Source: Anaerolineae bacterium (lineage in GTDB: Bacteria; Chloroflexota; Anaerolineae; Aggregatilineales; Phototrophicaceae). From it: a stretch of 64,000 bases of DNA. The notes below the pieces were generated by a model. The model did no database searches. It was not told the origin of the DNA and saw nothing but the letters and a program-made list of their open reading frames with translations. The first letter of the stretch is position 1, and every line of letters begins with the position of its first letter. The stretch covers positions 124,001 to 188,000 of the forward strand of contig JALHQT010000004.1 of assembly GCA_022841825.1 (NCBI GenBank), in the 5' to 3' direction. Positions 1 to 64,000 of the stretch are shown here, one piece after another. Both the position numbers and the translations under genes were made by a program.

Positions 1-2360
1 GCGAGATCTTCGGCGAGCACTCCACTGTCGGCGCGCATCGCGAGCCACTGAACGAACGCTGCGGTGAAGCCGGGGAGATGTCGCCGGAGCGCCTCCGCTT
101 CAGCAAGCTTCCTGCCACCCGGATCGCGACGCTCCCACGGCGGCACTTCTAACACGAGCATCCGCGAGAGGATCGATGCCTCACCTTCGAGGGTCGTCTC
201 GCCTGTCGAAAGCAGCAGCCCGCGACACGGACGCTCCTGGCGCAGCTTCGCCTCGCGCGTCAGCCGTCCGCGTCCCATTCCGCGTGAGTAGCTTTGCAAG
301 AAGCGGGTGAATGTCCGCTCGTCGGCGTAGCAGGTCTTGTAGTCATCGACCCAGTACAACGCATCCGCCAGCGTGTAGCCCAGCGCCTCGACTGTGTTGA
401 CCGTATCACCCCACTGTGCCGGCGGCGTGTCACGGCTGAACTCACCGTAGAAGCTCGTCATCAGCGCCGCGATCTCGCTCTTGCCGCTGCCTGTGGTGCC
501 GACCAGATGCAGCGCGGGCTTCGGCGCAGCAGTCGGGAAGAAGCGCTGCACCAGCGGGAACAGGGCGAAAGCGATCAGCACCGATGCGTGTTCCGGTGGG
601 AACACAGCAACGGCTGAACGCAGTGCCGCGACCCCCTGCTCCCAGATTGATGGTTTCAGTCCATAATCGCGCAGCCGACTCTCCAGCGCGACCTCCGGCG
701 GTTGCTCAACAGCGCCATTCGCCCCAATGGTCACCCCTGGCGAGACATATGCCCAACAGTTATCGATCTGCGTCCAACCGACAAAGCGATAAGTCTGACG
801 GCGCGGCGCATCCCCCGACAAGCGCAGGATAGCGGGCGCGAGATGCTTGCTCATGCCTGCGCGCGGCGCAAATACCCCGCCTGCCTTGCCCGCAATGTAG
901 CGCGCCAGCGCGTTGGGATCGCCGAACAGCTCATCTGGCGCGTCAATCGTCGTGGTGTAGGTCGGGTGCGTAAGCTGCAAGCGCATCTGGCGCTCGACCT
1001 GCCCATCGTCATCGACCTGCACCCTCCACTCCAGCACCCTCCCTGTCCAGTCGGCGACCGACTGCCGCGATACACCTCGCTCCGTCTCCCGCTCATAGAC
1101 CATGGCACCCTCGCGCTCGACATAGCGCTCCGCACTCTCCACCTGCGGCAGCGATGCCCGGTCGCGCTCCCGCCGCGCTTCGCGATACTGGCGGTCGAGG
1201 TCAGCGATGCGAACACCTTCACCACAGACTGCCTTAAGCTGATGCCGCACCTCCGCCCACGCGACCGGATCAAGCGATGCGCAGGCACGCACGGTCTCCC
1301 CTAGCTGCGCAGAAGTGGGTCGCGTTTGCGACTCACTCATACGCCCATACTGTGCGATAAGATTCTTGACTCCCTCCCGCGCATCCGTGATGCCTTCAGA
1401 GAGCGACGCTATCGGCTCGCGCGGGGGACGATTGTTGGCGCTCTGGATCGTCTTTCGCGCTTCGCCTTCAAGACATCCATCTGCCACATAGCGCGGCACA
1501 AGCTGCCTTTCCGCGTCTGTTTCGGAATAGCCCGCATCGCGCAGTTGGCACGCAGCTGCGAACAATTCGTTATTTCGATGATGTGGCGGCGCACCAGACA
1601 CCAGATAGTCCTCAGTGCGCCTGGGCAGCGGATGATGTCCGTTCCCATTCGGTGTGATGACACTTGCCGTGTGACCCTGCGCAACTCTCGATTGCTTCTC
1701 AAGCCACAAGAACTTCGCCAACGGATAGCGTCGATCCGGATGATGTTCGAGGATGGTCGCGACCGCGCCACCGCGCTCTGGCTTGGTGTTGACGCTGCCC
1801 GGCAAGCGCATGATCGAGGCGACCGATTTGACATACGAGGGATCGCCTCCCAGCCTAAGGAACAAACCGCGCAGGATGCTCGCCGCTCGTTCGCGCGCCA
1901 CAGCATCATCGAGATGCATCGCTTCGGTGAGTAGCCAGTAGGCATGCAGCCCGCCACCACTATCGACGATGGCGGATGGCAGGACATCAAATGCTTGCAA
2001 CCGCGCCAGGGCACCTATCCGTCCCGCCGCATCACCGTCACTGTCGATGTCAAGCCAGACTGCGGGCAGCAGCACCGCCGCTTCTGCGCCGCTCTGCTTG
2101 TCACGACGAGGGCAAGGGGCAAAATAGACACCATAGCCCTGCTGGTTGAGCGCCGCCGCTTGCCCAAACGCTGTCCCCAGCGAGTGCTGGTCATGAACTT
2201 TGCTCCATAGAACGCGCCGATTTTCCGAGACGGGATGGATGCAGCGCAGCTCCAGATAAAGTTCATGCGGCGCATCGGCAAAAAGTGCTTTCAGAAAATC
2301 ACCCACCCCAGCTCCAAACGGTGGGATCTCCTGCTTATGCGGCGATCCGTTGTCTGTCAT
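1..2360 (-). CDS. Primase-helicase (AEP-like primase plus DUF927/D5-like P-loop helicase), C-terminus outside window
   Basis: An uninterrupted reading frame runs leftward from an ATG at 2360 off the window edge, about 786 codons. The N-terminal part shows archaeo-eukaryotic primase hallmarks: WLDIDSDGD near residues 102-110, then VDSGGGLHAYWLL near 132-144 and MRLPGSVNTKP. The C-terminal part has a P-loop, GTTGSGKSE near residue 620, and a Walker B-like LYWVDDYK near 668, after a DUF927-like segment. Proteins of this layout replicate plasmids and phages by priming and unwinding DNA. The start has GAGGA upstream and lies 17 nt after the relaxase stop, so the two are co-transcribed. The role in this element's replication is inferred from the family. 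Confidence 0.85.
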   Translation of the reverse strand, partial: MTDNGSPHKQEIPPFGAGVGDFLKALFADAPHELYLELRCIHPVSENRRVLWSKVHDQHSLGTAFGQAAALNQQGYGVYFAPCPRRDKQSGAEAAVLLPAVWLDIDSDGDAAGRIGALARLQAFDVLPSAIVDSGGGLHAYWLLTEAMHLDDAVARERAASILRGLFLRLGGDPSYVKSVASIMRLPGSVNTKPERGGAVATILEHHPDRRYPLAKFLWLEKQSRVAQGHTASVITPNGNGHHPLPRRTEDYLVSGAPPHHRNNELFAAACQLRDAGYSETDAERQLVPRYVADGCLEGEARKTIQSANNRPPREPIASLSEGITDAREGVKNLIAQYGRMSESQTRPTSAQLGETVRACASLDPVAWAEVRHQLKAVCGEGVRIADLDRQYREARRERDRASLPQVESAERYVEREGAMVYERETERGVSRQSVADWTGRVLEWRVQVDDDGQVERQMRLQLTHPTYTTTIDAPDELFGDPNALARYIAGKAGGVFAPRAGMSKHLAPAILRLSGDAPRRQTYRFVGWTQIDNCWAYVSPGVTIGANGAVEQPPEVALESRLRDYGLKPSIWEQGVAALRSAVAVFPPEHASVLIAFALFPLVQRFFPTAAPKPALHLVGTTGSGKSEIAALMTSFYGEFSRDTPPAQWGDTVNTVEALGYTLADALYWVDDYKTCYADERTFTRFLQSYSRGMGRGRLTREAKLRQERPCRGLLLSTGETTLEGEASILSRMLVLEVPPWERRDPGGRKLAEAEALRRHLPGFTAAFVQWLAMRADSGVLAEDL

Positions 2361-2379
2361 GGTGTCACTGTCCTCAGCA

Positions 2380-3363
2380 TCACAAATCAATCTCGAAGGC
2401 GATGGCTGGCGGCGAGATCGGTTCGATACTCCGCACCCATGTCGTCCGTTCGGCTGCGTTCATCTTCCGAAAGTGTTCAACGTCTTCCGCCCAAACCTCG
2501 ACGTCGCGCTTCATTAACTCGCCGAGGTAGCGCGCGATCAGGTTTGCTTCATCTGGCGGCAGGCGCGCGATGAGCGACCGGAAACGCACTTCACGACGGA
2601 TATCCCCATCGCCCTCGTCAAAGTAGCCATAAATGCCAACGTCGGATGTCTCCTCGTCGCGAATGCGCGTGCCGCTCCACACTTGCCCGATCTCTGGCAG
2701 GTCGCCATGCGCAGGTTCGTCGATGACTGAGCGCTCCTGCTCCCGTGCCGCTTCCAGTGTGTCAATACGCTGCTCCCAGTCACGCCCAACATAGTGTTCC
2801 ATCAGCGCGCTCATGCGATCCTGGGTGATGCTGTGCAGCATCTCAATGTGATTGACCGCCTTGTTGCGGCTGAAGTAGAGTGGCTTGCGAATGCCCTCAT
2901 CTGGGTCGTAATATGTCCCCGGCAGCACGATATGCATATGAGGATTGTGCTGACCTGGCATCTGCTCGTCGTCGGTCAGGCGATGGTGCAGGACGGCGCT
3001 CCATTCGACACCGTTGTCGATCCCGCGCACATCGAAGAAGTCTTCGACCGTCCGCTCAGTTAGCGCGCGCACAAATTGCTCACGCTTCTTTTCCGGCACG
3101 AGCGCGACCAGGTCGGGGTTGGGATTGATGACGAGCGAGAACATCACCACATGCTCACTGGCGTATGCCGAGCAGTGGTCGGCGACTTCCTTCACGCTCC
3201 GCCCCATGCCATGATCCGTCCAGCGATCCACGCCGCGCACAAATCGCGCTTTCTCGTCGCGGCTCTCGCGATATGTGAGGTAACGCATCAGGTTCTTCAT
3301 CTGGCGCTCGCCGCCCGGCTTCTTGTATTGCACATTGGCGACACACATCTGTTTGCGATCCAT
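2380..3363 (-). CDS. HUH relaxase (mobilisation protein)
   Basis: This 327-aa protein carries the HUH metal-binding motif H-N-P-H-M-H at residues 139-144, preceded by LHHRLTDDEQMPGQ, as in MobA/MobL-type relaxases. Candidate catalytic tyrosines lie near the N-terminus in RYLTYRE (Tyr28, Tyr31). Such enzymes nick the transferred strand at oriT and stay covalently attached during transfer. The start codon overlaps the stop of the upstream MobC-like gene by one base (TGATG), which indicates translational coupling. The primase-helicase follows. The protein is shorter than many relaxases and has no helicase domain. The oriT itself was not located. Confidence 0.75.
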   Translation of the reverse strand: MDRKQMCVANVQYKKPGGERQMKNLMRYLTYRESRDEKARFVRGVDRWTDHGMGRSVKEVADHCSAYASEHVVMFSLVINPNPDLVALVPEKKREQFVRALTERTVEDFFDVRGIDNGVEWSAVLHHRLTDDEQMPGQHNPHMHIVLPGTYYDPDEGIRKPLYFSRNKAVNHIEMLHSITQDRMSALMEHYVGRDWEQRIDTLEAAREQERSVIDEPAHGDLPEIGQVWSGTRIRDEETSDVGIYGYFDEGDGDIRREVRFRSLIARLPPDEANLIARYLGELMKRDVEVWAEDVEHFRKMNAAERTTWVRSIEPISPPAIAFEIDL

Positions 3364-3695
3364 CAGCCGCCCTCCCGTTTCTTGCGGAAGAAGGCGACCA
3401 ACTGCTCCAACAGCTCTGCCTGTTCGCGAAGCTGACCTTCGAGCGCCAACAGCCGTTCCTCGACCGCCTCGAAGCGCCCTTCCAGCTTACGGGTGATGGC
3501 AGCGCGTGTGCCGGGGATGTCGTCCTGCTGGGCGATGAACAGGTTGACCGCCGTGCGCAGCACATCCGCCATCGAGGTCATCTGCCCCGTTCTCGCCCGC
3601 GCGCGCAGAATGTCTTCCAGCCGCCGCCGCTGCTCGGCAGTTACACCGACGGCGATACGCTCGCCATACTGCCGCGCCTTACGTGTCTTGCTCAT
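3363..3695 (-). CDS. MobC-like mobilisation accessory protein
   Basis: A 110-aa basic protein with a ribbon-helix-helix-like N-terminal half (residues about 10-55, IAVGVTAEQRRRLEDILRAR) followed by a helix rich in heptad-like Glu/Leu (about 70-105) that may be a coiled coil. Position directly upstream of the relaxase with a 1-nt overlap is typical of MobC-type relaxosome accessory proteins that bind oriT. Its own 5' end overlaps the HU-like gene by 17 nt. The family call rests on size, composition and context rather than a diagnostic motif. Confidence 0.6.
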   Translation of the reverse strand: MSKTRKARQYGERIAVGVTAEQRRRLEDILRARARTGQMTSMADVLRTAVNLFIAQQDDIPGTRAAITRKLEGRFEAVEERLLALEGQLREQAELLEQLVAFFRKKREGG

Positions 3696-3963
3696 CGTCC
3701 TCTGCCTCCAGCTTCTCGCGCAGTGCTCCGCTCAGGCGATAGCGCCCGTAGACCCGTCGCAGCCGCCCCTGCACTGCGCCGCCCGCCTGGACGTCCTGCA
3801 TCTCGATCCGCAGCGTCCCGATGCCGGGGATCTGCGCCACCTCGCCTTGCAGCAGTTCCACACACCACAGCTCGGCGGCGACCTCCAGCACGTCTGCGAC
3901 CTGACCTGTTGTCATGAACGGCAGCCTGCGGGCGATGGCGTAGATCAGTTTTCGCTTCGTCAT
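3679..3963 (-). CDS. HU/IHF-like DNA-bending protein
   Basis: The 94-aa product begins MTKRKLIYAIARRLPF and continues with QVADVLEVAAELWCVELLQGEVAQIPGIGTLRI, the helical dimerisation core and first strand pattern of HU/IHF proteins. The ATG at 3963 is preceded by AGGAG at good spacing; a longer frame upstream lacks this support. Its start overlaps the stop of the upstream 100-aa ORF as ATGA. HU-like proteins bend DNA and can assist relaxosome, replication or recombination complexes. Placement among mobilisation genes suggests a dedicated architectural role. The usual HU arm with the conserved proline is hard to see. Confidence 0.65.
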   Translation of the reverse strand: MTKRKLIYAIARRLPFMTTGQVADVLEVAAELWCVELLQGEVAQIPGIGTLRIEMQDVQAGGAVQGRLRRVYGRYRLSGALREKLEAEDDEQDT

Positions 3964-4262
3964 GCTCGTCTCTCCTCTTGCTGCACGCGCAATCGCAATC
4001 GGCGAGGCGGGTGCGTCCTGTAGTCGCGGTCGTCCGTGACGAGCGGCACATGCGCACCTCGGTGCGGCTGTGCCGTTGCAGCGCGCCGCGTGCGCTGCTT
4101 CAAGCCCCTCCGGCGCGTGAGGAGCCAGCATTTAGCTGGCTTGCGTCGGGGGGCATACAAATCTTCTTGCGTAAGCAGCGGCTCTTGCTGCCCCCTGACG
4201 CGGTACAGCGGCATCGCCACAGCGCAAAACGGCATCACACGGAAACGCCGCCTCTTCACCAT
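3960..4262 (-). CDS. Small basic protein of unknown function
   Basis: A 100-aa, strongly basic ORF with no recognisable domain. It is called as a gene because both ends are fitted to neighbours: its ATG overlaps the end of the ParR-like gene (AAATGGTGA) and its TGA overlaps the next start (ATGA). Such end-to-end overlaps are typical of coupled operon genes. Composition is rich in Arg, with QQEPLLTQEDLYAPRRKP in the first half. It could instead be a chance frame spanning a gap between the ParR-like and HU-like genes. Confidence 0.45.
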   Translation of the reverse strand: MVKRRRFRVMPFCAVAMPLYRVRGQQEPLLTQEDLYAPRRKPAKCWLLTRRRGLKQRTRRAATAQPHRGAHVPLVTDDRDYRTHPPRRLRLRVQQEERRA

Positions 4263-4663
4263 TTTGCTCGGCGTGTACGTTCCGCGCGTCGTGCCGCTGC
4301 ATCGTCTGGAACATCGTTGAGAGACGCCTGAACGCCATGATTTGCCGCGCCTTGCGTCCCTTGAATTACCGCCATCTGTGCCATCAGCCGCTCCAGATAA
4401 CCGGGCAGATCGAGCATCGCTGTGCGTGTCCAGGCGGCATCCTCGACAAGCTGGGCGAAATGGCGTGGATCGAACGGCTGCGGCTGCGAGCGTGGGTACA
4501 CTGGATAAAAGCTGCCGTTATGCCGCTCGATATAGTCGCGCATCATGTCCTTCATGATGGCGCTGCGGCTCCCGCGCGGCAGACTCTCCCACCAGCTGAT
4601 CAGGTCACTGTCTTCGCTGTAGGTCAGCTTGGCGCTCACTGTCGCTCGTCGCTGCTTTGCCAT
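4256..4663 (-). CDS. ParR-like ribbon-helix-helix partition adaptor
   Basis: This 135-aa protein has an N-terminal RHH-like segment (residues 1-55: TVSAKLTYSEDSDLISWWESLPRGSRSAIMKDMMRDYIE), followed by a longer, partly disordered C-terminal region rich in Ala and Arg. It lies 59 nt downstream of the ParM-like gene, the normal parM-parR order. In type II partition systems the RHH protein binds centromere repeats and caps actin-like filaments through its C-terminus. No obvious centromere iterons were seen next to it. The function is inferred from size, fold and position. Confidence 0.55.
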   Translation of the reverse strand: MAKQRRATVSAKLTYSEDSDLISWWESLPRGSRSAIMKDMMRDYIERHNGSFYPVYPRSQPQPFDPRHFAQLVEDAAWTRTAMLDLPGYLERLMAQMAVIQGTQGAANHGVQASLNDVPDDAAARRAERTRRAKW

Positions 4664-4722
4664 CGTCTCCCTCCTTGCCGCATGTCCGAATCAGCCCGAA
4701 TCCCGTCCGAAATATGCCGACA

Positions 4723-5778
4723 TCACCGCTGCAATTCGGTGATAGCAAAACGGGCGTAGTTCAGGTAGCCGCGAGCGTTGGCGAGCTGCGCCCCCTCGAC
4801 AACCACCGTCTGTGGATAGGCACCGCGTACATCCTGCGCCACGAGTGACGCCCCGCCGCCCGACAGGTAGACCACATCAACCGTCGTGCCGCGCTGCCAC
4901 TTCTGACTTAACAGCCCCATCGTCGCGCTGCGCAGCGGCATCAGGGCATCCTGCACCTCGCTGCGATAATCGACCGCCTGACCATTGGCGTAGAAGATGC
5001 CGGAGCGCAGCGTTTCCTCGACAAACTTGAAGGGGATCTTCTCGCGGTAGTTGCGCTCCAGCAATTCCTCGATCCGTTCGTGTGCGGTATAGACGCCGCT
5101 CTCGACGCTGCCGCTTTCCGAGTCCACATACTCCCCTTCATCGTCCAGCGCAAGATCGACCGTGTAGGTCCCGACGTCGACCACGCCCGTGCGGCGGTAC
5201 TGGTGCTGGCGGTTGATCTCGCCGCGCTCGGTCAGCGTGTGGGCATAGATCGTGCCGTACGGCTGCGGCATGACCATGACATCGACAATGTTGGCGATGA
5301 AGTCGGCGGTATCGGTGCAGACACGATGCTGCCCCAGCAGTGTTTGCTTGAGGGACGCGGTATCGCGGAGATGATCGGTCGGCAATCCGGTCGCGATGCG
5401 AACATGGATGGCATCGCGGCTGGTATTGCCCGCCAGCAGCTTACCGAGCGCGACCTTTGCCAGACGCAAGCGAAATGCGTTGCCGATCTCTTCCTCGTTG
5501 GCGGTGCGTCCACGCAGACGCAGCAGCTCGCCGGGTGGGGTGTGCGTGAGCGCTAAATCGCCGACAAACCAGCCGCCCTGGTCATCGAAGAGCTGGTCCC
5601 CGGGATGGCGGCGCGCGATCTCGTCACTCTGAAACTTGATGTCACGGGCATGTCCCATCACCGATGGAAAGCGCAGTGTCTGCCCATCGGTGACCGCTTT
5701 TACGACGCCATAACCGATGTCGAGCGCCAGCGTGAGGATGCTATCAGGGGCAATCCGTGAGGTGTTACGCTTGCTCAT
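4723..5778 (-). CDS. Actin-like ATPase of the ParM/Alp type
   Basis: The 351-aa protein shows the actin/Hsp70 nucleotide-binding signature set: phosphate-1 LALDIGYGVVKAV at about 17-29, phosphate-2 GVVDVGTYTVDLAL at about 198-211, and the adenosine motif VYLSGGGASLV at about 303-313. This combination and size fit plasmid-segregating actin-like proteins (ParM, archaeal-type ParM, Alp) rather than MreB or FtsA. Such proteins polymerise with ATP and push DNA copies apart. The gene start overlaps the upstream RHH-like gene by 14 nt and the ParR-like gene follows. Presence on a chromosomally integrated element suggests that the excised form is maintained as a replicon. Confidence 0.8.
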   Translation of the reverse strand: MSKRNTSRIAPDSILTLALDIGYGVVKAVTDGQTLRFPSVMGHARDIKFQSDEIARRHPGDQLFDDQGGWFVGDLALTHTPPGELLRLRGRTANEEEIGNAFRLRLAKVALGKLLAGNTSRDAIHVRIATGLPTDHLRDTASLKQTLLGQHRVCTDTADFIANIVDVMVMPQPYGTIYAHTLTERGEINRQHQYRRTGVVDVGTYTVDLALDDEGEYVDSESGSVESGVYTAHERIEELLERNYREKIPFKFVEETLRSGIFYANGQAVDYRSEVQDALMPLRSATMGLLSQKWQRGTTVDVVYLSGGGASLVAQDVRGAYPQTVVVEGAQLANARGYLNYARFAITELQR

Positions 5779-5971
5779 GAGGCTCCTCTTTCGATGCGAG
5801 AGCGGTTGTGAAAGCAGGTTGCATGTGCGACTCTTGCAGCAGGCGGTTGTCCAGCGCCTGACGGATCAGCACGCCCGCTCGTCTTCGCTTGAGCGCCACC
5901 TTCAACGCCTGATAGATCGCCGCTTCGCGCGGCTCGTCCAGATTGAGGGTGAACTCGATACGCTTGATCAC
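5765..5971 (-). CDS. Small RHH-like protein upstream of the ParM-like gene
   Basis: A 68-aa protein starting at GTG 5971 with AAAGGAG upstream. Residues 1-48 (IKRIEFTLNLDEPREAAIYQ...) look like a strand followed by two helices, as in ribbon-helix-helix DNA-binding proteins. Its 3' end overlaps the ParM-like start by 14 nt, so the two are probably co-translated. It could regulate the partition operon or be a second centromere-binding factor. No specific family is recognised. Confidence 0.55.
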   Translation of the reverse strand: MIKRIEFTLNLDEPREAAIYQALKVALKRRRAGVLIRQALDNRLLQESHMQPAFTTALASKEEPHEQA

Positions 5972-6028
5972 GGCTATGACTCCTTTACGGACTGAATACG
6001 GAATACTCTGCGAAAAAAGAGAGGCGCA

Positions 6029-6253
6029 CTACTCTGCCCGACTCAATAACGGCGGTGTCTCGACTTCTTCACCTTCATCATCGGTATCGGTAGTTCTTGT
6101 TTGCGCTGCTTCCATCCCAGCACGGATAAGCTGCGCCAGCAGGGTGGTGCTTGCACCCAGCGCCTCATGCACATTTGCAAAGCGCCAGCAGGACGGATCA
6201 TTGCCAACTTTCATTGGGATTAACTTGGGCTGCCGCCCATGTCGCCTTGCCAT
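6029..6253 (-). CDS. Small hypothetical protein, first gene of the leftward operon
   Basis: The 74-aa frame starts at ATG 6253 with GGAG upstream; an extension to 6337 would cross the dyad repeats. It begins MARRHGRQPKLIPMKVG, has a short helical segment (HEALGASTTLLAQLIRAGMEAA) and ends with a very acidic stretch (TDDEGEEVETPP). No family is recognised. As the first gene after the divergent regulatory region it would be the gene most directly controlled from there. Confidence 0.5.
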   Translation of the reverse strand: MARRHGRQPKLIPMKVGNDPSCWRFANVHEALGASTTLLAQLIRAGMEAAQTRTTDTDDEGEEVETPPLLSRAE

Positions 6254-6276
6254 GGTAGCTCCACAAATTACGTAAG

Positions 6277-6344
6277 TCGTACTCTGGTACGAGTTCGATC
6301 CAAGAAAAAAGGCACCCCTGAAGATATCTCGTACCAAAATACGA
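6277..6344. promoter_or_regulatory. Pair of 16-bp operator-like dyads
   Basis: Two sites match the same pattern. TCGTACTCTGGTACGA at 6277-6292 is a perfect dyad with a 4-nt centre. TCGTACCAAAATACGA at 6329-6344 keeps the same left arm and five of the six right-arm bases. Their centres are 52 bp apart, about five helical turns. A further small palindrome, ACGATAATCGT, follows at 6341-6351. They lie between the leftward partition/mobilisation operon and the rightward XRE gene, so they are good candidates for binding sites of that regulator or of an RHH protein of the element. Confidence 0.55.
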
Positions 6345-6422
6345 TAATCGTGCCATGATGCAAAGTATATGGCATTACTCTACGTTGTCAAGCGGCAGAG
6401 AACAGACGCAGTCAGCTTCAGG

Positions 6423-6428
6423 TATAAT
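6423..6428 (+). promoter_or_regulatory. Consensus -10 box upstream of the XRE gene
   Basis: TATAAT lies 41 bp before the XRE start codon. No well-placed -35 was found; TTGTCA at 6385-6390 is too far upstream. If used, this promoter would give a leader of about 35 nt containing the AAGGA ribosome site. Confidence 0.35.
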
Positions 6429-6469
6429 CAGGGTAAAGACTGTTGACATCGTCGTAAGGACTTAGTCGC

Positions 6470-7111
6470 ATGGCAAATATCCCACCTAGCCTGGGAGCAT
6501 TTGTTGCTGACCTCATGGAGAAGCATCAACATAGTAATGTGTCACTGGCAGCCGCTGCCGGTGTCTCAGAGGGTGTCATTCGTAATCTCCTCAAGCATGG
6601 AATTGATTTGCGTGCGAAAGACCCTGATCCGCGCACGCTCCGGCTGGTTGCTGATGCGCTGGATGTGGACGCCGTTATGTTGTTTCGCCTGGCCGGTTAT
6701 GTTTCCCCGCAAGCAAATGCAAATTCGGTGCGAGCAGAGTATCTTGCAGATGTTTTTGACGAGCTTCCGCCAGAAAAGCAAGATGCTGTGATGGGTGTTC
6801 TTGAAGCGATGACCGAGAGCTATACCCGTAAAGAGATTATCCATGCCATGCGTGAAGAGCCTTATAATCCGTTGGCGGGTTTTGATCTGCGGAATCCAGG
6901 GCTGACTCGCATGATAGCAAACAAACTCATCATCAACTATCAGATGGAGGCACCGCTAGAGTCAAATCGCATCGAACCAGATGCCATGGTTTTTGGCTAT
7001 CGATGGAAAGATTTCCCACTCACGGTCCAGGAACGCGTGAAAGCACTCATTGAACACAAACTGTCGCTGCAATATGACCCAACGATGGTTGACCCGGAAT
7101 GGCGACGCTAG
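6470..7111 (+). CDS. XRE-family helix-turn-helix regulator
   Basis: The 213-aa protein has an N-terminal HTH of the Cro/C1 type: SLAAAAGVSEGVIRNLLKHG at about residues 25-44, then PRTLRLVADALDVDAVMLFRLAGY to about 76. The remaining 135 residues are a less familiar, mostly helical region that may sense or oligomerise. The ATG has AAGGA ten bases upstream. It is divergent from the partition/mobilisation operon and faces the dyad operators, so it is likely the element's control protein. The local base composition is visibly more AT-rich than the flanking chromosome. Confidence 0.75.
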   Translation: MANIPPSLGAFVADLMEKHQHSNVSLAAAAGVSEGVIRNLLKHGIDLRAKDPDPRTLRLVADALDVDAVMLFRLAGYVSPQANANSVRAEYLADVFDELPPEKQDAVMGVLEAMTESYTRKEIIHAMREEPYNPLAGFDLRNPGLTRMIANKLIINYQMEAPLESNRIEPDAMVFGYRWKDFPLTVQERVKALIEHKLSLQYDPTMVDPEWRR

Positions 7112-7146
7112 TATAAAGTAGATTAGATGTTCTGATGGAGTGGCGC

Positions 7147-7566
7147 ATGAGCGATTACGTGCTTTCAATTCCCGATAAGCTGTATGAAAAAGCGCGACGG
7201 GTCGCGCAACAGACGTCACAGCAGGTTGATGAAGTCATCCGCGCCAAACTGGAAGATGCGCTTGACGAACCTGTCTTTGATCTGCCAAATGATGAAAAGG
7301 AAGAACTGAAGGCGATGGCGTATCTGTCCGATGATACGCTCTGGACAATTGCCCGGGAACAGATGCCCAAAGCTGTTCAGGAACACATGTCGGTATTGAT
7401 GACCGGAAACACGCGTGGAACGATCACCAGCAATGAATATTCGGAACTAAGCGAGTTGGTAGAGCGTGGAAATCGGCTGACCCTCCGCAAAGCTCAAGCC
7501 ATGAAGTATCTCATCGATCGTGGTTACAAGGTTACTATGGATGACCTTAAACCTGCTGATGAGTAG
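7147..7566 (+). CDS. Small DNA-binding/antitoxin-like protein paired with HNH nuclease
   Basis: The product is 139 aa from ATG 7147, which has GGAG seven bases upstream; an ATG at 7135 is possible. The N-terminus (DYVLSIPDKLYEKARRVAQQTSQQVDEVIRAKLEDAL) resembles the ribbon-helix-helix-like head of antitoxins. The C-terminal half (SNEYSELSELVERGNRLTLRKAQAMKYLIDRGY) is helical. Its 3' end overlaps the HNH gene by 8 nt. Small protein plus HNH endonuclease pairs of this kind are, as I recall, common accessory cassettes in cyanobacteria and Chloroflexota. Toxin-antitoxin behaviour is only an inference. Confidence 0.6.
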   Translation: MSDYVLSIPDKLYEKARRVAQQTSQQVDEVIRAKLEDALDEPVFDLPNDEKEELKAMAYLSDDTLWTIAREQMPKAVQEHMSVLMTGNTRGTITSNEYSELSELVERGNRLTLRKAQAMKYLIDRGYKVTMDDLKPADE

Positions 7567-7975
7567 CGATCTCTCCTGGGCGGAACTTGTACGTCGCGTC
7601 CATCAGCGTGCACGTTTTCAGTGTGAGTACTGTCAGACCGCACAGCGGATTACCGGACAGGCAATGCATGTTGACCATATTGACCCTGATGGGGAGGATG
7701 TGCTTGACAATCTTTGTCTAGCCTGCGCCAACTGCAACCTGAGCAAAGCGCAGGCAACTTCCGCACCTGACCCAGAGACTGGGCAAACTATTCCTCTCTT
7801 CAGCCCAAGTACACAGGTATGGTCAGAACATTTTGAGTGGACGCCCGACGGAACAAGGCTCAATGGTCGCACGCCGACCGGAAGAGCCACCATTGAACGT
7901 CTGAAAATGAACCAGGATCGTGTTGTGGATGCGCGAGTAATCTGGGTTTTCGCGGGTTTACATCCTCCCAAGTAG
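7559..7975 (+). CDS. HNH endonuclease
   Basis: The 138-aa protein starts at ATG 7559 inside the end of the preceding gene. It has the HNH core with two zinc knuckles: CEYC, then HVDHIDPDGEDVLDNL, then CLACANCNLSKA. The DH pair supplies the catalytic histidine and the last N/H-like position is Asn. The C-terminal region (FSPSTQVWSEHFEWTPDG...GRTPTGRATIERLKMN) matches the tail common in small cyanobacterial-type HNH proteins. It probably cuts DNA; whether it acts in defence, homing or as a toxin cannot be told from sequence. Confidence 0.75.
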   Translation: MSSDLSWAELVRRVHQRARFQCEYCQTAQRITGQAMHVDHIDPDGEDVLDNLCLACANCNLSKAQATSAPDPETGQTIPLFSPSTQVWSEHFEWTPDGTRLNGRTPTGRATIERLKMNQDRVVDARVIWVFAGLHPPK

Positions 7976-8000
7976 TGCTGGCTTCTCACAAAGGCGTCTT

Positions 8001-9787
<1,787 letters not shown>

Positions 9788-9849
9788 TTGATAACGTTCA
9801 TTGTAGCCTTGCCATTAGGTGTGTCAAGGCACAATCTAGGGGCGGATGA

Positions 9850-12390
9850 TTACGCCTCGTCCAGCAGATCGTAGGCATTCTCCGCGTATTCCGCTGCCGA
9901 TCCACCTCCGACATCGATCAGTGCCACGCCGCGCGCTTCTGCGTCGGCAATATCGGTGACGATGGTCTCTTTCAGACGGCGGAGGTCGCGGTCAGTCGCA
10001 TCAAACTTGAGCGCGCTGTCCACGATAAGCTGCGCGACCGTGAGATGCTTAGGACTCTGGATCAGGACATTGGCGAGGTCAACGGTGGTACTCACGATGT
10101 CGTCGCGCGCGCCGCTGGAGTATGCCAGGTGAAGCGCCTGACGATAGCGCAGGACTGCCTGCCCAAGCTGTTTCGCCTGTACCGACGCATAGCCCAGGTT
10201 GCTCAGTTGCAGCGCTTCTTCGCGTTTATCGCCCACCTCGCGCGCGATATGGAACGCCGAGGTGTGGAAGTTGATCGATTCGACCCATCGTTCCATATCC
10301 CCATACGCCGTACCCAAGCCACCCAGGACGCGACCTTCGTAATCGCGCCGCCCCTGTTCCTTGAACATCTTTAGCGCCGTTTCCCAGGTCTCGCTGGCGC
10401 CTTTGGCATCGTTGTTATCCAGAAGGGCGTAGCCCAGCTTGAAGAGTAGCACGGCTTCGGCACGGCTGTCATTCTCGCGCGCGAGCAGCCCCTGTGCCTG
10501 ATCGTACGCGGTGATGGCGGCACTACTTTCACCCAACTGCTGCCGCGAGTCACCGAGGGTGATCAGAAGCTGTGTCTGGCGCTTACTGTCGCCAAGCTGA
10601 TCGGCAAGGGCTGCGCCACGCGCCGCGTGGAGCGCGGCAGCCGAAAGGTTGTCCGTGTCCGCTTCGAGCTTTGTCAGCGCTTCGAGGACGTTCAGCATTT
10701 CTCCACGATCATTGACGGCTTCAAACTGCGTGAGCGCCTCACTGAAGCTGGAAATCGCCTCATTCTCCATGCCGTCCTGCTGCTGGAGTGCGCCGATTGC
10801 CTTCAACGCGGTCGCCTGGGCGCGATGGTCGTTGACCTGACGCGCCTGCATGAGCGCCGCGCGCAAACGCGCCATCTCTCCCATTTCGAGGGGAGGCGGA
10901 ACACTCGCCTCAAAGGGAAGCGCAGCGGGTCGGGAAATCGGCAGGTCGTCTTCCAGTTCGTCCTCGTCAAAATCCTCTTCGTCGTCGATCAAATCTTCGT
11001 CTTCTTCGTCGATGTCCTCATCTTTGTCGAAAAGATCGTCGTCGAATTCGTCGTCAATCTCATCGTCGAATTCGTCATCGAAGTCCTCAGCGTCTTCTGA
11101 GGAAGCGGACACCGGGGCGGGAGCCGTCTGAAAGGCGGGAAACGCGGTCGGAGGTGCTGGCGGGGAAATCGACGCGGCGGGAGAGGCGAGCCGTCGGAGT
11201 AGACCCAGCTCGTAACCATAAGCCCAGTCGTTGACGAAACTGCTTGATCCCATGAGCGCTGCCGCGAGCAGGGTCGCGACTTCCCGATCCTCATCCGCCG
11301 CTGCCCATTCGGAGACCGCCACGAGATTCTCGATTTCCACCGCGAGTCTGGCAGGCTGGTTACTGAAGCGACTGGCATAGGCAATCATCGCCTCGCGCAC
11401 CTTCGCTTCCAGCCCTTCCAGGCGGTTCGACCCGCGCAGCCAGTTTTCCGCAAAGTCCTTGACGAGCGGGTGAAGGCGATAATAGGTTGTCCCTGCTCGA
11501 CTGAAGCGTTCGACCAACTGGCGCGCGACCAGCAAGCCCATCGCCTGATTCAGCCCTTCGACCGCCGCACCGCTGATCATACTCAGTAGTTCGCCAGACC
11601 CTTGTCCTTTGAAGGTTGCCCCCACCATCAGCATAAGACCCTGGAGGGCGTTCGGCAGCCCGCGAAACGCGGCGGTCAGCGCCAGCAATCCTGAAGGTGG
11701 ATTCACCCCAGGAGCCTTCGGCAGCCCTGCGACGAATTCGCGTGCGCTTTGTTTGTTGGCTTTTGCCGCGCCCGCTGCAATGACGAGTGCCAGCGGTAAA
11801 CCGCCGAGCGCGTCGAGAACCGGGCTGACGTCATCATCCGCCTGGACGTCTGCAATCTGGCGATAGAGCGCTGCTGCCGGATCGTTATCAAGCGGCAGAA
11901 GTTCGATCTTGCTCCAGGGACCTTCGCCTGGTTCCTCGGATGTGATGAGCACCGGGACGTCACTGGCGCAGCGTTTGACAAACTCCGCCGCGATATCCAG
12001 TTCAGGAAAACCATCCAGGACGATCAGCGGCTTTCGTTCCGAGAGCAGTGTTTCAATTGCGCTGCTCAACGATGCCGGATTGTCGTGATTGGCGATGTCG
12101 GCACGCTTGTATGCACGCGCCACACGGGCGACGAGCGAATTGAGCGTATCTCCTTCGACATCGAGCCACAACACGCCGCCCGCCAACTCGCTGTAGGCGC
12201 TTGCAAGCGTGGCGGCAAGTGCCGTCTTGCCGACGCCTGGCTCCCCATACAAAAGCACGGCGTCGTCTTTTTTGAGATCGCCGTAGATCTTCGCCAGCAG
12301 CACCTCACGCCCGAAGAGTTTTTGCGGAACATGGACGGGAAGGGATTGCGGGTCATGCACGGGAGATTCAAGAGGCGTCTGGTCTGCCAT
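9850..12390 (-). CDS. STAND-type ATPase with acidic linker and TPR repeats
   Basis: The protein is 846 aa from ATG 12390 (a TTG at 12432 is less likely). An NB-ARC/NACHT-like NTPase comes first: Walker A GEPGVGKTA near residue 50, Walker B-like PLIVLDGFPELD, a GGLPLAL motif and a winged-helix-like segment. A linker of about 50 residues made almost only of Asp and Glu follows near 440-495. About six tetratricopeptide-like repeats fill the C-terminal 300 residues. STAND proteins switch between inactive and assembled states on ligand binding. No effector domain was recognised, so the output is unknown. It lies just outside the attachment site. Confidence 0.75.
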   Translation of the reverse strand: MADQTPLESPVHDPQSLPVHVPQKLFGREVLLAKIYGDLKKDDAVLLYGEPGVGKTALAATLASAYSELAGGVLWLDVEGDTLNSLVARVARAYKRADIANHDNPASLSSAIETLLSERKPLIVLDGFPELDIAAEFVKRCASDVPVLITSEEPGEGPWSKIELLPLDNDPAAALYRQIADVQADDDVSPVLDALGGLPLALVIAAGAAKANKQSAREFVAGLPKAPGVNPPSGLLALTAAFRGLPNALQGLMLMVGATFKGQGSGELLSMISGAAVEGLNQAMGLLVARQLVERFSRAGTTYYRLHPLVKDFAENWLRGSNRLEGLEAKVREAMIAYASRFSNQPARLAVEIENLVAVSEWAAADEDREVATLLAAALMGSSSFVNDWAYGYELGLLRRLASPAASISPPAPPTAFPAFQTAPAPVSASSEDAEDFDDEFDDEIDDEFDDDLFDKDEDIDEEDEDLIDDEEDFDEDELEDDLPISRPAALPFEASVPPPLEMGEMARLRAALMQARQVNDHRAQATALKAIGALQQQDGMENEAISSFSEALTQFEAVNDRGEMLNVLEALTKLEADTDNLSAAALHAARGAALADQLGDSKRQTQLLITLGDSRQQLGESSAAITAYDQAQGLLARENDSRAEAVLLFKLGYALLDNNDAKGASETWETALKMFKEQGRRDYEGRVLGGLGTAYGDMERWVESINFHTSAFHIAREVGDKREEALQLSNLGYASVQAKQLGQAVLRYRQALHLAYSSGARDDIVSTTVDLANVLIQSPKHLTVAQLIVDSALKFDATDRDLRRLKETIVTDIADAEARGVALIDVGGGSAAEYAENAYDLLDEA

Positions 12391-12436
12391 TGCGTTTTCT
12401 CGCTCCAACCGCGCTGAAGGGTAAAGAGACAACTTT

Positions 12437-12463
12437 AGAAGCTACGAAATCAGTATAGCTTCT
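12437..12463. repeat. 8-bp perfect inverted repeat
   Basis: AGAAGCTA and TAGCTTCT flank an 11-nt loop in the gap between the Trm112-like gene and the STAND gene. There is no T-run after either arm, so a terminator is not well supported. It may be an mRNA hairpin or an operator. Confidence 0.4.
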
Positions 12464-12500
12464 CAATTTCCGGACGGCAATGAAGCGCCGTGACGCCTGA

Positions 12501-12752
12501 CTACTTTGCTGGTGGAGGTACGGGCAGGTCTTCGACGGACGTTGATTTCCACCGCTCGCCTTCTTCAACCAGCATCACAGGTATCCCTTCACGAATAGGA
12601 TACTTGTAGCCGCTGTCGGCGCATACCAACCAGCAACCCTTGACAAGCTCCAGTCTGCCCGGATCGCTGCCTTTATCCTTATAGTGTACCGCGACGGGAC
12701 AGCGAAGAAGCTGCAACTGCGCTACGTCAAATTCGTGTGCGGCATTTGCCAT
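12501..12752 (-). CDS. Trm112-family protein
   Basis: This 83-aa protein has the Trm112/UPF0434 pattern LLRCPV near the N-terminus and YPIREGIPVMLVEEGERW near the middle. Family members are small zinc-finger-like proteins; some activate methyltransferases. The first knuckle reads CPVA, so a usual second cysteine is absent, and the later pair is GCWLVC; the zinc site is therefore at best incomplete. It stands alone upstream of the STAND gene. Confidence 0.75.
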   Translation of the reverse strand: MANAAHEFDVAQLQLLRCPVAVHYKDKGSDPGRLELVKGCWLVCADSGYKYPIREGIPVMLVEEGERWKSTSVEDLPVPPPAK

Positions 12753-12845
12753 TGTAGATTGCTCCGTTGGTGAATCGATTTCCCTTAGTATATCTGCCGT
12801 GTCACTGCTGGCAATGTTGAGAGTATGGGGCTTCGACCATTGGCT

Positions 12846-14819
12846 TCAGGTGTCGCGCAGATGCTTTTGATAGTGGATGAAGAAATCAAGCGCTTCCGGG
12901 TTGCGCATCGCCTCGCGTTTGGCAGCGGACTCCGCGTCCATGCCCAGGAGTATCCTGCGAATGGGGACTTCCATCTTCTTGCCGCTCAACGTATAAGGTA
13001 CGCGAGGGATGACCTCGATGGTATCGGGCAAATGACGGGGCGAAATGTCCCGTCGCAGGCGGCTTTTGATCTGCTCCTTTAAGGCGTCGTCCAGTTGAAT
13101 ATCCTCACGCAGTACGACGAACAGGATCAGGTGAGACTCTCGCCCAAGCATCTCCAGATCGATCACCAGACTGTCGAGGATTTCCGGGAAAGACTCGATG
13201 ACGCGATAGAGTTCCGCAGTACCTATGCGCACACCCTGGCGATTGATCGTCGAGTCTGATCGTCCGTAGATAATGCATCCGCCGCGCGCATTGATCTTGA
13301 TCCAGTCACCATGCCGCCAGATGCCGGGGTAGTGTTCGAAATAGCTGGCGCGATAGCGCGTGCCATCCTCGTCGTTCCAGAAGCGGATGGGCATCGACGG
13401 CAGCGGCTGCGTGATGACCAGTTCGCCGACCTGGTCGATGATCGGGCTGCCGCTGTCATCAAAGGCGGCGACGCTTGCGCCCAGCGATGCGCCTTGCAGC
13501 TCTCCCGCGTAGATCGCTTGGGTGCGCACGCCGCCAATGAAGGCAGTGCAAAGGTCTGTTCCGCCGCTCAACGACTCCAGCGCTAGCGTTGGGTTGATGC
13601 AGTCGTAGACCCAGGCGAAACCGTCGGTGGAAAGCGGGGAACCTGTCGAACCGAGCGCGCGAATGCCCGACAGGTCGTACTGGGTGTTGGGGCGTATGCC
13701 CGCTTTCATGCAGGCGGCGATGAACGCTGCCGAAGTACCGAAGTACGTCACCCCGATGGTTTCTGCCAGCCGGAATAGAACATCAGGCGTGGGGTGGGTC
13801 GGACTGCCGTTGTAGAGGACGACGCTCGCGCCGGAGAGCAGCCCGCCCACGAGGTAATTCCACATCATCCAGCCCGTGCTGGTGTACCAGAAGAAGCGGT
13901 CGCCGCTGCGCAGATCGTTATGCAGCGTGGTCGCTTTGGCATGTTCGAGCACAATGCCGCCGTGACTCTGCACAATCGGTTTTGGCAGCCCGGTTGTGCC
14001 GGACGAATAGAGTATCCAGAGCGGGTGATCGAAGGGAACCTGTTCAAAAGCGAGCGCGCTGGCGGGCTGGTGTTCCATCGTTTGTCGCCACGAGGCAGTG
14101 CGCGGCAGGCTGGGTGGGGCGTCCGTATCGGTGACGAGCAGTACATGCTCGACGCTGGGCAGCGCGTCGATCAAAGCATGGACTTCGTCCCTGCGGTCAT
14201 GCCATTTGCCTCCATAGCGATATCCATCGACTGCGACCAGCACCTTGGGCGCGATTTGCCCGAAGCGGTCGAGCACGCCGCGCGCGCCGAAATCGGGCGA
14301 GCAGCTCGACCAGATGGCACCGACGCTTGCGGTCGCCAGCAGCGCGATGACTGCCTCCGGGATGTTCGGCAGATAGGCTGCCACGCGGTCGCCGCGCTTT
14401 ACGCCGAGCGCGCGCAGAACGTTCGCCGCACGTCCGACGGCATCGGTCAGGGCGTGCCAGGAGATGGCCTGAACGTCGAACGTTTCGTCGCAGTAGATCA
14501 GCGCAGGAGAGTTGTCGGATGCATGGGCGAGGATGTTCTCGGCATAATTGAGGTGCGCGCCGGAAAACCAGCGCGCGCCCGGCATCGTGCGCGAGTCCAG
14601 GACTGTCGTCCAACGTTGGGAAAAGCGGATGTCAAAGTAATCGAACAGGCTCGCCCAGAAATCTTCGATCTGCGTGACCGACCAGCGCCAGAGCGCTGCA
14701 TAGTCGCCGCAGCGGACACCGCGCGCTGTCGCCAGCCAGCGGCGATAATGTTCCAGGTTCGACGCGGCGATAACTTCCTTGGAGGGCGTCCAGAGGAGAT
14801 CGCCTTCACTGAGCGACAT
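12846..14819 (-). CDS. aacS: Acetoacetyl-CoA synthetase
   Basis: The 657-aa protein is an ANL-superfamily acyl-CoA synthetase. The AMP-binding core ILYSSGTTGLPKPIVQSHGG is at about 270-290, the second ATP motif is ESLSGGTDL and the hinge region is YGRSDSTINRQGVRIGTAELY. The C-terminal catalytic lysine lies in YTLSGKKMEVPIRRIL. The N-terminal WTPSKE...NLEHYRRWLA and the tail NPEALDFFIHY are typical of acetoacetate-CoA ligases rather than acetyl-CoA synthetases. It would activate acetoacetate to acetoacetyl-CoA for ketone-body or polyester use. The esterase gene lies 6 nt upstream in the same direction. Confidence 0.9.
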   Translation of the reverse strand: MSLSEGDLLWTPSKEVIAASNLEHYRRWLATARGVRCGDYAALWRWSVTQIEDFWASLFDYFDIRFSQRWTTVLDSRTMPGARWFSGAHLNYAENILAHASDNSPALIYCDETFDVQAISWHALTDAVGRAANVLRALGVKRGDRVAAYLPNIPEAVIALLATASVGAIWSSCSPDFGARGVLDRFGQIAPKVLVAVDGYRYGGKWHDRRDEVHALIDALPSVEHVLLVTDTDAPPSLPRTASWRQTMEHQPASALAFEQVPFDHPLWILYSSGTTGLPKPIVQSHGGIVLEHAKATTLHNDLRSGDRFFWYTSTGWMMWNYLVGGLLSGASVVLYNGSPTHPTPDVLFRLAETIGVTYFGTSAAFIAACMKAGIRPNTQYDLSGIRALGSTGSPLSTDGFAWVYDCINPTLALESLSGGTDLCTAFIGGVRTQAIYAGELQGASLGASVAAFDDSGSPIIDQVGELVITQPLPSMPIRFWNDEDGTRYRASYFEHYPGIWRHGDWIKINARGGCIIYGRSDSTINRQGVRIGTAELYRVIESFPEILDSLVIDLEMLGRESHLILFVVLREDIQLDDALKEQIKSRLRRDISPRHLPDTIEVIPRVPYTLSGKKMEVPIRRILLGMDAESAAKREAMRNPEALDFFIHYQKHLRDT

Positions 14820-14825
14820 CGCGGA

Positions 14826-15494
14826 TTACCTCATTCCTGACTCCAGATCGAAGAATGTCTGTGCCGCTGCCCACATCAGGTCTGTCTGATCGAGCAGTTG
14901 GTGATCGGAGTCCACGACGCGCAAATCGACATTTGGGCGCGTGGCGGCGAAGCGAACGCTTTGTTCGACATCGACGCTTTCGTCGCGGCGACCGTGAAAG
15001 ATCAGGATCGGCTGGGATAAGGCGATCTCATAGGCGTTGTAGCCCTGCAAATCCTCGTACAGCCCGTAATGTACCGGTCTTAGCCCGCCTGCCGCGTAGT
15101 TGAAGAACTCGTGCGCGTCGCTCTCGCGCCAGCGGTTGATGCCTTCCGCTCCGAGGTCGTTCCAGCGGTTCGCGGCGAAGTCGAAGGCAGGAGCCATCAG
15201 GAAAAGCTTCGATACACGCGCCGCTTCCCGGTCACGATAGCGGTCGCAGAAGTGGAGCGCCAGCGCTCCTCCCATGCTCGATCCCATCAGACAAACATCG
15301 TCCAGCGGCAGGGTGCGAATTTCGTCCGCGACCTTTTCCAGCATCGCCGTCAGGGTCAGGCGTTCAAAGGTGGGGACGTTGAGATCAGGGACATGGAGCG
15401 TCAAGCCGAGCGCGGCAAACCGCCGTGCGAAATCCTGCGCCTTATTGGACTTCGGCGAGGAGGCGAAACCGTGCAGGTAGAAGTAATGCGTCAT
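14826..15494 (-). CDS. YqiA/UPF0227-like alpha/beta-hydrolase
   Basis: This 222-aa protein begins YFYLHGFASSPKSNKAQDFA, typical of YqiA-like esterases, and has the nucleophile elbow GSSMGG. Further acid and base candidates are GRRDESV and SDHQL near the end. It probably hydrolyses small esters in the cytoplasm. It lies between the PBP gene (4 nt upstream) and the acetoacetyl-CoA synthetase gene, so the three may form one transcript. The substrate is unknown. Confidence 0.8.
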   Translation of the reverse strand: MTHYFYLHGFASSPKSNKAQDFARRFAALGLTLHVPDLNVPTFERLTLTAMLEKVADEIRTLPLDDVCLMGSSMGGALALHFCDRYRDREAARVSKLFLMAPAFDFAANRWNDLGAEGINRWRESDAHEFFNYAAGGLRPVHYGLYEDLQGYNAYEIALSQPILIFHGRRDESVDVEQSVRFAATRPNVDLRVVDSDHQLLDQTDLMWAAAQTFFDLESGMR

Positions 15495-15498
15495 GGGG

Positions 15499-17682
15499 TT
15501 AGCCCTCGGGGAAGAAGTATGCCTCTAAGACCTGGCGCGCAATCGGTGCAGCCACGCCGGAGCCTTCGCCCGCGTTTTCGACGACGACCACGACGGCGAT
15601 CTGCGGTGAATCCATCGGCGCATAGGCGGCGAACCAGGCGAAGGGCGGCAGTGTGCCGTCGCCGCCCGCCTGCGCGGTGCCGGTCTTGCCACACACCCCC
15701 AGGAGCTGTAGCGGCGAATCGCGGAAGACAAACTCGGCGGTGCCGAAACTGGTGCTGGTGACATCACACAAGCCCTGCTGTAAGGTCTCCAGTACTTCCG
15801 GCTGGAAGTCGAGCTGCGCCATCGCATCGGGCTGCGCCACAGCTTGAAGCGTGTCGCCGAGTAAGCCGACCTCGCGCACGATTTGCGGGCGATAGAGCGT
15901 GCCGCCATTCGCCAGCGCGCCGAACCATCGCACGACCTGAAGCGGTGTGACGAGCAGTTCGCCCTGACCAATGGCGAGATTTACCGCATCGGAGAACGAC
16001 CAGTCTATTCCGAAGGTGACGCGCTTCCAATCCGGCGTCTGAATGTTGCCGGTCTCTTCGGGCAGGTCTTCCATCCCGGTGACCGCGCCGAAGCCGACAA
16101 ACCCGGCATAGTTGGGCAGCAGCCAGGGATCAGCCTGATCCAGAAGGTAGCCCGACTCGTAGAAGTAGGGATTACAGCTCTGGGTGAGGGCAGTCGCAGG
16201 GGTGACCGTGCCATGCCCGCCCGCTAGCCAGTCGGTGCGTGGGATGTCGCGGCTCCACAAGCCGGTGCAGACGAAGCGATAGTCGGGTCCATAGATGCCT
16301 GCGTTCAGCGCTGCGTAATCCGTCACCGTTTTCATCACCGAGCCGAGGGGATATGTGCCCTGGGTGGCGCGGTTGAGTTCAGGACGGCGTGGGTCGTCGG
16401 TATTCGCCAGGATGATCTGCTGGGCGTTGTCGCGCCCCATCGTCGGGAAAGGCGTATAGGCATTGTTGTCGAAGGTCGGATAGCTGACCATCGCCAGGAT
16501 CTCGCCCGTGTTGACATCCAGGACGACGACTGCCGCGCCTCGCGACCGCTGCGCCCAGGTGTCCTTTGCCTGGGTGTAGGCGTCCGCCAGGATCTGCGCC
16601 GTTCGTACCTGGAGGGCAGAATCGATGGTCAGGTAGACGCTCTGACCGGGTTGCGCGGTGATGCGCGCCAGTTCGCGCACGACCGCGCCGTCGGGGGTGA
16701 CGATCAGGAGGCGTCCGCCAGGCTGACCGCGCAGGACTTCGTCCCAGCTTGCTTCGACGCCGCTGCGACCGAGGATGGCATCCTGCGGGAAGCCCGCGCG
16801 TTCGACTGCCTCGACCGCGCCCGGATCAGGGTAACCGACGTAGCCGAGGATATGGGGCATCCGGGCGTCATTGTTGTAGCGACGGGCGGGCTGCTCGCCA
16901 AAATCTGCGGCACAGGTGGCGCGCAGTGCCGGTTCGCTTTCGAGGTAGCGCTGCGCTTCGATGACGCCCACATCCATCAGCCAATTGGGTGGGCGAGCTT
17001 CCAGACGCGCCTGCACATCGTCAATCGGACGGTTGAGAACCTGCGAGAGCAGCGCCAGACAACCCGGATAATCGGGGATGTCCTGGCGGGTGACCCGCAC
17101 GAGTGCGACACGACCTTCCTGATCTGCCAGGGTCGTGACACGGTCGCGAGCGTAGATGTTGGCGCGGTTGGGGATGATTGGGTCGAAGCGCAGGCGTGCG
17201 CCGCCCACCATCTCCGCGAAAATATCGGCAGGAGTCCAGGCGACACGCCACGCGCCGACGGTCGGATCGACGACGAGGCGCAGGCTGCGACCCGTGTCGG
17301 TGAATTCACCCATCAGGCGCGTCGTGAAGTGGGCATCGTAGAGCAGGTTGACGACTTCGTCGGTTTCGCGCGTCGAGATGGTCGGCTGTGTGCTGACGCT
17401 GACAAAGGTCATTTCGACTTCTGCGCCGCGATACAGACTTTCAAATTGGGCGTAGGGAGTGGATTCCTGGCTGGCGGCGGAGGTGAGCGCGTACATGCTT
17501 TCAAGATCGCCCGCGTGCCAGGCGTCGAGATAGTTCAAGCCGATGGTTTCGGCGTCTTCGATCAGATATGCCGAAGGCAGCCGAACGACTGTCGGCAGCG
17601 GCTGCCGCGCGGCGGGCTGCGCAGGCTGGCAGGCAGTGAACAGGATGAAGCACAGGAAGAGCGAACGCTGCAAAGGTGACAA
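15499..17682 (-). CDS. Penicillin-binding protein (MecA_N plus transpeptidase), lipoprotein-like
   Basis: From TTG 17682 (GGGG eight bases upstream) the product is 727 aa and starts with a signal peptide ending in the lipobox LFTAC. Residues about 45-150 resemble the NTF2-like MecA_N domain of PBP2a-type proteins, followed by a dimerisation domain. The transpeptidase domain has all three motifs: GSVMK (nucleophile Ser), SCN and KTG (CGKTGTAQ). It would cross-link peptidoglycan or a related wall polymer outside the membrane. A TTG start at 17784 would overlap the SRP RNA promoter and hide the signal peptide, so it is rejected. Confidence 0.85.
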   Translation of the reverse strand: MSPLQRSLFLCFILFTACQPAQPAARQPLPTVVRLPSAYLIEDAETIGLNYLDAWHAGDLESMYALTSAASQESTPYAQFESLYRGAEVEMTFVSVSTQPTISTRETDEVVNLLYDAHFTTRLMGEFTDTGRSLRLVVDPTVGAWRVAWTPADIFAEMVGGARLRFDPIIPNRANIYARDRVTTLADQEGRVALVRVTRQDIPDYPGCLALLSQVLNRPIDDVQARLEARPPNWLMDVGVIEAQRYLESEPALRATCAADFGEQPARRYNNDARMPHILGYVGYPDPGAVEAVERAGFPQDAILGRSGVEASWDEVLRGQPGGRLLIVTPDGAVVRELARITAQPGQSVYLTIDSALQVRTAQILADAYTQAKDTWAQRSRGAAVVVLDVNTGEILAMVSYPTFDNNAYTPFPTMGRDNAQQIILANTDDPRRPELNRATQGTYPLGSVMKTVTDYAALNAGIYGPDYRFVCTGLWSRDIPRTDWLAGGHGTVTPATALTQSCNPYFYESGYLLDQADPWLLPNYAGFVGFGAVTGMEDLPEETGNIQTPDWKRVTFGIDWSFSDAVNLAIGQGELLVTPLQVVRWFGALANGGTLYRPQIVREVGLLGDTLQAVAQPDAMAQLDFQPEVLETLQQGLCDVTSTSFGTAEFVFRDSPLQLLGVCGKTGTAQAGGDGTLPPFAWFAAYAPMDSPQIAVVVVVENAGEGSGVAAPIARQVLEAYFFPEG

Positions 17683-17785
17683 ATGAGACGCCCCAAACCA
17701 CTTAGAAACCCCAGACAAGAGTATAAACCCAGAAAGCGCCTCGCACACAGTGAACAATATTGACCACCTTGAGCCGATGTGCAAA

Positions 17786-17814
17786 TTGACACCCGCACCC
17801 CCGTCTGCTAGACT
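17786..17814 (+). promoter_or_regulatory. Promoter of the SRP RNA
   Basis: A perfect -35 TTGACA (17786-17791), 17-bp spacer and -10 TAGACT (17809-17814) lie upstream of the SRP RNA. The predicted start is near 17821, about 30 nt before the first paired base of the RNA. Confidence 0.65.
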
Positions 17815-17849
17815 CCTCTTATGTTCGAGCAGCGCGAGTTATCACCAGT

Positions 17850-17958
17850 CTGCACAAGCTGGGCCCCACGCGGCGAACCCTCCGAACCGTGTCAGGACCG
17901 TGAGGGAGCAGCACTAAGGGGTAAAGTTCGGGTGTTGTGGGTCCCCCAGTTTGTGCAG
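17850..17958 (+). ncRNA. ffs: Signal recognition particle RNA (4.5S-like)
   Basis: The segment contains the universal SRP domain IV pattern: GTCAGGACCG, then TGAGGGAGCAGC, with the asymmetric loop and the apical purine-rich loop. The ends pair over 14 bases (CTGCACAAGCTGGG with CCCAGTTTGTGCAG, one G-U), closing a rod of about 109 nt. This RNA binds Ffh and directs nascent membrane proteins to the translocon. The exact 5' and 3' ends are set from the pairing and could differ by some bases. Confidence 0.9.
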
Positions 17959-17972
17959 AGTGAGGATAACTC

Positions 17973-19445
17973 GTGTTTGATCGAGGGCAGTCTGTGACCC
18001 TCTTACCCCCTGATGACAGCACACAATCGAAACCTCTCTTGCGACGCAGGCAGGCAGCGTTTGGGCGCTGGATGTGGGGCGGCGTGCTGGTGGCGGGGCT
18101 GCTCGCCCTGTTTGCCTGCGCTGCCTGTGTTCTACTGCTTCTGGCGCTCAATCCGATGTCGGTCATGGTGGTTGTCGCAGGCGAGGCGTTCCCGATACAG
18201 ACGCGCGCACAAACGGTCGGCATGCTGCTGCAAGAGCACGGGATCGCGGTGGGGAATGCCGACAGCGTAAGTCCTCCGCTGGAAGCAGGCATTGCGCCGA
18301 ATATGGTCATCCAGATCGAGCGTGCGCGCGCGGTTACGCTGCTCATTGACGGTGAGATGCGTGTGCTCCAGACGCCGCTGACCGATCCCATCACCATCCT
18401 TGCGGAGCAGAACATCGAATTCAGCCCGGAAGATCGCATCATCCTGGATGGCACGGTGGTGACGAGCGATCAGATCGCCAACTGGCCCGTGCCCGTCTCC
18501 AGCATTGCGCTGCGCCGCGCCGTGACCATCGAGTTCACGGACGAAGGCGTCTCACGCAGCATCGAGACGACGGCGGCGACGGTCGGCGAAGCTTTGTTCG
18601 AAGCAGGCGTCACGGTGTACATGGCGGATACGGTCGTGCCCGCTCTGGATACACCGCTCGATAATGGTCTGCGGGTCACCATCGCGCGGGCGCGCCCAGT
18701 CACGATCGTGGCGGATGGGGCGCGGACGCAAACGCGCTTGCAGGGCGAAACGGTCGGCGACGTACTGGCGGCGGCGGGTGTTGCGCTCCTGGGCGCGGAC
18801 TACGCGGTGCCGGGCGAAGATCAACCGCTGGTGAACGGGATGGTCGTGCGCGTCATCCGTGTTCAGGAAACCGAAGTCATCGAAGAGACGGAGCTGCCGT
18901 TCGAGACTGTCTATCAGGCGGATGCCGCGCTCGAACTCGACCAGCAGCAGACGGTGCAGACGGGGCAGGTCGGGTTAGAGCGCCGCATCATCCGCGTGCG
19001 CTCCGAGAATGGGATCGAAGTCTCGCGCGAAGTGGCGGAGACGATCATCGCGCGTGAAGTCGTCAATCACGTCATCAGCTACGGCACCAACGTGGTCATC
19101 CGCACCCTGGACACGCCGCAGGGGTCCCGGCAGTACTGGCGTGTCCTGCGCATGTACGCGACGAGCTATCACCCTGCGGCGTTGGGCGGCGACGATGTGA
19201 CGGCGACCGGGCAGCGGCTGACGACCGGCATTATTGCCAGCAACCCGCGCGTCATTCCGTATGGGACGGAAGTCTATGTGGAGGGCTATGGTGTGGGTCT
19301 GATGGCGGACACCGGCGGACCGCGCCGCTTTCCGTTGTGGATCGACCTGGGCTATAGTGACGCGGACTTTCGCTCGTGGTCGCGTTACGTCAATGTCTAT
19401 ATCCTGACGCCTGTCCCGCCAACGATTGATTATATTGTTCCATGA
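17973..19445 (+). CDS. DUF348/G5/3D-domain cell-wall protein (YabE/Rpf-like)
   Basis: This 490-aa protein from GTG 17973 (GAGGAT upstream) has a membrane anchor at about residues 35-60. Three DUF348 ubiquitin-like repeats follow, each ending in a V.P....L..G..V.I.RA pattern. Then come a G5-like segment (ETELPFETVYQADAALE...) and a C-terminal 3D domain with IASNPRVIPYGTEVYVEGYG and ADTGG...WIDLGY. The 3D domain is related to lytic transglycosylases (MltA-like barrel), so it probably remodels the wall from the outer face of the membrane. It begins 14 nt after the SRP RNA and may be transcribed from the same promoter. Confidence 0.85.
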   Translation: MFDRGQSVTLLPPDDSTQSKPLLRRRQAAFGRWMWGGVLVAGLLALFACAACVLLLLALNPMSVMVVVAGEAFPIQTRAQTVGMLLQEHGIAVGNADSVSPPLEAGIAPNMVIQIERARAVTLLIDGEMRVLQTPLTDPITILAEQNIEFSPEDRIILDGTVVTSDQIANWPVPVSSIALRRAVTIEFTDEGVSRSIETTAATVGEALFEAGVTVYMADTVVPALDTPLDNGLRVTIARARPVTIVADGARTQTRLQGETVGDVLAAAGVALLGADYAVPGEDQPLVNGMVVRVIRVQETEVIEETELPFETVYQADAALELDQQQTVQTGQVGLERRIIRVRSENGIEVSREVAETIIAREVVNHVISYGTNVVIRTLDTPQGSRQYWRVLRMYATSYHPAALGGDDVTATGQRLTTGIIASNPRVIPYGTEVYVEGYGVGLMADTGGPRRFPLWIDLGYSDADFRSWSRYVNVYILTPVPPTIDYIVP

Positions 19446-19456
19446 GGGAGAAAACT

Positions 19457-19527
19457 GAACCGCAGAGACGCGAAGGAGGCGAAGGGGAATAATGCCCAAC
19501 TTCTCATTCCTCGCGCCTTCGCGGTTC
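19457..19527. repeat. Imperfect inverted repeat with GCGAAGG motifs
   Basis: GAACCGC (19457-19463) pairs with GCGGTTC (19521-19527). The inner sequence carries GCGAAGGAGGCGAAGG facing CGCGCCTTCGCGG. It occupies the gap before rsmA. Sequences of this type recur between genes in environmental genomes; its role is unknown. Confidence 0.4.
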
Positions 19528-19541
19528 ACATCAAGTGAACC

Positions 19542-20357
19542 ATGAACCCAAAGCTTCTGCTTGAACAATACGGTCTGGACGCAAAAAAGTCCCTGGGGCA
19601 GAACTTTCTCCACGACCCGAACGTGCTGGAGAAGATTGTCAGTCTGTCGGACGTGACTGCGCAGGATACCGTACTGGAGATTGGTCCAGGCACGGGAGCG
19701 CTGACCGAGGTGCTGGCGCGCCACGCCGGGCGGGTGGTCGCGGTCGAGCTGGATACGCGCCTGGAGCCGATCCTGCGCGCGCGCTTGGGGGAGATGTCGC
19801 ACGTTTCACTGCACTTTGGCGACATCCTGCGGACGAATGTGCGCGCACTGCTCGACACAGAGCGCTTTCTTGTGGTGGCGAACGTGCCCTACTACATCAC
19901 GAGCGCCATCCTCCGCCATCTGCTCGAAAACGATACGCGCCCCCAACGGCTGATCCTGACGGTTCAGCTCGAAGTCGCACAGCGCTTGGTCGCCAAGCCC
20001 AATGACATGAGCCTGTTGAGTGTCAGCACACAGTTCTATGCCACATCACGCATTGTCATGAGGCTCAATCCGGCGGTCTTCTATCCTCGCCCGGATGTGA
20101 CGAGCGCGGTTGTGCGTATGGATGTGCATCCGCGTCCGCTGGTGGAGGTGCCGAGTGAGACGGCGTTCTTTTCGGTCGTGCGGGCGGGCTTCAGCCAGAA
20201 GCGCAAACAGCTCAAGAACGCGGTCGGTGATGGGCTGCACATGGCGACCGATGAAGCGGCTGTCATGATTGAGCGCGCCGGGATCGATCCGCGCCGCCGC
20301 GCGGAAACGCTGACGCTGGAGGAGTGGGCAGCGCTGACGCGCGCCTATGCGGGCTGA
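19542..20357 (+). CDS. rsmA: 16S rRNA dimethyladenosine transferase
   Basis: The 271-aa protein matches RsmA/KsgA throughout: KKSLGQNFLHDPNVLEKIV at the N-terminus, the SAM-binding loop LEIGPGTGALTEVLA, the acidic VVAVELD, the catalytic NVPYYIT and the C-terminal GFSQKRKQLKNAV. It dimethylates two adjacent adenosines near the 3' end of 16S rRNA during small-subunit maturation. Length is normal for the family. The start MNPKLLLEQYGL agrees with the usual N-terminus. Confidence 0.95.
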   Translation: MNPKLLLEQYGLDAKKSLGQNFLHDPNVLEKIVSLSDVTAQDTVLEIGPGTGALTEVLARHAGRVVAVELDTRLEPILRARLGEMSHVSLHFGDILRTNVRALLDTERFLVVANVPYYITSAILRHLLENDTRPQRLILTVQLEVAQRLVAKPNDMSLLSVSTQFYATSRIVMRLNPAVFYPRPDVTSAVVRMDVHPRPLVEVPSETAFFSVVRAGFSQKRKQLKNAVGDGLHMATDEAAVMIERAGIDPRRRAETLTLEEWAALTRAYAG

Positions 20358-20490
20358 AATCTGCAACCATGTCCCCTTTTGCGCGTATACTAAGGTCAGT
20401 GGCGATCAATGCATACGACTCGCTGCTTCAGGGGACATCTGGACGTCGCCGCGAACGTCCGCACAATCATTAGCACAAGGCACGCTGCTT

Positions 20491-21252
20491 ATGCGCATCA
20501 GAAGCAAGAATACGAGTTGGCTGGTCATCATCGGGGCGATGGTGGGCTTGGCTGTGCTTCCCGGCGGCTTGGACCCGGCAGCCGCTGGGCTGCTGGTCGC
20601 GCTCTTCGGCGCGTCGGCGGCAGCCACCCTGCTGGAATTCCAGCCAGCGCGCCTGGTCGAACGGTCACGCTCTTCGCTGAACGCGCTGCGCATGAGTCCC
20701 GAAGCACGGGAGGCGAGCGAACGTGCCCGGCGACGCGGCGGAAGCGCGCCGTCCAGCCTGGTTTTGCTCGATGTGGGCTTGATCGCGGCACAGATGACGG
20801 ATCAGGGGCTGGTCATGCGGCGCGAACGAAGCCTCTCGAAAGACGATGATGGCGTGCGCCCGTTTGCCGTCTTGCAGGTGCCGCCGGAAGCCTCCGACCG
20901 CAATGCGGTCATTCGCTTTGAATTCATCGATCAGCATGGGCAGATCCGCTACGTCCATGAGATGCAGACCTATCTGCGAGATGGCGAGATGAACTTGCTG
21001 GCGGATCATCAGATGCGTCTGTACGGCAATGATGAGGTTGGTGCAGGCGATTGGGATCTGCGTATCTCGGTCGATAACCGCCTGATCGGGGCACACGCCT
21101 TCGCCGTGACACCTTCGCTGGAAGATCGCTATCCGGCGGCGGCGCGCGAACGTGCTGCACGGCGGCTGGCGCAGGAAAACGCACAGAATAACACGCCGTC
21201 GCGCCTGGAAGATCTGCTGCGCGACCAATCGCAGCAGCAGGGACGCCGATAG
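20491..21252 (+). CDS. Membrane-anchored hypothetical protein, paralogue A
   Basis: The 253-aa product starts at ATG 20491 (AAGG upstream). It has two closely spaced hydrophobic segments (about 10-50) and then a soluble domain with PFAVLQVP, IRFEFIDQHGQIRYVHE and WDLRISVDNRLIGAHAFAV. It ends with LEDLLRDQ and a basic tail. No known family is recognised. The next gene encodes a protein with the same layout and matching motifs, so the two probably arose by duplication and may act together at the membrane. Confidence 0.65.
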   Translation: MRIRSKNTSWLVIIGAMVGLAVLPGGLDPAAAGLLVALFGASAAATLLEFQPARLVERSRSSLNALRMSPEAREASERARRRGGSAPSSLVLLDVGLIAAQMTDQGLVMRRERSLSKDDDGVRPFAVLQVPPEASDRNAVIRFEFIDQHGQIRYVHEMQTYLRDGEMNLLADHQMRLYGNDEVGAGDWDLRISVDNRLIGAHAFAVTPSLEDRYPAAARERAARRLAQENAQNNTPSRLEDLLRDQSQQQGRR

Positions 21253-21284
21253 CCGATTCAGACCTTAGGGGTGCGCAGGGAATT

Positions 21285-22106
21285 ATGTTTGAGCGATGGA
21301 AAATCGACCGCCGTTTCGCCGAGATCGTCGGCGGCATTGGGCTGCTGCTGCTCGCTTTTGCGTTTGATTCGGGTATTGCCTGGCTGCTGGCAGTCGGAGG
21401 CATTTATCTGCTCTCCCGCCAGTTCACACAGTCGAGCCGCGCGCTGCGTGGTGAAGGGACGGCGTCAGCCCCCCGGTTTCGAGGAAGTCGCAGCGATGAG
21501 CGGCGCGACGAAACCCACCTGATCAACGATGCGCCGGAAGGCTCGCAGATTTACACGCACGCGCGTGATGCTGTGGTGCGCGCGGGACTTAACCCCTCGA
21601 CAGTGCCTGTTCTTCCTGTCGATCTTGGGCTGATGGTGTTCAGCCGCGACGAGATGCCCGCTGTCTTTCGTTCACGCGCGGTACCCGACGATGTCGATTA
21701 CGTGCAGCCGTTCGTGCAGCTCCGTTTGGCGACCCACGCGACAGGCAAGGTGCGCTTTGAGCTGATCGATGCGGATGGGCAGGCAGTCTTCATCCACGAG
21801 GATATGTACGAGCTTCATACGGGGATGAATTTGGTCTCGCCGTCTGCGCGCCTGCCGATTCACGACGCTCATGCCATGCATCGTAACTGGAGCCTGCGCG
21901 TCAGCGCCGATGGAGTGCTGCTGGCTGAACACCATTTCGAATGGACGGAAAGCACCGAAAAGGTCATTCGCCGTCACGTCCAGGTGGATGGTGAATTGAG
22001 CAACGAGATGCGCCAGATGCTGGAAGACAACCGCCTGGAGAAGCTCAGTCTGGATGAGCTGCTGTCCGACCAGGAGGAAGTACCCGCCCAGCGTGCCCGC
22101 CGTTAG
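21285..22106 (+). CDS. Membrane-anchored hypothetical protein, paralogue B
   Basis: The 273-aa protein has an N-terminal hydrophobic pair (about 13-45) and a disordered basic linker. Its domain (PVDLGLMVF, YVQPFVQLRLA, VRFELIDADGQAVFIHEDMYELHTGMNL, WSLRVSADGVLLAEHHFEW) is clearly related to the preceding protein. It also ends with a similar SLDELLSDQ. The start ATG has AGGGAATT before it. The domain looks beta-rich and could bind a ligand or partner, but no function can be assigned. Its end overlaps the convergent WD40 gene by 4 nt. Confidence 0.65.
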   Translation: MFERWKIDRRFAEIVGGIGLLLLAFAFDSGIAWLLAVGGIYLLSRQFTQSSRALRGEGTASAPRFRGSRSDERRDETHLINDAPEGSQIYTHARDAVVRAGLNPSTVPVLPVDLGLMVFSRDEMPAVFRSRAVPDDVDYVQPFVQLRLATHATGKVRFELIDADGQAVFIHEDMYELHTGMNLVSPSARLPIHDAHAMHRNWSLRVSADGVLLAEHHFEWTESTEKVIRRHVQVDGELSNEMRQMLEDNRLEKLSLDELLSDQEEVPAQRARR

Positions 22107-23014
22107 CGCTGGGCAGCCCACAGGCGCAAGGTGTTATCTCCCCCGCCCGTGACCAGGAACTGCCCGGCAGGATGGAACGCGAGCGACAGGATCGCTTTCG
22201 TATGCCCCTCCAATACCGCCAGAAGTGCGCCACTCGTCCTGTCCCATAACTTTGCGCAGGTGTCGCGCCCGCCCGTCGCCAGAAGTGCGTAGTCGGGCGA
22301 ATAGGCGATGCAGTCAACCCCCCCGGCGTGTCCTGCGATGGCTCGGATTTCTCTCGCAGCGCTGATGTCCCACAACCGCCATGTTCCATCCTTGCAGGCA
22401 GTCGCCAGGATGCCACCATCTGGGCTGAAGGCAAGGTCACGGACCCAGCTTCCCTGTTCCAGGATACCTGCGGCTCGTTTTTTCTGCGTATCCCACAGCC
22501 GTACACTGCCATCCCAACTGCCGGATGCCAGGATGCCTGATGCACCAAAGGCGATGCTGGTGACGGCAGCCGTGTGCCCGATCAACGAGATGGGCATGCC
22601 ATCATTGGAGAAGTCGTAGAGACAGATCGTGCCATCGCTCCCGCCGCTGGCAAGCATGCCGCCAGTGCGGTCAAACGCCACGCATTCTGCCGAGGCGGCG
22701 TGCCCGCGCAATACGGAGACCGACGCGCCAGTGCTGCTGTTCCACAGGCGCACGGTGGTATCGCTGCTGGCGGTGGCGATGACGCGGTTGTTGGCGGTGT
22801 AGGTGACCGATTTGACCGGTGCCTCATGACCGACGATCTGGAGGTCAGGTGCGCCGCCGAAACCGCCGCGCCAGATGGCGACGCCGTTCCCGTGCGCCGC
22901 AGCCAGACTGCTTCCGTCCGGGGACCAGGTCACCTGGGTGATGAAGCCGAGCGATAGGCGATCCAGCTCGGTAAGGTGGGCAGCGGTTTGCAGTGACAGC
23001 GGCAGGAACGACAT
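22103..23014 (-). CDS. WD40-repeat protein
   Basis: The protein is 303 aa from ATG 23014, which has GAGAGG six bases upstream (an ATG at 23044 is weaker). It consists almost entirely of WD40 repeats, about seven, such as IATASSDTTVRLWNSSTG, LASGGSDGTICLYD and LATGGRDTCAKLWDRTSG, each with GH and WD-like ends. It should fold as one seven-bladed propeller that serves as a protein-binding platform. No signal peptide, kinase or other domain is attached, so the partner is unknown. Confidence 0.85.
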   Translation of the reverse strand: MSFLPLSLQTAAHLTELDRLSLGFITQVTWSPDGSSLAAAHGNGVAIWRGGFGGAPDLQIVGHEAPVKSVTYTANNRVIATASSDTTVRLWNSSTGASVSVLRGHAASAECVAFDRTGGMLASGGSDGTICLYDFSNDGMPISLIGHTAAVTSIAFGASGILASGSWDGSVRLWDTQKKRAAGILEQGSWVRDLAFSPDGGILATACKDGTWRLWDISAAREIRAIAGHAGGVDCIAYSPDYALLATGGRDTCAKLWDRTSGALLAVLEGHTKAILSLAFHPAGQFLVTGGGDNTLRLWAAQR

Positions 23015-23091
23015 AAGCAGCCTCTCATGTTTTGCTAACGCCATAATAGCGCGCGGCGTCTATGCTTTGCCATTATCAAGAGGATGTGCGT

Positions 23092-23466
23092 ATGGCAGAC
23101 AGTACTTTTTCCAATGTATCCGGGCACCAGTTCATGAAGCTGACGACGTTCCGCAAGACCGGGGTCGCCGTGCCGACGCCTGTCTGGTTTGCGCACGTCG
23201 GCGACGTGTTGTATGTGACAACGCAAGTGAATGCGGGCAAGGTCAAGCGTATTCGCAACAATGGGCGTGTGACGGTCGAGCCATGCACTGCCAGCGGTCA
23301 GTCACTCGGCGCGGCGGTCGAGGCGCAGGCGCGTGAACTCTCGCCTGAAGAATCCAAGCCGGCGGACACGGCACTCAGCAAGAAGTATCGCTGGCAGTAC
23401 GCGATGTTCACGCTGATGGGCAAGCTGCGCGGCGGCAAGGCGACGTTTCTGGAAGTGAAGCGTTAA
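23092..23466 (+). CDS. PPOX-class (pyridoxamine-oxidase-like) F420/flavin protein
   Basis: The 124-aa protein starts at ATG 23092, with AGAGGA upstream. It has the split-barrel pattern FMKLTTFRKTGVAVPTPVWFAHVGDVLYVTT and KVKRIRNNGRVTVEPC, seen in PPOX-class F420-dependent oxidoreductases of about this size. Such enzymes reduce or oxidise small cofactors or xenobiotics. The choice between F420 and FMN cannot be made from the sequence alone. It stands alone. Confidence 0.8.
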   Translation: MADSTFSNVSGHQFMKLTTFRKTGVAVPTPVWFAHVGDVLYVTTQVNAGKVKRIRNNGRVTVEPCTASGQSLGAAVEAQARELSPEESKPADTALSKKYRWQYAMFTLMGKLRGGKATFLEVKR

Positions 23467-23472
23467 AGGCAG

Positions 23473-23547
23473 GAAAGTTAAAAGGGGTGATGGCAGATGC
23501 GGTATCATCGCGTCTCAATCGCCTTTAACTTTGCACTTTTAACTTTG
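23473..23547. repeat. AT-rich intergenic inverted repeat
   Basis: GAAAGTTAAAAGG at 23473-23485 is matched on the other strand by CTTTTAACTTT at 23536-23546 and nearly by CCTTTAACTTTG at 23522-23533. It fills the gap between the PPOX gene and the glycosyltransferase and may form a bidirectional hairpin. Confidence 0.45.
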
Positions 23548-23560
23548 AACGCTTAAGCCC

Positions 23561-24670
23561 ATGCACATCGGTCTGAACGCGCATCTGCTTTCGTCTCAAC
23601 CGGGCTACCGCTCGGCGGGCATTCACCAGTACATCGACAATCTCCTGCGTGAGCTGCCAGCCGCTGCTCCGGAGCATCGCTATACGGCGATGGTCGGCGC
23701 GCGCCAGCCGCGCACCTATCCGGCTATGACGATGCGCAAAGCGCCGCTGGATACCGAGCAGCCGCTGCGGCGCATCGTGTGGGAGCAGGCGGTTCAGCCC
23801 TGGTCACTGGGGCGTTACGATCTCTATCATGCGCTGGCGTTCGTCGCACCCGCTCTGCTGCTGACACCGATGGTCGTGACGATCTACGACCTGAGCTTCT
23901 TTCACTACCCCGACCGCCTGCCGCGCAGCCGCCGCCTGTATTTGCAGCGTTTGACCGAGTGGACATGCCAGCGCGCCCGCCGCATCATCGCCATCTCGCA
24001 GAGCACGGCGCGCGACGTGGCGGCAACGTTTGGCATCGCGCCTGATCGGATTGATGTCGCGCCGCCGGGCTGCGACTTCTCGCGCTTTCGCCCCCTGCCG
24101 CCGGAGGATGTCGCTGCCTTTCGACATGCGCAGGGGCTGCCAGAGCGCTTCTGGCTTTTCATCGGCACGCTGGAACCGCGCAAAAACCTCACCATGCTGA
24201 TCGACGCGTATGCCGCGCTGCCCGATGCGGAGCGACTTCCTCTAGTGATCGCGGGGGGTAAGGGCTGGGACTACGAGCCAATCTTCGCGGCAGTCGAGCG
24301 CTATCGTCTGGGCGAGTGGGTGCGTTTTCCGGGATTTGTGTCGGCAGAAGCCCTGCCGCTCTGGTACAATGCCGCGCAAACCTTCATCTATCCGTCGGTG
24401 TTTGAGGGCTTTGGCATTCCGGTGCTGGAAGCGATGGCATGTGGGACGCCTGTGATCGCCAGTCATGCGACATCGCTGCCGGAGGTGGTGGGCGACGCTG
24501 GCATTTGCCTCCCCCCCGATGATGTCGGCGCGTGGACGGCAGCACTCCGGCGCGCGCAGGGTGATGCGATGTGGCGCACGAGCGCGGGTGAGGGCGGATT
24601 GGCGCGGGCGCAGCGCTTCACCTGGCGGGAGACGGCAGCGCGGACAGCGGCGAGTTATCGTAAGTGTTAG
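23561..24670 (+). CDS. Family 4 glycosyltransferase
   Basis: This 369-aa GT-B protein shows the GT4 acceptor-side start IGLNAHLLSSQPGYRSAGIHQY, the middle ISQSTARDVAATFGI, FIGTLEPRKNLTMLIDAYA, and the nucleotide-sugar motif SVFEGFGIPVLEAMACGTPVIAS with the E-x7-E pair. It transfers a sugar in envelope polysaccharide or lipid glycan assembly. The polyprenyl-phosphate sugar transferase lies 12 nt downstream, so both probably serve one exopolysaccharide pathway. Confidence 0.9.
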   Translation: MHIGLNAHLLSSQPGYRSAGIHQYIDNLLRELPAAAPEHRYTAMVGARQPRTYPAMTMRKAPLDTEQPLRRIVWEQAVQPWSLGRYDLYHALAFVAPALLLTPMVVTIYDLSFFHYPDRLPRSRRLYLQRLTEWTCQRARRIIAISQSTARDVAATFGIAPDRIDVAPPGCDFSRFRPLPPEDVAAFRHAQGLPERFWLFIGTLEPRKNLTMLIDAYAALPDAERLPLVIAGGKGWDYEPIFAAVERYRLGEWVRFPGFVSAEALPLWYNAAQTFIYPSVFEGFGIPVLEAMACGTPVIASHATSLPEVVGDAGICLPPDDVGAWTAALRRAQGDAMWRTSAGEGGLARAQRFTWRETAARTAASYRKC

Positions 24671-24682
24671 GCGTGCAGTGTT

Positions 24683-26131
24683 ATGGAAACAAACGGATAC
24701 CAAGCGGCGCAAAAGACGATTGAACCGCCCTGGCTCCTGCCAGCGGTAGATGTCGCCCTGGCGTTTGTCTCGTTTGCCCTGGCATACCTCGCGCGCTACG
24801 ACTGGCAGATCATCCGTCCCGTCTTCGACCCCAATCGCGCGGGGTTTGAACCCTATTTGCCCTATGCCGCCGCGTTTGCCCTTTGGCTTCACATGCACAA
24901 TCGCGGGGCAGGCTTGTACCGCCCGATGCGCGGTCGCCCGGTCATGGACGAAATCTATGGCTTGATCAACGGTGTCACGAATGCCACGTTGATCCTGATG
25001 GCGTTGAGCTTTGTCTTGCAGCCGCTGGTCTTCAGTCGTTTGATGATGATCTATGTCGCCGTGTTCGCCGTGCTGCTGATGTCGGCGGCGCGCATCATCC
25101 GCCGCTTCATTCATGCGCGGCTGCGTGCGCGGGGCATCGGCGTGCAGCGCACACTGGTGCTCGGTGGCGGGGAAGTCGGGCTGGCGGTGCTGCGCAATAT
25201 GCTGGGACGCAAAGAACTGGGCTATTTTCCGGTTGGCTTCCTCGATGAGGACAGCGAACGCGCCAGCGCTGACATCGGGCGGGTGCGCGCGCTCGGTACG
25301 CTCGACAATCTCAAGCAGGTGCTGCGCGACCAGCGCGTGGATACGGTCGTGGTCGCGCTGCCCTGGTCGCAGCGTGAGCGCATCATGAAGCTGATGAAGG
25401 TGGCGCGCAAGGCGAATGTTGAGGTCAACCTCGTCCCGGATGTATTTGAGCTGAATCTGCGCCAGGTTCAGGTCGATCAGCTTGAGGGAATCCCGCTGCT
25501 GCGCGTGAACGGTGATGTGCCGTTCAAATCGTCGAATCGGCTGGTCAAGCGTGTGGTCGATCTCGTGCTGACAATCCTCACCGCACCCGTGTGGCTCCTG
25601 ATCTTCGGGGTGGTCGCGCTGGCGGTGTGGCTGGAAGATCGTGGCGACTTGTTCTATGCACAGACGCGCATGGGTGAGAACGGCAAACCGTTCAGTATCC
25701 TCAAGTTCCGCAGCATGATCCCAAATGCCGACAAGCTGCACGAAGCGCTTGTGCGCCAGAGCGGTGACGATCCGCGCCACCCTAAGCTGAAGGATGACCC
25801 GCGCATCACGCGCGTCGGGCGCATCCTGCGCCGGACGAGCATCGACGAACTGCCGCAGCTCCTGAATGTGCTGAAGGGCGAGATGAGCCTGGTGGGTCCG
25901 CGCCCACCGACGCCGGATGAGGTCGAGTTGTACGAACCCTGGCACATGCAGCGTCTACAGGTGAAGCCTGGGATGACGGGCTTGTGGCAGGTGCGCGGGC
26001 GCAGCGAAGTGCCGTTTGAGGAGATGTGCCTGCTCGACATCTACTACATCGAGAACTGGTCGATGCAGCTTGACGCGCAGATCCTGATGATGACGATCCC
26101 GCGCGTGCTGCTGCGGCAGGGAGCGTATTAA
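24683..26131 (+). CDS. Undecaprenyl-phosphate sugar phosphotransferase (WcaJ-like)
   Basis: The 482-aa protein has four N-terminal membrane helices (to about 135), a Rossmann-like CoA_binding_3 region ([19 protein letters not shown]) and one more helix near 290-315. The C-terminal bacterial sugar transferase domain carries [45 protein letters not shown]-like sequence (here [12 protein letters not shown]) and [12 protein letters not shown]. It loads the first sugar phosphate onto undecaprenyl phosphate for exopolysaccharide synthesis. It follows the GT4 gene closely. Confidence 0.9.
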   Translation: [482 protein letters not shown]

Positions 26132-26134
26132 CTT

Positions 26135-26275
26135 GAGAGCAAATTGGCAAGGAAGCAAATTAGCTTGATAGCTTTTTAGCCTGGATAGCTCTAGAGATAC
26201 TGTCGTTCAGAGCGCTGCCAACTTACCCAGCTATCAAGCTCTTGAGCTAATTTGCTAATCCGCTAATTTGCCTTG
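26135..26275. repeat. Long imperfect inverted repeat, copy 1
   Basis: Arms of roughly 45-50 bp made of AGCAAATTAGCTTGATAGCT-like units face each other across a 45-bp centre. A related structure with the same units occurs at 28931-29080. No coding potential is seen. It could be a non-autonomous mobile repeat or a transcript-end hairpin. Confidence 0.6.
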
Positions 26276-26292
26276 TGATTGAGGTGTATTGT

Positions 26293-26679
26293 ATGACCGT
26301 AGCACTCTTCGATGGGATGTGCATGATCTGCCAGAGTACGCGGCGTGTGATGACGGCGCTTGATTGGGGGCGGCGAATCGAGTGGCTGGATGTGCATCGC
26401 TGGAGCGAGGTCGAGCGCCGCTTTCCGGGACTCGATTATCAGACGGCGATGGGGCAGATCCATGTCATGGCGGATGGGCACGTGTACGCAGGCTTTCTAG
26501 GAACGCGGCGGCTGCTGCGCGACGTGCCGCTGGGCTATCCGCTGTGGCTGCTGATGCAGCTCCCCGGCATGACGTGGTTGGGCGCGCAGGTCTACCGCTT
26601 TATCGCGCGCCACCGTTACAAGATCAACCGCCTGTTCGGGATGCCCGTCTGCGACGATGGCGCGTGTCGGATTTCGTAA
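26293..26679 (+). CDS. DCC-family (DUF393) thiol-disulfide oxidoreductase-like protein
   Basis: The 128-aa protein starts at ATG 26293 (GAGG upstream). The family signature D-G-x-C-x-x-C is seen as FDGMCMICQ at the N-terminus. LLMQLPGMTWLGAQVYRFIARHRYKINRLFG near the end is also typical. DCC proteins are small thioredoxin-like oxidoreductases of poorly defined role. It lies tail to tail with the methyltransferase gene. Confidence 0.85.
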   Translation: MTVALFDGMCMICQSTRRVMTALDWGRRIEWLDVHRWSEVERRFPGLDYQTAMGQIHVMADGHVYAGFLGTRRLLRDVPLGYPLWLLMQLPGMTWLGAQVYRFIARHRYKINRLFGMPVCDDGACRIS

Positions 26680-26686
26680 ATTGCGG

Positions 26687-27460
26687 TTACGCCCGCGCAA
26701 CGACGACAGGCTGATAGAAGCCTGCCTCCTCCGGCATCAGCCATCGTACCTCATGAAACCCAGCGCGTTCGAGAGCACTCCTGAGCGTGCTGCGACGCAG
26801 TGCGCGGTAGCGGGTGGTGTACGTCTTCATGCTCCAGCCATCGGCGGGATGGAGCATCAGGATGAACTGCGTGACGACATATTCCTCCTCCTGCCAGTCC
26901 CAGACCTGGAACGCCACTCGCCTTCCTTGTGGTGAGTCGATGACGCGCTCAGAGGTCATCGTCGGGCGCTCTTCCAGCAGTTGGTCGTAATCGCGAGTGC
27001 TCGCAAGCAAGACGCCCTCTGGGCGCGTGACGGCGAAAAGCTGGCGCGCCGCTTCATCCAGTTCCTCGTCAGTGAGCAAGTGGGGGATGGCGTTGTCGTA
27101 GGCGAGGACGACATCAAAATTGCCTTCGACGCTGTGCGAGAGCGAGCGCATGTCGGCGACGCCGAACGTGATCGATACGCCCGCGTTCGTCGCTTCGTGA
27201 CGAGCGCGCTCGACTTCTCTCGCGCTGAGATCCGTCGCGCGGACGATGTAGCCACCTTGCTTTGCCAGCCCAATTGCCTGCGTCCTGATTCCGCAAGCGC
27301 AGTCCAGAACGCTCAAGGGATAACGTTCGGCGGGCATGAGCGAGCGGATGAGCTGGTCAAGCGCAGCACCCTGGCGCTCGACCGATGCCTGCCAATCCGC
27401 GAAGATCAGATGGTAATCGTCCGCCATCTCATCATAGAAGTGCCTGGCGTCGTCGGGCAT
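26687..27460 (-). CDS. SAM-dependent methyltransferase
   Basis: The 257-aa protein starts at ATG 27460, with GAGGAG upstream. It has the class I fold: HFYDEMADDYHLIF at the N-terminus, motif I VLDCACGIRTQAIGLA, acidic TDLSAREVERA, FGVADMRSL and FDVVLAYDNAIPHLL. Motif I has CACGIRT in place of the usual GCGTG, which is common in this subgroup. The substrate is unknown. It lies 33 nt downstream of the tyrosine phenol-lyase gene and may share its transcript. Confidence 0.85.
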   Translation of the reverse strand: MPDDARHFYDEMADDYHLIFADWQASVERQGAALDQLIRSLMPAERYPLSVLDCACGIRTQAIGLAKQGGYIVRATDLSAREVERARHEATNAGVSITFGVADMRSLSHSVEGNFDVVLAYDNAIPHLLTDEELDEAARQLFAVTRPEGVLLASTRDYDQLLEERPTMTSERVIDSPQGRRVAFQVWDWQEEEYVVTQFILMLHPADGWSMKTYTTRYRALRRSTLRSALERAGFHEVRWLMPEEAGFYQPVVVARA

Positions 27461-27493
27461 TGTTGGCTCCTCACATAACAAGAGCCATTCTAA

Positions 27494-29080
<1,587 letters not shown>

Positions 29081-29090
29081 ATCCACACGC

Positions 29091-29567
29091 TCACTCAATC
29101 GGTATCTCCGTCACATGCTTAACTTCGCTCAGGACGACGCTCGTCTGCAAGCGTGTGACGCCGGGCAGGGTGGAGAGGCGTTCGACCAACAGCGTCTCCA
29201 GCGCCTTGCGGTTGGCGACCACAATCTTGATCAGGAAGTCGAACTCGCCCGTCATGTGATGGCAGTCCAGCACTTCCGGCATCGCGCGCACCGCCTCCTC
29301 GAAGGCGACGATGTGATCGCGGTGATGGCGCTGCACCGAGATCTGCACGAAGCACAGCAAGTCCAGCCCCAGCAGCTCACGGTCGAGCAGCGCCACATAG
29401 CGCTGGATGTAACCGCGCGCTTCCAGCCGCTTGACGCGGTGGTTGATGGCGGGCTGCGACAGGTTGAGCAGGCGGCTCAACTCCGCTTTGCTGATGCTGG
29501 CGTCGCGCTGCAAGTGTCGCAGCAATTCGAGGTCGAGGTCGTCGAGTCCGGTGGGCGAGTCAGTCAT
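29091..29567 (-). CDS. Lrp/AsnC-family transcriptional regulator
   Basis: The 158-aa protein has the Lrp winged-helix head LDDLDLELLRHLQRDASISKAELSRLLNLSQPAINHRVKRLEARGYIQ and a C-terminal RAM (ACT-like) domain ending in VKHVTEIPIE. Such proteins sense amino acids and form octamers on DNA. It is encoded upstream of the tyrosine phenol-lyase gene in the same direction, so control of amino-acid breakdown is a reasonable guess. The two genes are separated by the long inverted repeat. Confidence 0.9.
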   Translation of the reverse strand: MTDSPTGLDDLDLELLRHLQRDASISKAELSRLLNLSQPAINHRVKRLEARGYIQRYVALLDRELLGLDLLCFVQISVQRHHRDHIVAFEEAVRAMPEVLDCHHMTGEFDFLIKIVVANRKALETLLVERLSTLPGVTRLQTSVVLSEVKHVTEIPIE

Positions 29568-29701
29568 GGTATTGCTCGCAGTCTACGAGAAGAAAAGGAG
29601 TCGATGTGAAACGCGAAAGATTCTAACGTGAATAGGCAGTGTGGCTTATGGAAGTTTCATGATGCGAGGCTACTCTGAGGCAGCAAAGGAGTCGCCTATC
29701 C

Positions 29702-30586
29702 ATGATCCGTGTCGGTTTTGTCGGCTACAGCCTGACGATGGACTGCCGCAGCTCAAAGAAGTTCCGGCTGGCGTCGTATTCGGAAGAGCGCTTCTGCGCC
29801 ACGCTGGAGAGCAACCTGGCGTGCCTGGCGGAGATCATGCGCTACAGCGTCGAACATGGGATGCTCCATTTCCGCATCTCATCGGAGCTGGTGCCGTTTG
29901 CATCACATCCGGTCTGCTCGGTCGATTGGGCGACGCGCTACGCGAGCGTGTTTGCGGAGATCGGTGCGTATGCCCGCGAACACGACTTGCGACTTTCGAC
30001 GCATCCGGGGCAGTATACGCTGATCAACTCGACCAGCGAGGCGACCGTCGCCGCCAGCGTTCGCGAACTGGAGTATCACGCGCAGATTTTCGACCTGATG
30101 GGCATGGACGCGACGCACAAGATCCAGATCCATGTCGGCGGAATCTATGGCGATAAGGACGCCAGCATCCCCCGCTTCGTCGAAAACTTCGCCCGGCTGC
30201 CCCCTGCGGTGCAGCGGCGGCTGGCGGTCGAAAACGACGACCGCCTGTACAGCGTCGCGGACTGCCTGCGCATTCATGAGGCGGTCGGGACGCCGATAGT
30301 CTTCGACAACCTGCACCATCGCCTGCTCAACGCGGGCGAACCGCTGGCGGAGGCATTCGAGTTGGCGCGGCGAACGTGGACGGACGCGCGGATGATGGTC
30401 GATTACAGCAGTCAGGGCGACAAGAAGCGCATCGGCGCGCACGCCGACACGCTGGACGAGGCGGACTTCCGCGCATTTCTCGATGGGGTGCCCACGCGCG
30501 ATTTCGACCTGATGATGGAGATCAAGGACAAAGACCTGAGCGCACTCAAGGCGCTGCGGATTGTGGAGGAAGCGGGAGCGACGTAG
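29702..30586 (+). CDS. uvsE: UV damage endonuclease
   Basis: This 294-aa protein is a UvdE/UVDE-family TIM-barrel enzyme. It begins with VGFVGYSLTMDC and has the metal-site motifs FRISSELVPFASH, STHPGQYTLINS, IQIHVGGIYGDK, VENDDR, DNLHHR, VDYSSQG and MMEIKDKD. It nicks DNA 5' of UV photoproducts and starts an excision repair path independent of UvrABC. AAAGGAG precedes the ATG at good spacing. Length is normal for the bacterial form. Confidence 0.92.
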   Translation: MIRVGFVGYSLTMDCRSSKKFRLASYSEERFCATLESNLACLAEIMRYSVEHGMLHFRISSELVPFASHPVCSVDWATRYASVFAEIGAYAREHDLRLSTHPGQYTLINSTSEATVAASVRELEYHAQIFDLMGMDATHKIQIHVGGIYGDKDASIPRFVENFARLPPAVQRRLAVENDDRLYSVADCLRIHEAVGTPIVFDNLHHRLLNAGEPLAEAFELARRTWTDARMMVDYSSQGDKKRIGAHADTLDEADFRAFLDGVPTRDFDLMMEIKDKDLSALKALRIVEEAGAT

Positions 30587-30591
30587 GGCGG

Positions 30592-31335
30592 GTGAAAGGC
30601 TTCGCTGCTATATTTCGAGTTATGTTTGATAATTTGAGACAAAGACATCCACCAAATCCAAGTTTGCGCTTGATGCGCGACGACAATACGCCTGGTGCAA
30701 TTGAAGCAAATGCACAAGGTATGCTCACTGTCCAACAGATTGAACGTATCGCACGCATAAATCCGGACATTTCCGTCGAAACGGCACGTCGCATAGAAGT
30801 CGTTCAGGCTGAATACGACCGACTCAACCAAGGCAATCTTTGGCGTATGCTTATTGGGCGCGGACGCACCCTTGAAGAAAGACTTGATCCTCGACTCGAT
30901 TTCAGAATAGTCGCTACGCAGGTACAAGAGGAACGGATGTACAACCTCCGCAAGATCCTTCCTGGCGCAGCATGTCCTTTGGTCAAACGAATTGTGGGTG
31001 AACTATCGGCAGATGGATTCTTCGCAGTATTTATCAAGGGACATGAGATCGTCTGTTGGATTGAAGAGGACTGGTGGCGGGAGCTGCGTGAGCAGGAATT
31101 TCAGAAGCCCTTAGGGCGCTGGGCGCTGCATTACTTCGACAACTGGTGTACCCCACCCCCTATTCTGTCCCTTCAACCGCTGGACGTGCCACTTCCTCCG
31201 AGTGACGCGAAGCTCAAGCACGTCGTCGGCGTGGGCGATGATGGCGAACTGGTGTATGACGATGAGACGAGCCAGGCGCAGGAGACGACAGAGATCATCG
31301 AGATCGAGCGGAAGGATCGCGCAAACTTCAGCTAG
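30592..31335 (+). CDS. Hypothetical protein
   Basis: The start may be GTG 30592 (247 aa) or ATG 30622 (237 aa); neither has a clear ribosome site. The sequence has a helical N-terminal half (GMLTVQQIERIARINPDISVETARRIEVVQAEYDRL) and FFAVFIKGHEIVCWIEEDWWRELREQEFQKP in the middle. It ends in an acidic, Glu-rich tail. No family is recognised. Base composition of its first half is more AT-rich than the neighbours, which could mean recent acquisition. It follows uvsE by 5 nt. Confidence 0.55.
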   Translation: MKGFAAIFRVMFDNLRQRHPPNPSLRLMRDDNTPGAIEANAQGMLTVQQIERIARINPDISVETARRIEVVQAEYDRLNQGNLWRMLIGRGRTLEERLDPRLDFRIVATQVQEERMYNLRKILPGAACPLVKRIVGELSADGFFAVFIKGHEIVCWIEEDWWRELREQEFQKPLGRWALHYFDNWCTPPPILSLQPLDVPLPPSDAKLKHVVGVGDDGELVYDDETSQAQETTEIIEIERKDRANFS

Positions 31336-31363
31336 AGCGCAGCGAATCAGGACTGGCGGCACC

Positions 31364-31428
31364 GGACGACGCATGCGTCGTCCCTACGAAACACCACGAC
31401 ACTTGTAGGGACGAGGCATGCCGCGTCC
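31364..31428. repeat. Pair of GTAGGGACG-type palindromes
   Basis: GGACGACGCATGCGTCGTCC at 31364-31383 is a perfect 20-bp palindrome ending in CCCTAC. GGACGAGGCATGCCGCGTCC at 31409-31428 is a near-palindrome preceded by GTAG. The two form an outward pair with GTAGGGACG ends, related to the GTAGGGGCG palindromes elsewhere in the window. Confidence 0.65.
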
Positions 31429-31493
31429 GCCGAGCAGCCCCACCTACTGTGTACGCCCATTCCGTGATTTCCGCTGATAGGACTACTTTCCGT

Positions 31494-32432
31494 TTATCCC
31501 CCCAGCTTCTTCATTTCCGCTACCGCGGCAGGCACGCCCTGCGCCAGCGTCGGATACTGTGGGACGAAGCCGGTCGCGCGCAGCCTGGCGTTGCTCAGAC
31601 GGTTTTCGTAGGCGAAGCCTTCCGCATTGATCGGACCCAACAGCCATTCGAGCACGAAAAAGGGCAGCCGAATGCGTTTGAGCGGCAGCCCGTATTCCGC
31701 GAGTGACAGCCGCGCCAGCTCCGCCAGCGTGCTTGGCTCGTCGTCGACCAGGAAGTAGCGTTCTCCCGTTGCGCCGTGCTCCGCCAGGTGCAGGATGGCG
31801 CGCCCGGCGTCTTCGACATACATGAATGAGCCAGCCTTGTCGCGTGTGCCCAGCTTCACCAGGCGCGTCCCTTTCAGCAGCGCAGCCATCATTTCGCCGT
31901 ACCAGGAACCCGCGCCGTAGATCTGCCCCGGAAACGCCTCGACGACGTTCAAGCCGCGCTCGCGGAAGGCGCGTACCTGCGCCAACGCTTCGACGATATA
32001 CGGTCCCCAGCCCTTGGGTTTGGGCGTGGCGGATTCGTCGTGCAAATCTGGTCCCAGGTCGCCGTAGTACGACGTGCCGCTGACGTAGACGATGCGCTGC
32101 CCCGCGCTGCCCATCAGCGTGGTCAACAGGTTGAGATCCATCTTGAGGCGCTCGCGGCGGTAATCCTCGGCGCGCTGGCGCGTCACTTTGCCGCCGAATG
32201 TCAGCGGCTGCGCGATGTGGACGACGCAATCGGCGCGGGCGGCGGCGTGCTGCCACTCGCCCGGCGTCAGCAGATCGCCGACGATGACTTCGATGCCCTG
32301 CGCGCGCAGGACATCCGCGCGCTCCTGTGAACGGGTGGTCGCCGTCAGGTGGTAGCCTGCCCTCAACGCATGAGCGACGAAGTGCGTGCCAATGAATCCG
32401 GTCGCCCCGGCGACAAACAGTGTCTGCGTCAT
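31494..32432 (-). CDS. NAD(P)-dependent epimerase/dehydratase-like SDR
   Basis: The 312-aa extended SDR begins with FVAGATGFIGTHFVAHAL, a glycine-rich NAD(P) loop, followed by VVHIAQPLTFGG and VYVSGTSYYGD. The usual catalytic Y-x-x-x-K reads YIVEA, so the lysine is missing and the enzyme may be atypical or non-catalytic. Its first codon overlaps the end of the upstream membrane-protein gene as ATGA. The family is clear but the substrate is not. Confidence 0.8.
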   Translation of the reverse strand: MTQTLFVAGATGFIGTHFVAHALRAGYHLTATTRSQERADVLRAQGIEVIVGDLLTPGEWQHAAARADCVVHIAQPLTFGGKVTRQRAEDYRRERLKMDLNLLTTLMGSAGQRIVYVSGTSYYGDLGPDLHDESATPKPKGWGPYIVEALAQVRAFRERGLNVVEAFPGQIYGAGSWYGEMMAALLKGTRLVKLGTRDKAGSFMYVEDAGRAILHLAEHGATGERYFLVDDEPSTLAELARLSLAEYGLPLKRIRLPFFVLEWLLGPINAEGFAYENRLSNARLRATGFVPQYPTLAQGVPAAVAEMKKLGG

Positions 32433-33112
32433 TCCATCGCCTCGGAATAGTCTACGGGCGCAACGCCATACATGGCAGCGCGGCGGCGTAGTTGATAATG
32501 GTCATAGAGCGTAATTCCGAAACGTAAAAGCAGCATGAGCGGGATGAACAGCCAGAATGGCAGGTTGCGTGATACACCCGGCTGCGTGCCGATGAAGACC
32601 AGGATGCTCAGGGCGATCAGCACCAGCAGAAACAGCACGAGATAGCGGAGGACTCCGCGCCAGGTGAGCAGCGTTGGTCTCCGGTTGATAAAGGCGATGT
32701 TCAGCCCGATGAAGGCACCGATCAGCGCGCCATCAACCGCGCCCTGGAGCGCGCGGATGTGTGCTGGCTCGCTGGCATAGGTGAAGAGCAGCGGGCTGGC
32801 GGCATTGTAACCGCCGTAGAGCAGCACGCCGACCACCACGCCAAGCTGAATACTCATCCAGTTGAAGCGCAGGATGAAGCGCAGGCTGTGCGCGCCAAAG
32901 ACCAGATATACCAGCGCCAGGATGCCGCCGATGATACCGGCGAGCGTCAGCCCGGTCGTCAACTGCGTCGGCAGCTCGCTGTCGTGCCGCCAGACGATGG
33001 CGCGCAGCCCCAGGTAGCCCGCGACAATGCACGCGAGGATCAGCACGCCCGTGATCGCCTGGATGAAGCGGTAGAGGATGCCGCGCTGTTGATGTTCCAG
33101 ATAGTCCGTCAT
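32429..33112 (-). CDS. Multi-pass membrane protein
   Basis: The 227-aa protein has about six hydrophobic segments (near 15-40, 53-75, 83-105, 120-145, 155-175 and 183-205) and short loops. The C-terminus is soluble. No family motif is recognised. It lies between moaB (stop and start adjacent) and the SDR (4-nt overlap), so the three form one operon, but no shared function is evident. Confidence 0.65.
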   Translation of the reverse strand: MTDYLEHQQRGILYRFIQAITGVLILACIVAGYLGLRAIVWRHDSELPTQLTTGLTLAGIIGGILALVYLVFGAHSLRFILRFNWMSIQLGVVVGVLLYGGYNAASPLLFTYASEPAHIRALQGAVDGALIGAFIGLNIAFINRRPTLLTWRGVLRYLVLFLLVLIALSILVFIGTQPGVSRNLPFWLFIPLMLLLRFGITLYDHYQLRRRAAMYGVAPVDYSEAME

Positions 33113-33622
33113 CTACTTACGCACGACCTCCCAGGCGAGGTGGTTGATTTCGGGCAGAATCAGCTTTTCCAGCGCGACCTGGACGGCGTTCGGGCTGCCC
33201 GGCATCGAAAACACCAGCGTCCCGCGATACACCCCGGCGGTCGCGCGGCTGAACATCGCCGCCGCGCCGACCCCCTGATAGCTGAACATGCGGAAGAGTT
33301 CGCCAAAGCCGGGCAGCGTCTTTTCCAGCATTCGGCTGATCACATCGTAGGTCGTGTCACGGGGGCTGATGCCCGTGCCGCCGTTGAAGAGGATGATTCG
33401 CACGTCGTCCCGCGTCGCCAGTTCTGTCAGCGCATCGGCGACCTGATCCGGTTCGTCCTTGATCAGGCGGTAGGCAGCCGTGATGTGCCCCAACTCGGTC
33501 AGCCGCTTTTCGATGTACTGGCGGTTGGCGTCGGTTTCCGGCGTGCGTGTATCGCTGACGGTGACGATGGCGACGGGGACGGGCTGCGTCCCGGCTTTCT
33601 GGCGGTGTTCGTCTGCGCTCAT
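33113..33622 (-). CDS. moaB: Molybdenum cofactor biosynthesis protein MoaB/Mog family
   Basis: The 169-aa protein starts at ATG 33622 with AGGAA upstream. The MoCF domain pattern is clear: [87 protein letters not shown]. Family members bind or adenylate molybdopterin. Size and the SYQ/GVG segment fit MoaB rather than MoeA. No other cofactor genes are adjacent. Confidence 0.9.
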
Positions 33623-33946
33623 ATTGGGTTTCCTGCTGCCTTGTCCCCTTAAATTGAACCGCAAACTGCCGATGAACGCCAATCCGATCGATGAATGAAT
33701 AGAACCATGAGGGACACAGCCGAGTTGCGCATAAAATCATGAAACGCCCCCAACACGGGTGTTTTGCTGGACAAAGGTGTGAGGACGTGTCAGAATACCA
33801 TTAAGATAAATTGCTGGTCTCTTTCGTTACACACGTTGGGCATGCGCTTTTAGAGTGTCTTCGTAAAAAAGTCCTGTTTTGAGTGCCTCTGCCTGGCTCT
33901 ATTGCTTCTTTGGGGCAAGGCGACGTGTGTAGAAGGAGACATCCTT
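33623..33946. other. Divergent intergenic region, no gene seen
   Basis: About 320 bp separate the divergent moaB and dehydrogenase genes. A short palindrome AACACGGGTGTT (near 33755) and AT-rich tracts are present, but no convincing promoter, RNA or small ORF was found. The ribosome site AAGGAG of the dehydrogenase lies at its right end. Confidence 0.4.
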
Positions 33947-34954
33947 GTGGAATTGTGCGTTATCCCAGGGGACGGGGTTGGTCCCGAGGTCGTGCCGGCT
34001 GCTGTGCGGGTCCTGCGCCAGATAGTGCCGGATGTGACCGTCTTTGAGGCGGAAGCGGGGTGGGAATGCTTTAAGAAGCATGGGACTCCGCTGCCGGAAG
34101 AAACACTGGCGCTCGCACGGCGTTGTGGTGCCGTCCTGTATGGCGCTGCGGCATCCCCTCACTATCCGGTGGATGGTTACTATGTGCCTGGTGTTCGCCT
34201 GCGCCGTGCCCTCAACACCTACGCCAATGTACGCCCGACTCGCTACCTGCCAGTACCAACATCGCGCCTGGGCGTAGACTTGATTGTCGTGCGCGAAAAC
34301 ACGGAAGATGTATACGCGGGTCACGAATATACGCAGGACAGTGGGCGCGTCGGGATCGGCGAGAAGGTCATTACGCAGGAAGCGACCGAGCGCGTGGCAC
34401 ATCGAGCCTACAGGTTGGCACAGAGCGTCAATCGCACGAAAGTGACGATTGTCCACAAGGCGAGTGTGATGCCACAGACTGACGGTTTGTTCCGTCGCGT
34501 CGCCCTGGAAGTTGCCCAGCAGTACCCGGATATTGCGACGGACGAACTGTTGGTCGATACCGCCGCTTACTGGATGGTCAAGAAGCCGGATCGCTTCGAT
34601 GTGATCCTGACTTCCAACCTCTACGGCGACATCCTTTCCGACATGGCGGCTGCTTGGGGCGGCGGCTTGGGTTTAGCACCGTCGCTGAACCTGGGCGATG
34701 GGGTGGCGATGGCGGAGCCTGTCCATGGCTGTGCGCCGGACATCGCGGGGCAGGGCATTGCCAACCCTACGGCGACGATTTTGAGCGTAGCCCTGCTGCT
34801 GCGCTATCATTTTGAGATGGTTGAGGAAGCAGAACGGCTCGAAGCAGCGATTCAGGCAGTGCTTTCGACGGGCGATCATACGATAGATATCGACCGTGAA
34901 GGCTCCCTCTCGACCGCCATCTTTACCGATCATGTCTGCCAGCAGCTCATGTAG
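33947..34954 (+). CDS. Isocitrate/isopropylmalate dehydrogenase family protein
   Basis: The 335-aa protein starts at GTG 33947, with AAGGAG eight bases upstream. It begins LCVIPGDGVGPEVV and has RRALNTYANVRPTRYLP, VVRENTEDVYAGHEY, the KASVMPQTDGLFR lysine segment, TSNLYGDILSDMAAAWGGGLGLAPS and EPVHGCAPDIAGQGIANPTATILS. These are the metal, hydroxy-acid and NAD sites of beta-decarboxylating dehydrogenases. The substrate loop (ENTEDVYAG) resembles isocitrate or homoisocitrate enzymes more than LeuB. No leu or lys genes are adjacent, so the substrate is left open. Confidence 0.88.
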   Translation: MELCVIPGDGVGPEVVPAAVRVLRQIVPDVTVFEAEAGWECFKKHGTPLPEETLALARRCGAVLYGAAASPHYPVDGYYVPGVRLRRALNTYANVRPTRYLPVPTSRLGVDLIVVRENTEDVYAGHEYTQDSGRVGIGEKVITQEATERVAHRAYRLAQSVNRTKVTIVHKASVMPQTDGLFRRVALEVAQQYPDIATDELLVDTAAYWMVKKPDRFDVILTSNLYGDILSDMAAAWGGGLGLAPSLNLGDGVAMAEPVHGCAPDIAGQGIANPTATILSVALLLRYHFEMVEEAERLEAAIQAVLSTGDHTIDIDREGSLSTAIFTDHVCQQLM

Positions 34955-34972
34955 CCAAAGGGGTTTTGTAGA

Positions 34973-35428
34973 ATGAGTGATGTGCAAGCGCTCGTGGTCT
35001 CGGAAGTCAGTCGTCAGATCGACTCCCTCGGTGCGAATGAGTTCGCGGTCGAGATCGATGGTGAGCGTGTCAGCGGCGTCTTTCGTGTTTCCGAATTGAT
35101 CGCCTTCAAACTGGATGTCAAACCGTCCCTGACCAAGTACATGCAGGAGCCGTTCAAGATCGTCAAGATGCTCCAGCGCGATCCGCATTCGCCATTCAAC
35201 CGCTGGGTGCGTGAGACGATTGCCGCGCGTGACGACATCGCCCATCCGAAACGCCAGCTTTCGATCATCGCGGTGGATGACGGCGTGGAAACCCGGCGTT
35301 GGGTCATCAAGGGCGCGTGGATTTCCGAAATTCGCTACTCGGACTTCAACAGCAGCTCCGCCGAGCTGGTCGAAGAAACGCTGCTCGTCCGCTACGATGA
35401 TCTCGAGGTGGTGTGGCAGGGCGTCTAA
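34973..35428 (+). CDS. Phage tail tube (T4 gp19-like) family protein
   Basis: This 151-aa protein resembles tail tube and contractile-injection tube proteins: FAVEIDGERVSGVFRVSEL near the start, then RWVRETIAARD, KRQLSIIAVDDG, RRWVIKGAWISEIRYSDFNSSSAELVEETLLVRYDDLEVV. The W-x-x-x-G-A/W-I...D-F/L-N...E..LRYD pattern is the family hallmark. No sheath, baseplate or other tail gene is nearby, so it is either a remnant or has been recruited for another role. It follows the dehydrogenase by 18 nt. Confidence 0.65.
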   Translation: MSDVQALVVSEVSRQIDSLGANEFAVEIDGERVSGVFRVSELIAFKLDVKPSLTKYMQEPFKIVKMLQRDPHSPFNRWVRETIAARDDIAHPKRQLSIIAVDDGVETRRWVIKGAWISEIRYSDFNSSSAELVEETLLVRYDDLEVVWQGV

Positions 35429-35507
35429 TCTCTGTGCGAAGTGCGGGGTGAGCGCTGCTTGCCGACAGAGGCTGGCTCCACGACTCACTTCGCAGGATGC
35501 AGCGGCG

Positions 35508-36614
35508 TCAGGTGTATAAGCCTATACTGAAGACGATCCCCAGGAGAGACAACGCAAACGCCAGATAGACAAACCGCTGCACCTGGCGCTCGAAGACCGT
35601 CAACTGGCGGTCAATGTGCTTCTGATCAACCTGTTCCTTGCGGTGACGGTAGATCCAGTGGATGGGCCAGTGCAGGATCGGTACTGTGAACGCCGCCCAG
35701 ATCGCGTAGCCGATGCCCATGAGCAGGAAGACGGGCAGTCGGTTGTCACTGACAAACGCCAGCATGATGAAGGCGACCAGCGTTGCCCAGACGAACATCA
35801 TCAGCGTCGAGACATAACGCATCACCAGCCTGCGCAGATAGAGGACATGGCGCACCATCGAGGTTTCGGTGGTGGCAACTTCTTCCACGAGCTTACGGTC
35901 GAGCGTGCGCGCCAGCCCGAATGCTGTATTGAAATGTTCCACCTGCTTGCGGTCGGCGTCGGCGGGTAGTCCCTCGGTGGCGAGCAGCTCGTGCCACTGC
36001 CGCGAGCGGGGAATGATCTCGCCGTTGGTGTTTTCGACGGTTTCCTCAAAGTACTTCTCGCGTTTTTCCGCACTGAACGGGATCAGAAAATTGATGGCGG
36101 TCTTGCGATACTGATAGGCGTAGACGCGCTTCTTGATTTCGGGCGATTCGTCTGGCGAGAATGTGATGCCAGACAGGACGAATGACGGCGTGAAGAGCGA
36201 GCCAGGGAAGCCTGGGGTGTAGATCGTGAAATAGAAGTGAATGACATCCTTGAGCAGGAGGTACAAGCCGTAGAGGGGCATGAACGCCGAAAGCACGAAC
36301 GGGAAAGCCAGCGTCGCCATAGCTGCGATGCCGAATACCTGGTCTGATGTCGCCAGCGTGGGGAGTGTTTCGACCCAGAAGTTGATGAAAACGCGCAGTA
36401 TCCCGGTGATTTCGTCCTTGATGAAGAGGGGGAAAAGGATCATCAAACCCGCGCCGCTGACGAAGCTGACCGCGATACGATGCAGGGTCGAAAGGCGCAC
36501 TTCAGTGCGCTGAAGATAGGCGCGCATGGCGTTGCGTTCAGCCTCGGTCACGTCCCGTTCATGGTGGTCGTGATTGACGGTGGAGACTTGTTCGGTCTTG
36601 GGCATGGCGGACAT
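35508..36614 (-). CDS. Membrane protein of unknown function
   Basis: The 368-aa protein has a His/Glu-rich N-terminus, hydrophobic segments near 45-65, 95-130 and in the second half near 265-310, plus one at the C-terminus. A central soluble region (about 150-255) includes YQYRKTAINFLIPFSAEKREKYFE. No family is recognised. It is divergent from the metY leader region, so the 36615-36758 gap probably holds both promoters. Confidence 0.65.
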   Translation of the reverse strand: MSAMPKTEQVSTVNHDHHERDVTEAERNAMRAYLQRTEVRLSTLHRIAVSFVSGAGLMILFPLFIKDEITGILRVFINFWVETLPTLATSDQVFGIAAMATLAFPFVLSAFMPLYGLYLLLKDVIHFYFTIYTPGFPGSLFTPSFVLSGITFSPDESPEIKKRVYAYQYRKTAINFLIPFSAEKREKYFEETVENTNGEIIPRSRQWHELLATEGLPADADRKQVEHFNTAFGLARTLDRKLVEEVATTETSMVRHVLYLRRLVMRYVSTLMMFVWATLVAFIMLAFVSDNRLPVFLLMGIGYAIWAAFTVPILHWPIHWIYRHRKEQVDQKHIDRQLTVFERQVQRFVYLAFALSLLGIVFSIGLYT

Positions 36615-36758
36615 GGAGTGTTTGGTCCTGACTCATTGCAGCAACGTTTTCAATCTATGCTGATTGCCCAGGGGAGTCAATCCGTGGGTGATGAAGTTCA
36701 GATGCACACCATGATCAATCGCTTGCATTTGGACTCGTCTCGTGCTAACCTCGGTTTC

Positions 36759-36860
36759 ATGAGCAGTTTTTCGTCCCCCCTCGCCATTCATTCACCTGCC
36801 GCCGCGATGTGCTGCTGTATGTGTTGCATGATGATCACGGAGAGAACCCGGGACGCCTAA
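36759..36860 (+). CDS. Cys/Met-rich leader peptide of metY
   Basis: A 33-codon frame reads MSSFSSPLAIHSPAAA and then MCCCMCCMMI before TERTRDA and TAA. Five cysteine and four methionine codons fall within nine positions, far above chance. The frame ends just before a possible antiterminator and an intrinsic terminator, 176 nt before metY, the sulfhydrylase that incorporates sulfide. This is the layout of ribosome-mediated attenuation: stalling at Cys or Met codons would favour readthrough. The start could instead be ATG 36807 or further upstream; the ribosome site is weak. Confidence 0.7.
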   Translation: MSSFSSPLAIHSPAAAMCCCMCCMMITERTRDA

Positions 36861-36925
36861 CGCTCTTGCGATGCAGATCGCTCACAGTGCCAGTGAAGAG
36901 CCAGCCGTCCAGGTTGGCTCTTTTT
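36861..36925 (+). terminator. Attenuator: antiterminator/terminator pair before metY
   Basis: The terminator stem is AAGAGCCA (36896-36903) with TGGCTCTT (36915-36922), followed by five T's from 36921. GCTCTT at 36862-36867, directly after the leader stop codon, can pair with AAGAGC at 36896-36901 and so compete with the terminator. A small hairpin GCGAT/ATCGC (36868-36881) lies between them. A ribosome at the leader stop would cover GCTCTT and let the terminator form; one stalled earlier at the Cys/Met run would not. Confidence 0.7.
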
Positions 36926-36929
36926 GTTT

Positions 36930-36963
36930 GTGCGGCGCATGTGAGAGGGAGCCTGCGCCGCAC
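36930..36963 (+). promoter_or_regulatory. Strong hairpin between terminator and metY
   Basis: GTGCGGCGCA (36930-36939) and TGCGCCGCAC (36954-36963) form a perfect 10-bp stem with a 14-nt loop. It follows the attenuator terminator and precedes the metY ribosome site by about 55 nt. There is no T-run. It may protect the mRNA or form part of the leader control. Confidence 0.5.
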
Positions 36964-37036
36964 CCAACAAGGGCACATGAAATGAGCGAGATCGTCGCCC
37001 AGACCATTGGCTTCAATCACAGGAGTACGACGAACG

Positions 37037-38353
37037 ATGTCTGAACAGAACGGTAACCACAAGGCTTTCGAGACGCAGGCGCTGCACGCGGGCTATTCGC
37101 CAGACCCCACAACCGGGTCGCGCGCGGTGCCGCTTTACCAGACGACTGCCTATCAGTTCCGCGATACCGATCATGCCGCCGCGCTCTTCGCCTTGCAGGA
37201 AATGGGCAACATCTATACGCGCATCATGAACCCGACCAACGATGCTTTCGAGCAGCGTCTGGCGGCGCTCGAAGGGGGCATCGCCGCGCTGGCGACTTCG
37301 TCCGGCCATTTTGCAGAGGCGCTCTCGATCCTCACGCTTGCCAACGCGGGTGACGAGTTTATCTCGACCAGCTCGCTCTATGGCGGCTCGTACACGATGT
37401 TCTCGCATACGCTGCGCCGCCTGGGCATCAAGGCGCATCTCGTCCAGGACATCAGCCCTGCCAAGATTGAGCCGCTCATCAATGACAAGACGCGCTTTGT
37501 CTATCTGGAAACGCTCGGCAACCCCAAGCTGGATGTCCCGGACTTCGAAGCGATTGCCCAGATTGCTCATCATTACGGGCTGCCCCTGATTGTGGACAAC
37601 ACGTTTGGCACGCCCTACCTGTTCAAGCCCTTCCAGTGGGGTGTTAACATCAGCATCCACTCGACGACCAAGTGGATCAGTGGTCACGGCTTGATCATCG
37701 GCGGCGCGATTGTCGATGGCGGCAACTTCGACTGGAAGGCGGCGAATCGCCATCCCAATCTGCTCGAACCGGAACCCGCCTATCACGGTGCGGTGCTGGC
37801 GGATGTGCTGGGTGCTGCGGCGTTCATTGGGCGTGCGCGTGTCGTCGGCTTGCGCGATCTTGGCGGCTCGGCTGCACCGTTCAACACGTTCCTGGCGTTG
37901 ATCGGTCTGGAGACGCTCGCCCTGCGTATGCAGCGTCACACCGATAACGCGCTGGCGGTCGCCAAGTGGCTGGAGAGTCACCCGGCGGTCAACTGGGTAA
38001 ATTATCCAGGTCTCAAGAGCCACGCCAGCTATGACCTGGCGCAGAAGTACCTGCCGAACGGCGCGGGCGCAGTCGTCGGCTTTGGCATCAAGAGCGGGCG
38101 CGAAGGTGGACGTAACTTCATCGATAACCTCAAGCTGTTCTCGCATCTCGCCAACGTCGGCGATACGCGCTCGCTTGCCATCCACCCGGCGACGACAACG
38201 CACTCGCAGCTCACCGCGGAAGAGCAGGGGACTGCGGGCGTGACCCCGGACTACGTGCGCCTCTCGGTCGGCATCGAGAACATCAGCGACATCATCGATG
38301 ATCTCGATCAGGCGCTGGCGGCGGCGGAGGGTGTCACCGTTCACCCGGTTTAG
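37037..38353 (+). CDS. metY: O-acetylhomoserine sulfhydrylase
   Basis: The 438-aa Cys/Met-metabolism PLP enzyme begins FETQALHAGYSPDPTTGSRAVPLYQTTAYQF, a typical MetY start. It has NPTNDAFEQRLAALEGG, VDNTFGTPYLFKPFQWGVNISIHSTTKWISGHG with the PLP lysine, and a C-terminal DTRSLAIHPATTTHSQL and VRLSVGIE. It makes homocysteine from O-acetylhomoserine and sulfide. AGGAG precedes the ATG. metX lies about 120 nt downstream and supplies the substrate. A Cys/Met leader and terminator upstream suggest attenuation control. Confidence 0.95.
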   Translation: MSEQNGNHKAFETQALHAGYSPDPTTGSRAVPLYQTTAYQFRDTDHAAALFALQEMGNIYTRIMNPTNDAFEQRLAALEGGIAALATSSGHFAEALSILTLANAGDEFISTSSLYGGSYTMFSHTLRRLGIKAHLVQDISPAKIEPLINDKTRFVYLETLGNPKLDVPDFEAIAQIAHHYGLPLIVDNTFGTPYLFKPFQWGVNISIHSTTKWISGHGLIIGGAIVDGGNFDWKAANRHPNLLEPEPAYHGAVLADVLGAAAFIGRARVVGLRDLGGSAAPFNTFLALIGLETLALRMQRHTDNALAVAKWLESHPAVNWVNYPGLKSHASYDLAQKYLPNGAGAVVGFGIKSGREGGRNFIDNLKLFSHLANVGDTRSLAIHPATTTHSQLTAEEQGTAGVTPDYVRLSVGIENISDIIDDLDQALAAAEGVTVHPV

Positions 38354-38393
38354 CAGCATGGGGGGTGCGCATGATTCAATTTGTGGCATGATT

Positions 38394-38421
38394 GTAGGGG
38401 CGCAATTTATTGCGCCCCTAC
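38394..38421. repeat. GTAGGGGCG palindrome, metY-metX gap
   Basis: A 28-bp sequence with perfect 12-bp arms, GTAGGGGCGCAA and TTGCGCCCCTAC, and a 4-nt loop. An almost identical copy lies at 62377-62404. It could form a hairpin in the metYX mRNA. Confidence 0.75.
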
Positions 38422-38471
38422 ACCCAACATCGTACATACTGTTGAAGACTGAGAGATGACACGGAGCGCAG

Positions 38472-39674
38472 ATGGCGACGCTCAACGGACATCATGCAAG
38501 ACCCCACGATCCCCATTCCGTCGGCATTGTCCAGCGGCAGTACGCACACTTCGATGTCGTGCTGCCGCTGCGCAGCGGTGCCCGACTGGAAGGCTTCACG
38601 CTGGCATACGAAACGTACGGTCAGCTCAACGCGGAGCGCACGAACGCGATCATGATCTGCCATGCGCTTTCCGGGGATGCGCATGTCGCGGGTTATTTCA
38701 CCGACGACCCGGCTGAGAAACCGGGGTGGTGGGATGAAGCGGTTGGTCCGGGCAAGATGTTCGATACCGACCGTTATTTCGTGATCTGTTCTAACGTCAT
38801 CGGTGGCTGTCAGGGCAGCACAGGTCCCTCCTCGCTCGCCCCTGATGGTCGCCCCTACGCGCTGCGCTTCCCCGTCCTCACCGTCGCCGATATGGTTCGT
38901 GCTCAAACCCACCTCCTCGAATTTCTGAACATTCCCACCCTTTTCGCCGTCGCAGGCGGCAGCATGGGCGGGATGCAGGCGCTGCAATGGGCGGTCGATT
39001 ACCCGGAACGTGTGCGCAACGTCCTGTTCATCGCGGCGACACCCGTCTCATCCACACAGAATATCGCCTTCAACGAGTTGGGGCGGCAGGCGATCTACGC
39101 CGACCCACGCTGGAATCGCGGCGATTATTACGACAGTGCAGACCGTCCCGATGGCGGGCTGGCGGTCGCGCGCATGATCGGGCACATCACCTACATGTGC
39201 GAGGACTCGCTGAACCACAAGTTCGGACGCCAATTTCATGGGCACGACGGTTATGGCTTCACGTTTGAGACCGACTTCGAGGTCGAAAGCTACTTTCGCT
39301 ACCAGGGGCAGAAGTTCACCCAGCGTTTCGATGCCAACAGCTATCTCTACATCACCAAGGCGTTGGACTATTTCGACATCGCGGATGGCTACGGCTCGCT
39401 GTCGGCGGCGCTGGAGCGTCTGCGCGCTGAGACGCTGGTCGTCAGCTTCAGCAGCGATTGGCTGTATACGGCGGAGCAGGCGCTTGACCTGGTGACGGTG
39501 CTGGAACAGATCGGCAAAGAGGTTGAGTATCATCTGATCCAGGCGAATTTCGGTCACGACTCCTTCCTGGTCGAGGTCGAGCTGATGACCCGGCTGATCG
39601 GCGGCTATCTGGACAGGCAGTGGCAGCGTGAGCAGGCGCGTCTTGCGGAGACCCCCAAGCCCGATGTAAGCTGA
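38472..39674 (+). CDS. metX: Homoserine O-acyltransferase (MetX)
   Basis: The 400-aa alpha/beta-hydrolase-fold enzyme has LAYETYGQLNAERTNAIMICHALSGDAHVAG, WWDEAVGPGKMFDTDRYFVICSNVIGGCQGSTGP, and the nucleophile VAGGSMGGMQALQWAVDYPERV. Near the C-terminus are SFSSDWLYTAEQ and FGHDSFLVE with the acid and base. It activates homoserine, most likely as O-acetylhomoserine for MetY; some family members use succinyl-CoA. GGAG precedes the start. Confidence 0.95.
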   Translation: MATLNGHHARPHDPHSVGIVQRQYAHFDVVLPLRSGARLEGFTLAYETYGQLNAERTNAIMICHALSGDAHVAGYFTDDPAEKPGWWDEAVGPGKMFDTDRYFVICSNVIGGCQGSTGPSSLAPDGRPYALRFPVLTVADMVRAQTHLLEFLNIPTLFAVAGGSMGGMQALQWAVDYPERVRNVLFIAATPVSSTQNIAFNELGRQAIYADPRWNRGDYYDSADRPDGGLAVARMIGHITYMCEDSLNHKFGRQFHGHDGYGFTFETDFEVESYFRYQGQKFTQRFDANSYLYITKALDYFDIADGYGSLSAALERLRAETLVVSFSSDWLYTAEQALDLVTVLEQIGKEVEYHLIQANFGHDSFLVEVELMTRLIGGYLDRQWQREQARLAETPKPDVS

Positions 39675-39711
39675 GGCGCAGACTTCCGCTTCTTGTCGTG
39701 AGGGTACTGCT

Positions 39712-40095
39712 TTGTCTGACCAACCTGTTCCGGTGATAAACCCAACCGAGCTGAAAGCGCGCATCGATGCGGGCACGGCTCCGCTGCTGCTGGATGTGCG
39801 CAATCCCGACGAGTGGGAGATCGCCAGCATCGAAGGGTCGATCAAGATCACGCTGCCACAGGTGCAGATGGCGGCGCAGCAGATCGCCTACTTTGGCAAG
39901 CCGCGCGAGGAAACGGTGCTGGGGCAAGTCCCGACCGACCAGCCCATCGTCGTGCACTGCCATCACGGGGCGCGCAGCGAGTATGCAATCATGATCCTGC
40001 GCGAAGTTGGCTACCAAGCAGAGAATCTCATCAATCTCGAAGGCGGCATCGACGCCTGGTCGGTCGAAGCCGATCCAAACGTATCTCGCTACTGA
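39712..40095 (+). CDS. Rhodanese-domain sulfurtransferase
   Basis: The 127-aa protein starts at TTG 39712, with GAGGG upstream. A single rhodanese domain is present: LLLDVRNPDEWEIASIEGSIKITL and the active-site loop CHHGARSEYA, where Cys is the persulfide carrier, then LINLEGGIDAWSVEADP. It moves sulfane sulfur between partners. It lies 37 nt after metX and probably shares its transcript, consistent with sulfur metabolism. Confidence 0.88.
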   Translation: MSDQPVPVINPTELKARIDAGTAPLLLDVRNPDEWEIASIEGSIKITLPQVQMAAQQIAYFGKPREETVLGQVPTDQPIVVHCHHGARSEYAIMILREVGYQAENLINLEGGIDAWSVEADPNVSRY

Positions 40096-40138
40096 TTTGC
40101 TCACGAAATCATGTTGAGAAGATATGCGGAGGAGCAAG

Positions 40139-40849
40139 ATGTCAATTCTGACCACCGGACGGAAAATCGATCAGAGCGGTCACCTGATTGATGGGAGCGG
40201 ATTCACCTATGACAGTGGTGGACGGCTCGAAGAACTGCTCAATCATCGCGTATCGCCACTTTTCTCGCAGCCCATCACTGGAGAATGGGTTTTTGGATTG
40301 GTCACCGCTTTGGAAATGCGGGGCGAGTATGAACGCGGGGTTGGGGTCTTCGCTCCTGGAAACGCGGGACCACCGGAGCATTTCCATCCCTCCTACGATG
40401 AACACTTTGACGTACTCTATGGCGACTTCATCTTTCGGATTGATGGCAACGAGCGTAGGATTGGTGCGGGCGAGAAGCTGGTCGTTGCGAAAGGTACTCC
40501 GCACACGTTTCGCTGCGTAGGCGAAACGCACGGCGCGGCGATTGTGGAGACACGTCCGGCTGCCAGGATCGGCGAGGTTATTGCCACCCTCTTTGGTCTC
40601 GCACATGAAGGCTCACTTACGCCGCAGGGTCAGCCGAAGCTGCTCCAGGCGATGGTCATCGGGAGCGAATATGTCGATGACACAGTGTTCACCAGCCCAC
40701 CACCCAGCATCGCCATACCGATTGCAAAGGCTCTTGCCCCCCTCGGTCGTCTGCTGGGCTACCGCCCGACCTATCCGCGATTTGCAGAAGAGTCCTATTG
40801 GAGTGCGCGCGTGGAACAACCCCCACGCATCCAGCCCGATAGCGCCTGA
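40139..40849 (+). CDS. Cupin-domain protein
   Basis: The 236-aa protein starts at ATG 40139, with GGAGG eight bases upstream. It has one cupin barrel: GPPEHFHPSYDEHFDVLYGDFIFRIDG supplies the metal-binding His and Glu residues, and GEKLVVAKGTPHTFRCVG the second motif. The C-terminal 80 residues are outside the barrel and not recognised. Function is unknown; cupins include oxygenases, isomerases and sensors. Confidence 0.8.
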   Translation: MSILTTGRKIDQSGHLIDGSGFTYDSGGRLEELLNHRVSPLFSQPITGEWVFGLVTALEMRGEYERGVGVFAPGNAGPPEHFHPSYDEHFDVLYGDFIFRIDGNERRIGAGEKLVVAKGTPHTFRCVGETHGAAIVETRPAARIGEVIATLFGLAHEGSLTPQGQPKLLQAMVIGSEYVDDTVFTSPPPSIAIPIAKALAPLGRLLGYRPTYPRFAEESYWSARVEQPPRIQPDSA

Positions 40850-40898
40850 TGTCCACGGGAGCAGACAGGTGTATCTGCGATATCGCTTTTGGGCGGCG

Positions 40899-43800
40899 TT
40901 ATTGACCGCGTAACCTGCGCAGTTCCGCCAGCTTACTGAGGATCGTCAGCATCCGCGTCTGCCAATCGCCCTCGAACGGGACTTCGACGGCGGTGCGTGT
41001 GACGCGGATGTCCTTGCCCAGGCGCAGCGCCAGCACATCGCGGTTGATCTGCGGGAGGTAGGGTAGGCGGATGTCGATGCGCCCCTCGCGTTTGAGGATG
41101 GCGGTCGCGCTGACTGCCTCTGCCAGCAGCTTGACCTGGATCTGGTACAACATGCCTTCGACCGCCGACGGCAGCACGCCAAAGCGGTCGATCAGCTCCG
41201 CGCGCATCGTATCGACTTCTTCGACACGTTCCAGTCCGCCGATACGACGATAGATGTTCAGTCGCAGTTCGAGTTCCGGGATGTAATCGGTCGGCAGATA
41301 TGCCATGAGCGGCAGGTCGATGACGATGGCGCTCTCGCTCAGGGTGCGCGTCGTGCGCCCTGGGTCTTCTCCCTTCAGACGACTGACCGCCTGCGCCAGC
41401 ATTTGCGTGTAGAGGTGCAGTCCGATGGCGGCGACATGCCCGGTCTGGCGCGTGCTGAGGATGTCGCCTGCGCCGCGCAGCTCCAGGTCTCGCATGGCGA
41501 TCTGGTAACCCGACCCCAGATCAACGTACTCCGACAGCGTTTCCAGGCGAACGCGGGCGTCATCGGTCAGGCGGTTGTCGGCGGGGTGGAAGAAGTAGGC
41601 ATACGCCTGCTGCGCGCTGCGACCAACGCGCCCGCGTAACTGATACAACTGCGCCATGCCAAACCAATCGGCGCGATCCACGATCAACGTGTTGGCGTTG
41701 GGGATGTCCAAGCCGCTTTCGATGATCGAGGTGGCAAGCAGGATGTCGTATTCACCATTGCCGAATGCTTCCATGACATTTTCAAGCTGATGCGCGTCCA
41801 TCTGCCCGTGCGCCATGACCATACGCGCTTCCGGCACGATGCGCGCCATCTTGTCGTAGATCAGGTCTAAGGACTGCACGCGGTTGTGGACGACGAAGAC
41901 CTGCCCGCCGCGCTCCATCTCGCGCAGCACCGCCTGTCTCACCAGGCGCTCGTCGAAGGTGCCGACATGCGTGATGATCGGCAGCCGTTCTTCCGGCGGT
42001 GTCTGAATCATGCTGATGTCGCGGACGCCCGTCAGCCCCATATAGAGCGTGCGCGGGATCGGCGTGGCGGTCAGCGTGAGGACATCAACCTGCGTGCGCA
42101 GCGACTTGAGATATTCCTTGTGCTTGACGCCAAAGCGCTGTTCCTCGTCAATGACGATTAAGCCGAGATCTTTGAACTGGACATCTGCTTGTAACAGGCG
42201 ATGCGTGCCGATGATGATGTCAAGCTCGCCAAGCGCCAGTCTGCCGAGGATGGCAGCCTGCTCATGGCGCGTGCGGAAACGCGAAAGCGCCTCGATCCGT
42301 ACCGGAAACGCGCCCATGCGGCGGCGGAAGGTCTCGTAGTGCTGCTGTGCCAGGATGGTCGTCGGTACGAGCACGGCGACTTGTTTGCCATCGACTATCG
42401 CCTTGAATGCGGCGCGAATGGCGACTTCGGTCTTGCCATAACCGACATCGCCGCAAATCAGGCGATCCATCGGATGGGGTTTTTCCATGTCGTGTTTGAC
42501 TTCGCGGACGGCGCGCAGTTGGTCATCGGTTTCGATGAACGGAAATGCCGCTTCCATCTCCAACTGCCAGGGGCTGTCGGGTCCGTAGGCGACGCCCGGC
42601 GCGCTGGCACGCGCGGCGTAAAGGGCGAGCAGCTCCTGCGCTTCTTCTTCGACCGCCTTCTGTGCTTTGCTCTTGATGCGCGACCAATCCGCCTGACCGA
42701 GTTTGCTGATGGGTGGCGGTGCGTCGTCCGCGCCGACATAGCGCGTCAGGCGGTCGGTCTGATGGATGGGCACGTACAGGGCGTCGGTGCCGCCATATTC
42801 GACCATCAGGTATTCGCGTTCGATGCCTTCGAGCGTGCGACGGCGCAGCCCTGCGAAACGCCCAATGCCATGATCGATGTGGACGACATAATCGCCTTCA
42901 CGCAGGTCACTCGCCGTCACGGGCGGCGCTTTGCTCTTGCGCGCCAGATTGCGGCGGCGCGGTTCCGGGCGCGACCAGCCGAAGATTTCGGCGTCGGTGA
43001 AGAGATGCAGGTCGCCACTTTCGGTGCGCAGGCGGAACCCCTCCTGCATCGCGCCATCGATCAGGGTCACGCTGCCGCCGTCGGGCGGGGCGGGCAGGGA
43101 TGTTGTAAGCGTCGCGGACATGGTGTCCTGTTCGCGCCACAGTTCAAGGATGCGCTGCGCCTGCACCGTCACGCCGATGACGCGGTCGCCCCCTGCACGC
43201 AAGCCGCGAAGTTCAGTCAGCAGCGTCTTGAGCTGCCCGCCAAAGCGTTTGCCGGGCGCGAGCAGACGATGGAGCGCGGGCGCGTCTGAAGTGGGATCTT
43301 GGAGCATCCCGAAATCGACCACCTGATGGCGTGCCAGCCCCGCCTCGATCTCCCCCCAGCCCAGGTAGGGACGTGGGTGGTCGGGCGCAAGAAGAGACGC
43401 TGCCAGCTTTTCCGCGCGTGTTTCCTCCGCGCGCGCCGCAATCTCATGCACCGCCGCCATCAGCTCCTGACCGTCTTCCAGAACGATCAGAGCGCCCTGT
43501 GGCGCATAGTCGAGCAGGTTGGTGGTATCGGCATACAGGTACGAGAGGTAGTGCTCGATGGTCGGAAAGGTCGCGCCGCTTTCTAGCGCCGCCAGATCCT
43601 CGCGGGGACTGGTGGGGTCGTTCGACGTCTCGACTAGTGTGCCGAACCAGTCGCGCAGCCGTGCTGCGAGCGCGGGTGCGAATTCGGGCAGCGCCTCGCG
43701 AGCTGGCGGGATGATGACGCTGTCCAGCGCGGTGGTCGAACGCTGGGTGTTAGGGTCGAAGGTGCGGATCGTGTCGATTTCGTCATCAAAGAAATCGATG

Positions 43801-44390
43801 CGAACGGGGGAATCGCTTGCCGACGGGAAGATATCGACAATGCCACCGCGCCGGCTGTATGTGCCCGGCTGCACGACCAGGGATGTTGGCTCGTAACCGA
43901 GCTTCACCCAGCTTCCGATCAGCCGCTCAAGGGTCTCCCGTCCCCCGCGCCGAAGCGTGATTTGCCGTTCCCGAAAGATCGGTGGCGGGAGGGTGCGCTG
44001 CATGAGCGCGCGGGCGGATGTGACGACGATGGGGCGCTGCCCGGCATTGGTGAGCGCGGACAGTGTTTCCAACCGCGCGCGGATGCTGCTCTCGCCCCAC
44101 GCAGCGCGCTCGTAGAATGACGCGGCAGGCTCGGCGAAGCGGTCGATCAACAGGGTTTCGCCTAACCAGATCGGGAGTTGTTCGGAAACGTTGTACGAGC
44201 GGTCAATGCGCGCCGTGACATAGATGACTGGCGCGCGCCAATCGCCTGCTAATGCCGCCAGCACGTAGGGGCGCGCAGCACGCAGAATGCCCAGTTGGTT
44301 CTGCGCGTGCCCGTCGCGCAGCCCGTGAAGGAGTTGTTTGTAGGCGCTGGTATCGCGCAGGAGCATCAGCAGCCCAGATAAGTCCATCAT
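40899..44390 (-). CDS. mfd: Transcription-repair coupling factor
   Basis: The 1163-aa protein has the full Mfd layout: a UvrB-like N-terminal module (SYNVSEQLPIWLGETLLIDRF...), RRGGIVDIFPS, a CarD-like RNA polymerase-interaction domain (REGDYVVHIDHGIGRFAGLRRR...EYLMVEYGGTDALYVP) and the translocase core with MDRLICGDVGYGKTEVAIRAAF, the DEEQ box and GRVGRSAQQAYAYFF. A C-terminal TRCF domain ends the protein. It removes RNA polymerase stalled at lesions and recruits UvrA. Its start overlaps the end of pth by 4 nt. Confidence 0.95.
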   Translation of the reverse strand: MMDLSGLLMLLRDTSAYKQLLHGLRDGHAQNQLGILRAARPYVLAALAGDWRAPVIYVTARIDRSYNVSEQLPIWLGETLLIDRFAEPAASFYERAAWGESSIRARLETLSALTNAGQRPIVVTSARALMQRTLPPPIFRERQITLRRGGRETLERLIGSWVKLGYEPTSLVVQPGTYSRRGGIVDIFPSASDSPVRIDFFDDEIDTIRTFDPNTQRSTTALDSVIIPPAREALPEFAPALAARLRDWFGTLVETSNDPTSPREDLAALESGATFPTIEHYLSYLYADTTNLLDYAPQGALIVLEDGQELMAAVHEIAARAEETRAEKLAASLLAPDHPRPYLGWGEIEAGLARHQVVDFGMLQDPTSDAPALHRLLAPGKRFGGQLKTLLTELRGLRAGGDRVIGVTVQAQRILELWREQDTMSATLTTSLPAPPDGGSVTLIDGAMQEGFRLRTESGDLHLFTDAEIFGWSRPEPRRRNLARKSKAPPVTASDLREGDYVVHIDHGIGRFAGLRRRTLEGIEREYLMVEYGGTDALYVPIHQTDRLTRYVGADDAPPPISKLGQADWSRIKSKAQKAVEEEAQELLALYAARASAPGVAYGPDSPWQLEMEAAFPFIETDDQLRAVREVKHDMEKPHPMDRLICGDVGYGKTEVAIRAAFKAIVDGKQVAVLVPTTILAQQHYETFRRRMGAFPVRIEALSRFRTRHEQAAILGRLALGELDIIIGTHRLLQADVQFKDLGLIVIDEEQRFGVKHKEYLKSLRTQVDVLTLTATPIPRTLYMGLTGVRDISMIQTPPEERLPIITHVGTFDERLVRQAVLREMERGGQVFVVHNRVQSLDLIYDKMARIVPEARMVMAHGQMDAHQLENVMEAFGNGEYDILLATSIIESGLDIPNANTLIVDRADWFGMAQLYQLRGRVGRSAQQAYAYFFHPADNRLTDDARVRLETLSEYVDLGSGYQIAMRDLELRGAGDILSTRQTGHVAAIGLHLYTQMLAQAVSRLKGEDPGRTTRTLSESAIVIDLPLMAYLPTDYIPELELRLNIYRRIGGLERVEEVDTMRAELIDRFGVLPSAVEGMLYQIQVKLLAEAVSATAILKREGRIDIRLPYLPQINRDVLALRLGKDIRVTRTAVEVPFEGDWQTRMLTILSKLAELRRLRGQ

Positions 44391-45010
44391 TCGGCGCTTT
44401 CCGGAGGCTTTGCGGGTTTTTCCGGCTTGGGGGCTTCGCCCGCGCCGTTGTAGCGATTCATCGCCGGGTCAATGCCGTCGGTCAGCCAGGTTTCTATCGC
44501 CTTGATCGCGCGGTCGATCATCTCGACCGCGCTGATTTCCTCGTCGCCCTTGAACGGCTGCAAGACATAATCCGCCGGGTTCATACGCCCCGGCGGGCGA
44601 CCGATGCCCATGCGAATGCGATTGATCTCCTGCGTGCCCAACCTCTGGAGAATGTGCTTCATGCCGTTCTGTCCGCCGGAACTACCGCTCTTGCGCAGGC
44701 GCAGCGTCCCCATCGGAATGTCAAGGTCGTCGCAGACGATTAGGATTTTCTCAGTCGGGATCTTATAAAAACTCGCCAGGGGTCCCACGGAATCGCCGCT
44801 GACATTCATGAACGTCTGTGGTTTCGCCAGCAGGACGCGCTTGCCCAGGATCGTGCCGCCGCCGACGAGCGCCCGCTGTTCGAGCTTTGTCAGCGTGATG
44901 CCGTGTTTCGCCGCCAGCGCGTTCACGCTGCGAAAGCCGATGTTGTGGCGCGTGTTTTCATACTTGGAGCCAGGATTTCCCAGCCCCACGATCAAATACA
45001 TATCCGGCAT
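44387..45010 (-). CDS. pth: Peptidyl-tRNA hydrolase
   Basis: This 207-aa protein has all Pth motifs: LIVGLGNPGSKYENTRHNIGF with the catalytic His, LAKPQTFMNVSGDSV, VCDDLDIPMGTLRLRKSGSSGGQNGMKHI and the active-site region RIRMGIGRPPG. It recycles peptidyl-tRNAs that fall off ribosomes. The Lys/Pro/Glu-rich C-terminal tail (about 185-207) is an extension. AGGAG precedes the start. The mfd gene follows with a 4-nt overlap, an order seen in many bacteria. Confidence 0.95.
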   Translation of the reverse strand: MPDMYLIVGLGNPGSKYENTRHNIGFRSVNALAAKHGITLTKLEQRALVGGGTILGKRVLLAKPQTFMNVSGDSVGPLASFYKIPTEKILIVCDDLDIPMGTLRLRKSGSSGGQNGMKHILQRLGTQEINRIRMGIGRPPGRMNPADYVLQPFKGDEEISAVEMIDRAIKAIETWLTDGIDPAMNRYNGAGEAPKPEKPAKPPESAE

Positions 45011-45168
45011 GACTCTGCTCCTGGGAAGACCGCGAACTCATTATAGTCGCCCGACCGACGGACTTGCAGACCCAAGTGCTTCATGGTTCTGCCATCCATG
45101 AGGACGCTTTACCATCTTCAGGCTGTCCTAACAGAATTTATTTTTACCTTTGCAAGGTTCATGAAAGG

Positions 45169-45196
45169 TTGACTTAAGGTAGTAAAACCATACTAC
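45169..45196 (+). promoter_or_regulatory. Possible promoter with GTAGTA dyad
   Basis: TTGACT (45169-45174) resembles a -35 box. A perfect 6-bp dyad GTAGTA-AAACCA-TACTAC follows at 45179-45196 and would cover the -10 position, whose match is poor. It lies 64 bp before the sugar transferase and could be a repressor site. Confidence 0.35.
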
Positions 45197-45259
45197 TCAA
45201 AGTCGCTTGTCATCTGGCAAGAGTTATTCGCGCTTGCTTCGTGAGTGAAACCAGGGCTT

Positions 45260-45943
45260 ATGATGATTACCCCGACTTCCTCCACTGTTTCCCGGCGCGT
45301 TTCTGCACTTCCCCTTGTCCTTCGCCAGCTCTATCTGCCTGCGCGCGGATTATCGCCTGCCCAAAGGCTGCTGAAACGAGTTATCGATCTCTTGCTATCC
45401 AGCGTGTGTTTCGCCCTGGCGCTGCCGATGCTGGTGTTGATCGCCGTCGCCATCAAACTGGAGTCGCCGGGTCCTATCCTGGTGCGCCAGCGGCGGGTGG
45501 GCGAGGGTGGGCGGCTGTTTAACCTTTACCGCTTTCGGACGACGTCGCTTGAGTCCGAGGTCATGCACGCTTCATCTACGCAACCGAGCCGCCATCGCCA
45601 CAACTTGCTGATGGTTCGCGGCGCATCACAGACGCGGGTTGGGGCACTGCTTGGCGCTGCGAGCCTGGATGCATTGCCCCAGTTGATCAATATTCTTCGG
45701 GGAGACCTCAGCCTGGTGGGTCCTCGCCCGGAACTGCCCCAGGCGGTCGAACAGTATCATTCCTGGCAGCGTGCGCGCCTCCTTGTGCCCCAGGGATTGA
45801 CGGGGTGGTGGCAGGTGAACGGGCGCACTTCATACAGCGTCGAGGATGACCTGTACTATGTCGAGCACTATTCGATTTGGCTTGATCTGAAGATCATCCT
45901 GATGACGCTTGCGGTACTGTTGGGATTTGACGAGTCTGTCTAG
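45260..45943 (+). CDS. Polyprenyl-phosphate sugar transferase (catalytic domain only)
   Basis: The 227-aa protein has one membrane helix near residues 40-65 and the bacterial sugar transferase domain: KRVIDLLLSSV, PILVRQRRVGEGGRLFNLYRFRT, SLDALPQLINILRGDLSLVGPRPELP, GLTGWWQVNGRTSYSVEDDLYYVEHYS. It lacks the multi-pass N-terminal part of WcaJ-like proteins. It starts a glycan on undecaprenyl phosphate. The segment between the two motifs is shortened and carries few of the usual Lys/Arg residues. Start GTG 45245 is an alternative. Confidence 0.85.
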   Translation: MMITPTSSTVSRRVSALPLVLRQLYLPARGLSPAQRLLKRVIDLLLSSVCFALALPMLVLIAVAIKLESPGPILVRQRRVGEGGRLFNLYRFRTTSLESEVMHASSTQPSRHRHNLLMVRGASQTRVGALLGAASLDALPQLINILRGDLSLVGPRPELPQAVEQYHSWQRARLLVPQGLTGWWQVNGRTSYSVEDDLYYVEHYSIWLDLKIILMTLAVLLGFDESV

Positions 45944-45963
45944 CGCATCTTCCCGTCTCCCCG

Positions 45964-47880
45964 CTATGCGATTTCGCGCTGCGCACGGAACTGCGTCTCG
46001 TAAAGCTGCGCGTACAAGCCTCCCTGCTCAATCAGAACGTCGTGCGTTCCACGTTCGACGATTTGCCCTCGGTCAATCACGAGGATGACATCCGCCGATA
46101 GGATCGTGCTGAGACGGTGGGCGATGACGATGCTTGTGCGCCCGACCATGATCTTCTCCAGCGCATCCTGAATCAACGCCTCCGATTGACTATCCAGATG
46201 ACTCGTCGCCTCGTCCAGAACCAGCACACGCGGATTCTTGAGAATGACGCGCGCGATGGCGATGCGCTGCTTTTCGCCACCACTCAGGCGATAGCCGCGT
46301 TCCCCAACAATCGTGTCATAGCCCTTGGGTAATCCGCTGATGAAATCGTGGATGTTGGCGGCTTTGCAGGCGGCTTCAACCTCTGCCTGTGTCGCGTTCA
46401 GTCGCGCGTAGAGCAGATTGGTGCGGATGGTGTCGTGGAAGAGATGCGTCTCCTGGGTCACCATGCCGACATACTCATTCAGCGATACTTTTGTGATGTC
46501 GCGCAGGTCTAGCCCGTCGAGCAGGATCTGCCCTTCGCTTGGGTCGTACAGGCGCGGGATCAGGTAGGTGAGCGTCGTTTTTCCAGCGCCGCTGGGTCCG
46601 ACGAGCGCGACGAGCTGTCCCGGATGGATGGCGAACGAGATATGTTCGAGCGCCATCTCACGCGCCTGGGTGCGGACATCGCTGGCTTCGCCCGCGTCTT
46701 CACCTGACGCGCCGGACAGCACTGCTTTCACGTTGTCGATTCGTCCATAGCGCCGGACCTGGCTCAGTAGTCCGGTGCTGCTGCTGTCGTACCTGAACGA
46801 GACATCATCGAAGATCAGCTCACCCTGTACGTTCTTGAGTGCGACTGCGCCGACTTTGTCCGACACCTCGTGCGGCAGGTCAGTGACTTCAAACACACGC
46901 TCGAAGGAGACGACGGCGGTCGAAAACTCGACCGGCGCGTTGACGAGGTATTGCAGCGGACCATAGAGTTGTCCCAGGTAAGCAGCGAAGGCGGCGATGG
47001 TGCCGATGGTAAATGTGCCTTGCAGGACGAAATTACCGCCGACCCAGTAGACGACCGCTGTGCCGACGACGCTGATCAAGCCCAACAGCCCCCAGAACTG
47101 ACTGCCCATGACCGCGCGCTGGATGCCGATGTCGCGCACGCGGGCAGAGCGGTCGCTGAAGCGGTCGATCTCGACCTGCTCACGCCCGAACAGCTTGACG
47201 AGCAGCGAACCGCTGATGTCGAGAGTCTCGTTCATCATGGCATTCATCTCGGCATTGATGTCCATCTGCTCGCGGGCAATGCGGCGGAGGCGGACACCGA
47301 TGGCGCGCGCGGGATAATAGATGAGCGGGAGCACGAGCAAGCCGAGGAGGGTCAAGCGCCATTCGAGCGAAAGCATGACGGCGAGTGTGGCGATGACGGT
47401 GATGCTGTTGGTGACGATGCCGATGATCGTGTCGCTGATCGCCGTTTGCGCGTTGACGACATCATTGTTGAGGCGGCTCATCAGCTCACCCGTGCGGCTG
47501 TTGGTGAAGAAACGCAGCGACATGTGCTGAAGGTGCGCAAAGAGGGTGCGACGCAGGTCGTAGATCACGCCTTCGCCGATGCTGGAGTTGTAGCGGCGGA
47601 TGATGATGCTCAAGCCCGTGCTGATGATCGGAATCAGTATCAAGCCCGCTGCCAGCAGATTCAGGCGTCCGGCATCGCCATTCGGCAGCGTATAGTCGAT
47701 CAGGTCGCGCAGGATTAACGGCGTGATTAAGCCGAGCGCGGTCTGGACGAGGATCAGCAGCAGCAGCAGGACGAGCAAGAGTCGATAGGGCTTGGCATAG
47801 CCCAGGACGCGGCGGACGAGTGCCCACGACCATTTCGCTTTCGTATCTTCATCGCCATGCGGATAGGCGTATCGCCACAT
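45964..47880 (-). CDS. ABC-type exporter, fused membrane and ATPase domains
   Basis: The 638-aa half-transporter starts at ATG 47880, with AAGG upstream. Six transmembrane helices fill residues about 25-330. The ATPase domain has Walker A GPSGAGKTT, the signature LSGGEKQRIAIARV, Walker B RVLVLDEATSHLD and the switch His (IVIAHRLSTI). It resembles MsbA/LmrA-type multidrug or lipid exporters that work as homodimers. An insertion of about 40 residues precedes the Walker A (LLSQVRRYGRIDNVKAVLSG...). The substrate is unknown. Confidence 0.92.
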   Translation of the reverse strand: MWRYAYPHGDEDTKAKWSWALVRRVLGYAKPYRLLLVLLLLLILVQTALGLITPLILRDLIDYTLPNGDAGRLNLLAAGLILIPIISTGLSIIIRRYNSSIGEGVIYDLRRTLFAHLQHMSLRFFTNSRTGELMSRLNNDVVNAQTAISDTIIGIVTNSITVIATLAVMLSLEWRLTLLGLLVLPLIYYPARAIGVRLRRIAREQMDINAEMNAMMNETLDISGSLLVKLFGREQVEIDRFSDRSARVRDIGIQRAVMGSQFWGLLGLISVVGTAVVYWVGGNFVLQGTFTIGTIAAFAAYLGQLYGPLQYLVNAPVEFSTAVVSFERVFEVTDLPHEVSDKVGAVALKNVQGELIFDDVSFRYDSSSTGLLSQVRRYGRIDNVKAVLSGASGEDAGEASDVRTQAREMALEHISFAIHPGQLVALVGPSGAGKTTLTYLIPRLYDPSEGQILLDGLDLRDITKVSLNEYVGMVTQETHLFHDTIRTNLLYARLNATQAEVEAACKAANIHDFISGLPKGYDTIVGERGYRLSGGEKQRIAIARVILKNPRVLVLDEATSHLDSQSEALIQDALEKIMVGRTSIVIAHRLSTILSADVILVIDRGQIVERGTHDVLIEQGGLYAQLYETQFRAQREIA

Positions 47881-48045
47881 AATTTTGACCTTTGGTGAGC
47901 AACACTTAATGTGATGACCTGCATCCCAGTGGATGGGTGCGTCGTGCGAGGTGCGCATGAGCAGGACAGTATGCGGACACAGATTATACCACCTTCAGGT
48001 ATAACCGGATGAATGCGCGCTGTCACCTGCCTTTTTGCGCAGGGT

Positions 48046-48807
48046 TCATGGGTTGATGGTGAAGGGAATCGGTGTTCCCATCGGTATGTTGTCGACCAGG
48101 ACTTCCACTGACCACGCACCCGGTTCCAGCGTTGTCTGGCTTGGCGTCAGATAGTACCAGACACACTGCCCATTGACGTTCCCGCCTGGCGACCAGGTAT
48201 CCACCCAGACCTCGATGCTTTCCCGCTGCCAGCGGTAGGTGATGACGTTGGCGGAGGTCAGATTATTGGCAACTGCGACGACGTATACCCCCGGAGCGGC
48301 GGCGGAAAAGCTGCTCATCGTCGCGGTGGCACAGTCGTTTTCGCCCACCGCGTCGGCGATAACGATGTTGGTGAGTGACGGCGCATTGGGGTTGACGACG
48401 ACGGGCACGGGAGTGGGAGCTGTGGTGGGCGTGCCAACCGCGAACGACCCCTGTGATGCGCCGCCTGGGAGGACGACGACTGCCGTAGGGGCGAACGCGC
48501 CCGCGCTGCCATCTGCGGGTCCTGCAGGCGTGATCTGCGAAGCGTCAATGAAGGGGGTGCCGAGCGCGATCACGGTCGCTGCAATGCGTGTGCCCTGCGC
48601 TTCCACATCACGCACGGCGGTTTGCAGCGCTTCCTGCGTCACCAGCAGGCGGTCTGCCGAAGCAACTTCGGTCTCGCGTAGATTGCCAATCTGCGTGCCC
48701 ATGAATGCGTGGTCGGCTGCCAGCGTCTGGTCGGCAGCCGGGGGCGCGAAGAAATTGCAGCCCGCGAGCATCACTGCGGGCAAAAGCAGCGCCAAGGTAC
48801 GGTTCAT
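48046..48807 (-). CDS. Secreted lipoprotein of unknown function
   Basis: The 253-aa protein (start ATG 48807; ATG 48834 is possible) has a signal peptide ending in the lipobox MLAGC. A helical stretch follows (TLAADHAFMGTQIGNLRETEVASADRLLVTQEAL), then a Pro/Thr-rich linker (TPTTAPTPVPVVV). The C-terminal domain, about 110 residues, has a YRWQRESIEVWVDTW and EPGAWSVEVLVDN pattern that looks like a beta-sandwich. No known family is recognised. Confidence 0.7.
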   Translation of the reverse strand: MNRTLALLLPAVMLAGCNFFAPPAADQTLAADHAFMGTQIGNLRETEVASADRLLVTQEALQTAVRDVEAQGTRIAATVIALGTPFIDASQITPAGPADGSAGAFAPTAVVVLPGGASQGSFAVGTPTTAPTPVPVVVNPNAPSLTNIVIADAVGENDCATATMSSFSAAAPGVYVVAVANNLTSANVITYRWQRESIEVWVDTWSPGGNVNGQCVWYYLTPSQTTLEPGAWSVEVLVDNIPMGTPIPFTINP

Positions 48808-48862
48808 TCGCTGGAAAGTGCCTGGACATCTCATGGCGGGGAGTCTAGCTCAGGTGGGCGGT

Positions 48863-48890
48863 AAAAGACAACAGCCCCGCGTGGGGGCTG
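48863..48890 (-). terminator. Intrinsic terminator of tmRNA
   Basis: On the minus strand CAGCCCC and GGGGCTG form a 7-bp GC stem with a 5-nt loop, followed by TTGTCTTTT. It lies about 10 bp beyond the tmRNA 3' end. Confidence 0.75.
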
Positions 48891-48900
48891 CTGCCTGGGA

Positions 48901-49281
48901 TGGAGGTGCCGAGCATCGCAGCTCGGGTCCGTAAAATTCGACGCAATGCCTCTACAGGTTTAGTCTGCTACTTGAATCTCATCGGTGATAGCCCGGCAAA
49001 CACGGTTCGCCACCGACCAGCCGATGTGTTCTTTTGCGCAAGCCTATCGGCGTCACTGCGCAGCATCCCGTCATTGGTGACGCCCGCAATCCAACCCGGA
49101 TGGGCACGAATTGGGCGGACGGTTGGGGTACTATGCCCCAACACTCAGGCTTATGCCTTAGGCGGCGTAAGCGAGAGCAGGCTTGGTGTTGTTGGCACCT
49201 ATTGTTTGCTCGTTTTTACGTGGTCAAGCGCCACGACCTGCCACACGGCGCCAGCCTCCCACGTCGAAACTGGTTCACCCC
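48901..49281 (-). ncRNA. ssrA: Transfer-messenger RNA
   Basis: The minus strand begins GGGGGTGAACCAGTTTCGACG, the standard tmRNA 5' end. The 3' end CACCTCCA pairs with GGGGGTG to close a 7-bp acceptor stem with a G3:U wobble, the alanine signal. A hairpin GGGGCATAGTACCCC and other pseudoknot-like stems lie in the middle. The tag frame ends NNTKPALAYAA at 49160 with TAA; upstream codons read EQTIGA, and the exact resume codon is uncertain. It rescues stalled ribosomes. CCA is not encoded. About 381 nt long. Confidence 0.9.
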
Positions 49282-49292
49282 CGTGTTAGGAG

Positions 49293-49321
49293 CAGTGTAA
49301 CAGATTTCACCGCCGAAGTAA
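49293..49321 (-). promoter_or_regulatory. Promoter of tmRNA
   Basis: On the minus strand TTTACT (-35, 49316-49321), a 17-bp spacer and TACACT (-10, 49293-49298) precede the tmRNA 5' end at 49281 by a suitable distance. Confidence 0.6.
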
Positions 49322-49377
49322 ATCCCGTGTAGATGTGCCATGCTCCGATGCGTTCGGGCAGCGAAGAGCGGCTGTGT

Positions 49378-50307
49378 CTACGACGGCGTGCGCATTTGCC
49401 AGTACCAGCCGCGATAGGCTTCGGTGAAGCCGATGGTGTTGTAGAGGGCGTTCGCCGCATCCATGCTGCCTGTATCGACATGGACATGCTGTGCGCCCAA
49501 TAACTTGAGTCGGTTCAGACCTTCGAACATGAGCGCTTGCGCCAATCCCTGTCGACGATGATCGGGGTGTGTACACACCGGTTCAAAGATCCCGTAGCAC
49601 GCTGTAGGTTCAAATGTGACACCCACATGCGCCGCGAAGGAGCCATTCGGTGCTTGGGCGACGAGGTTGAGATCGTGGCGAAAGGATGGTGAATAGCGCG
49701 CAAAGTTTTCGTATTCACCGGCAGTGTGTGTGTTTCGGTTGAAGGCGGCATTCAGGAGAGCCGCCATACGATGATAGTCCTCAACGTCCGCGCGTGTTTC
49801 GCGCAGGATGTATGGTTTTGCGACCTGGGCGGGTCGAAGGGGCTGGTTGCCAATGCGCATGTGGCGCATCATCCCGAAGTAGGGAACCTGTTCGAAGCCG
49901 TGTTTTTCGAGGAGTTGAATACGTGGCGCATCGTGTTCGAAGGCGAATGTCTCCAATCTGCGAGCGCTCTGCTGATCAAGCGCGGCGAGGTTCCCGACTG
50001 CCCACGTAATCATCTCCTCTTCGATTCGGCTGCGATAGTCGGGATGAATTTGCAGATAGAAATTGCCGGGTTCGCCTTCCGGATGCGCTGCGCCAATCAC
50101 CTGCCCGTTTTCATTCTCCCAAACGCGAACAGTGGGCGTTTCTGAAGAAGTCATCATCACGTCTTCACGGTGGAAATGCTGCCCATCCCAACGGCGAATC
50201 TCCCAGTTGAAACCGGGACCTGTGATGGGGTAGGTGTCGATTAGTAGTTGGCGAATCCGCCAGAAGTCAGTTTCGGGGCGATATGGATGGGAGGTGAACG
50301 ACGACAT
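49378..50307 (-). CDS. GNAT-family acetyltransferase (two-domain)
   Basis: The 309-aa protein has two GNAT-like halves. The C-terminal one (about 165-305) is well preserved: ACYGIFEPVCTHPDHRRQGLAQALMFEGLNRLKLLG is the acetyl-CoA loop and AANALYNTIGF the typical end. The N-terminal half (RVWENENGQVIGAAHPEGEPGNFYLQIHPDYRS) is weaker. Layout and length resemble mycothiol-synthase-like and other tandem GNAT proteins. The acceptor is unknown. Confidence 0.85.
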   Translation of the reverse strand: MSSFTSHPYRPETDFWRIRQLLIDTYPITGPGFNWEIRRWDGQHFHREDVMMTSSETPTVRVWENENGQVIGAAHPEGEPGNFYLQIHPDYRSRIEEEMITWAVGNLAALDQQSARRLETFAFEHDAPRIQLLEKHGFEQVPYFGMMRHMRIGNQPLRPAQVAKPYILRETRADVEDYHRMAALLNAAFNRNTHTAGEYENFARYSPSFRHDLNLVAQAPNGSFAAHVGVTFEPTACYGIFEPVCTHPDHRRQGLAQALMFEGLNRLKLLGAQHVHVDTGSMDAANALYNTIGFTEAYRGWYWQMRTPS

Positions 50308-50409
50308 GACGATGCATCCTCCGATTGGACTCCAGCACTCGTATTCGGTGATGGAGGCACAAACCCGGTGGCTGTACCTCCCTCAAACTGCAGGCGTAAG
50401 GTGAAGCGA

Positions 50410-51450
50410 TTACTTGCCCAACCGCTTCTTGAGTTCCGCCGTGACTGCCGGGACGATCTTGTAGAGATCGCCGACTAAGCCATAGCGCGCCATCTTGAAG
50501 ATCGGGGCGTCTTTGTCGCTGTTAATGGCGACGATGACTTTGCTCGTGCGCATCCCCGCCTGGTGCTGGATGGCACCAGAAATGCCGCACGCGATATACA
50601 AGTCTGGGCTGACGGTCTTGCCCGTTTGACCGACCTGATGGGCATAGGGGATGTACCCCGCGTCAACTGCGGCGCGGCTTGCGCCGACCGCTCCCCCAAG
50701 GACATCCGCCAGCGGTTGCAGCGTGTTGGCGAAGCCGTCCTGCGCTTTCCATACGGCGGCATTGGCGCTGCCTGCGGGTGCTTCCTTCGGGTTTTTGTCC
50801 ATGCCACGCCCGCCAGAGACGATGATCGCCGCATCGCCCAGATTGACCGTGCTGGCGGCTTCCTGGAAGCTTTCGATCTTGGTACCGATCTGGTCTTCGC
50901 TCAATGCAGGCGCAATCTGTGTGATGGCGAGGCTGCCAGCCGCATTTGCGGCATTGGGGCGGAAGGCGCGCCCGCGCAGAGTCAGGAACTGCGTCCCACC
51001 CGCGTTGACGGCGGCGTCGCTGAGGATTTTGCCCGCATAAACCGGGCGAACTGCGGTAATGCCGCCGTCACTCTGCGCCTCGAAGCTGCTAATGTCTGCC
51101 AGCATTCCACTGTCGGTATCGGCGGCGCTTGCGGCGAGCAGCTCGCGCCCGCGAGTGGTCGCTACCGCCAGCACTGCACGCGGTTTGCGTTCCTGCACGA
51201 CTTTCGTCAACAGTGCGGCGTAGGCTTCCAGTCGGTAGACCTTGAGCGTGGCATCGTCGCAGATGAGCGCGCTTGCCGCGCCTTGTTCGCCTGCGACTTT
51301 AGCGACTGTGCTCGCGTTTTCGCCGAGGACGAGCGCCGTCAAGGGTACGCCCAGCTTGTCCGCTAGTGCCTTGCCCGCGCCCAGCGCTTCCCAACTGGTG
51401 GGCAGTGCCGCACCATGAAATGTTTCGATCCAGACGAGTACCTCGCTCAC
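50410..51450 (-). CDS. etfA: Electron transfer flavoprotein alpha subunit
   Basis: The 346-aa protein has the C-terminal FAD domain of Etf[95 protein letters not shown]. With EtfB it carries electrons from acyl-CoA dehydrogenases to the quinone pool. Its ATG overlaps the etfB stop as ATGA, so the pair is translated together. An acyl-CoA dehydrogenase gene lies 4 kb away. Confidence 0.95.
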
Positions 51451-52223
51451 AATACCTTCTCCCCCAGCAAACGATCAACCAATATTGCTGCCTGTTCTTC
51501 AGGTGTGCCATTGATCATCTCGACCTGCGAATCGCGCACAGGCAGGTTCCTGTAGGCGTCGATGCGGGTGGGTGAGGCGGCGGCGCTGATGCCGAGGTCG
51601 GCGAGTGACAGCACCGGGATGACTGCTTTGGACGCCTTGCGAATGCCAATAAAGGACGGGTAGCGCGGCTCATTGATCTCTTTGGTCACGCTGACGACCG
51701 CGGGCAGTTTGGCGGTCACGACTTCTTTGCCCTGTTCGAGCAGGCGCTCGACCTGGATCGTCCCGGCGACTTCGTCGAGAGCGATGATTTTGGAGACGGC
51801 GCTCAACATCGCCCATCCGAGCTTGCGCGCTGTCCCGTAGATGTGCTGGTCGGTGCCGACATCGACGCTCTCTTTTCCGAACAGTACCAGGGTGACATCG
51901 CCCAGCTTCTTGACCGCCGCCGCTGCCGTCCGGGCATAAGCGAGGCTGTCGGTGGGGTCGAGCGCCGGGTCGTCGATGCGCATCGCATCGTTGATTCCCA
52001 TTGCCAGGCTGTGCTTCAGTGCGTCGAGATGCATCTCGCCACCGAGCGCGATGACCGTCGTCTTGCCGCCATTTTGTGTTTGGACAATCGCCTCTTCGAG
52101 TGCGTATTCATCCCAGGGGTTGACGACGAGCGCCGCGTCGCCCCAGGTGACGGCTCCATTGGCTCCCACCTCGACCTTGGCTGCTGTGTCGGGGGTGGCA
52201 CGAGTAAAGACTACACAATGCAC
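51447..52223 (-). CDS. etfB: Electron transfer flavoprotein beta subunit
   Basis: The 258-aa protein starts at GTG 52223 after GAGGAGGAT. It shows the EtfB pattern NPWDEYALEEAIVQTQNGGKTTVIALGG, LVLFGKESVDVGTDQHIYGTARKLGWAMLSAV and the C-terminal LPAVVSVTKEINEPRYPSFIGIRKASKAVI. It binds AMP and partners with EtfA. The gene order etfB-etfA is the common one. Confidence 0.95.
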   Translation of the reverse strand: MHCVVFTRATPDTAAKVEVGANGAVTWGDAALVVNPWDEYALEEAIVQTQNGGKTTVIALGGEMHLDALKHSLAMGINDAMRIDDPALDPTDSLAYARTAAAAVKKLGDVTLVLFGKESVDVGTDQHIYGTARKLGWAMLSAVSKIIALDEVAGTIQVERLLEQGKEVVTAKLPAVVSVTKEINEPRYPSFIGIRKASKAVIPVLSLADLGISAAASPTRIDAYRNLPVRDSQVEMINGTPEEQAAILVDRLLGEKVL

Positions 52224-52319
52224 GGATAATCCTCCTCAAAAGGGTGGAAGGGATGACCCCCTCGAATTATTGAACTGACGTTTGATTATAGCGCGTCCAC
52301 GCTCACTTTGCCCGCCCGA

Positions 52320-53237
52320 CTAGGCTCTGCGCAGGCGGCAAACACCCTGTCGCGCCTCGACAGGCTCCAGCTCAAAGACTCCTGCCGAGTGGATGCGTGC
52401 GTCTGCGAGGTTGAAGCCGTCGTTGGCGTTCGTCTGGGGTTCGAGCGCGAAGAACGGCTTGTCGACAGGCGCAAACAACAGCACATGTTCAAACAGCGGA
52501 TCGGCATAGAATTCGAGCGCGAGCGACCAGGTGGGATAGACCATGCGCATGGGGCGGTCGGCCGGCGCGCGGGCGGTCAGAAGGTCATCGTGCTGGGCGT
52601 CGTCGAGCGCGCGCAGGGTGCGGAAATCGGATGCGGGTGTGATGGGGTGGGGCGGCGCTTCTGCCAGTGCATTGACGAGCGTGTACTGCATGTCACAGGG
52701 AATTTCGAGCTGGACGGCGTTCTCCGCGCTGACCGGCGCGCGCAGGAAGTACGGGTGATGTCCGAAACCCGCTGGAAACGCCTGCGCGTCTTCGTTGCGC
52801 AGCGTGAGTGTCATGATAAGGTCCTGAGCCTCAAGGCGATATTCCGCCTCTGCCGAAAACGCAAAGGGAAAGTTGATCTTCTCAAATAACGCGGTGTCGA
52901 ACAGCAGACGAATGTGGGTGGCGTCCGCGCTGACGACGCGCCAGGGCAGTTTGCGTCCCACGCCGTGAATGGCGGTGCCATCGGCGCTGGTCGGTTCGAG
53001 CTGATAGTGCGTGCCGCGAAAGCGAAAGCGGGCGTCGCGCAGGCGGTTCGCCCAGGGCAGCATGATGAAGCTGGCGCAAGCGCTGGCATTGCCATAGTCG
53101 GCTTCGGCGGTCGGGCGCATGACATCCTGCCACACGCCATCGATGTGTACACGCCCGAAGGCAATCGAGCCGCCTGTCTCCGGCAGTATGCCGACCTGCC
53201 AGAAGTCGTTTTGCAGGGTGTGAAGCGCGTTGGGCAT
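52320..53237 (-). CDS. Aldose 1-epimerase family protein
   Basis: This 305-aa galactose-mutarotase-like protein has the sugar-binding residues spread along the sequence: LPWANRLRDARFRFRG, AIHGVGRKLPW (first catalytic His), GFGHHPYFL (second His) and a C-terminal FFALEPQTNANDGFNL with the catalytic Glu. It interconverts anomers of a free or bound sugar. It lies 12 nt before a pentapeptide-repeat gene on the same strand. Confidence 0.88.
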   Translation of the reverse strand: MPNALHTLQNDFWQVGILPETGGSIAFGRVHIDGVWQDVMRPTAEADYGNASACASFIMLPWANRLRDARFRFRGTHYQLEPTSADGTAIHGVGRKLPWRVVSADATHIRLLFDTALFEKINFPFAFSAEAEYRLEAQDLIMTLTLRNEDAQAFPAGFGHHPYFLRAPVSAENAVQLEIPCDMQYTLVNALAEAPPHPITPASDFRTLRALDDAQHDDLLTARAPADRPMRMVYPTWSLALEFYADPLFEHVLLFAPVDKPFFALEPQTNANDGFNLADARIHSAGVFELEPVEARQGVCRLRRA

Positions 53238-53249
53238 CGTACGACCTTC

Positions 53250-54077
53250 CTATTCGTCGCCTGGGCGAACTTTACCATCCGTCGAAATCGGCTGCCAGAA
53301 CTGTGGATGCTTCGGATTGGTGAAGCGTGTCAGGTCGGCATCGGGCGACCAGGTGCTGCCATCGGGCAGCGTGGTCAGTGCATCGAGATAGGCGTTCTCA
53401 AGCTGCACATCGCGCAGGCTGGCGTTCACAAGCGACGCACCCTCCAGGTGTGTGCCGCGCAGGTCGGCTTCGTCAAGCAGGGCGTCGTGGAAGTTGACGC
53501 GGTAGAGTTTTGCCTCAAACAGCGTCGCGCCGCGCAGGTCTGCGCCGCGCAGCTTCGCCGCTTGCAGGTTCGCCTGGGTCAGCGTGGCACCCGCCAAACC
53601 TGACCCATTCAGATTTGCTTTCTTGAGTTTTGCCCATTGCAGGTTCGCGCCCTGCAAATCCGAATCCCAGAGTTTCGCCTCTTCCAGATGCGCGACGCGC
53701 AGGTCGGCTCCCTGAAGCGTGCCGTCGGTGAGCCAACCATGTGCGCGCAGCTCCTCGGCGGCGCGCCGCGCCACGTCATTGATGTTGCTGCCCAACTGCC
53801 GAATAAGTTGCGTGCGCTCACCTTCCTCGGCGCTCAACGCATCCCGACGCCGATTCAGCCCGTCGATGATCAGCACCGTGATGGCGATACTGGCGAATTC
53901 CGCGCTGATATTGGCGTAGAAATCGGCGATGAATGCACCCAGGTCGAAACCACCAGGGTGCTGCTGGATGTAGCCGCCGACACCCGTGATAAGCGCGAGC
54001 GCGAGCAGGAAATAGGCGACAGTTTGCGCACTCAGCACCTGCCCGCTCATCGGGCGGCGCACAAGAGGTTGAGACAT
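53250..54077 (-). CDS. Membrane-anchored pentapeptide-repeat protein
   Basis: The 275-aa protein has two hydrophobic segments (about 18-38 and 55-72), a short helical region and then about 20 pentapeptide repeats (A-D/N-L-x-x type, about 120-225). These form a right-handed quadrilateral helix. The C-terminal stretch LPDGSTWSPDADLTRFTNPKHPQFWQ has close parallels in the pentapeptide protein at 57455. It is probably a membrane-attached binding scaffold; the partner is unknown. Confidence 0.85.
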   Translation of the reverse strand: MSQPLVRRPMSGQVLSAQTVAYFLLALALITGVGGYIQQHPGGFDLGAFIADFYANISAEFASIAITVLIIDGLNRRRDALSAEEGERTQLIRQLGSNINDVARRAAEELRAHGWLTDGTLQGADLRVAHLEEAKLWDSDLQGANLQWAKLKKANLNGSGLAGATLTQANLQAAKLRGADLRGATLFEAKLYRVNFHDALLDEADLRGTHLEGASLVNASLRDVQLENAYLDALTTLPDGSTWSPDADLTRFTNPKHPQFWQPISTDGKVRPGDE

Positions 54078-54172
54078 GGCTTGCTCCGGCTATCTGGTTT
54101 GTGGTGGAAGAGGGGGCAGGCGCAGCTTGCCATGCACCTCTTACTTATCAAGATAGCACAGAGCGGTGGGTT

Positions 54173-54343
54173 CTAGACGGAACGTCTGTCCCTTGCCTGG
54201 TAATTGAGCAGCAGCGCGGCAATCGCACCCGGTATCCAGCCAGCCAGGGTGAGCGCGAAGACGATCAGCACGGTGCCGCATCCACGATCTATGACGGCGA
54301 GTGGCGGGAAAATGATGCACAGGATCGCACGACCACAACCCAT
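54173..54343 (-). CDS. Pmp3/YqaE-family small membrane protein
   Basis: A 56-aa frame starts at ATG 54343, with GGAGG six bases upstream. It has the family signature AILCIIFPPLAVIDRGCG and, after a second hydrophobic segment, LTLAGWIPGAIAALLL. Such two-helix proteins influence membrane potential and are often stress-induced. The middle helix normally includes Asn (here replaced), but the first and last motifs are clear. The gene overlaps no neighbour. Confidence 0.85.
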   Translation of the reverse strand: MGCGRAILCIIFPPLAVIDRGCGTVLIVFALTLAGWIPGAIAALLLNYQARDRRSV

Positions 54344-54475
54344 TATCAGCCTCCAAAATGCTTTCGAGTGATAGCTGTGTATACGCAGAAGGTCGGGCGG
54401 AGTTGCGACGCGGGTTGCGATAACCGACGATTATGTTAAGGAATAGACCAATTGAGTTAAATTAATGTTAAATTT

Positions 54476-55321
54476 ATGCGTATTATTGTTTATCGTTCGA
54501 CTTTGAGAGCATGCACGATGAAAGATGATCTTATCAACAGAAGTGTGAAGGAGCGCGGTATTGTTTCGCTCGTCGTGCGTAGTCTTCTTCTGCTCATCAC
54601 GCTTGCCCTGATCTCGATGGTGTTTATCATCGTCGGAAAGCACCATCCTCCATCGCCTCAGATCGCATTTCAGTCGAACCGTGGCCGTGATTGGGATGTG
54701 TACCTGATCGATGTCTTGCGTCAACTCGATGTGCGCATGACGTTCGAGCGCTCGTTCGACTACGCACCCGCCTGGTCTCCAGATGGGAGCCGTGTCGCTT
54801 TTGTGTCTAGTCGCAGCGGCTTTTATGACATCTACATGCTTGATATTGCACGGCATCAGTTGTATCCCGTAACGGACAATCTTGCGGCGGAGACACACCC
54901 CGTCTGGGTAGACGCACAGACGATTCGTTACAGAGTCATGGGTGAAGTTGAGACCGGGGATTACCTCTATCAGCTCGATCTGTTGTCAGGTGAACGGGTG
55001 TTCCTGGGAAGCGACAGCCCCTATCCTTCAGCACCGATCCCCTCGCCGGATGCGAGGCGGATGGCTGAGGTTAAGATTGAGCGCGGAAATCTCGACATCG
55101 CCATCTGGGATGTAATGACGACGGCTCAGGGGCGTATCGCCGCTCATACCACCAACGAGAACTACCCGTCATGGTCGAGTGACAGCCAATGGTTGGCTTT
55201 TGCGTCCGATCGTGACGGGAACTGGGAAATCTACATCGCGTCGTTGGATGGAAGGCACGTTCACCGCGTGACGCACAATCCGCATCAGGACATTCTGCCG
55301 TCCTGGCGACCCCTGGGGTGA
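54476..55321 (+). CDS. TolB-like (PD40) periplasmic/exported protein
   Basis: The 281-aa protein has one N-terminal membrane anchor (about 32-54) followed by four or five WD40-like PD40 repeats, for example YAPAWSPDGSRVAFVSSRSGFYDIYMLD and YPSWSSDSQWLAFASDRDGNWEIYIASLDG. It folds as a partial or small beta-propeller outside the membrane. ATG 54518 is an alternative start. The family is known from TolB; no tol genes are nearby. The upstream DNA is AT-rich. Confidence 0.85.
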   Translation: MRIIVYRSTLRACTMKDDLINRSVKERGIVSLVVRSLLLLITLALISMVFIIVGKHHPPSPQIAFQSNRGRDWDVYLIDVLRQLDVRMTFERSFDYAPAWSPDGSRVAFVSSRSGFYDIYMLDIARHQLYPVTDNLAAETHPVWVDAQTIRYRVMGEVETGDYLYQLDLLSGERVFLGSDSPYPSAPIPSPDARRMAEVKIERGNLDIAIWDVMTTAQGRIAAHTTNENYPSWSSDSQWLAFASDRDGNWEIYIASLDGRHVHRVTHNPHQDILPSWRPLG

Positions 55322-55535
55322 CCCTTTACGTGCGGTAACGGTCGGGCATCGGCTGGATATTGACTCCGCAAGGGTACGTCCAGGCAAGTGCAGTCATCGT
55401 GTCTTCAGTCGGCTGCCTGTTGTATACTGATAGCAATTGTCATGCCAGAACTGCGCTCACAGAATCGGCAGAAGTGCCGACTTTTTGACGCGCACTTCTG
55501 GCGAGTTCCAACACGTACAAGTTGAAGAGGACACC

Positions 55536-56753
55536 ATGGATTTTGCGCTGAATGAAGAGCATCTTGCCGCCCAGAAGATGGTGCGGGATTTCGCGGCGAA
55601 AGAGGTGATTCCGGTCATTGGCGAGTGGGATCGCAAGCAGCAGATGAACCCGGCATTTCTGCCACGTATGGCGGAACTCGGCATTCTGGGCATCAGCATC
55701 CCCGTCCGCTATGGCGGGCAGGGCTTTGATTACATTACGCTGGGGCTGGTCTGCGAGGAATTGGAGCGCGCCGATACGACGCTGCGCGTGGTCATGTCCG
55801 TCCACCTGGGCTTGAACAGCCTGTCGCTGCTGCAATGGGGTACTGAGGAGCAGAAGCAGCGCTTCCTCGTCCCACAGGCGCGCGGCGAAAAGTATGCCGC
55901 CTTCTGCCTGACTGAGCCAGGCGTCGGCAGCGATGTCATCAATATGCACTCGACGGCGCGTCGCGTCGGCGATAAGTACATTCTCAACGGCGAGAAGATG
56001 TGGATCAGCCTGGCGACCAAGGCACACCACTTCCTGGTCGTTGCCAAGACCGACCCGGAAGGCGGGCATCGCGGGATGACGGCATTCGTCGTTACGAGCG
56101 ATATGCCAGGTGTGACGTCCGGCGACATTCACGGCAAGCTGGGCGTGCGCGCAGGCTCGACTGGCTGGGTGAAGATGGAGAATGTCGAAGTCCCCATCGA
56201 AAATCGCCTGGGCGAGGAGGGCGAAGGCTTTAAGGTGGCGATGGGGTCGCTCGATAATGGGCGATATACCGTCGCAGCCGGGGCAACAGGTCTGATCCGC
56301 GCCTGCCTGGAAGACAGCATCAAGTATGCCCAGGTTCGCATCACGGGCGGGAAGCCGATCTCTGAACACCAGCTCGTCAAGCAGAAGATCGCCTACATGC
56401 AGCAGTGGTATGATGCCGCGCAGCTTCTTTATCTGCGCGCCGGATGGCTGAAGAACCAGGGGCTTCGCAACACGCGCGAGACCAGCATGTGCAAGTGGTA
56501 CGCCACCGATCAGAGCGTTCAGGCGGCGCTGGAGGCTGTGCAGATTCACGGTGCCTATGGCTTCAGCGACGAGTATCCGGTCGAGCGCTATCTGCGCAAC
56601 AGCAAGGGCGCGGTCATCTACGAAGGTACCAGCGAAATTCATCAGTTGATGCAGGCGGACTACGCTTTTGGGTTCCGCGACGACCGTCCTTTGCGCTGCG
56701 AGCTGCCCGCCTACGACGCGGAAGCCTGGCAGGCGGATACCGTCCCTGCGTAA
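55536..56753 (+). CDS. Acyl-CoA dehydrogenase
   Basis: The 405-aa protein starts at ATG 55536, with GAGGA upstream. It has the full acyl-CoA dehydrogenase fold: MDFALNEEHLAAQKMVRDFAAKEV, YAAFCLTEPGVGSDVINMHSTA, YILNGEKMWISLATKAHHFLVVAKTD, and a C-terminal QIHGAYGFSDEYPVERYLRNSKGAVIYEGTSEIHQL with the catalytic Glu. It oxidises acyl-CoA to enoyl-CoA and passes electrons to ETF, which is encoded 4 kb upstream. Short-chain or branched substrates are likely, but the choice is uncertain. Confidence 0.93.
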   Translation: MDFALNEEHLAAQKMVRDFAAKEVIPVIGEWDRKQQMNPAFLPRMAELGILGISIPVRYGGQGFDYITLGLVCEELERADTTLRVVMSVHLGLNSLSLLQWGTEEQKQRFLVPQARGEKYAAFCLTEPGVGSDVINMHSTARRVGDKYILNGEKMWISLATKAHHFLVVAKTDPEGGHRGMTAFVVTSDMPGVTSGDIHGKLGVRAGSTGWVKMENVEVPIENRLGEEGEGFKVAMGSLDNGRYTVAAGATGLIRACLEDSIKYAQVRITGGKPISEHQLVKQKIAYMQQWYDAAQLLYLRAGWLKNQGLRNTRETSMCKWYATDQSVQAALEAVQIHGAYGFSDEYPVERYLRNSKGAVIYEGTSEIHQLMQADYAFGFRDDRPLRCELPAYDAEAWQADTVPA

Positions 56754-56754
56754 G

Positions 56755-57429
56755 ATGCGGGTTGTCTGTTTTGGAGACAGCCTGACCTGGGGCAAGTACG
56801 GCGGCAGCTACGTCGATGCGCTGGCATTGCTGAAGCCTGCTGATGTCTTCATCAATGCCGGGGTGGGCGGGGATACGGTGATCAACCTGCTGCGTCGGCT
56901 GGATGAAGATGTGGTCGCACACGAGCCTGACGCCGTATTTGTCATGGTGGGCGCGAACGATGCGATTTCGCTGTGCTATCCAGCGACGCGCCCCTACTAC
57001 CAGCAGGTCAAGAAAATCCCCGAAGGCTATGTTTCGGTGGATGCATTCGGTTATGCTTATCGTACACTGTTGGAGCAGATCCAACTGCATCATGTGCCCA
57101 TCTGGATCGGGCTGGAGCCGGGGGAGTATTCGCCTGTGCTCGATGCAACCCTGCATCTCTTTAACGCGCGCGCAAGAGAGGCGGGGGAGTCGCTTAATCT
57201 ACCCGTCCTGGATCTTCACGCACTGATGCATCTGTCCCCACTGGAGGAGCGCGCGCCCCTGGGGCTGAATACGATTCAACTGATCGGGCGGCGTTCGCGC
57301 GACGGCTGGAATGATTACGAGGCGGAACGTGAACGCGGCGGTTTCTCTTTCACTTTCGACGGGCTGCATCCGACGCCTGAGGGCGCCCAGCAGATCGCAC
57401 GCCATATCGCGGCATACATCAATGGTTGA
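56755..57429 (+). CDS. SGNH/GDSL-type hydrolase
   Basis: The 224-aa protein starts 1 nt after the acyl-CoA dehydrogenase stop. All four blocks are present: CFGDSLTWG (nucleophile Ser), GVGGDTV, VGANDA and FDGLHPTPEGAQ (Asp-x-x-His). SGNH enzymes remove acyl or acetyl groups from sugars or lipids. It has no signal peptide and is likely cytoplasmic. The tight spacing suggests co-transcription with the dehydrogenase. Confidence 0.88.
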   Translation: MRVVCFGDSLTWGKYGGSYVDALALLKPADVFINAGVGGDTVINLLRRLDEDVVAHEPDAVFVMVGANDAISLCYPATRPYYQQVKKIPEGYVSVDAFGYAYRTLLEQIQLHHVPIWIGLEPGEYSPVLDATLHLFNARAREAGESLNLPVLDLHALMHLSPLEERAPLGLNTIQLIGRRSRDGWNDYEAERERGGFSFTFDGLHPTPEGAQQIARHIAAYING

Positions 57430-57454
57430 CATTAGCACCTGAAACGAGAGCAAA

Positions 57455-58021
57455 ATGGCACGAGGAAGCTTGTTCTGGTTGTTGGCAGGGGTGGGCGCAG
57501 GCGCGCTTGCAGCCTGGTTTGGGGATCGCCGCTTGTTCGTCGGCGATAGCCCGCTCCAGGGGCGCGTGCTGCGGGGAGAGCGCATCGACAGGGCAATCAT
57601 CGCCTTCACGGATGTGAGCGGAACGTCACTCGCGGGCGCGCAGCTCCCCAGCGCGGTGGTTGGCTTCAGCAACATGGAGGAGGCGGACTTCTCGTCCGCT
57701 GAACTGAGCGGCGCTGTATTCGCGCTGACCAATGGCGAAGAGATCAGTTTTGCGCGCGCACGACTTGATGGCGCGATGTTTGGGTTATGCAATCTGGAAG
57801 AAGTGAGCTTCGAGAATGCCAGCCTGCGTGGCGTCGTCTTCAATGGCTGCGTGCTGCGGGATGCCTCGTTCGCAGGGGCGGACATGATGGGCGCGCAGAT
57901 CAACAACTGTGCCTGCGAAGGTGTGACGCTGCCTGATGGGAGCGATTGGACACCTGCGAGCGATTGGGGACGCTTCACCCAGACGGGGCATCCGCAGTTC
58001 TGGCGTGCTTCGGACGTTTAG
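57455..58021 (+). CDS. Pentapeptide-repeat protein with N-terminal hydrophobic anchor
   Basis: The 188-aa protein begins with one hydrophobic segment (about 5-22) and has about 20 pentapeptide-like repeats (about 30-155) such as SGTSLAGAQL and FSSAELSGAVF. It ends LPDGSDWTPASDWGRFTQTGHPQFW, closely matching the end of the pentapeptide protein at 53250. It may form a membrane-attached beta-helix. The 3' end overlaps the convergent deacylase gene by 4 nt. Confidence 0.82.
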   Translation: MARGSLFWLLAGVGAGALAAWFGDRRLFVGDSPLQGRVLRGERIDRAIIAFTDVSGTSLAGAQLPSAVVGFSNMEEADFSSAELSGAVFALTNGEEISFARARLDGAMFGLCNLEEVSFENASLRGVVFNGCVLRDASFAGADMMGAQINNCACEGVTLPDGSDWTPASDWGRFTQTGHPQFWRASDV

Positions 58022-58524
58022 TCGGAGGAGGTCGCCGTCTGTTCGCGGGTCACATCGGCGAGCGTGCCTTTGCTCATGAGCAAAAGCTGCGCCAGGGTGA
58101 CAGGGAAGATGGCGTTATGGGCACCGCCCGCCGCATATAGCATCTCGAACCGCTGCAAAAGCTCGTCTATGTAGACGTGGATGCCGCTTGAGCGATGTGC
58201 CAGCGGTGGCATACTGCCTGGCGGGTAGCCATAAATGGCGACCATTTCGTCTGCGTTGGCAACGCGCACGCGCTTACGACTGACACCATAGAGAGCCGCG
58301 ATTTTGCGGTCATCGACGCGCTGGTCGCCGCTGGTGAGGACGAGAACGGGCTGTTCCTCGACCAGGAAGGCGATGCTCTTGACGATTTGACCAAGCGCAC
58401 ATCCGATACTGTCCGCTGCCTGTTGAGAAGTCGCGGTCGTCTCTTCGAAGGTGCGAATCTGAATGTCAAGATTTAGCGCTGCCAGCGCATCCTCGACATG
58501 GCGCGGTGTCAACGGTTCCATCAA
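58018..58524 (-). CDS. YbaK/ProX-type aminoacyl-tRNA deacylase
   Basis: The 168-aa protein has the YbaK/EbsC fold: TSQQAADSIGCALGQIVKSIAFLVEEQPVLVLTSGDQRVDDRKIA with the conserved K-S lysine, then YGYPPGSMPPLAH, the family's G-x-x-P-P loop. These enzymes clear mischarged tRNAs such as Cys-tRNA(Pro). It faces the pentapeptide gene tail to tail. Confidence 0.9.
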   Translation of the reverse strand: MMEPLTPRHVEDALAALNLDIQIRTFEETTATSQQAADSIGCALGQIVKSIAFLVEEQPVLVLTSGDQRVDDRKIAALYGVSRKRVRVANADEMVAIYGYPPGSMPPLAHRSSGIHVYIDELLQRFEMLYAAGGAHNAIFPVTLAQLLLMSKGTLADVTREQTATSSD

Positions 58525-58555
58525 GTAGGCTCGCTATCGTTGATGCTGAACGGGC

Positions 58556-59020
58556 TCAGGCGTCGTCATCTGTCGTGTCAAAGAATTGGATCGCGCTGAT
58601 GACTTCGAGGAACGCCTCGATGTCATGGCTGCCAAGCCTCTGCCGCAGCATCGCCTCGATTTCGTCTGCACTGCGCAGCACGTCTTCGCGGTGACTTCTG
58701 CCTTTTTCGGTCAGATAAATGTGAACGGCGCGCCGATCCGTCGGATCAGGACGTCGCTCGATCAGCCCCTTGTTCTGGAGTTTATCCAGGTTGGGGGTGA
58801 AAGAGGTTGCTGCGCGACCGACCGCGCGTGCCAGTTCGCTGGCGTGCTGCCCATCCTGCTCATAGAGCGAACGCAGGATGTACCACTCGATGATGCTGAC
58901 GTCGATAGACGACAGCATTCGACCGATCACATGATCGAGGCGGCGCAGTGCAATGTCGAGGTTGACCCATAGGGAGCCATCAAAACGGAGGTTGGGTCGT
59001 GTCATGAGTTCGTTAGCCAT
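58556..59020 (-). CDS. MarR-family transcriptional regulator
   Basis: The 154-aa protein has the MarR winged helix: ISIIEWYILRSLYEQ-like sequence (here VSIIEWYILRSLYEQDGQHASELARAVGRAATSFTPNLDKLQNKGLIERRPDPTDRRAVHIYLTEKGR), where DPTDRR is the wing. Helices at both ends mediate dimerisation. MarR proteins usually repress nearby genes and respond to small phenolic or oxidant ligands. Its target is unknown; the deacylase gene follows in the same direction. Confidence 0.92.
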   Translation of the reverse strand: MANELMTRPNLRFDGSLWVNLDIALRRLDHVIGRMLSSIDVSIIEWYILRSLYEQDGQHASELARAVGRAATSFTPNLDKLQNKGLIERRPDPTDRRAVHIYLTEKGRSHREDVLRSADEIEAMLRQRLGSHDIEAFLEVISAIQFFDTTDDDA

Positions 59021-59080
59021 CGATGCCTAAATATCCGCTCAATGTTATCTAAAGCGCTGTTAAAAGCTTCTGCTCGGCAA

Positions 59081-59470
59081 TCATTGTGCCTTACTGATGG
59101 TGAGATGCAGCGTACCGAGTCGTACCTGGTTATGCTCTTCAAGTGGATACGGTACATCGGCGATCAGGCGTTTTCCATTCAGAAAGGTTCCATTTACAGA
59201 TCCGAGATCCAGCAAGTGGGGCTGACTTTGAAAAAGGACAATCGCAACATGACGGCGCGAGATCCCCTTTTCCCTGGCACCATAAATGACCAGGTCGATG
59301 TCTGGCACAAAGTCGCTCGTTTCGTCGGAGCGCCCCAGAACGTACCCTTCTTCTGAGGGCACGTCTACCTGGAACATCGGACGTGTATCACTGTTGGTGA
59401 GGCGGATGACCAGACTTTCCAACGCTTGCTCCGGAGTGCACAGTGTTTTGGGCGTCAATACCATAAACAT
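59081..59470 (-). CDS. FHA-domain protein
   Basis: The 129-aa protein is nearly all FHA domain: YVLGRSDE (first phosphothreonine-binding loop), KGISRRHVAIVL, LLDLGSVNGTFLNGKRL and VRLGTLHLTI. It binds phosphothreonine peptides and usually works with Ser/Thr kinases; none is visible in this window. The gene is more AT-rich at its ends than its neighbours. It lies between the GT39 and MarR genes. Confidence 0.9.
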   Translation of the reverse strand: MFMVLTPKTLCTPEQALESLVIRLTNSDTRPMFQVDVPSEEGYVLGRSDETSDFVPDIDLVIYGAREKGISRRHVAIVLFQSQPHLLDLGSVNGTFLNGKRLIADVPYPLEEHNQVRLGTLHLTISKAQ

Positions 59471-59552
59471 TCGTCTATTATATGCGCAAAATCTGAAAAG
59501 TAGAGAGAAATATCTTTATTGTGGTTATATCCGGTATTAATAGTGTTACGAG

Positions 59553-62312
59553 TCATGAATCAGGGGTTGGGATTGGGATCACGGAGTAATCTGAATCATG
59601 ACTTGCGCCTGCATCACGAAGCGTTAGCCGCATACCGGACGCGGCATCATACAACCCTATGCGGAGGTTATAACCATTGCCTGCGCGCGTGTCAAAGGAA
59701 TAGTGATCCACGATATGTTCCCCCGGAATCCACAGCCGTGATGGGTAGGCATTCTGCACAGGCATGGCATCAATCTGGGCGATGATGTTGCCCTCACTAT
59801 CGACCAGATGGACGAAGACTGTGTAATCCACCTCGGCGATAGCGTCGGCACGCCAGACCAGGGTGAGCGTTATTCCGGTCGCATCAGACGAAACGCTGTA
59901 GCCATACAGCGCGATCCCATCGCCGTAGACGATCTCGGTCATTGTTTCGACGGCTGGCGGGTCAAACAGGCGCGCGACCCCTTCGACGCGCAGCCCGCCG
60001 AGCCTGAGACTTTCGTCGCCTGCTTCCAGCGTGATCTGATAGTCGCCTTCCTGAGTATCGCGCGGGATCAGCAACTGTAAGTCTTCGCGCAGAATGTCCC
60101 CCTGCTGCCATCGTGCTGTCGGGTAGCGTGAATCCAGCGGTGAAGCCTCGACCAGAAGGGTGTCTGTGCCGCCGCGAAGGACGATCTGGTAAGGCGTTCG
60201 GGGAGGTGCTGTCGCCGCTGCCCGCCAGACCAGACGAAGCCCGAACTGTTCACCGGGGCGGGCGCTCACGATGTCCAGGTCATAACCGAACAACGTAACT
60301 CCTGGTCCGATGGCGCGTTCCACCCGCGTCTCGACCTCAATCGCTGCGCTGTCTGGTGGCGTGTCCGGGCGCTCAATACGGAGGCTGCCGATATCGCTCC
60401 AGATACCGCTCTGGGTGCCATCCTCGTTACGATAAGGCGCATACTGGTCTCTGGCGCGCGCCACCCACGCCACCTCGACCGGATATATGCCGGGCGGCGC
60501 GTCCAGCGGCACGCTGACGGGCATTCGGATCATCAGGACTGCGCCGGGCTGCCAGGCATGGGTGTCCGTCAGGAAGACATCGCTGCGGCTGAGGACGATC
60601 TCATCGGGCGTCTTGAGCTGGATGAGCGGCGTCAGGTCGCCGTCCTCTGGTGAAGTTTTGATACGCCAGAGGGCGACGAGTTCGCCGCGTGCGCCCGCTT
60701 GCACGGGCACGGAGTAGCTGCCGATGAGCGAGAGGTACTCATTCTGAACGGGTTGGGTGGGCGCGGTTGCCGCAGGTAGGGGTGTATCCGCGTTCACGCG
60801 GAACGCTTCAAACGCGCTGCGCCCATCTGGCGCGAGCGGCAGGTCGGTGATGCGCCCTGGCTCCAGCCACGCTGCCCAATCGGGCGGCGGCGGCGCGCTG
60901 CGCGGGAAGATATACAGCCCCTGCTCACCCAGCGGCGGCAGGAACAGGGTGTCCGTTCCGATCCAGGTGATCGGCGGTGTCTGCTCGATGAGGACGGTTG
61001 GGTGCGAGCGGTCGCGCGCGGCGAGATAAATGTGTTCGTCCCGCTGTGCATTGGCGCTCAACCAGTGTGCGGCGGTGGAGAGATCGGCGTCCGTCTCGTA
61101 GAAAAGCGCTGCGCTTGCTGCCCATCCGAAGTACATCTGCCCCATCGCCGCGCCGCCCAGGATCACGCTGGCGACCGCCAGGATGGCGAGCGCGCGCGCC
61201 CGGTCGAACTGCGGGCGATTCGTCAGCCAGCGGAAAGCTGCCTCAAAGCCGATCCCGACGACGATGAAGATCAGCGGGATCATGCCGAGCGAACGCATGT
61301 GGCTGGGCGGCAGCCCGCCCGTCGAGATGACGCTGGGGATGACCATGAGCGGCGCGAGCAGCGCCAGGGTGTAGGCGGTCTTTTCCGGAGGGCGTGTGCT
61401 GTGCCGCAGCAGCACGACCAGTGCGACGCCCAGCCCCACGAGCAGCAGCACACCCTCCGGCAGCGTGAAGTAGGGGCGACCGGCGATGTTGTAGCGGAAG
61501 TAGGGATCGCCCTCGATGAAGAACATACGGAGATGCAGCAGGATACTCTCTGGCAGGCTGATGGCAGTGCTGGTCTGCGTGACTTCGCCCAGCCGCCCCC
61601 AGAAGATGTCCGGCTTTTGCAGCGCGTAGATCGCCATTGGCGCGGCGGTCAGTGCGAGCACGCCAAAGAAGGCGACGCCCTGCGCAAGCCGCATCTTCCA
61701 ATGCGCCCGGTCGCTCCACAGCAGGACGAGCGCCGCCAGCGCCAGCCAGAACGGGAAGAGGCGCGATGCCATGTAGGTGTAGACAGCGCCGCCCGCCAGG
61801 AAGCCCGCCAGCGCCAGCCAGCCCCACCGGCGCTGACCGCGCAAGCCATGCCACAGAAACAGCAGCGCCAGCGCCTGCATGAACGGCAGCGTGACCGCGC
61901 GGAACGCCTGACGAGCGATGAAAAGCTGTGGAAATGAGACCAGAAAGACCACGCCGACCGCCAGCGCGATGATCATGGCGCGTTCGCCGCGAAACATCCG
62001 CCGCGCCAGGGTCATCGACGCCGCCAGCGTGACGAGATTGAGCATGGCGCTGCTGATGCGCAGGGTGAGCATGTGATCGCCGATGAGGTGCAGCAGTGGG
62101 GCGTTGAGGTACATATACAGCACCTCACGTCCCTGGTATGCCTCGACAATCGGGAAGAAGCGCGCGCCGCCAAAGGCGATGCTGCGCGTAATGAGCAGAT
62201 ACGCGCCTTCGTCGTAGTGCGGTCCTGGGGGATAGAGATCGAGCTGCCAGAAGCGGAGAAACGCGGCGACGAGCAGGATGATCGTCGCGAGCGGCAGATA
62301 CAGTCGTTGCAT
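59553..62312 (-). CDS. GT39-like membrane glycosyltransferase
   Basis: The 919-aa protein has about ten transmembrane helices in the first 400 residues. After the first helix it has LYPPGPHYDEGAYL, the acidic DE-motif loop typical of PMT/ArnT-type GT-C transferases that use lipid-linked sugars. Residues about 410-919 form a large extracytoplasmic region with repeated beta-sandwich-like segments, for example GVTLFGYDLDIVSARPGEQFGLRLVWRA and GIALYGYSVSSDATGITLTLVWRA. It probably glycosylates exported proteins or lipids. No partner genes are adjacent. Confidence 0.85.
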   Translation of the reverse strand: MQRLYLPLATIILLVAAFLRFWQLDLYPPGPHYDEGAYLLITRSIAFGGARFFPIVEAYQGREVLYMYLNAPLLHLIGDHMLTLRISSAMLNLVTLAASMTLARRMFRGERAMIIALAVGVVFLVSFPQLFIARQAFRAVTLPFMQALALLFLWHGLRGQRRWGWLALAGFLAGGAVYTYMASRLFPFWLALAALVLLWSDRAHWKMRLAQGVAFFGVLALTAAPMAIYALQKPDIFWGRLGEVTQTSTAISLPESILLHLRMFFIEGDPYFRYNIAGRPYFTLPEGVLLLVGLGVALVVLLRHSTRPPEKTAYTLALLAPLMVIPSVISTGGLPPSHMRSLGMIPLIFIVVGIGFEAAFRWLTNRPQFDRARALAILAVASVILGGAAMGQMYFGWAASAALFYETDADLSTAAHWLSANAQRDEHIYLAARDRSHPTVLIEQTPPITWIGTDTLFLPPLGEQGLYIFPRSAPPPPDWAAWLEPGRITDLPLAPDGRSAFEAFRVNADTPLPAATAPTQPVQNEYLSLIGSYSVPVQAGARGELVALWRIKTSPEDGDLTPLIQLKTPDEIVLSRSDVFLTDTHAWQPGAVLMIRMPVSVPLDAPPGIYPVEVAWVARARDQYAPYRNEDGTQSGIWSDIGSLRIERPDTPPDSAAIEVETRVERAIGPGVTLFGYDLDIVSARPGEQFGLRLVWRAAATAPPRTPYQIVLRGGTDTLLVEASPLDSRYPTARWQQGDILREDLQLLIPRDTQEGDYQITLEAGDESLRLGGLRVEGVARLFDPPAVETMTEIVYGDGIALYGYSVSSDATGITLTLVWRADAIAEVDYTVFVHLVDSEGNIIAQIDAMPVQNAYPSRLWIPGEHIVDHYSFDTRAGNGYNLRIGLYDAASGMRLTLRDAGASHDSDYSVIPIPTPDS

Positions 62313-62376
62313 GTCGCCTCACTGCCTACAACACTAGCAGCGGGCGCGCGGTTTGGCAAGGCGGGACGACAAACAG

Positions 62377-62404
62377 GTAGGGGCGCAATGCATTGCGCCC
62401 CTAC
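62377..62404. repeat. GTAGGGGCG palindrome, GT39-Hsp20 gap
   Basis: GTAGGGGCGCAATG followed by CATTGCGCCCCTAC is a perfect 28-bp palindrome. Its arms match the copy at 38394-38421 apart from the centre. Confidence 0.75.
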
Positions 62405-62423
62405 AGCCTTGTATCGAATGCGC

Positions 62424-62876
62424 TTACTTGTGACCCGTCTTGATCGGGATCAGCTTGGGCTGCGTGGCTGGGCTTTTGGGCAGCGTCAGCGTCAGGACGC
62501 CGTCCTGGTAATTCGCTTCGGCAGCGTCAAAGTTGATGTCCTGCGGCAGCCGCAGGCGGCGTGCATAGTGCCCATAGCGGCGTTCCTTGATCAGGACTTT
62601 CTTGTCCTTGTGCTCGGTCGCCTCGTCCGGGATTTCGCCTTCGATGATCAGGTAATCACCCTCATGACGTACCTGGACGTGGTCAGGGCTGACACCAGGA
62701 AGCTCAGTCGTGATCGTATAGTTGTGGTCATCCTCGTGCACGTCGAGAGCCAGCGCGTGGGCGCTGGTCGAGCCGCCGTTCTCCTCATTGACGAATGGAC
62801 GCCAATCCTCGAACATGCGATCCATCAGGCGCTGCATGGCGCTCATCTCACGTAGTGGACTCCAGCGGGTAATCAT
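62424..62876 (-). CDS. Small heat shock protein Hsp20
   Basis: This 150-aa protein has an N-terminal segment (ITRWSPLREMSAMQRLMDRMFEDW) and an alpha-crystallin domain: ALDVHEDDHNYTITTELPGVSPDHVQVRHEGDYLIIEGE, then RRYGHYARRLRLPQDINFDAAEANYQDGVLTLTLPKSP. It ends in an IPI motif (LIPIKTGHK) used for oligomer assembly. It holds unfolding proteins without ATP. No CIRCE element was recognised upstream. Confidence 0.95.
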   Translation of the reverse strand: MITRWSPLREMSAMQRLMDRMFEDWRPFVNEENGGSTSAHALALDVHEDDHNYTITTELPGVSPDHVQVRHEGDYLIIEGEIPDEATEHKDKKVLIKERRYGHYARRLRLPQDINFDAAEANYQDGVLTLTLPKSPATQPKLIPIKTGHK

Positions 62877-62990
62877 CTTGACTTACTCCTTTGTCTCCTA
62901 TGAACGTAATCGTTCACTCACGACAATCTGAGTCTAGATCGCCCGTGTATGAGATTCATCGGAGCATTGTAAATTCTGCGCAAAAGTCGC

Positions 62991-63542
62991 TTAGGCATTC
63001 GCGGCGCGCCGGTTGAAGCGGTGGCGAAATTCGGCGCTGGGCTGGTAATGCGATGCTTCCGGATCATCGCTTGGGATCAGGCTGCACACGATGTGCTGAT
63101 TCCCGTCTTCCAAAGCGTAGACAAGATAGTCCTGGTCGTTACGCAGCGGGATCTGCGGCGCAAGCCAAATCTTGAAGCGGTAGACGTTGCCATCCGTATC
63201 CTGCATCACCGCGATCTGCCCCAGCAGACGGCGGATGAACGGCGTCGGCGCGGCACGCAGCGTCAGCGCATGGAGGGGAGTGCGTGCGAAGCGACGTGCG
63301 CGGATGAGCAGCATCGCGCCCAGTACGACGATGATGATGGGGATGATCAGCCACAGGCGCGCCGCCAGGCTGGGCAGGCGCAAGCCGACGACCAGCAGCG
63401 CTGGAGCAAGCAAGAGCAGCACGGTTGTAAGCGGTTCGCCGGTGATCGCCAGCCATTGCGCCGATGTTAGACGACCATCCCGGTTGCTGCGCAGGCGTCG
63501 GATCATTTCTGTACGCACCCATTCACGTTTTGGCTTTGCCAT
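62991..63542 (-). CDS. Two-helix membrane protein of unknown function
   Basis: The 183-aa protein starts MAKPKREWVRTEMIRRLRSNRDG, has two membrane helices (about 38-55 and 60-82) and a C-terminal domain, GQIAVMQDTDGNVYRFKIWLAPQIPLRNDQDYLVYALEDG, that looks like a small beta barrel. No family is recognised. It is divergent from the TfoX-C-like gene by about 70 bp. Confidence 0.6.
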   Translation of the reverse strand: MAKPKREWVRTEMIRRLRSNRDGRLTSAQWLAITGEPLTTVLLLLAPALLVVGLRLPSLAARLWLIIPIIIVVLGAMLLIRARRFARTPLHALTLRAAPTPFIRRLLGQIAVMQDTDGNVYRFKIWLAPQIPLRNDQDYLVYALEDGNQHIVCSLIPSDDPEASHYQPSAEFRHRFNRRAANA

Positions 63543-63610
63543 GTCATTATCTCCTTATAGCCTATCATAAAGGGAGCGAGCAGAAGCGCAACCCAACTTC
63601 CAGGGGGAAT

Positions 63611-63862
63611 ATGAGCAAGCTGGAAAAGATAAGCGGGATTGGACCCAAAACAGCGCAGTGGTTGGCGGAAATTGGCATCGAAAGCGAGGACGACATTCAC
63701 CGCCTGGGGTCGGTCGAAATCTACAGGCGGTTGAAGGCGCATCGCCCGAAAGAGGTGTCGCTCAATGCGCTCTGGGGATTGGAGGCGGTCATCATGGGTA
63801 TTCGCTGGGATCAACTGCCGCAGGATGTGAAAGAGGATCTCAGACGGCAAATTGGGGAGTAG
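63611..63862 (+). CDS. TfoX C-terminal-domain-like helix-hairpin protein
   Basis: The 83-aa protein starts at ATG 63611, with AGGGGG upstream. It resembles the TfoX C-terminal domain: LEKISGIGPKTAQWLAEIGIESEDDIHRLGSVEIYRRLKAHRPKEVSLNALWGLEAVIMG. The GIGPKTAQWL segment is a helix-hairpin-helix-like turn. The TfoX N-terminal domain is absent. Free-standing TfoX_C proteins are widespread and of unknown function. Confidence 0.85.
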   Translation: MSKLEKISGIGPKTAQWLAEIGIESEDDIHRLGSVEIYRRLKAHRPKEVSLNALWGLEAVIMGIRWDQLPQDVKEDLRRQIGE

Positions 63863-63929
63863 GGGCGACCCATGGGTCACCCGGTCGATGAGGTACCCAT
63901 GACGGGCGGACACATAGGTCCGCCCCTAC
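63859..63929. repeat. GTAGGGGCG-bounded double hairpin
   Basis: Outer arms GTAGGGGCG (63859-63867) and CGCCCCTAC (63921-63929) match the ends of the other palindromes. Inside are GACCCATGGGTC and GGGCGGAC/GTCCGCCC hairpins. It follows the TfoX-C-like gene directly. Confidence 0.65.
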
Positions 63930-63940
63930 AGACGTTATGG

Positions 63941-64000
63941 TTATGGGAACAGACTGGCGACGAGCGACACGCGCTGCGTGAGGTCGGTCGCCAGGAATGG
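63941..64000 (-). CDS. C-terminal end of a gene entering from the right
   Basis: Reading leftward from the window edge, an open frame gives PFLATDLTQRVSLVASLFP and TAA at 63941. Only 19 codons are visible, so nothing can be said about the product. The composition is consistent with a real C-terminus, but a chance frame is possible. Confidence 0.3.
   Translation of the reverse strand, partial: PFLATDLTQRVSLVASLFP

Follow-up and report, generated by a model that had tools for sequence, protein, structure and literature searches.

A small open reading frame (ORF) upstream of metY in the window, the 64,000-nucleotide stretch of DNA analyzed here, is very probably the leader of a ribosome-mediated (Trp-type) transcription attenuator that senses charged tRNA-Cys and tRNA-Met and controls metY, metX and a rhodanese gene. 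The locus contains a run of control codons, an intrinsic terminator, a competing antiterminator, a protector helix and a second pairing region (region 2) at a suitable distance from the run. Sequence comparison established these parts, their conservation among relatives, the compensatory pairing and the spacing.

The metY leader and its operon

The features of the locus are as follows.

36723 to 36728, + strand: -35 element TTGCAT, part of TTGCAT-N17-TAACCT, an architecture kept in 31 of 43 metY leaders
36743 to 36751, + strand: extended -10 element, with TG at 36743-36744 and TAACCT at 36746-36751, at a conserved position before the leader AUG
36759 to 36860, + strand: leader ORF of 33 amino acids, translated as MSSFSSPLAIHSPAAAMCCCMCCMMITERTRDA followed by the stop codon
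36761 to 36777, + strand: region 1 (GAGC...CGTCCC), which pairs with region 2 as the protector helix in the minimum-energy fold
36807 to 36833, + strand: control codons M C C C M C C M M, identified from the sequence and from pair enrichment in relatives
36851 to 36867, + strand: region 2, with GGACG at 36851-36855 and GCTCTT at 36862-36867, spanning the leader stop codon
36868 to 36881, + strand: small hairpin GCGAT-GCAG-ATCGC between regions 2 and 3, inside the antiterminator
36895 to 36923, + strand: intrinsic terminator with stem GAAGAGCCAGCC/GGTTGGCTCTTT, followed by a T-rich tail
36895 to 36906, + strand: 5' arm of the terminator stem (region 3), followed by the loop GTCCA at 36907-36911
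36912 to 36923, + strand: 3' arm of the terminator stem (region 4)
37037 to 38353, + strand: metY, O-acetylhomoserine sulfhydrylase (PF01053), the first gene under the predicted control
38472 to 39674, + strand: metX-like homoserine O-acetyltransferase of the alpha/beta hydrolase fold (PF00561), named from its sequence and its position beside metY
39712 to 40095, + strand: rhodanese-domain protein, likely in the same operon

The leader begins with ATG at 36759, ends with TAA at 36858-36860 and has the C-terminal part AAAMCCCMCCMMITERTRDA. The initial annotation had described a small ORF that carries the run M-C-C-C-M-C-C-M-M and ends at 36860, and translation confirmed it. Given the Cys and Met frequencies of eight proteins of the window, nine consecutive Cys or Met residues would occur at a given place with a probability of about 5e-15. 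The leader has no obvious Shine-Dalgarno site. Riboswitch and T-box readings of the leader were rejected because an Rfam scan of the leader and terminator returned no family match. The upstream gene (35508-36614) is divergent from the leader and metY, so this terminator does not close a different + strand transcript. At 34973-35428 (+), the window also encodes an isolated protein carrying a T4 gp19-like tail tube domain (PF06841).

The antiterminator consists of two short helices, GGACG (36851-36855) with CGTCC (36906-36910), and GCTCTT (36862-36867) with AAGAGC (36896-36901). The duplex between regions 2 and 3 (2:3) had an energy of -17.8 kcal/mol at this locus (p 0.025). That GCTCTT pairs with the 5' arm of the terminator was already proposed in the initial annotation, and was borne out by the comparison of partners across loci given below. 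The GGACG/CGTCC half of the antiterminator, the promoter at the leader AUG and the protector helix are additions to it.

Conservation of the leader, its pairing and its promoter

The metY upstream regions were sampled from the genus, family and order of the genome that holds the window (Chloroflexota, Anaerolineae, probably the Aggregatilineales of GTDB). A Cys/Met leader with an intrinsic terminator preceded metY, or whichever gene opens the metY operon, at no fewer than 43 loci of the order, with 12 to 47 nt between leader stop and terminator. Where genes for JAB-domain (JAMM), ThiS or rhodanese proteins lay ahead of metY, the leader preceded those genes. Among 72 regions upstream of metY relatives, 32 contained a small ORF that stood directly before a terminator and carried a mixed Cys/Met run of at least four residues. 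Cys/Met was the only enriched residue pair, as each of the other 189 of 190 pairs reached at most 5 of the 72 loci. The leader-terminator count for Cys/Met in these loci fell to 0 on the antisense strand and in ten shuffled sets. Upstream of cysS, which has Cys leaders in other organisms and served as a negative control, no such leader was found nearby in 30 loci, and the single match of the scan lay more than 1 kb upstream. One genus of the family (g17) had a more distant metY, and neither leader nor riboswitch was found within 3 kb of it.

Some variations accompanied this pattern. At one locus (L022, G099:C51), metY was preceded by two complete leader-terminator units, one after the other. 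A Cys/Met leader, a terminator and a strong antiterminator also preceded metY in assemblies of Acidobacteria (L051) and Ignavibacteria (L073). The Cys codons in the runs of 46 units were mostly TGT (88/145), whereas those of metY at the same loci were mostly TGC (18/25; p = 0.004). This preference may make stalling more sensitive, or may serve the RNA structure.

The terminator stem covaried, with changes on both sides that kept the pair in 9 of 10 consensus pairs among 36 aligned relatives. RNAalifold predicted no pairs for the aligned antiterminator region, owing to the poor alignment of the sequences there. Since no single alignment shows the antiterminator, the evidence for the 2:3 pairing rests on a swapped-partner test, in which the duplex energies of native partners were compared with those of partners exchanged between loci. 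Among the metY leaders, this gave z = -7.4 for regions 2:3 and z = -5.8 for regions 1:2, with shuffled segments near 0, in loci that are related and hence not independent. The test has some background: a control segment beyond the T tract reached z = -3.0, and a separate set of non-metY leaders, whose native values were -5.8 for regions 2:3 and -6.9 for regions 1:2, included one shuffle out of three at z = -2.7. At a number of individual loci, the helix between regions 2 and 3 did not outscore shuffled sequence (p above 0.3). Segments that changed and yet remained paired included GGATGGGGT/ACCCATCC (L114), ACTATGGC/GCCATAGT (L024) and AGGAC/GTCCT (L141). The small hairpin between regions 2 and 3 had a predicted counterpart in the antiterminator state of most relatives.

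Conservation of the Cys/Met codons and stems in relatives was the check that the initial annotation had set for its reading of mutually exclusive folds with the logic of Trp-type attenuation. Both were conserved, with compensatory change, and the comparison strongly supports this reading at the level of sequence. The spacing is consistent with it. In 41 of 46 units, region 2 began 10 to 25 nt past the Cys/Met run (shuffled, 12.9 +/- 3.2). Given the footprint of a ribosome, stalling on the run would keep region 2 accessible, and a ribosome that has reached the stop codon would mask it.

At the metY locus, 7 nt separate the end of the -10 box from the leader AUG, and transcription is predicted to start at about 36757-36759. 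A start downstream of 36860 would have spoken against the leader; the predicted one lies at its AUG instead. In 31 of 43 metY leaders, the best promoter ended 6 to 8 nt before an in-frame start codon (null, 1.9 +/- 1.3), and these 31 promoters mostly had a 17-nt spacer (27/31) and the extended TG (28/31). The same placement was seen in 26 of 35 non-metY leaders. The leader promoter escaped a simple promoter scan of the window, since its -10 box, TAACCT, resembles TATAAT too little, and it was recognized by its conserved position. With a -10 box only 6 to 8 nt before the AUG, the leader mRNA is probably leaderless.

The predicted sulfur regulon and the proposed mechanism

A covariance model was built from the metY leaders and searched in the genome of the window and across the order. 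In that genome the search gave one other convincing unit (L178, G000:C10:153488-153619, - strand), in which a Cys-rich leader containing VCMCPCGCCPEG, with a terminator, precedes a gene for a two-domain rhodanese. Across the order, the leaders preceded JAB-domain/ThiS/ThiF-rhodanese operons and genes for rhodanese-SufE, sulfite reductase and PAPS reductase, as well as a cysteine-synthase-like gene, DUF4395-like genes and some solute-binding proteins; target proteins without a Pfam run were named by eye. These targets suggest that the metY attenuator is a member of a sulfur regulon in the order. The model matches examined outside the order were terminators without a Cys/Met leader. The association of JAMM and sulfur-carrier proteins with MetY recalls the protein-thiocarboxylate methionine pathway of Wolinella (Krishnamoorthy and Begley 2011, cited in PMC5764234).

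A tRNA-Cys(GCA) gene lay between attenuator and metY at two loci (L024:2857-2929 and L122:217-288, both -), and downstream on the same strand at two others (L020:85-158, -; L006:4104-4175, +). In two genomes of another Anaerolineae family, a Met-rich leader with a terminator (L311, G308:C38, MSMGMRM...; L312, G316:C191, MMSMVMRM...) was directly followed by a gene that reads as methionyl-tRNA synthetase. These leaders are possibly Met-only attenuators.

From the arrangement of the metY leader we infer a leaderless start, stalling in the run, the signal and the direction of control. RNA polymerase would start at or beside the leader AUG, and a ribosome would begin on the leaderless mRNA. When Cys and Met are ample, the ribosome would pass MCCCMCCMM, reach the stop codon and cover region 2. 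Regions 3 and 4 would then form the terminator and transcription would stop. Under a shortage of Cys or Met, the ribosome would stall in the run, its leading edge just short of region 2. The free region 2 would pair with region 3 through GGACG/CGTCC and GCTCTT/AAGAGC, and transcription would proceed into metY. If the leader is not translated, region 1 would pair with region 2 and the terminator would form. The attenuator would thus respond to both Cys and Met.

The same attenuator might sense cysteine alone, with the Met codons tolerated because stretches of ATG and TGY suit the RNA, or because a shortage of Met follows a shortage of Cys. We regard this as unlikely, though a serious candidate. 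Cys was present in the leaders of every target type, those of the sulfur-carrier operons in one genus were Cys-only or nearly so (CCCC, CLCCC, SCCACC), and the mycobacterial precedents are Cys-only (PMC1262725, PMC9094748). However, Met was as frequent as Cys in the metY leaders (mean 3.9 vs 3.5 per best 12 residues), and MM and MMM stretches recurred (L015, L022, L132, L146). The Met share of the run was 0.51-0.52 with metY in the operon and dropped to 0.38 without it (p = 0.01 and 0.003), a difference that may in truth be larger, since a model built from metY leaders should favor Met-containing matches.

It is very improbable that the nascent peptide acts in its own right, either by binding Cu(I), haem or a thiol oxidant through the run, or by arresting the ribosome upon a metabolite, rather than through tRNA charging. 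Peptides rich in Cys and Met can bind Cu(I), and the order of residues in the run varies while their density stays high. Against this, no motif was fixed (the runs ranged from CCCC to MCMCM to CMCPCGCC), the targets were sulfur amino acid genes and not metal or redox genes, and a tRNA-Cys gene belonged to the operon in some genomes. A chance ORF before an ordinary constitutive or riboswitch-type terminator can be virtually dismissed. The shortness of the leader, the missing Shine-Dalgarno site and the empty Rfam scan would fit such an ORF, but the recurrence, residue specificity, compensatory pairing, spacing and promoter placement argue against it, as does the lack of a SAM-I riboswitch at the leader loci scanned (0/20), where the only Rfam match was one tRNA.

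Beyond the single locus, we lean slightly toward a two-input leaderless sensor as the global sulfur amino acid control of this one order of Chloroflexota. A shortage of either Cys or Met alone would relieve termination, and the sensor would stand before sulfur-carrier, sulfurtransferase, sulfite-reductase and metY operons, while sister families use SAM riboswitches.

Comparison with known systems

In families f3 and f6 of the same order, all 16 metY loci examined carried a SAM-I riboswitch (S-box, RF00162) ahead of the gene, which places metY under RNA-level control in those families. SAM-I differs from the metY leader in that it binds SAM directly, has no leader ORF and was absent from the scanned leader loci. 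The two arrangements point to an exchange of sensors, charged tRNA versus SAM, at one gene between sister families.

As stated in 2010, the leader peptides then known came from Proteobacteria and Actinobacteria alone, apart from a first one in Firmicutes (PMC2965389). Most of the leader-peptide attenuators described are from Proteobacteria and Actinobacteria, and some are from Firmicutes; the metY leaders would broaden this range to Chloroflexota, in the form of a regulon. The open literature that was searched reported no Cys/Met leader and no leader-peptide attenuator in Chloroflexota. Within that literature, the suggestion of the initial annotation that a mixed Cys/Met leader at metY may be undescribed in this lineage holds, and as far as we found, this is the first attenuator with a mixed Cys/Met control run. 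The leader model also predicts small ORFs and terminators missed by annotation, and the metY leader offers clean constructs for asking whether one leader can compute the OR of two amino acids.

Cys leader ORFs were first predicted in Actinobacteria, without a conserved terminator hairpin (Seliverstov et al. 2005, PMC1262725). In mycobacteria, leaderless polycysteine short ORFs are cysteine-responsive, according to Canestrari et al. (2020, Mol Microbiol 114:93) as represented in PMC9094748 and PMC13236596, and translation attenuation has been reported for them (PMC13236596). The metY leader resembles them as a Cys-run short ORF before sulfur genes, with a leaderless start that is here a prediction. 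It differs in its intrinsic terminator and antiterminator, its mixed Cys/Met run, its phylum and the genes that it precedes (the metY operon).

The uORFC-8-2 motif before cysS in Rhodobacterales shares with the metY leader a Cys-codon leader ORF, an intrinsic terminator and predicted ribosome-mediated attenuation (PMC8632094). However, it has two tandem Cys codons only, targets cysS and belongs to alphaproteobacteria, whereas cysS in the order of the metY leaders had no such leader nearby in the 30 loci examined. The trp, his, leu and ilv attenuators of Proteobacteria follow the same four-segment logic of control codons, protector, antiterminator and terminator. Among these, the ilv leader is the one usually cited for combining several amino acids in a single leader. 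The metY leader differs from all of them in its two sulfur amino acids, its probable leaderless start and its place in Chloroflexota.
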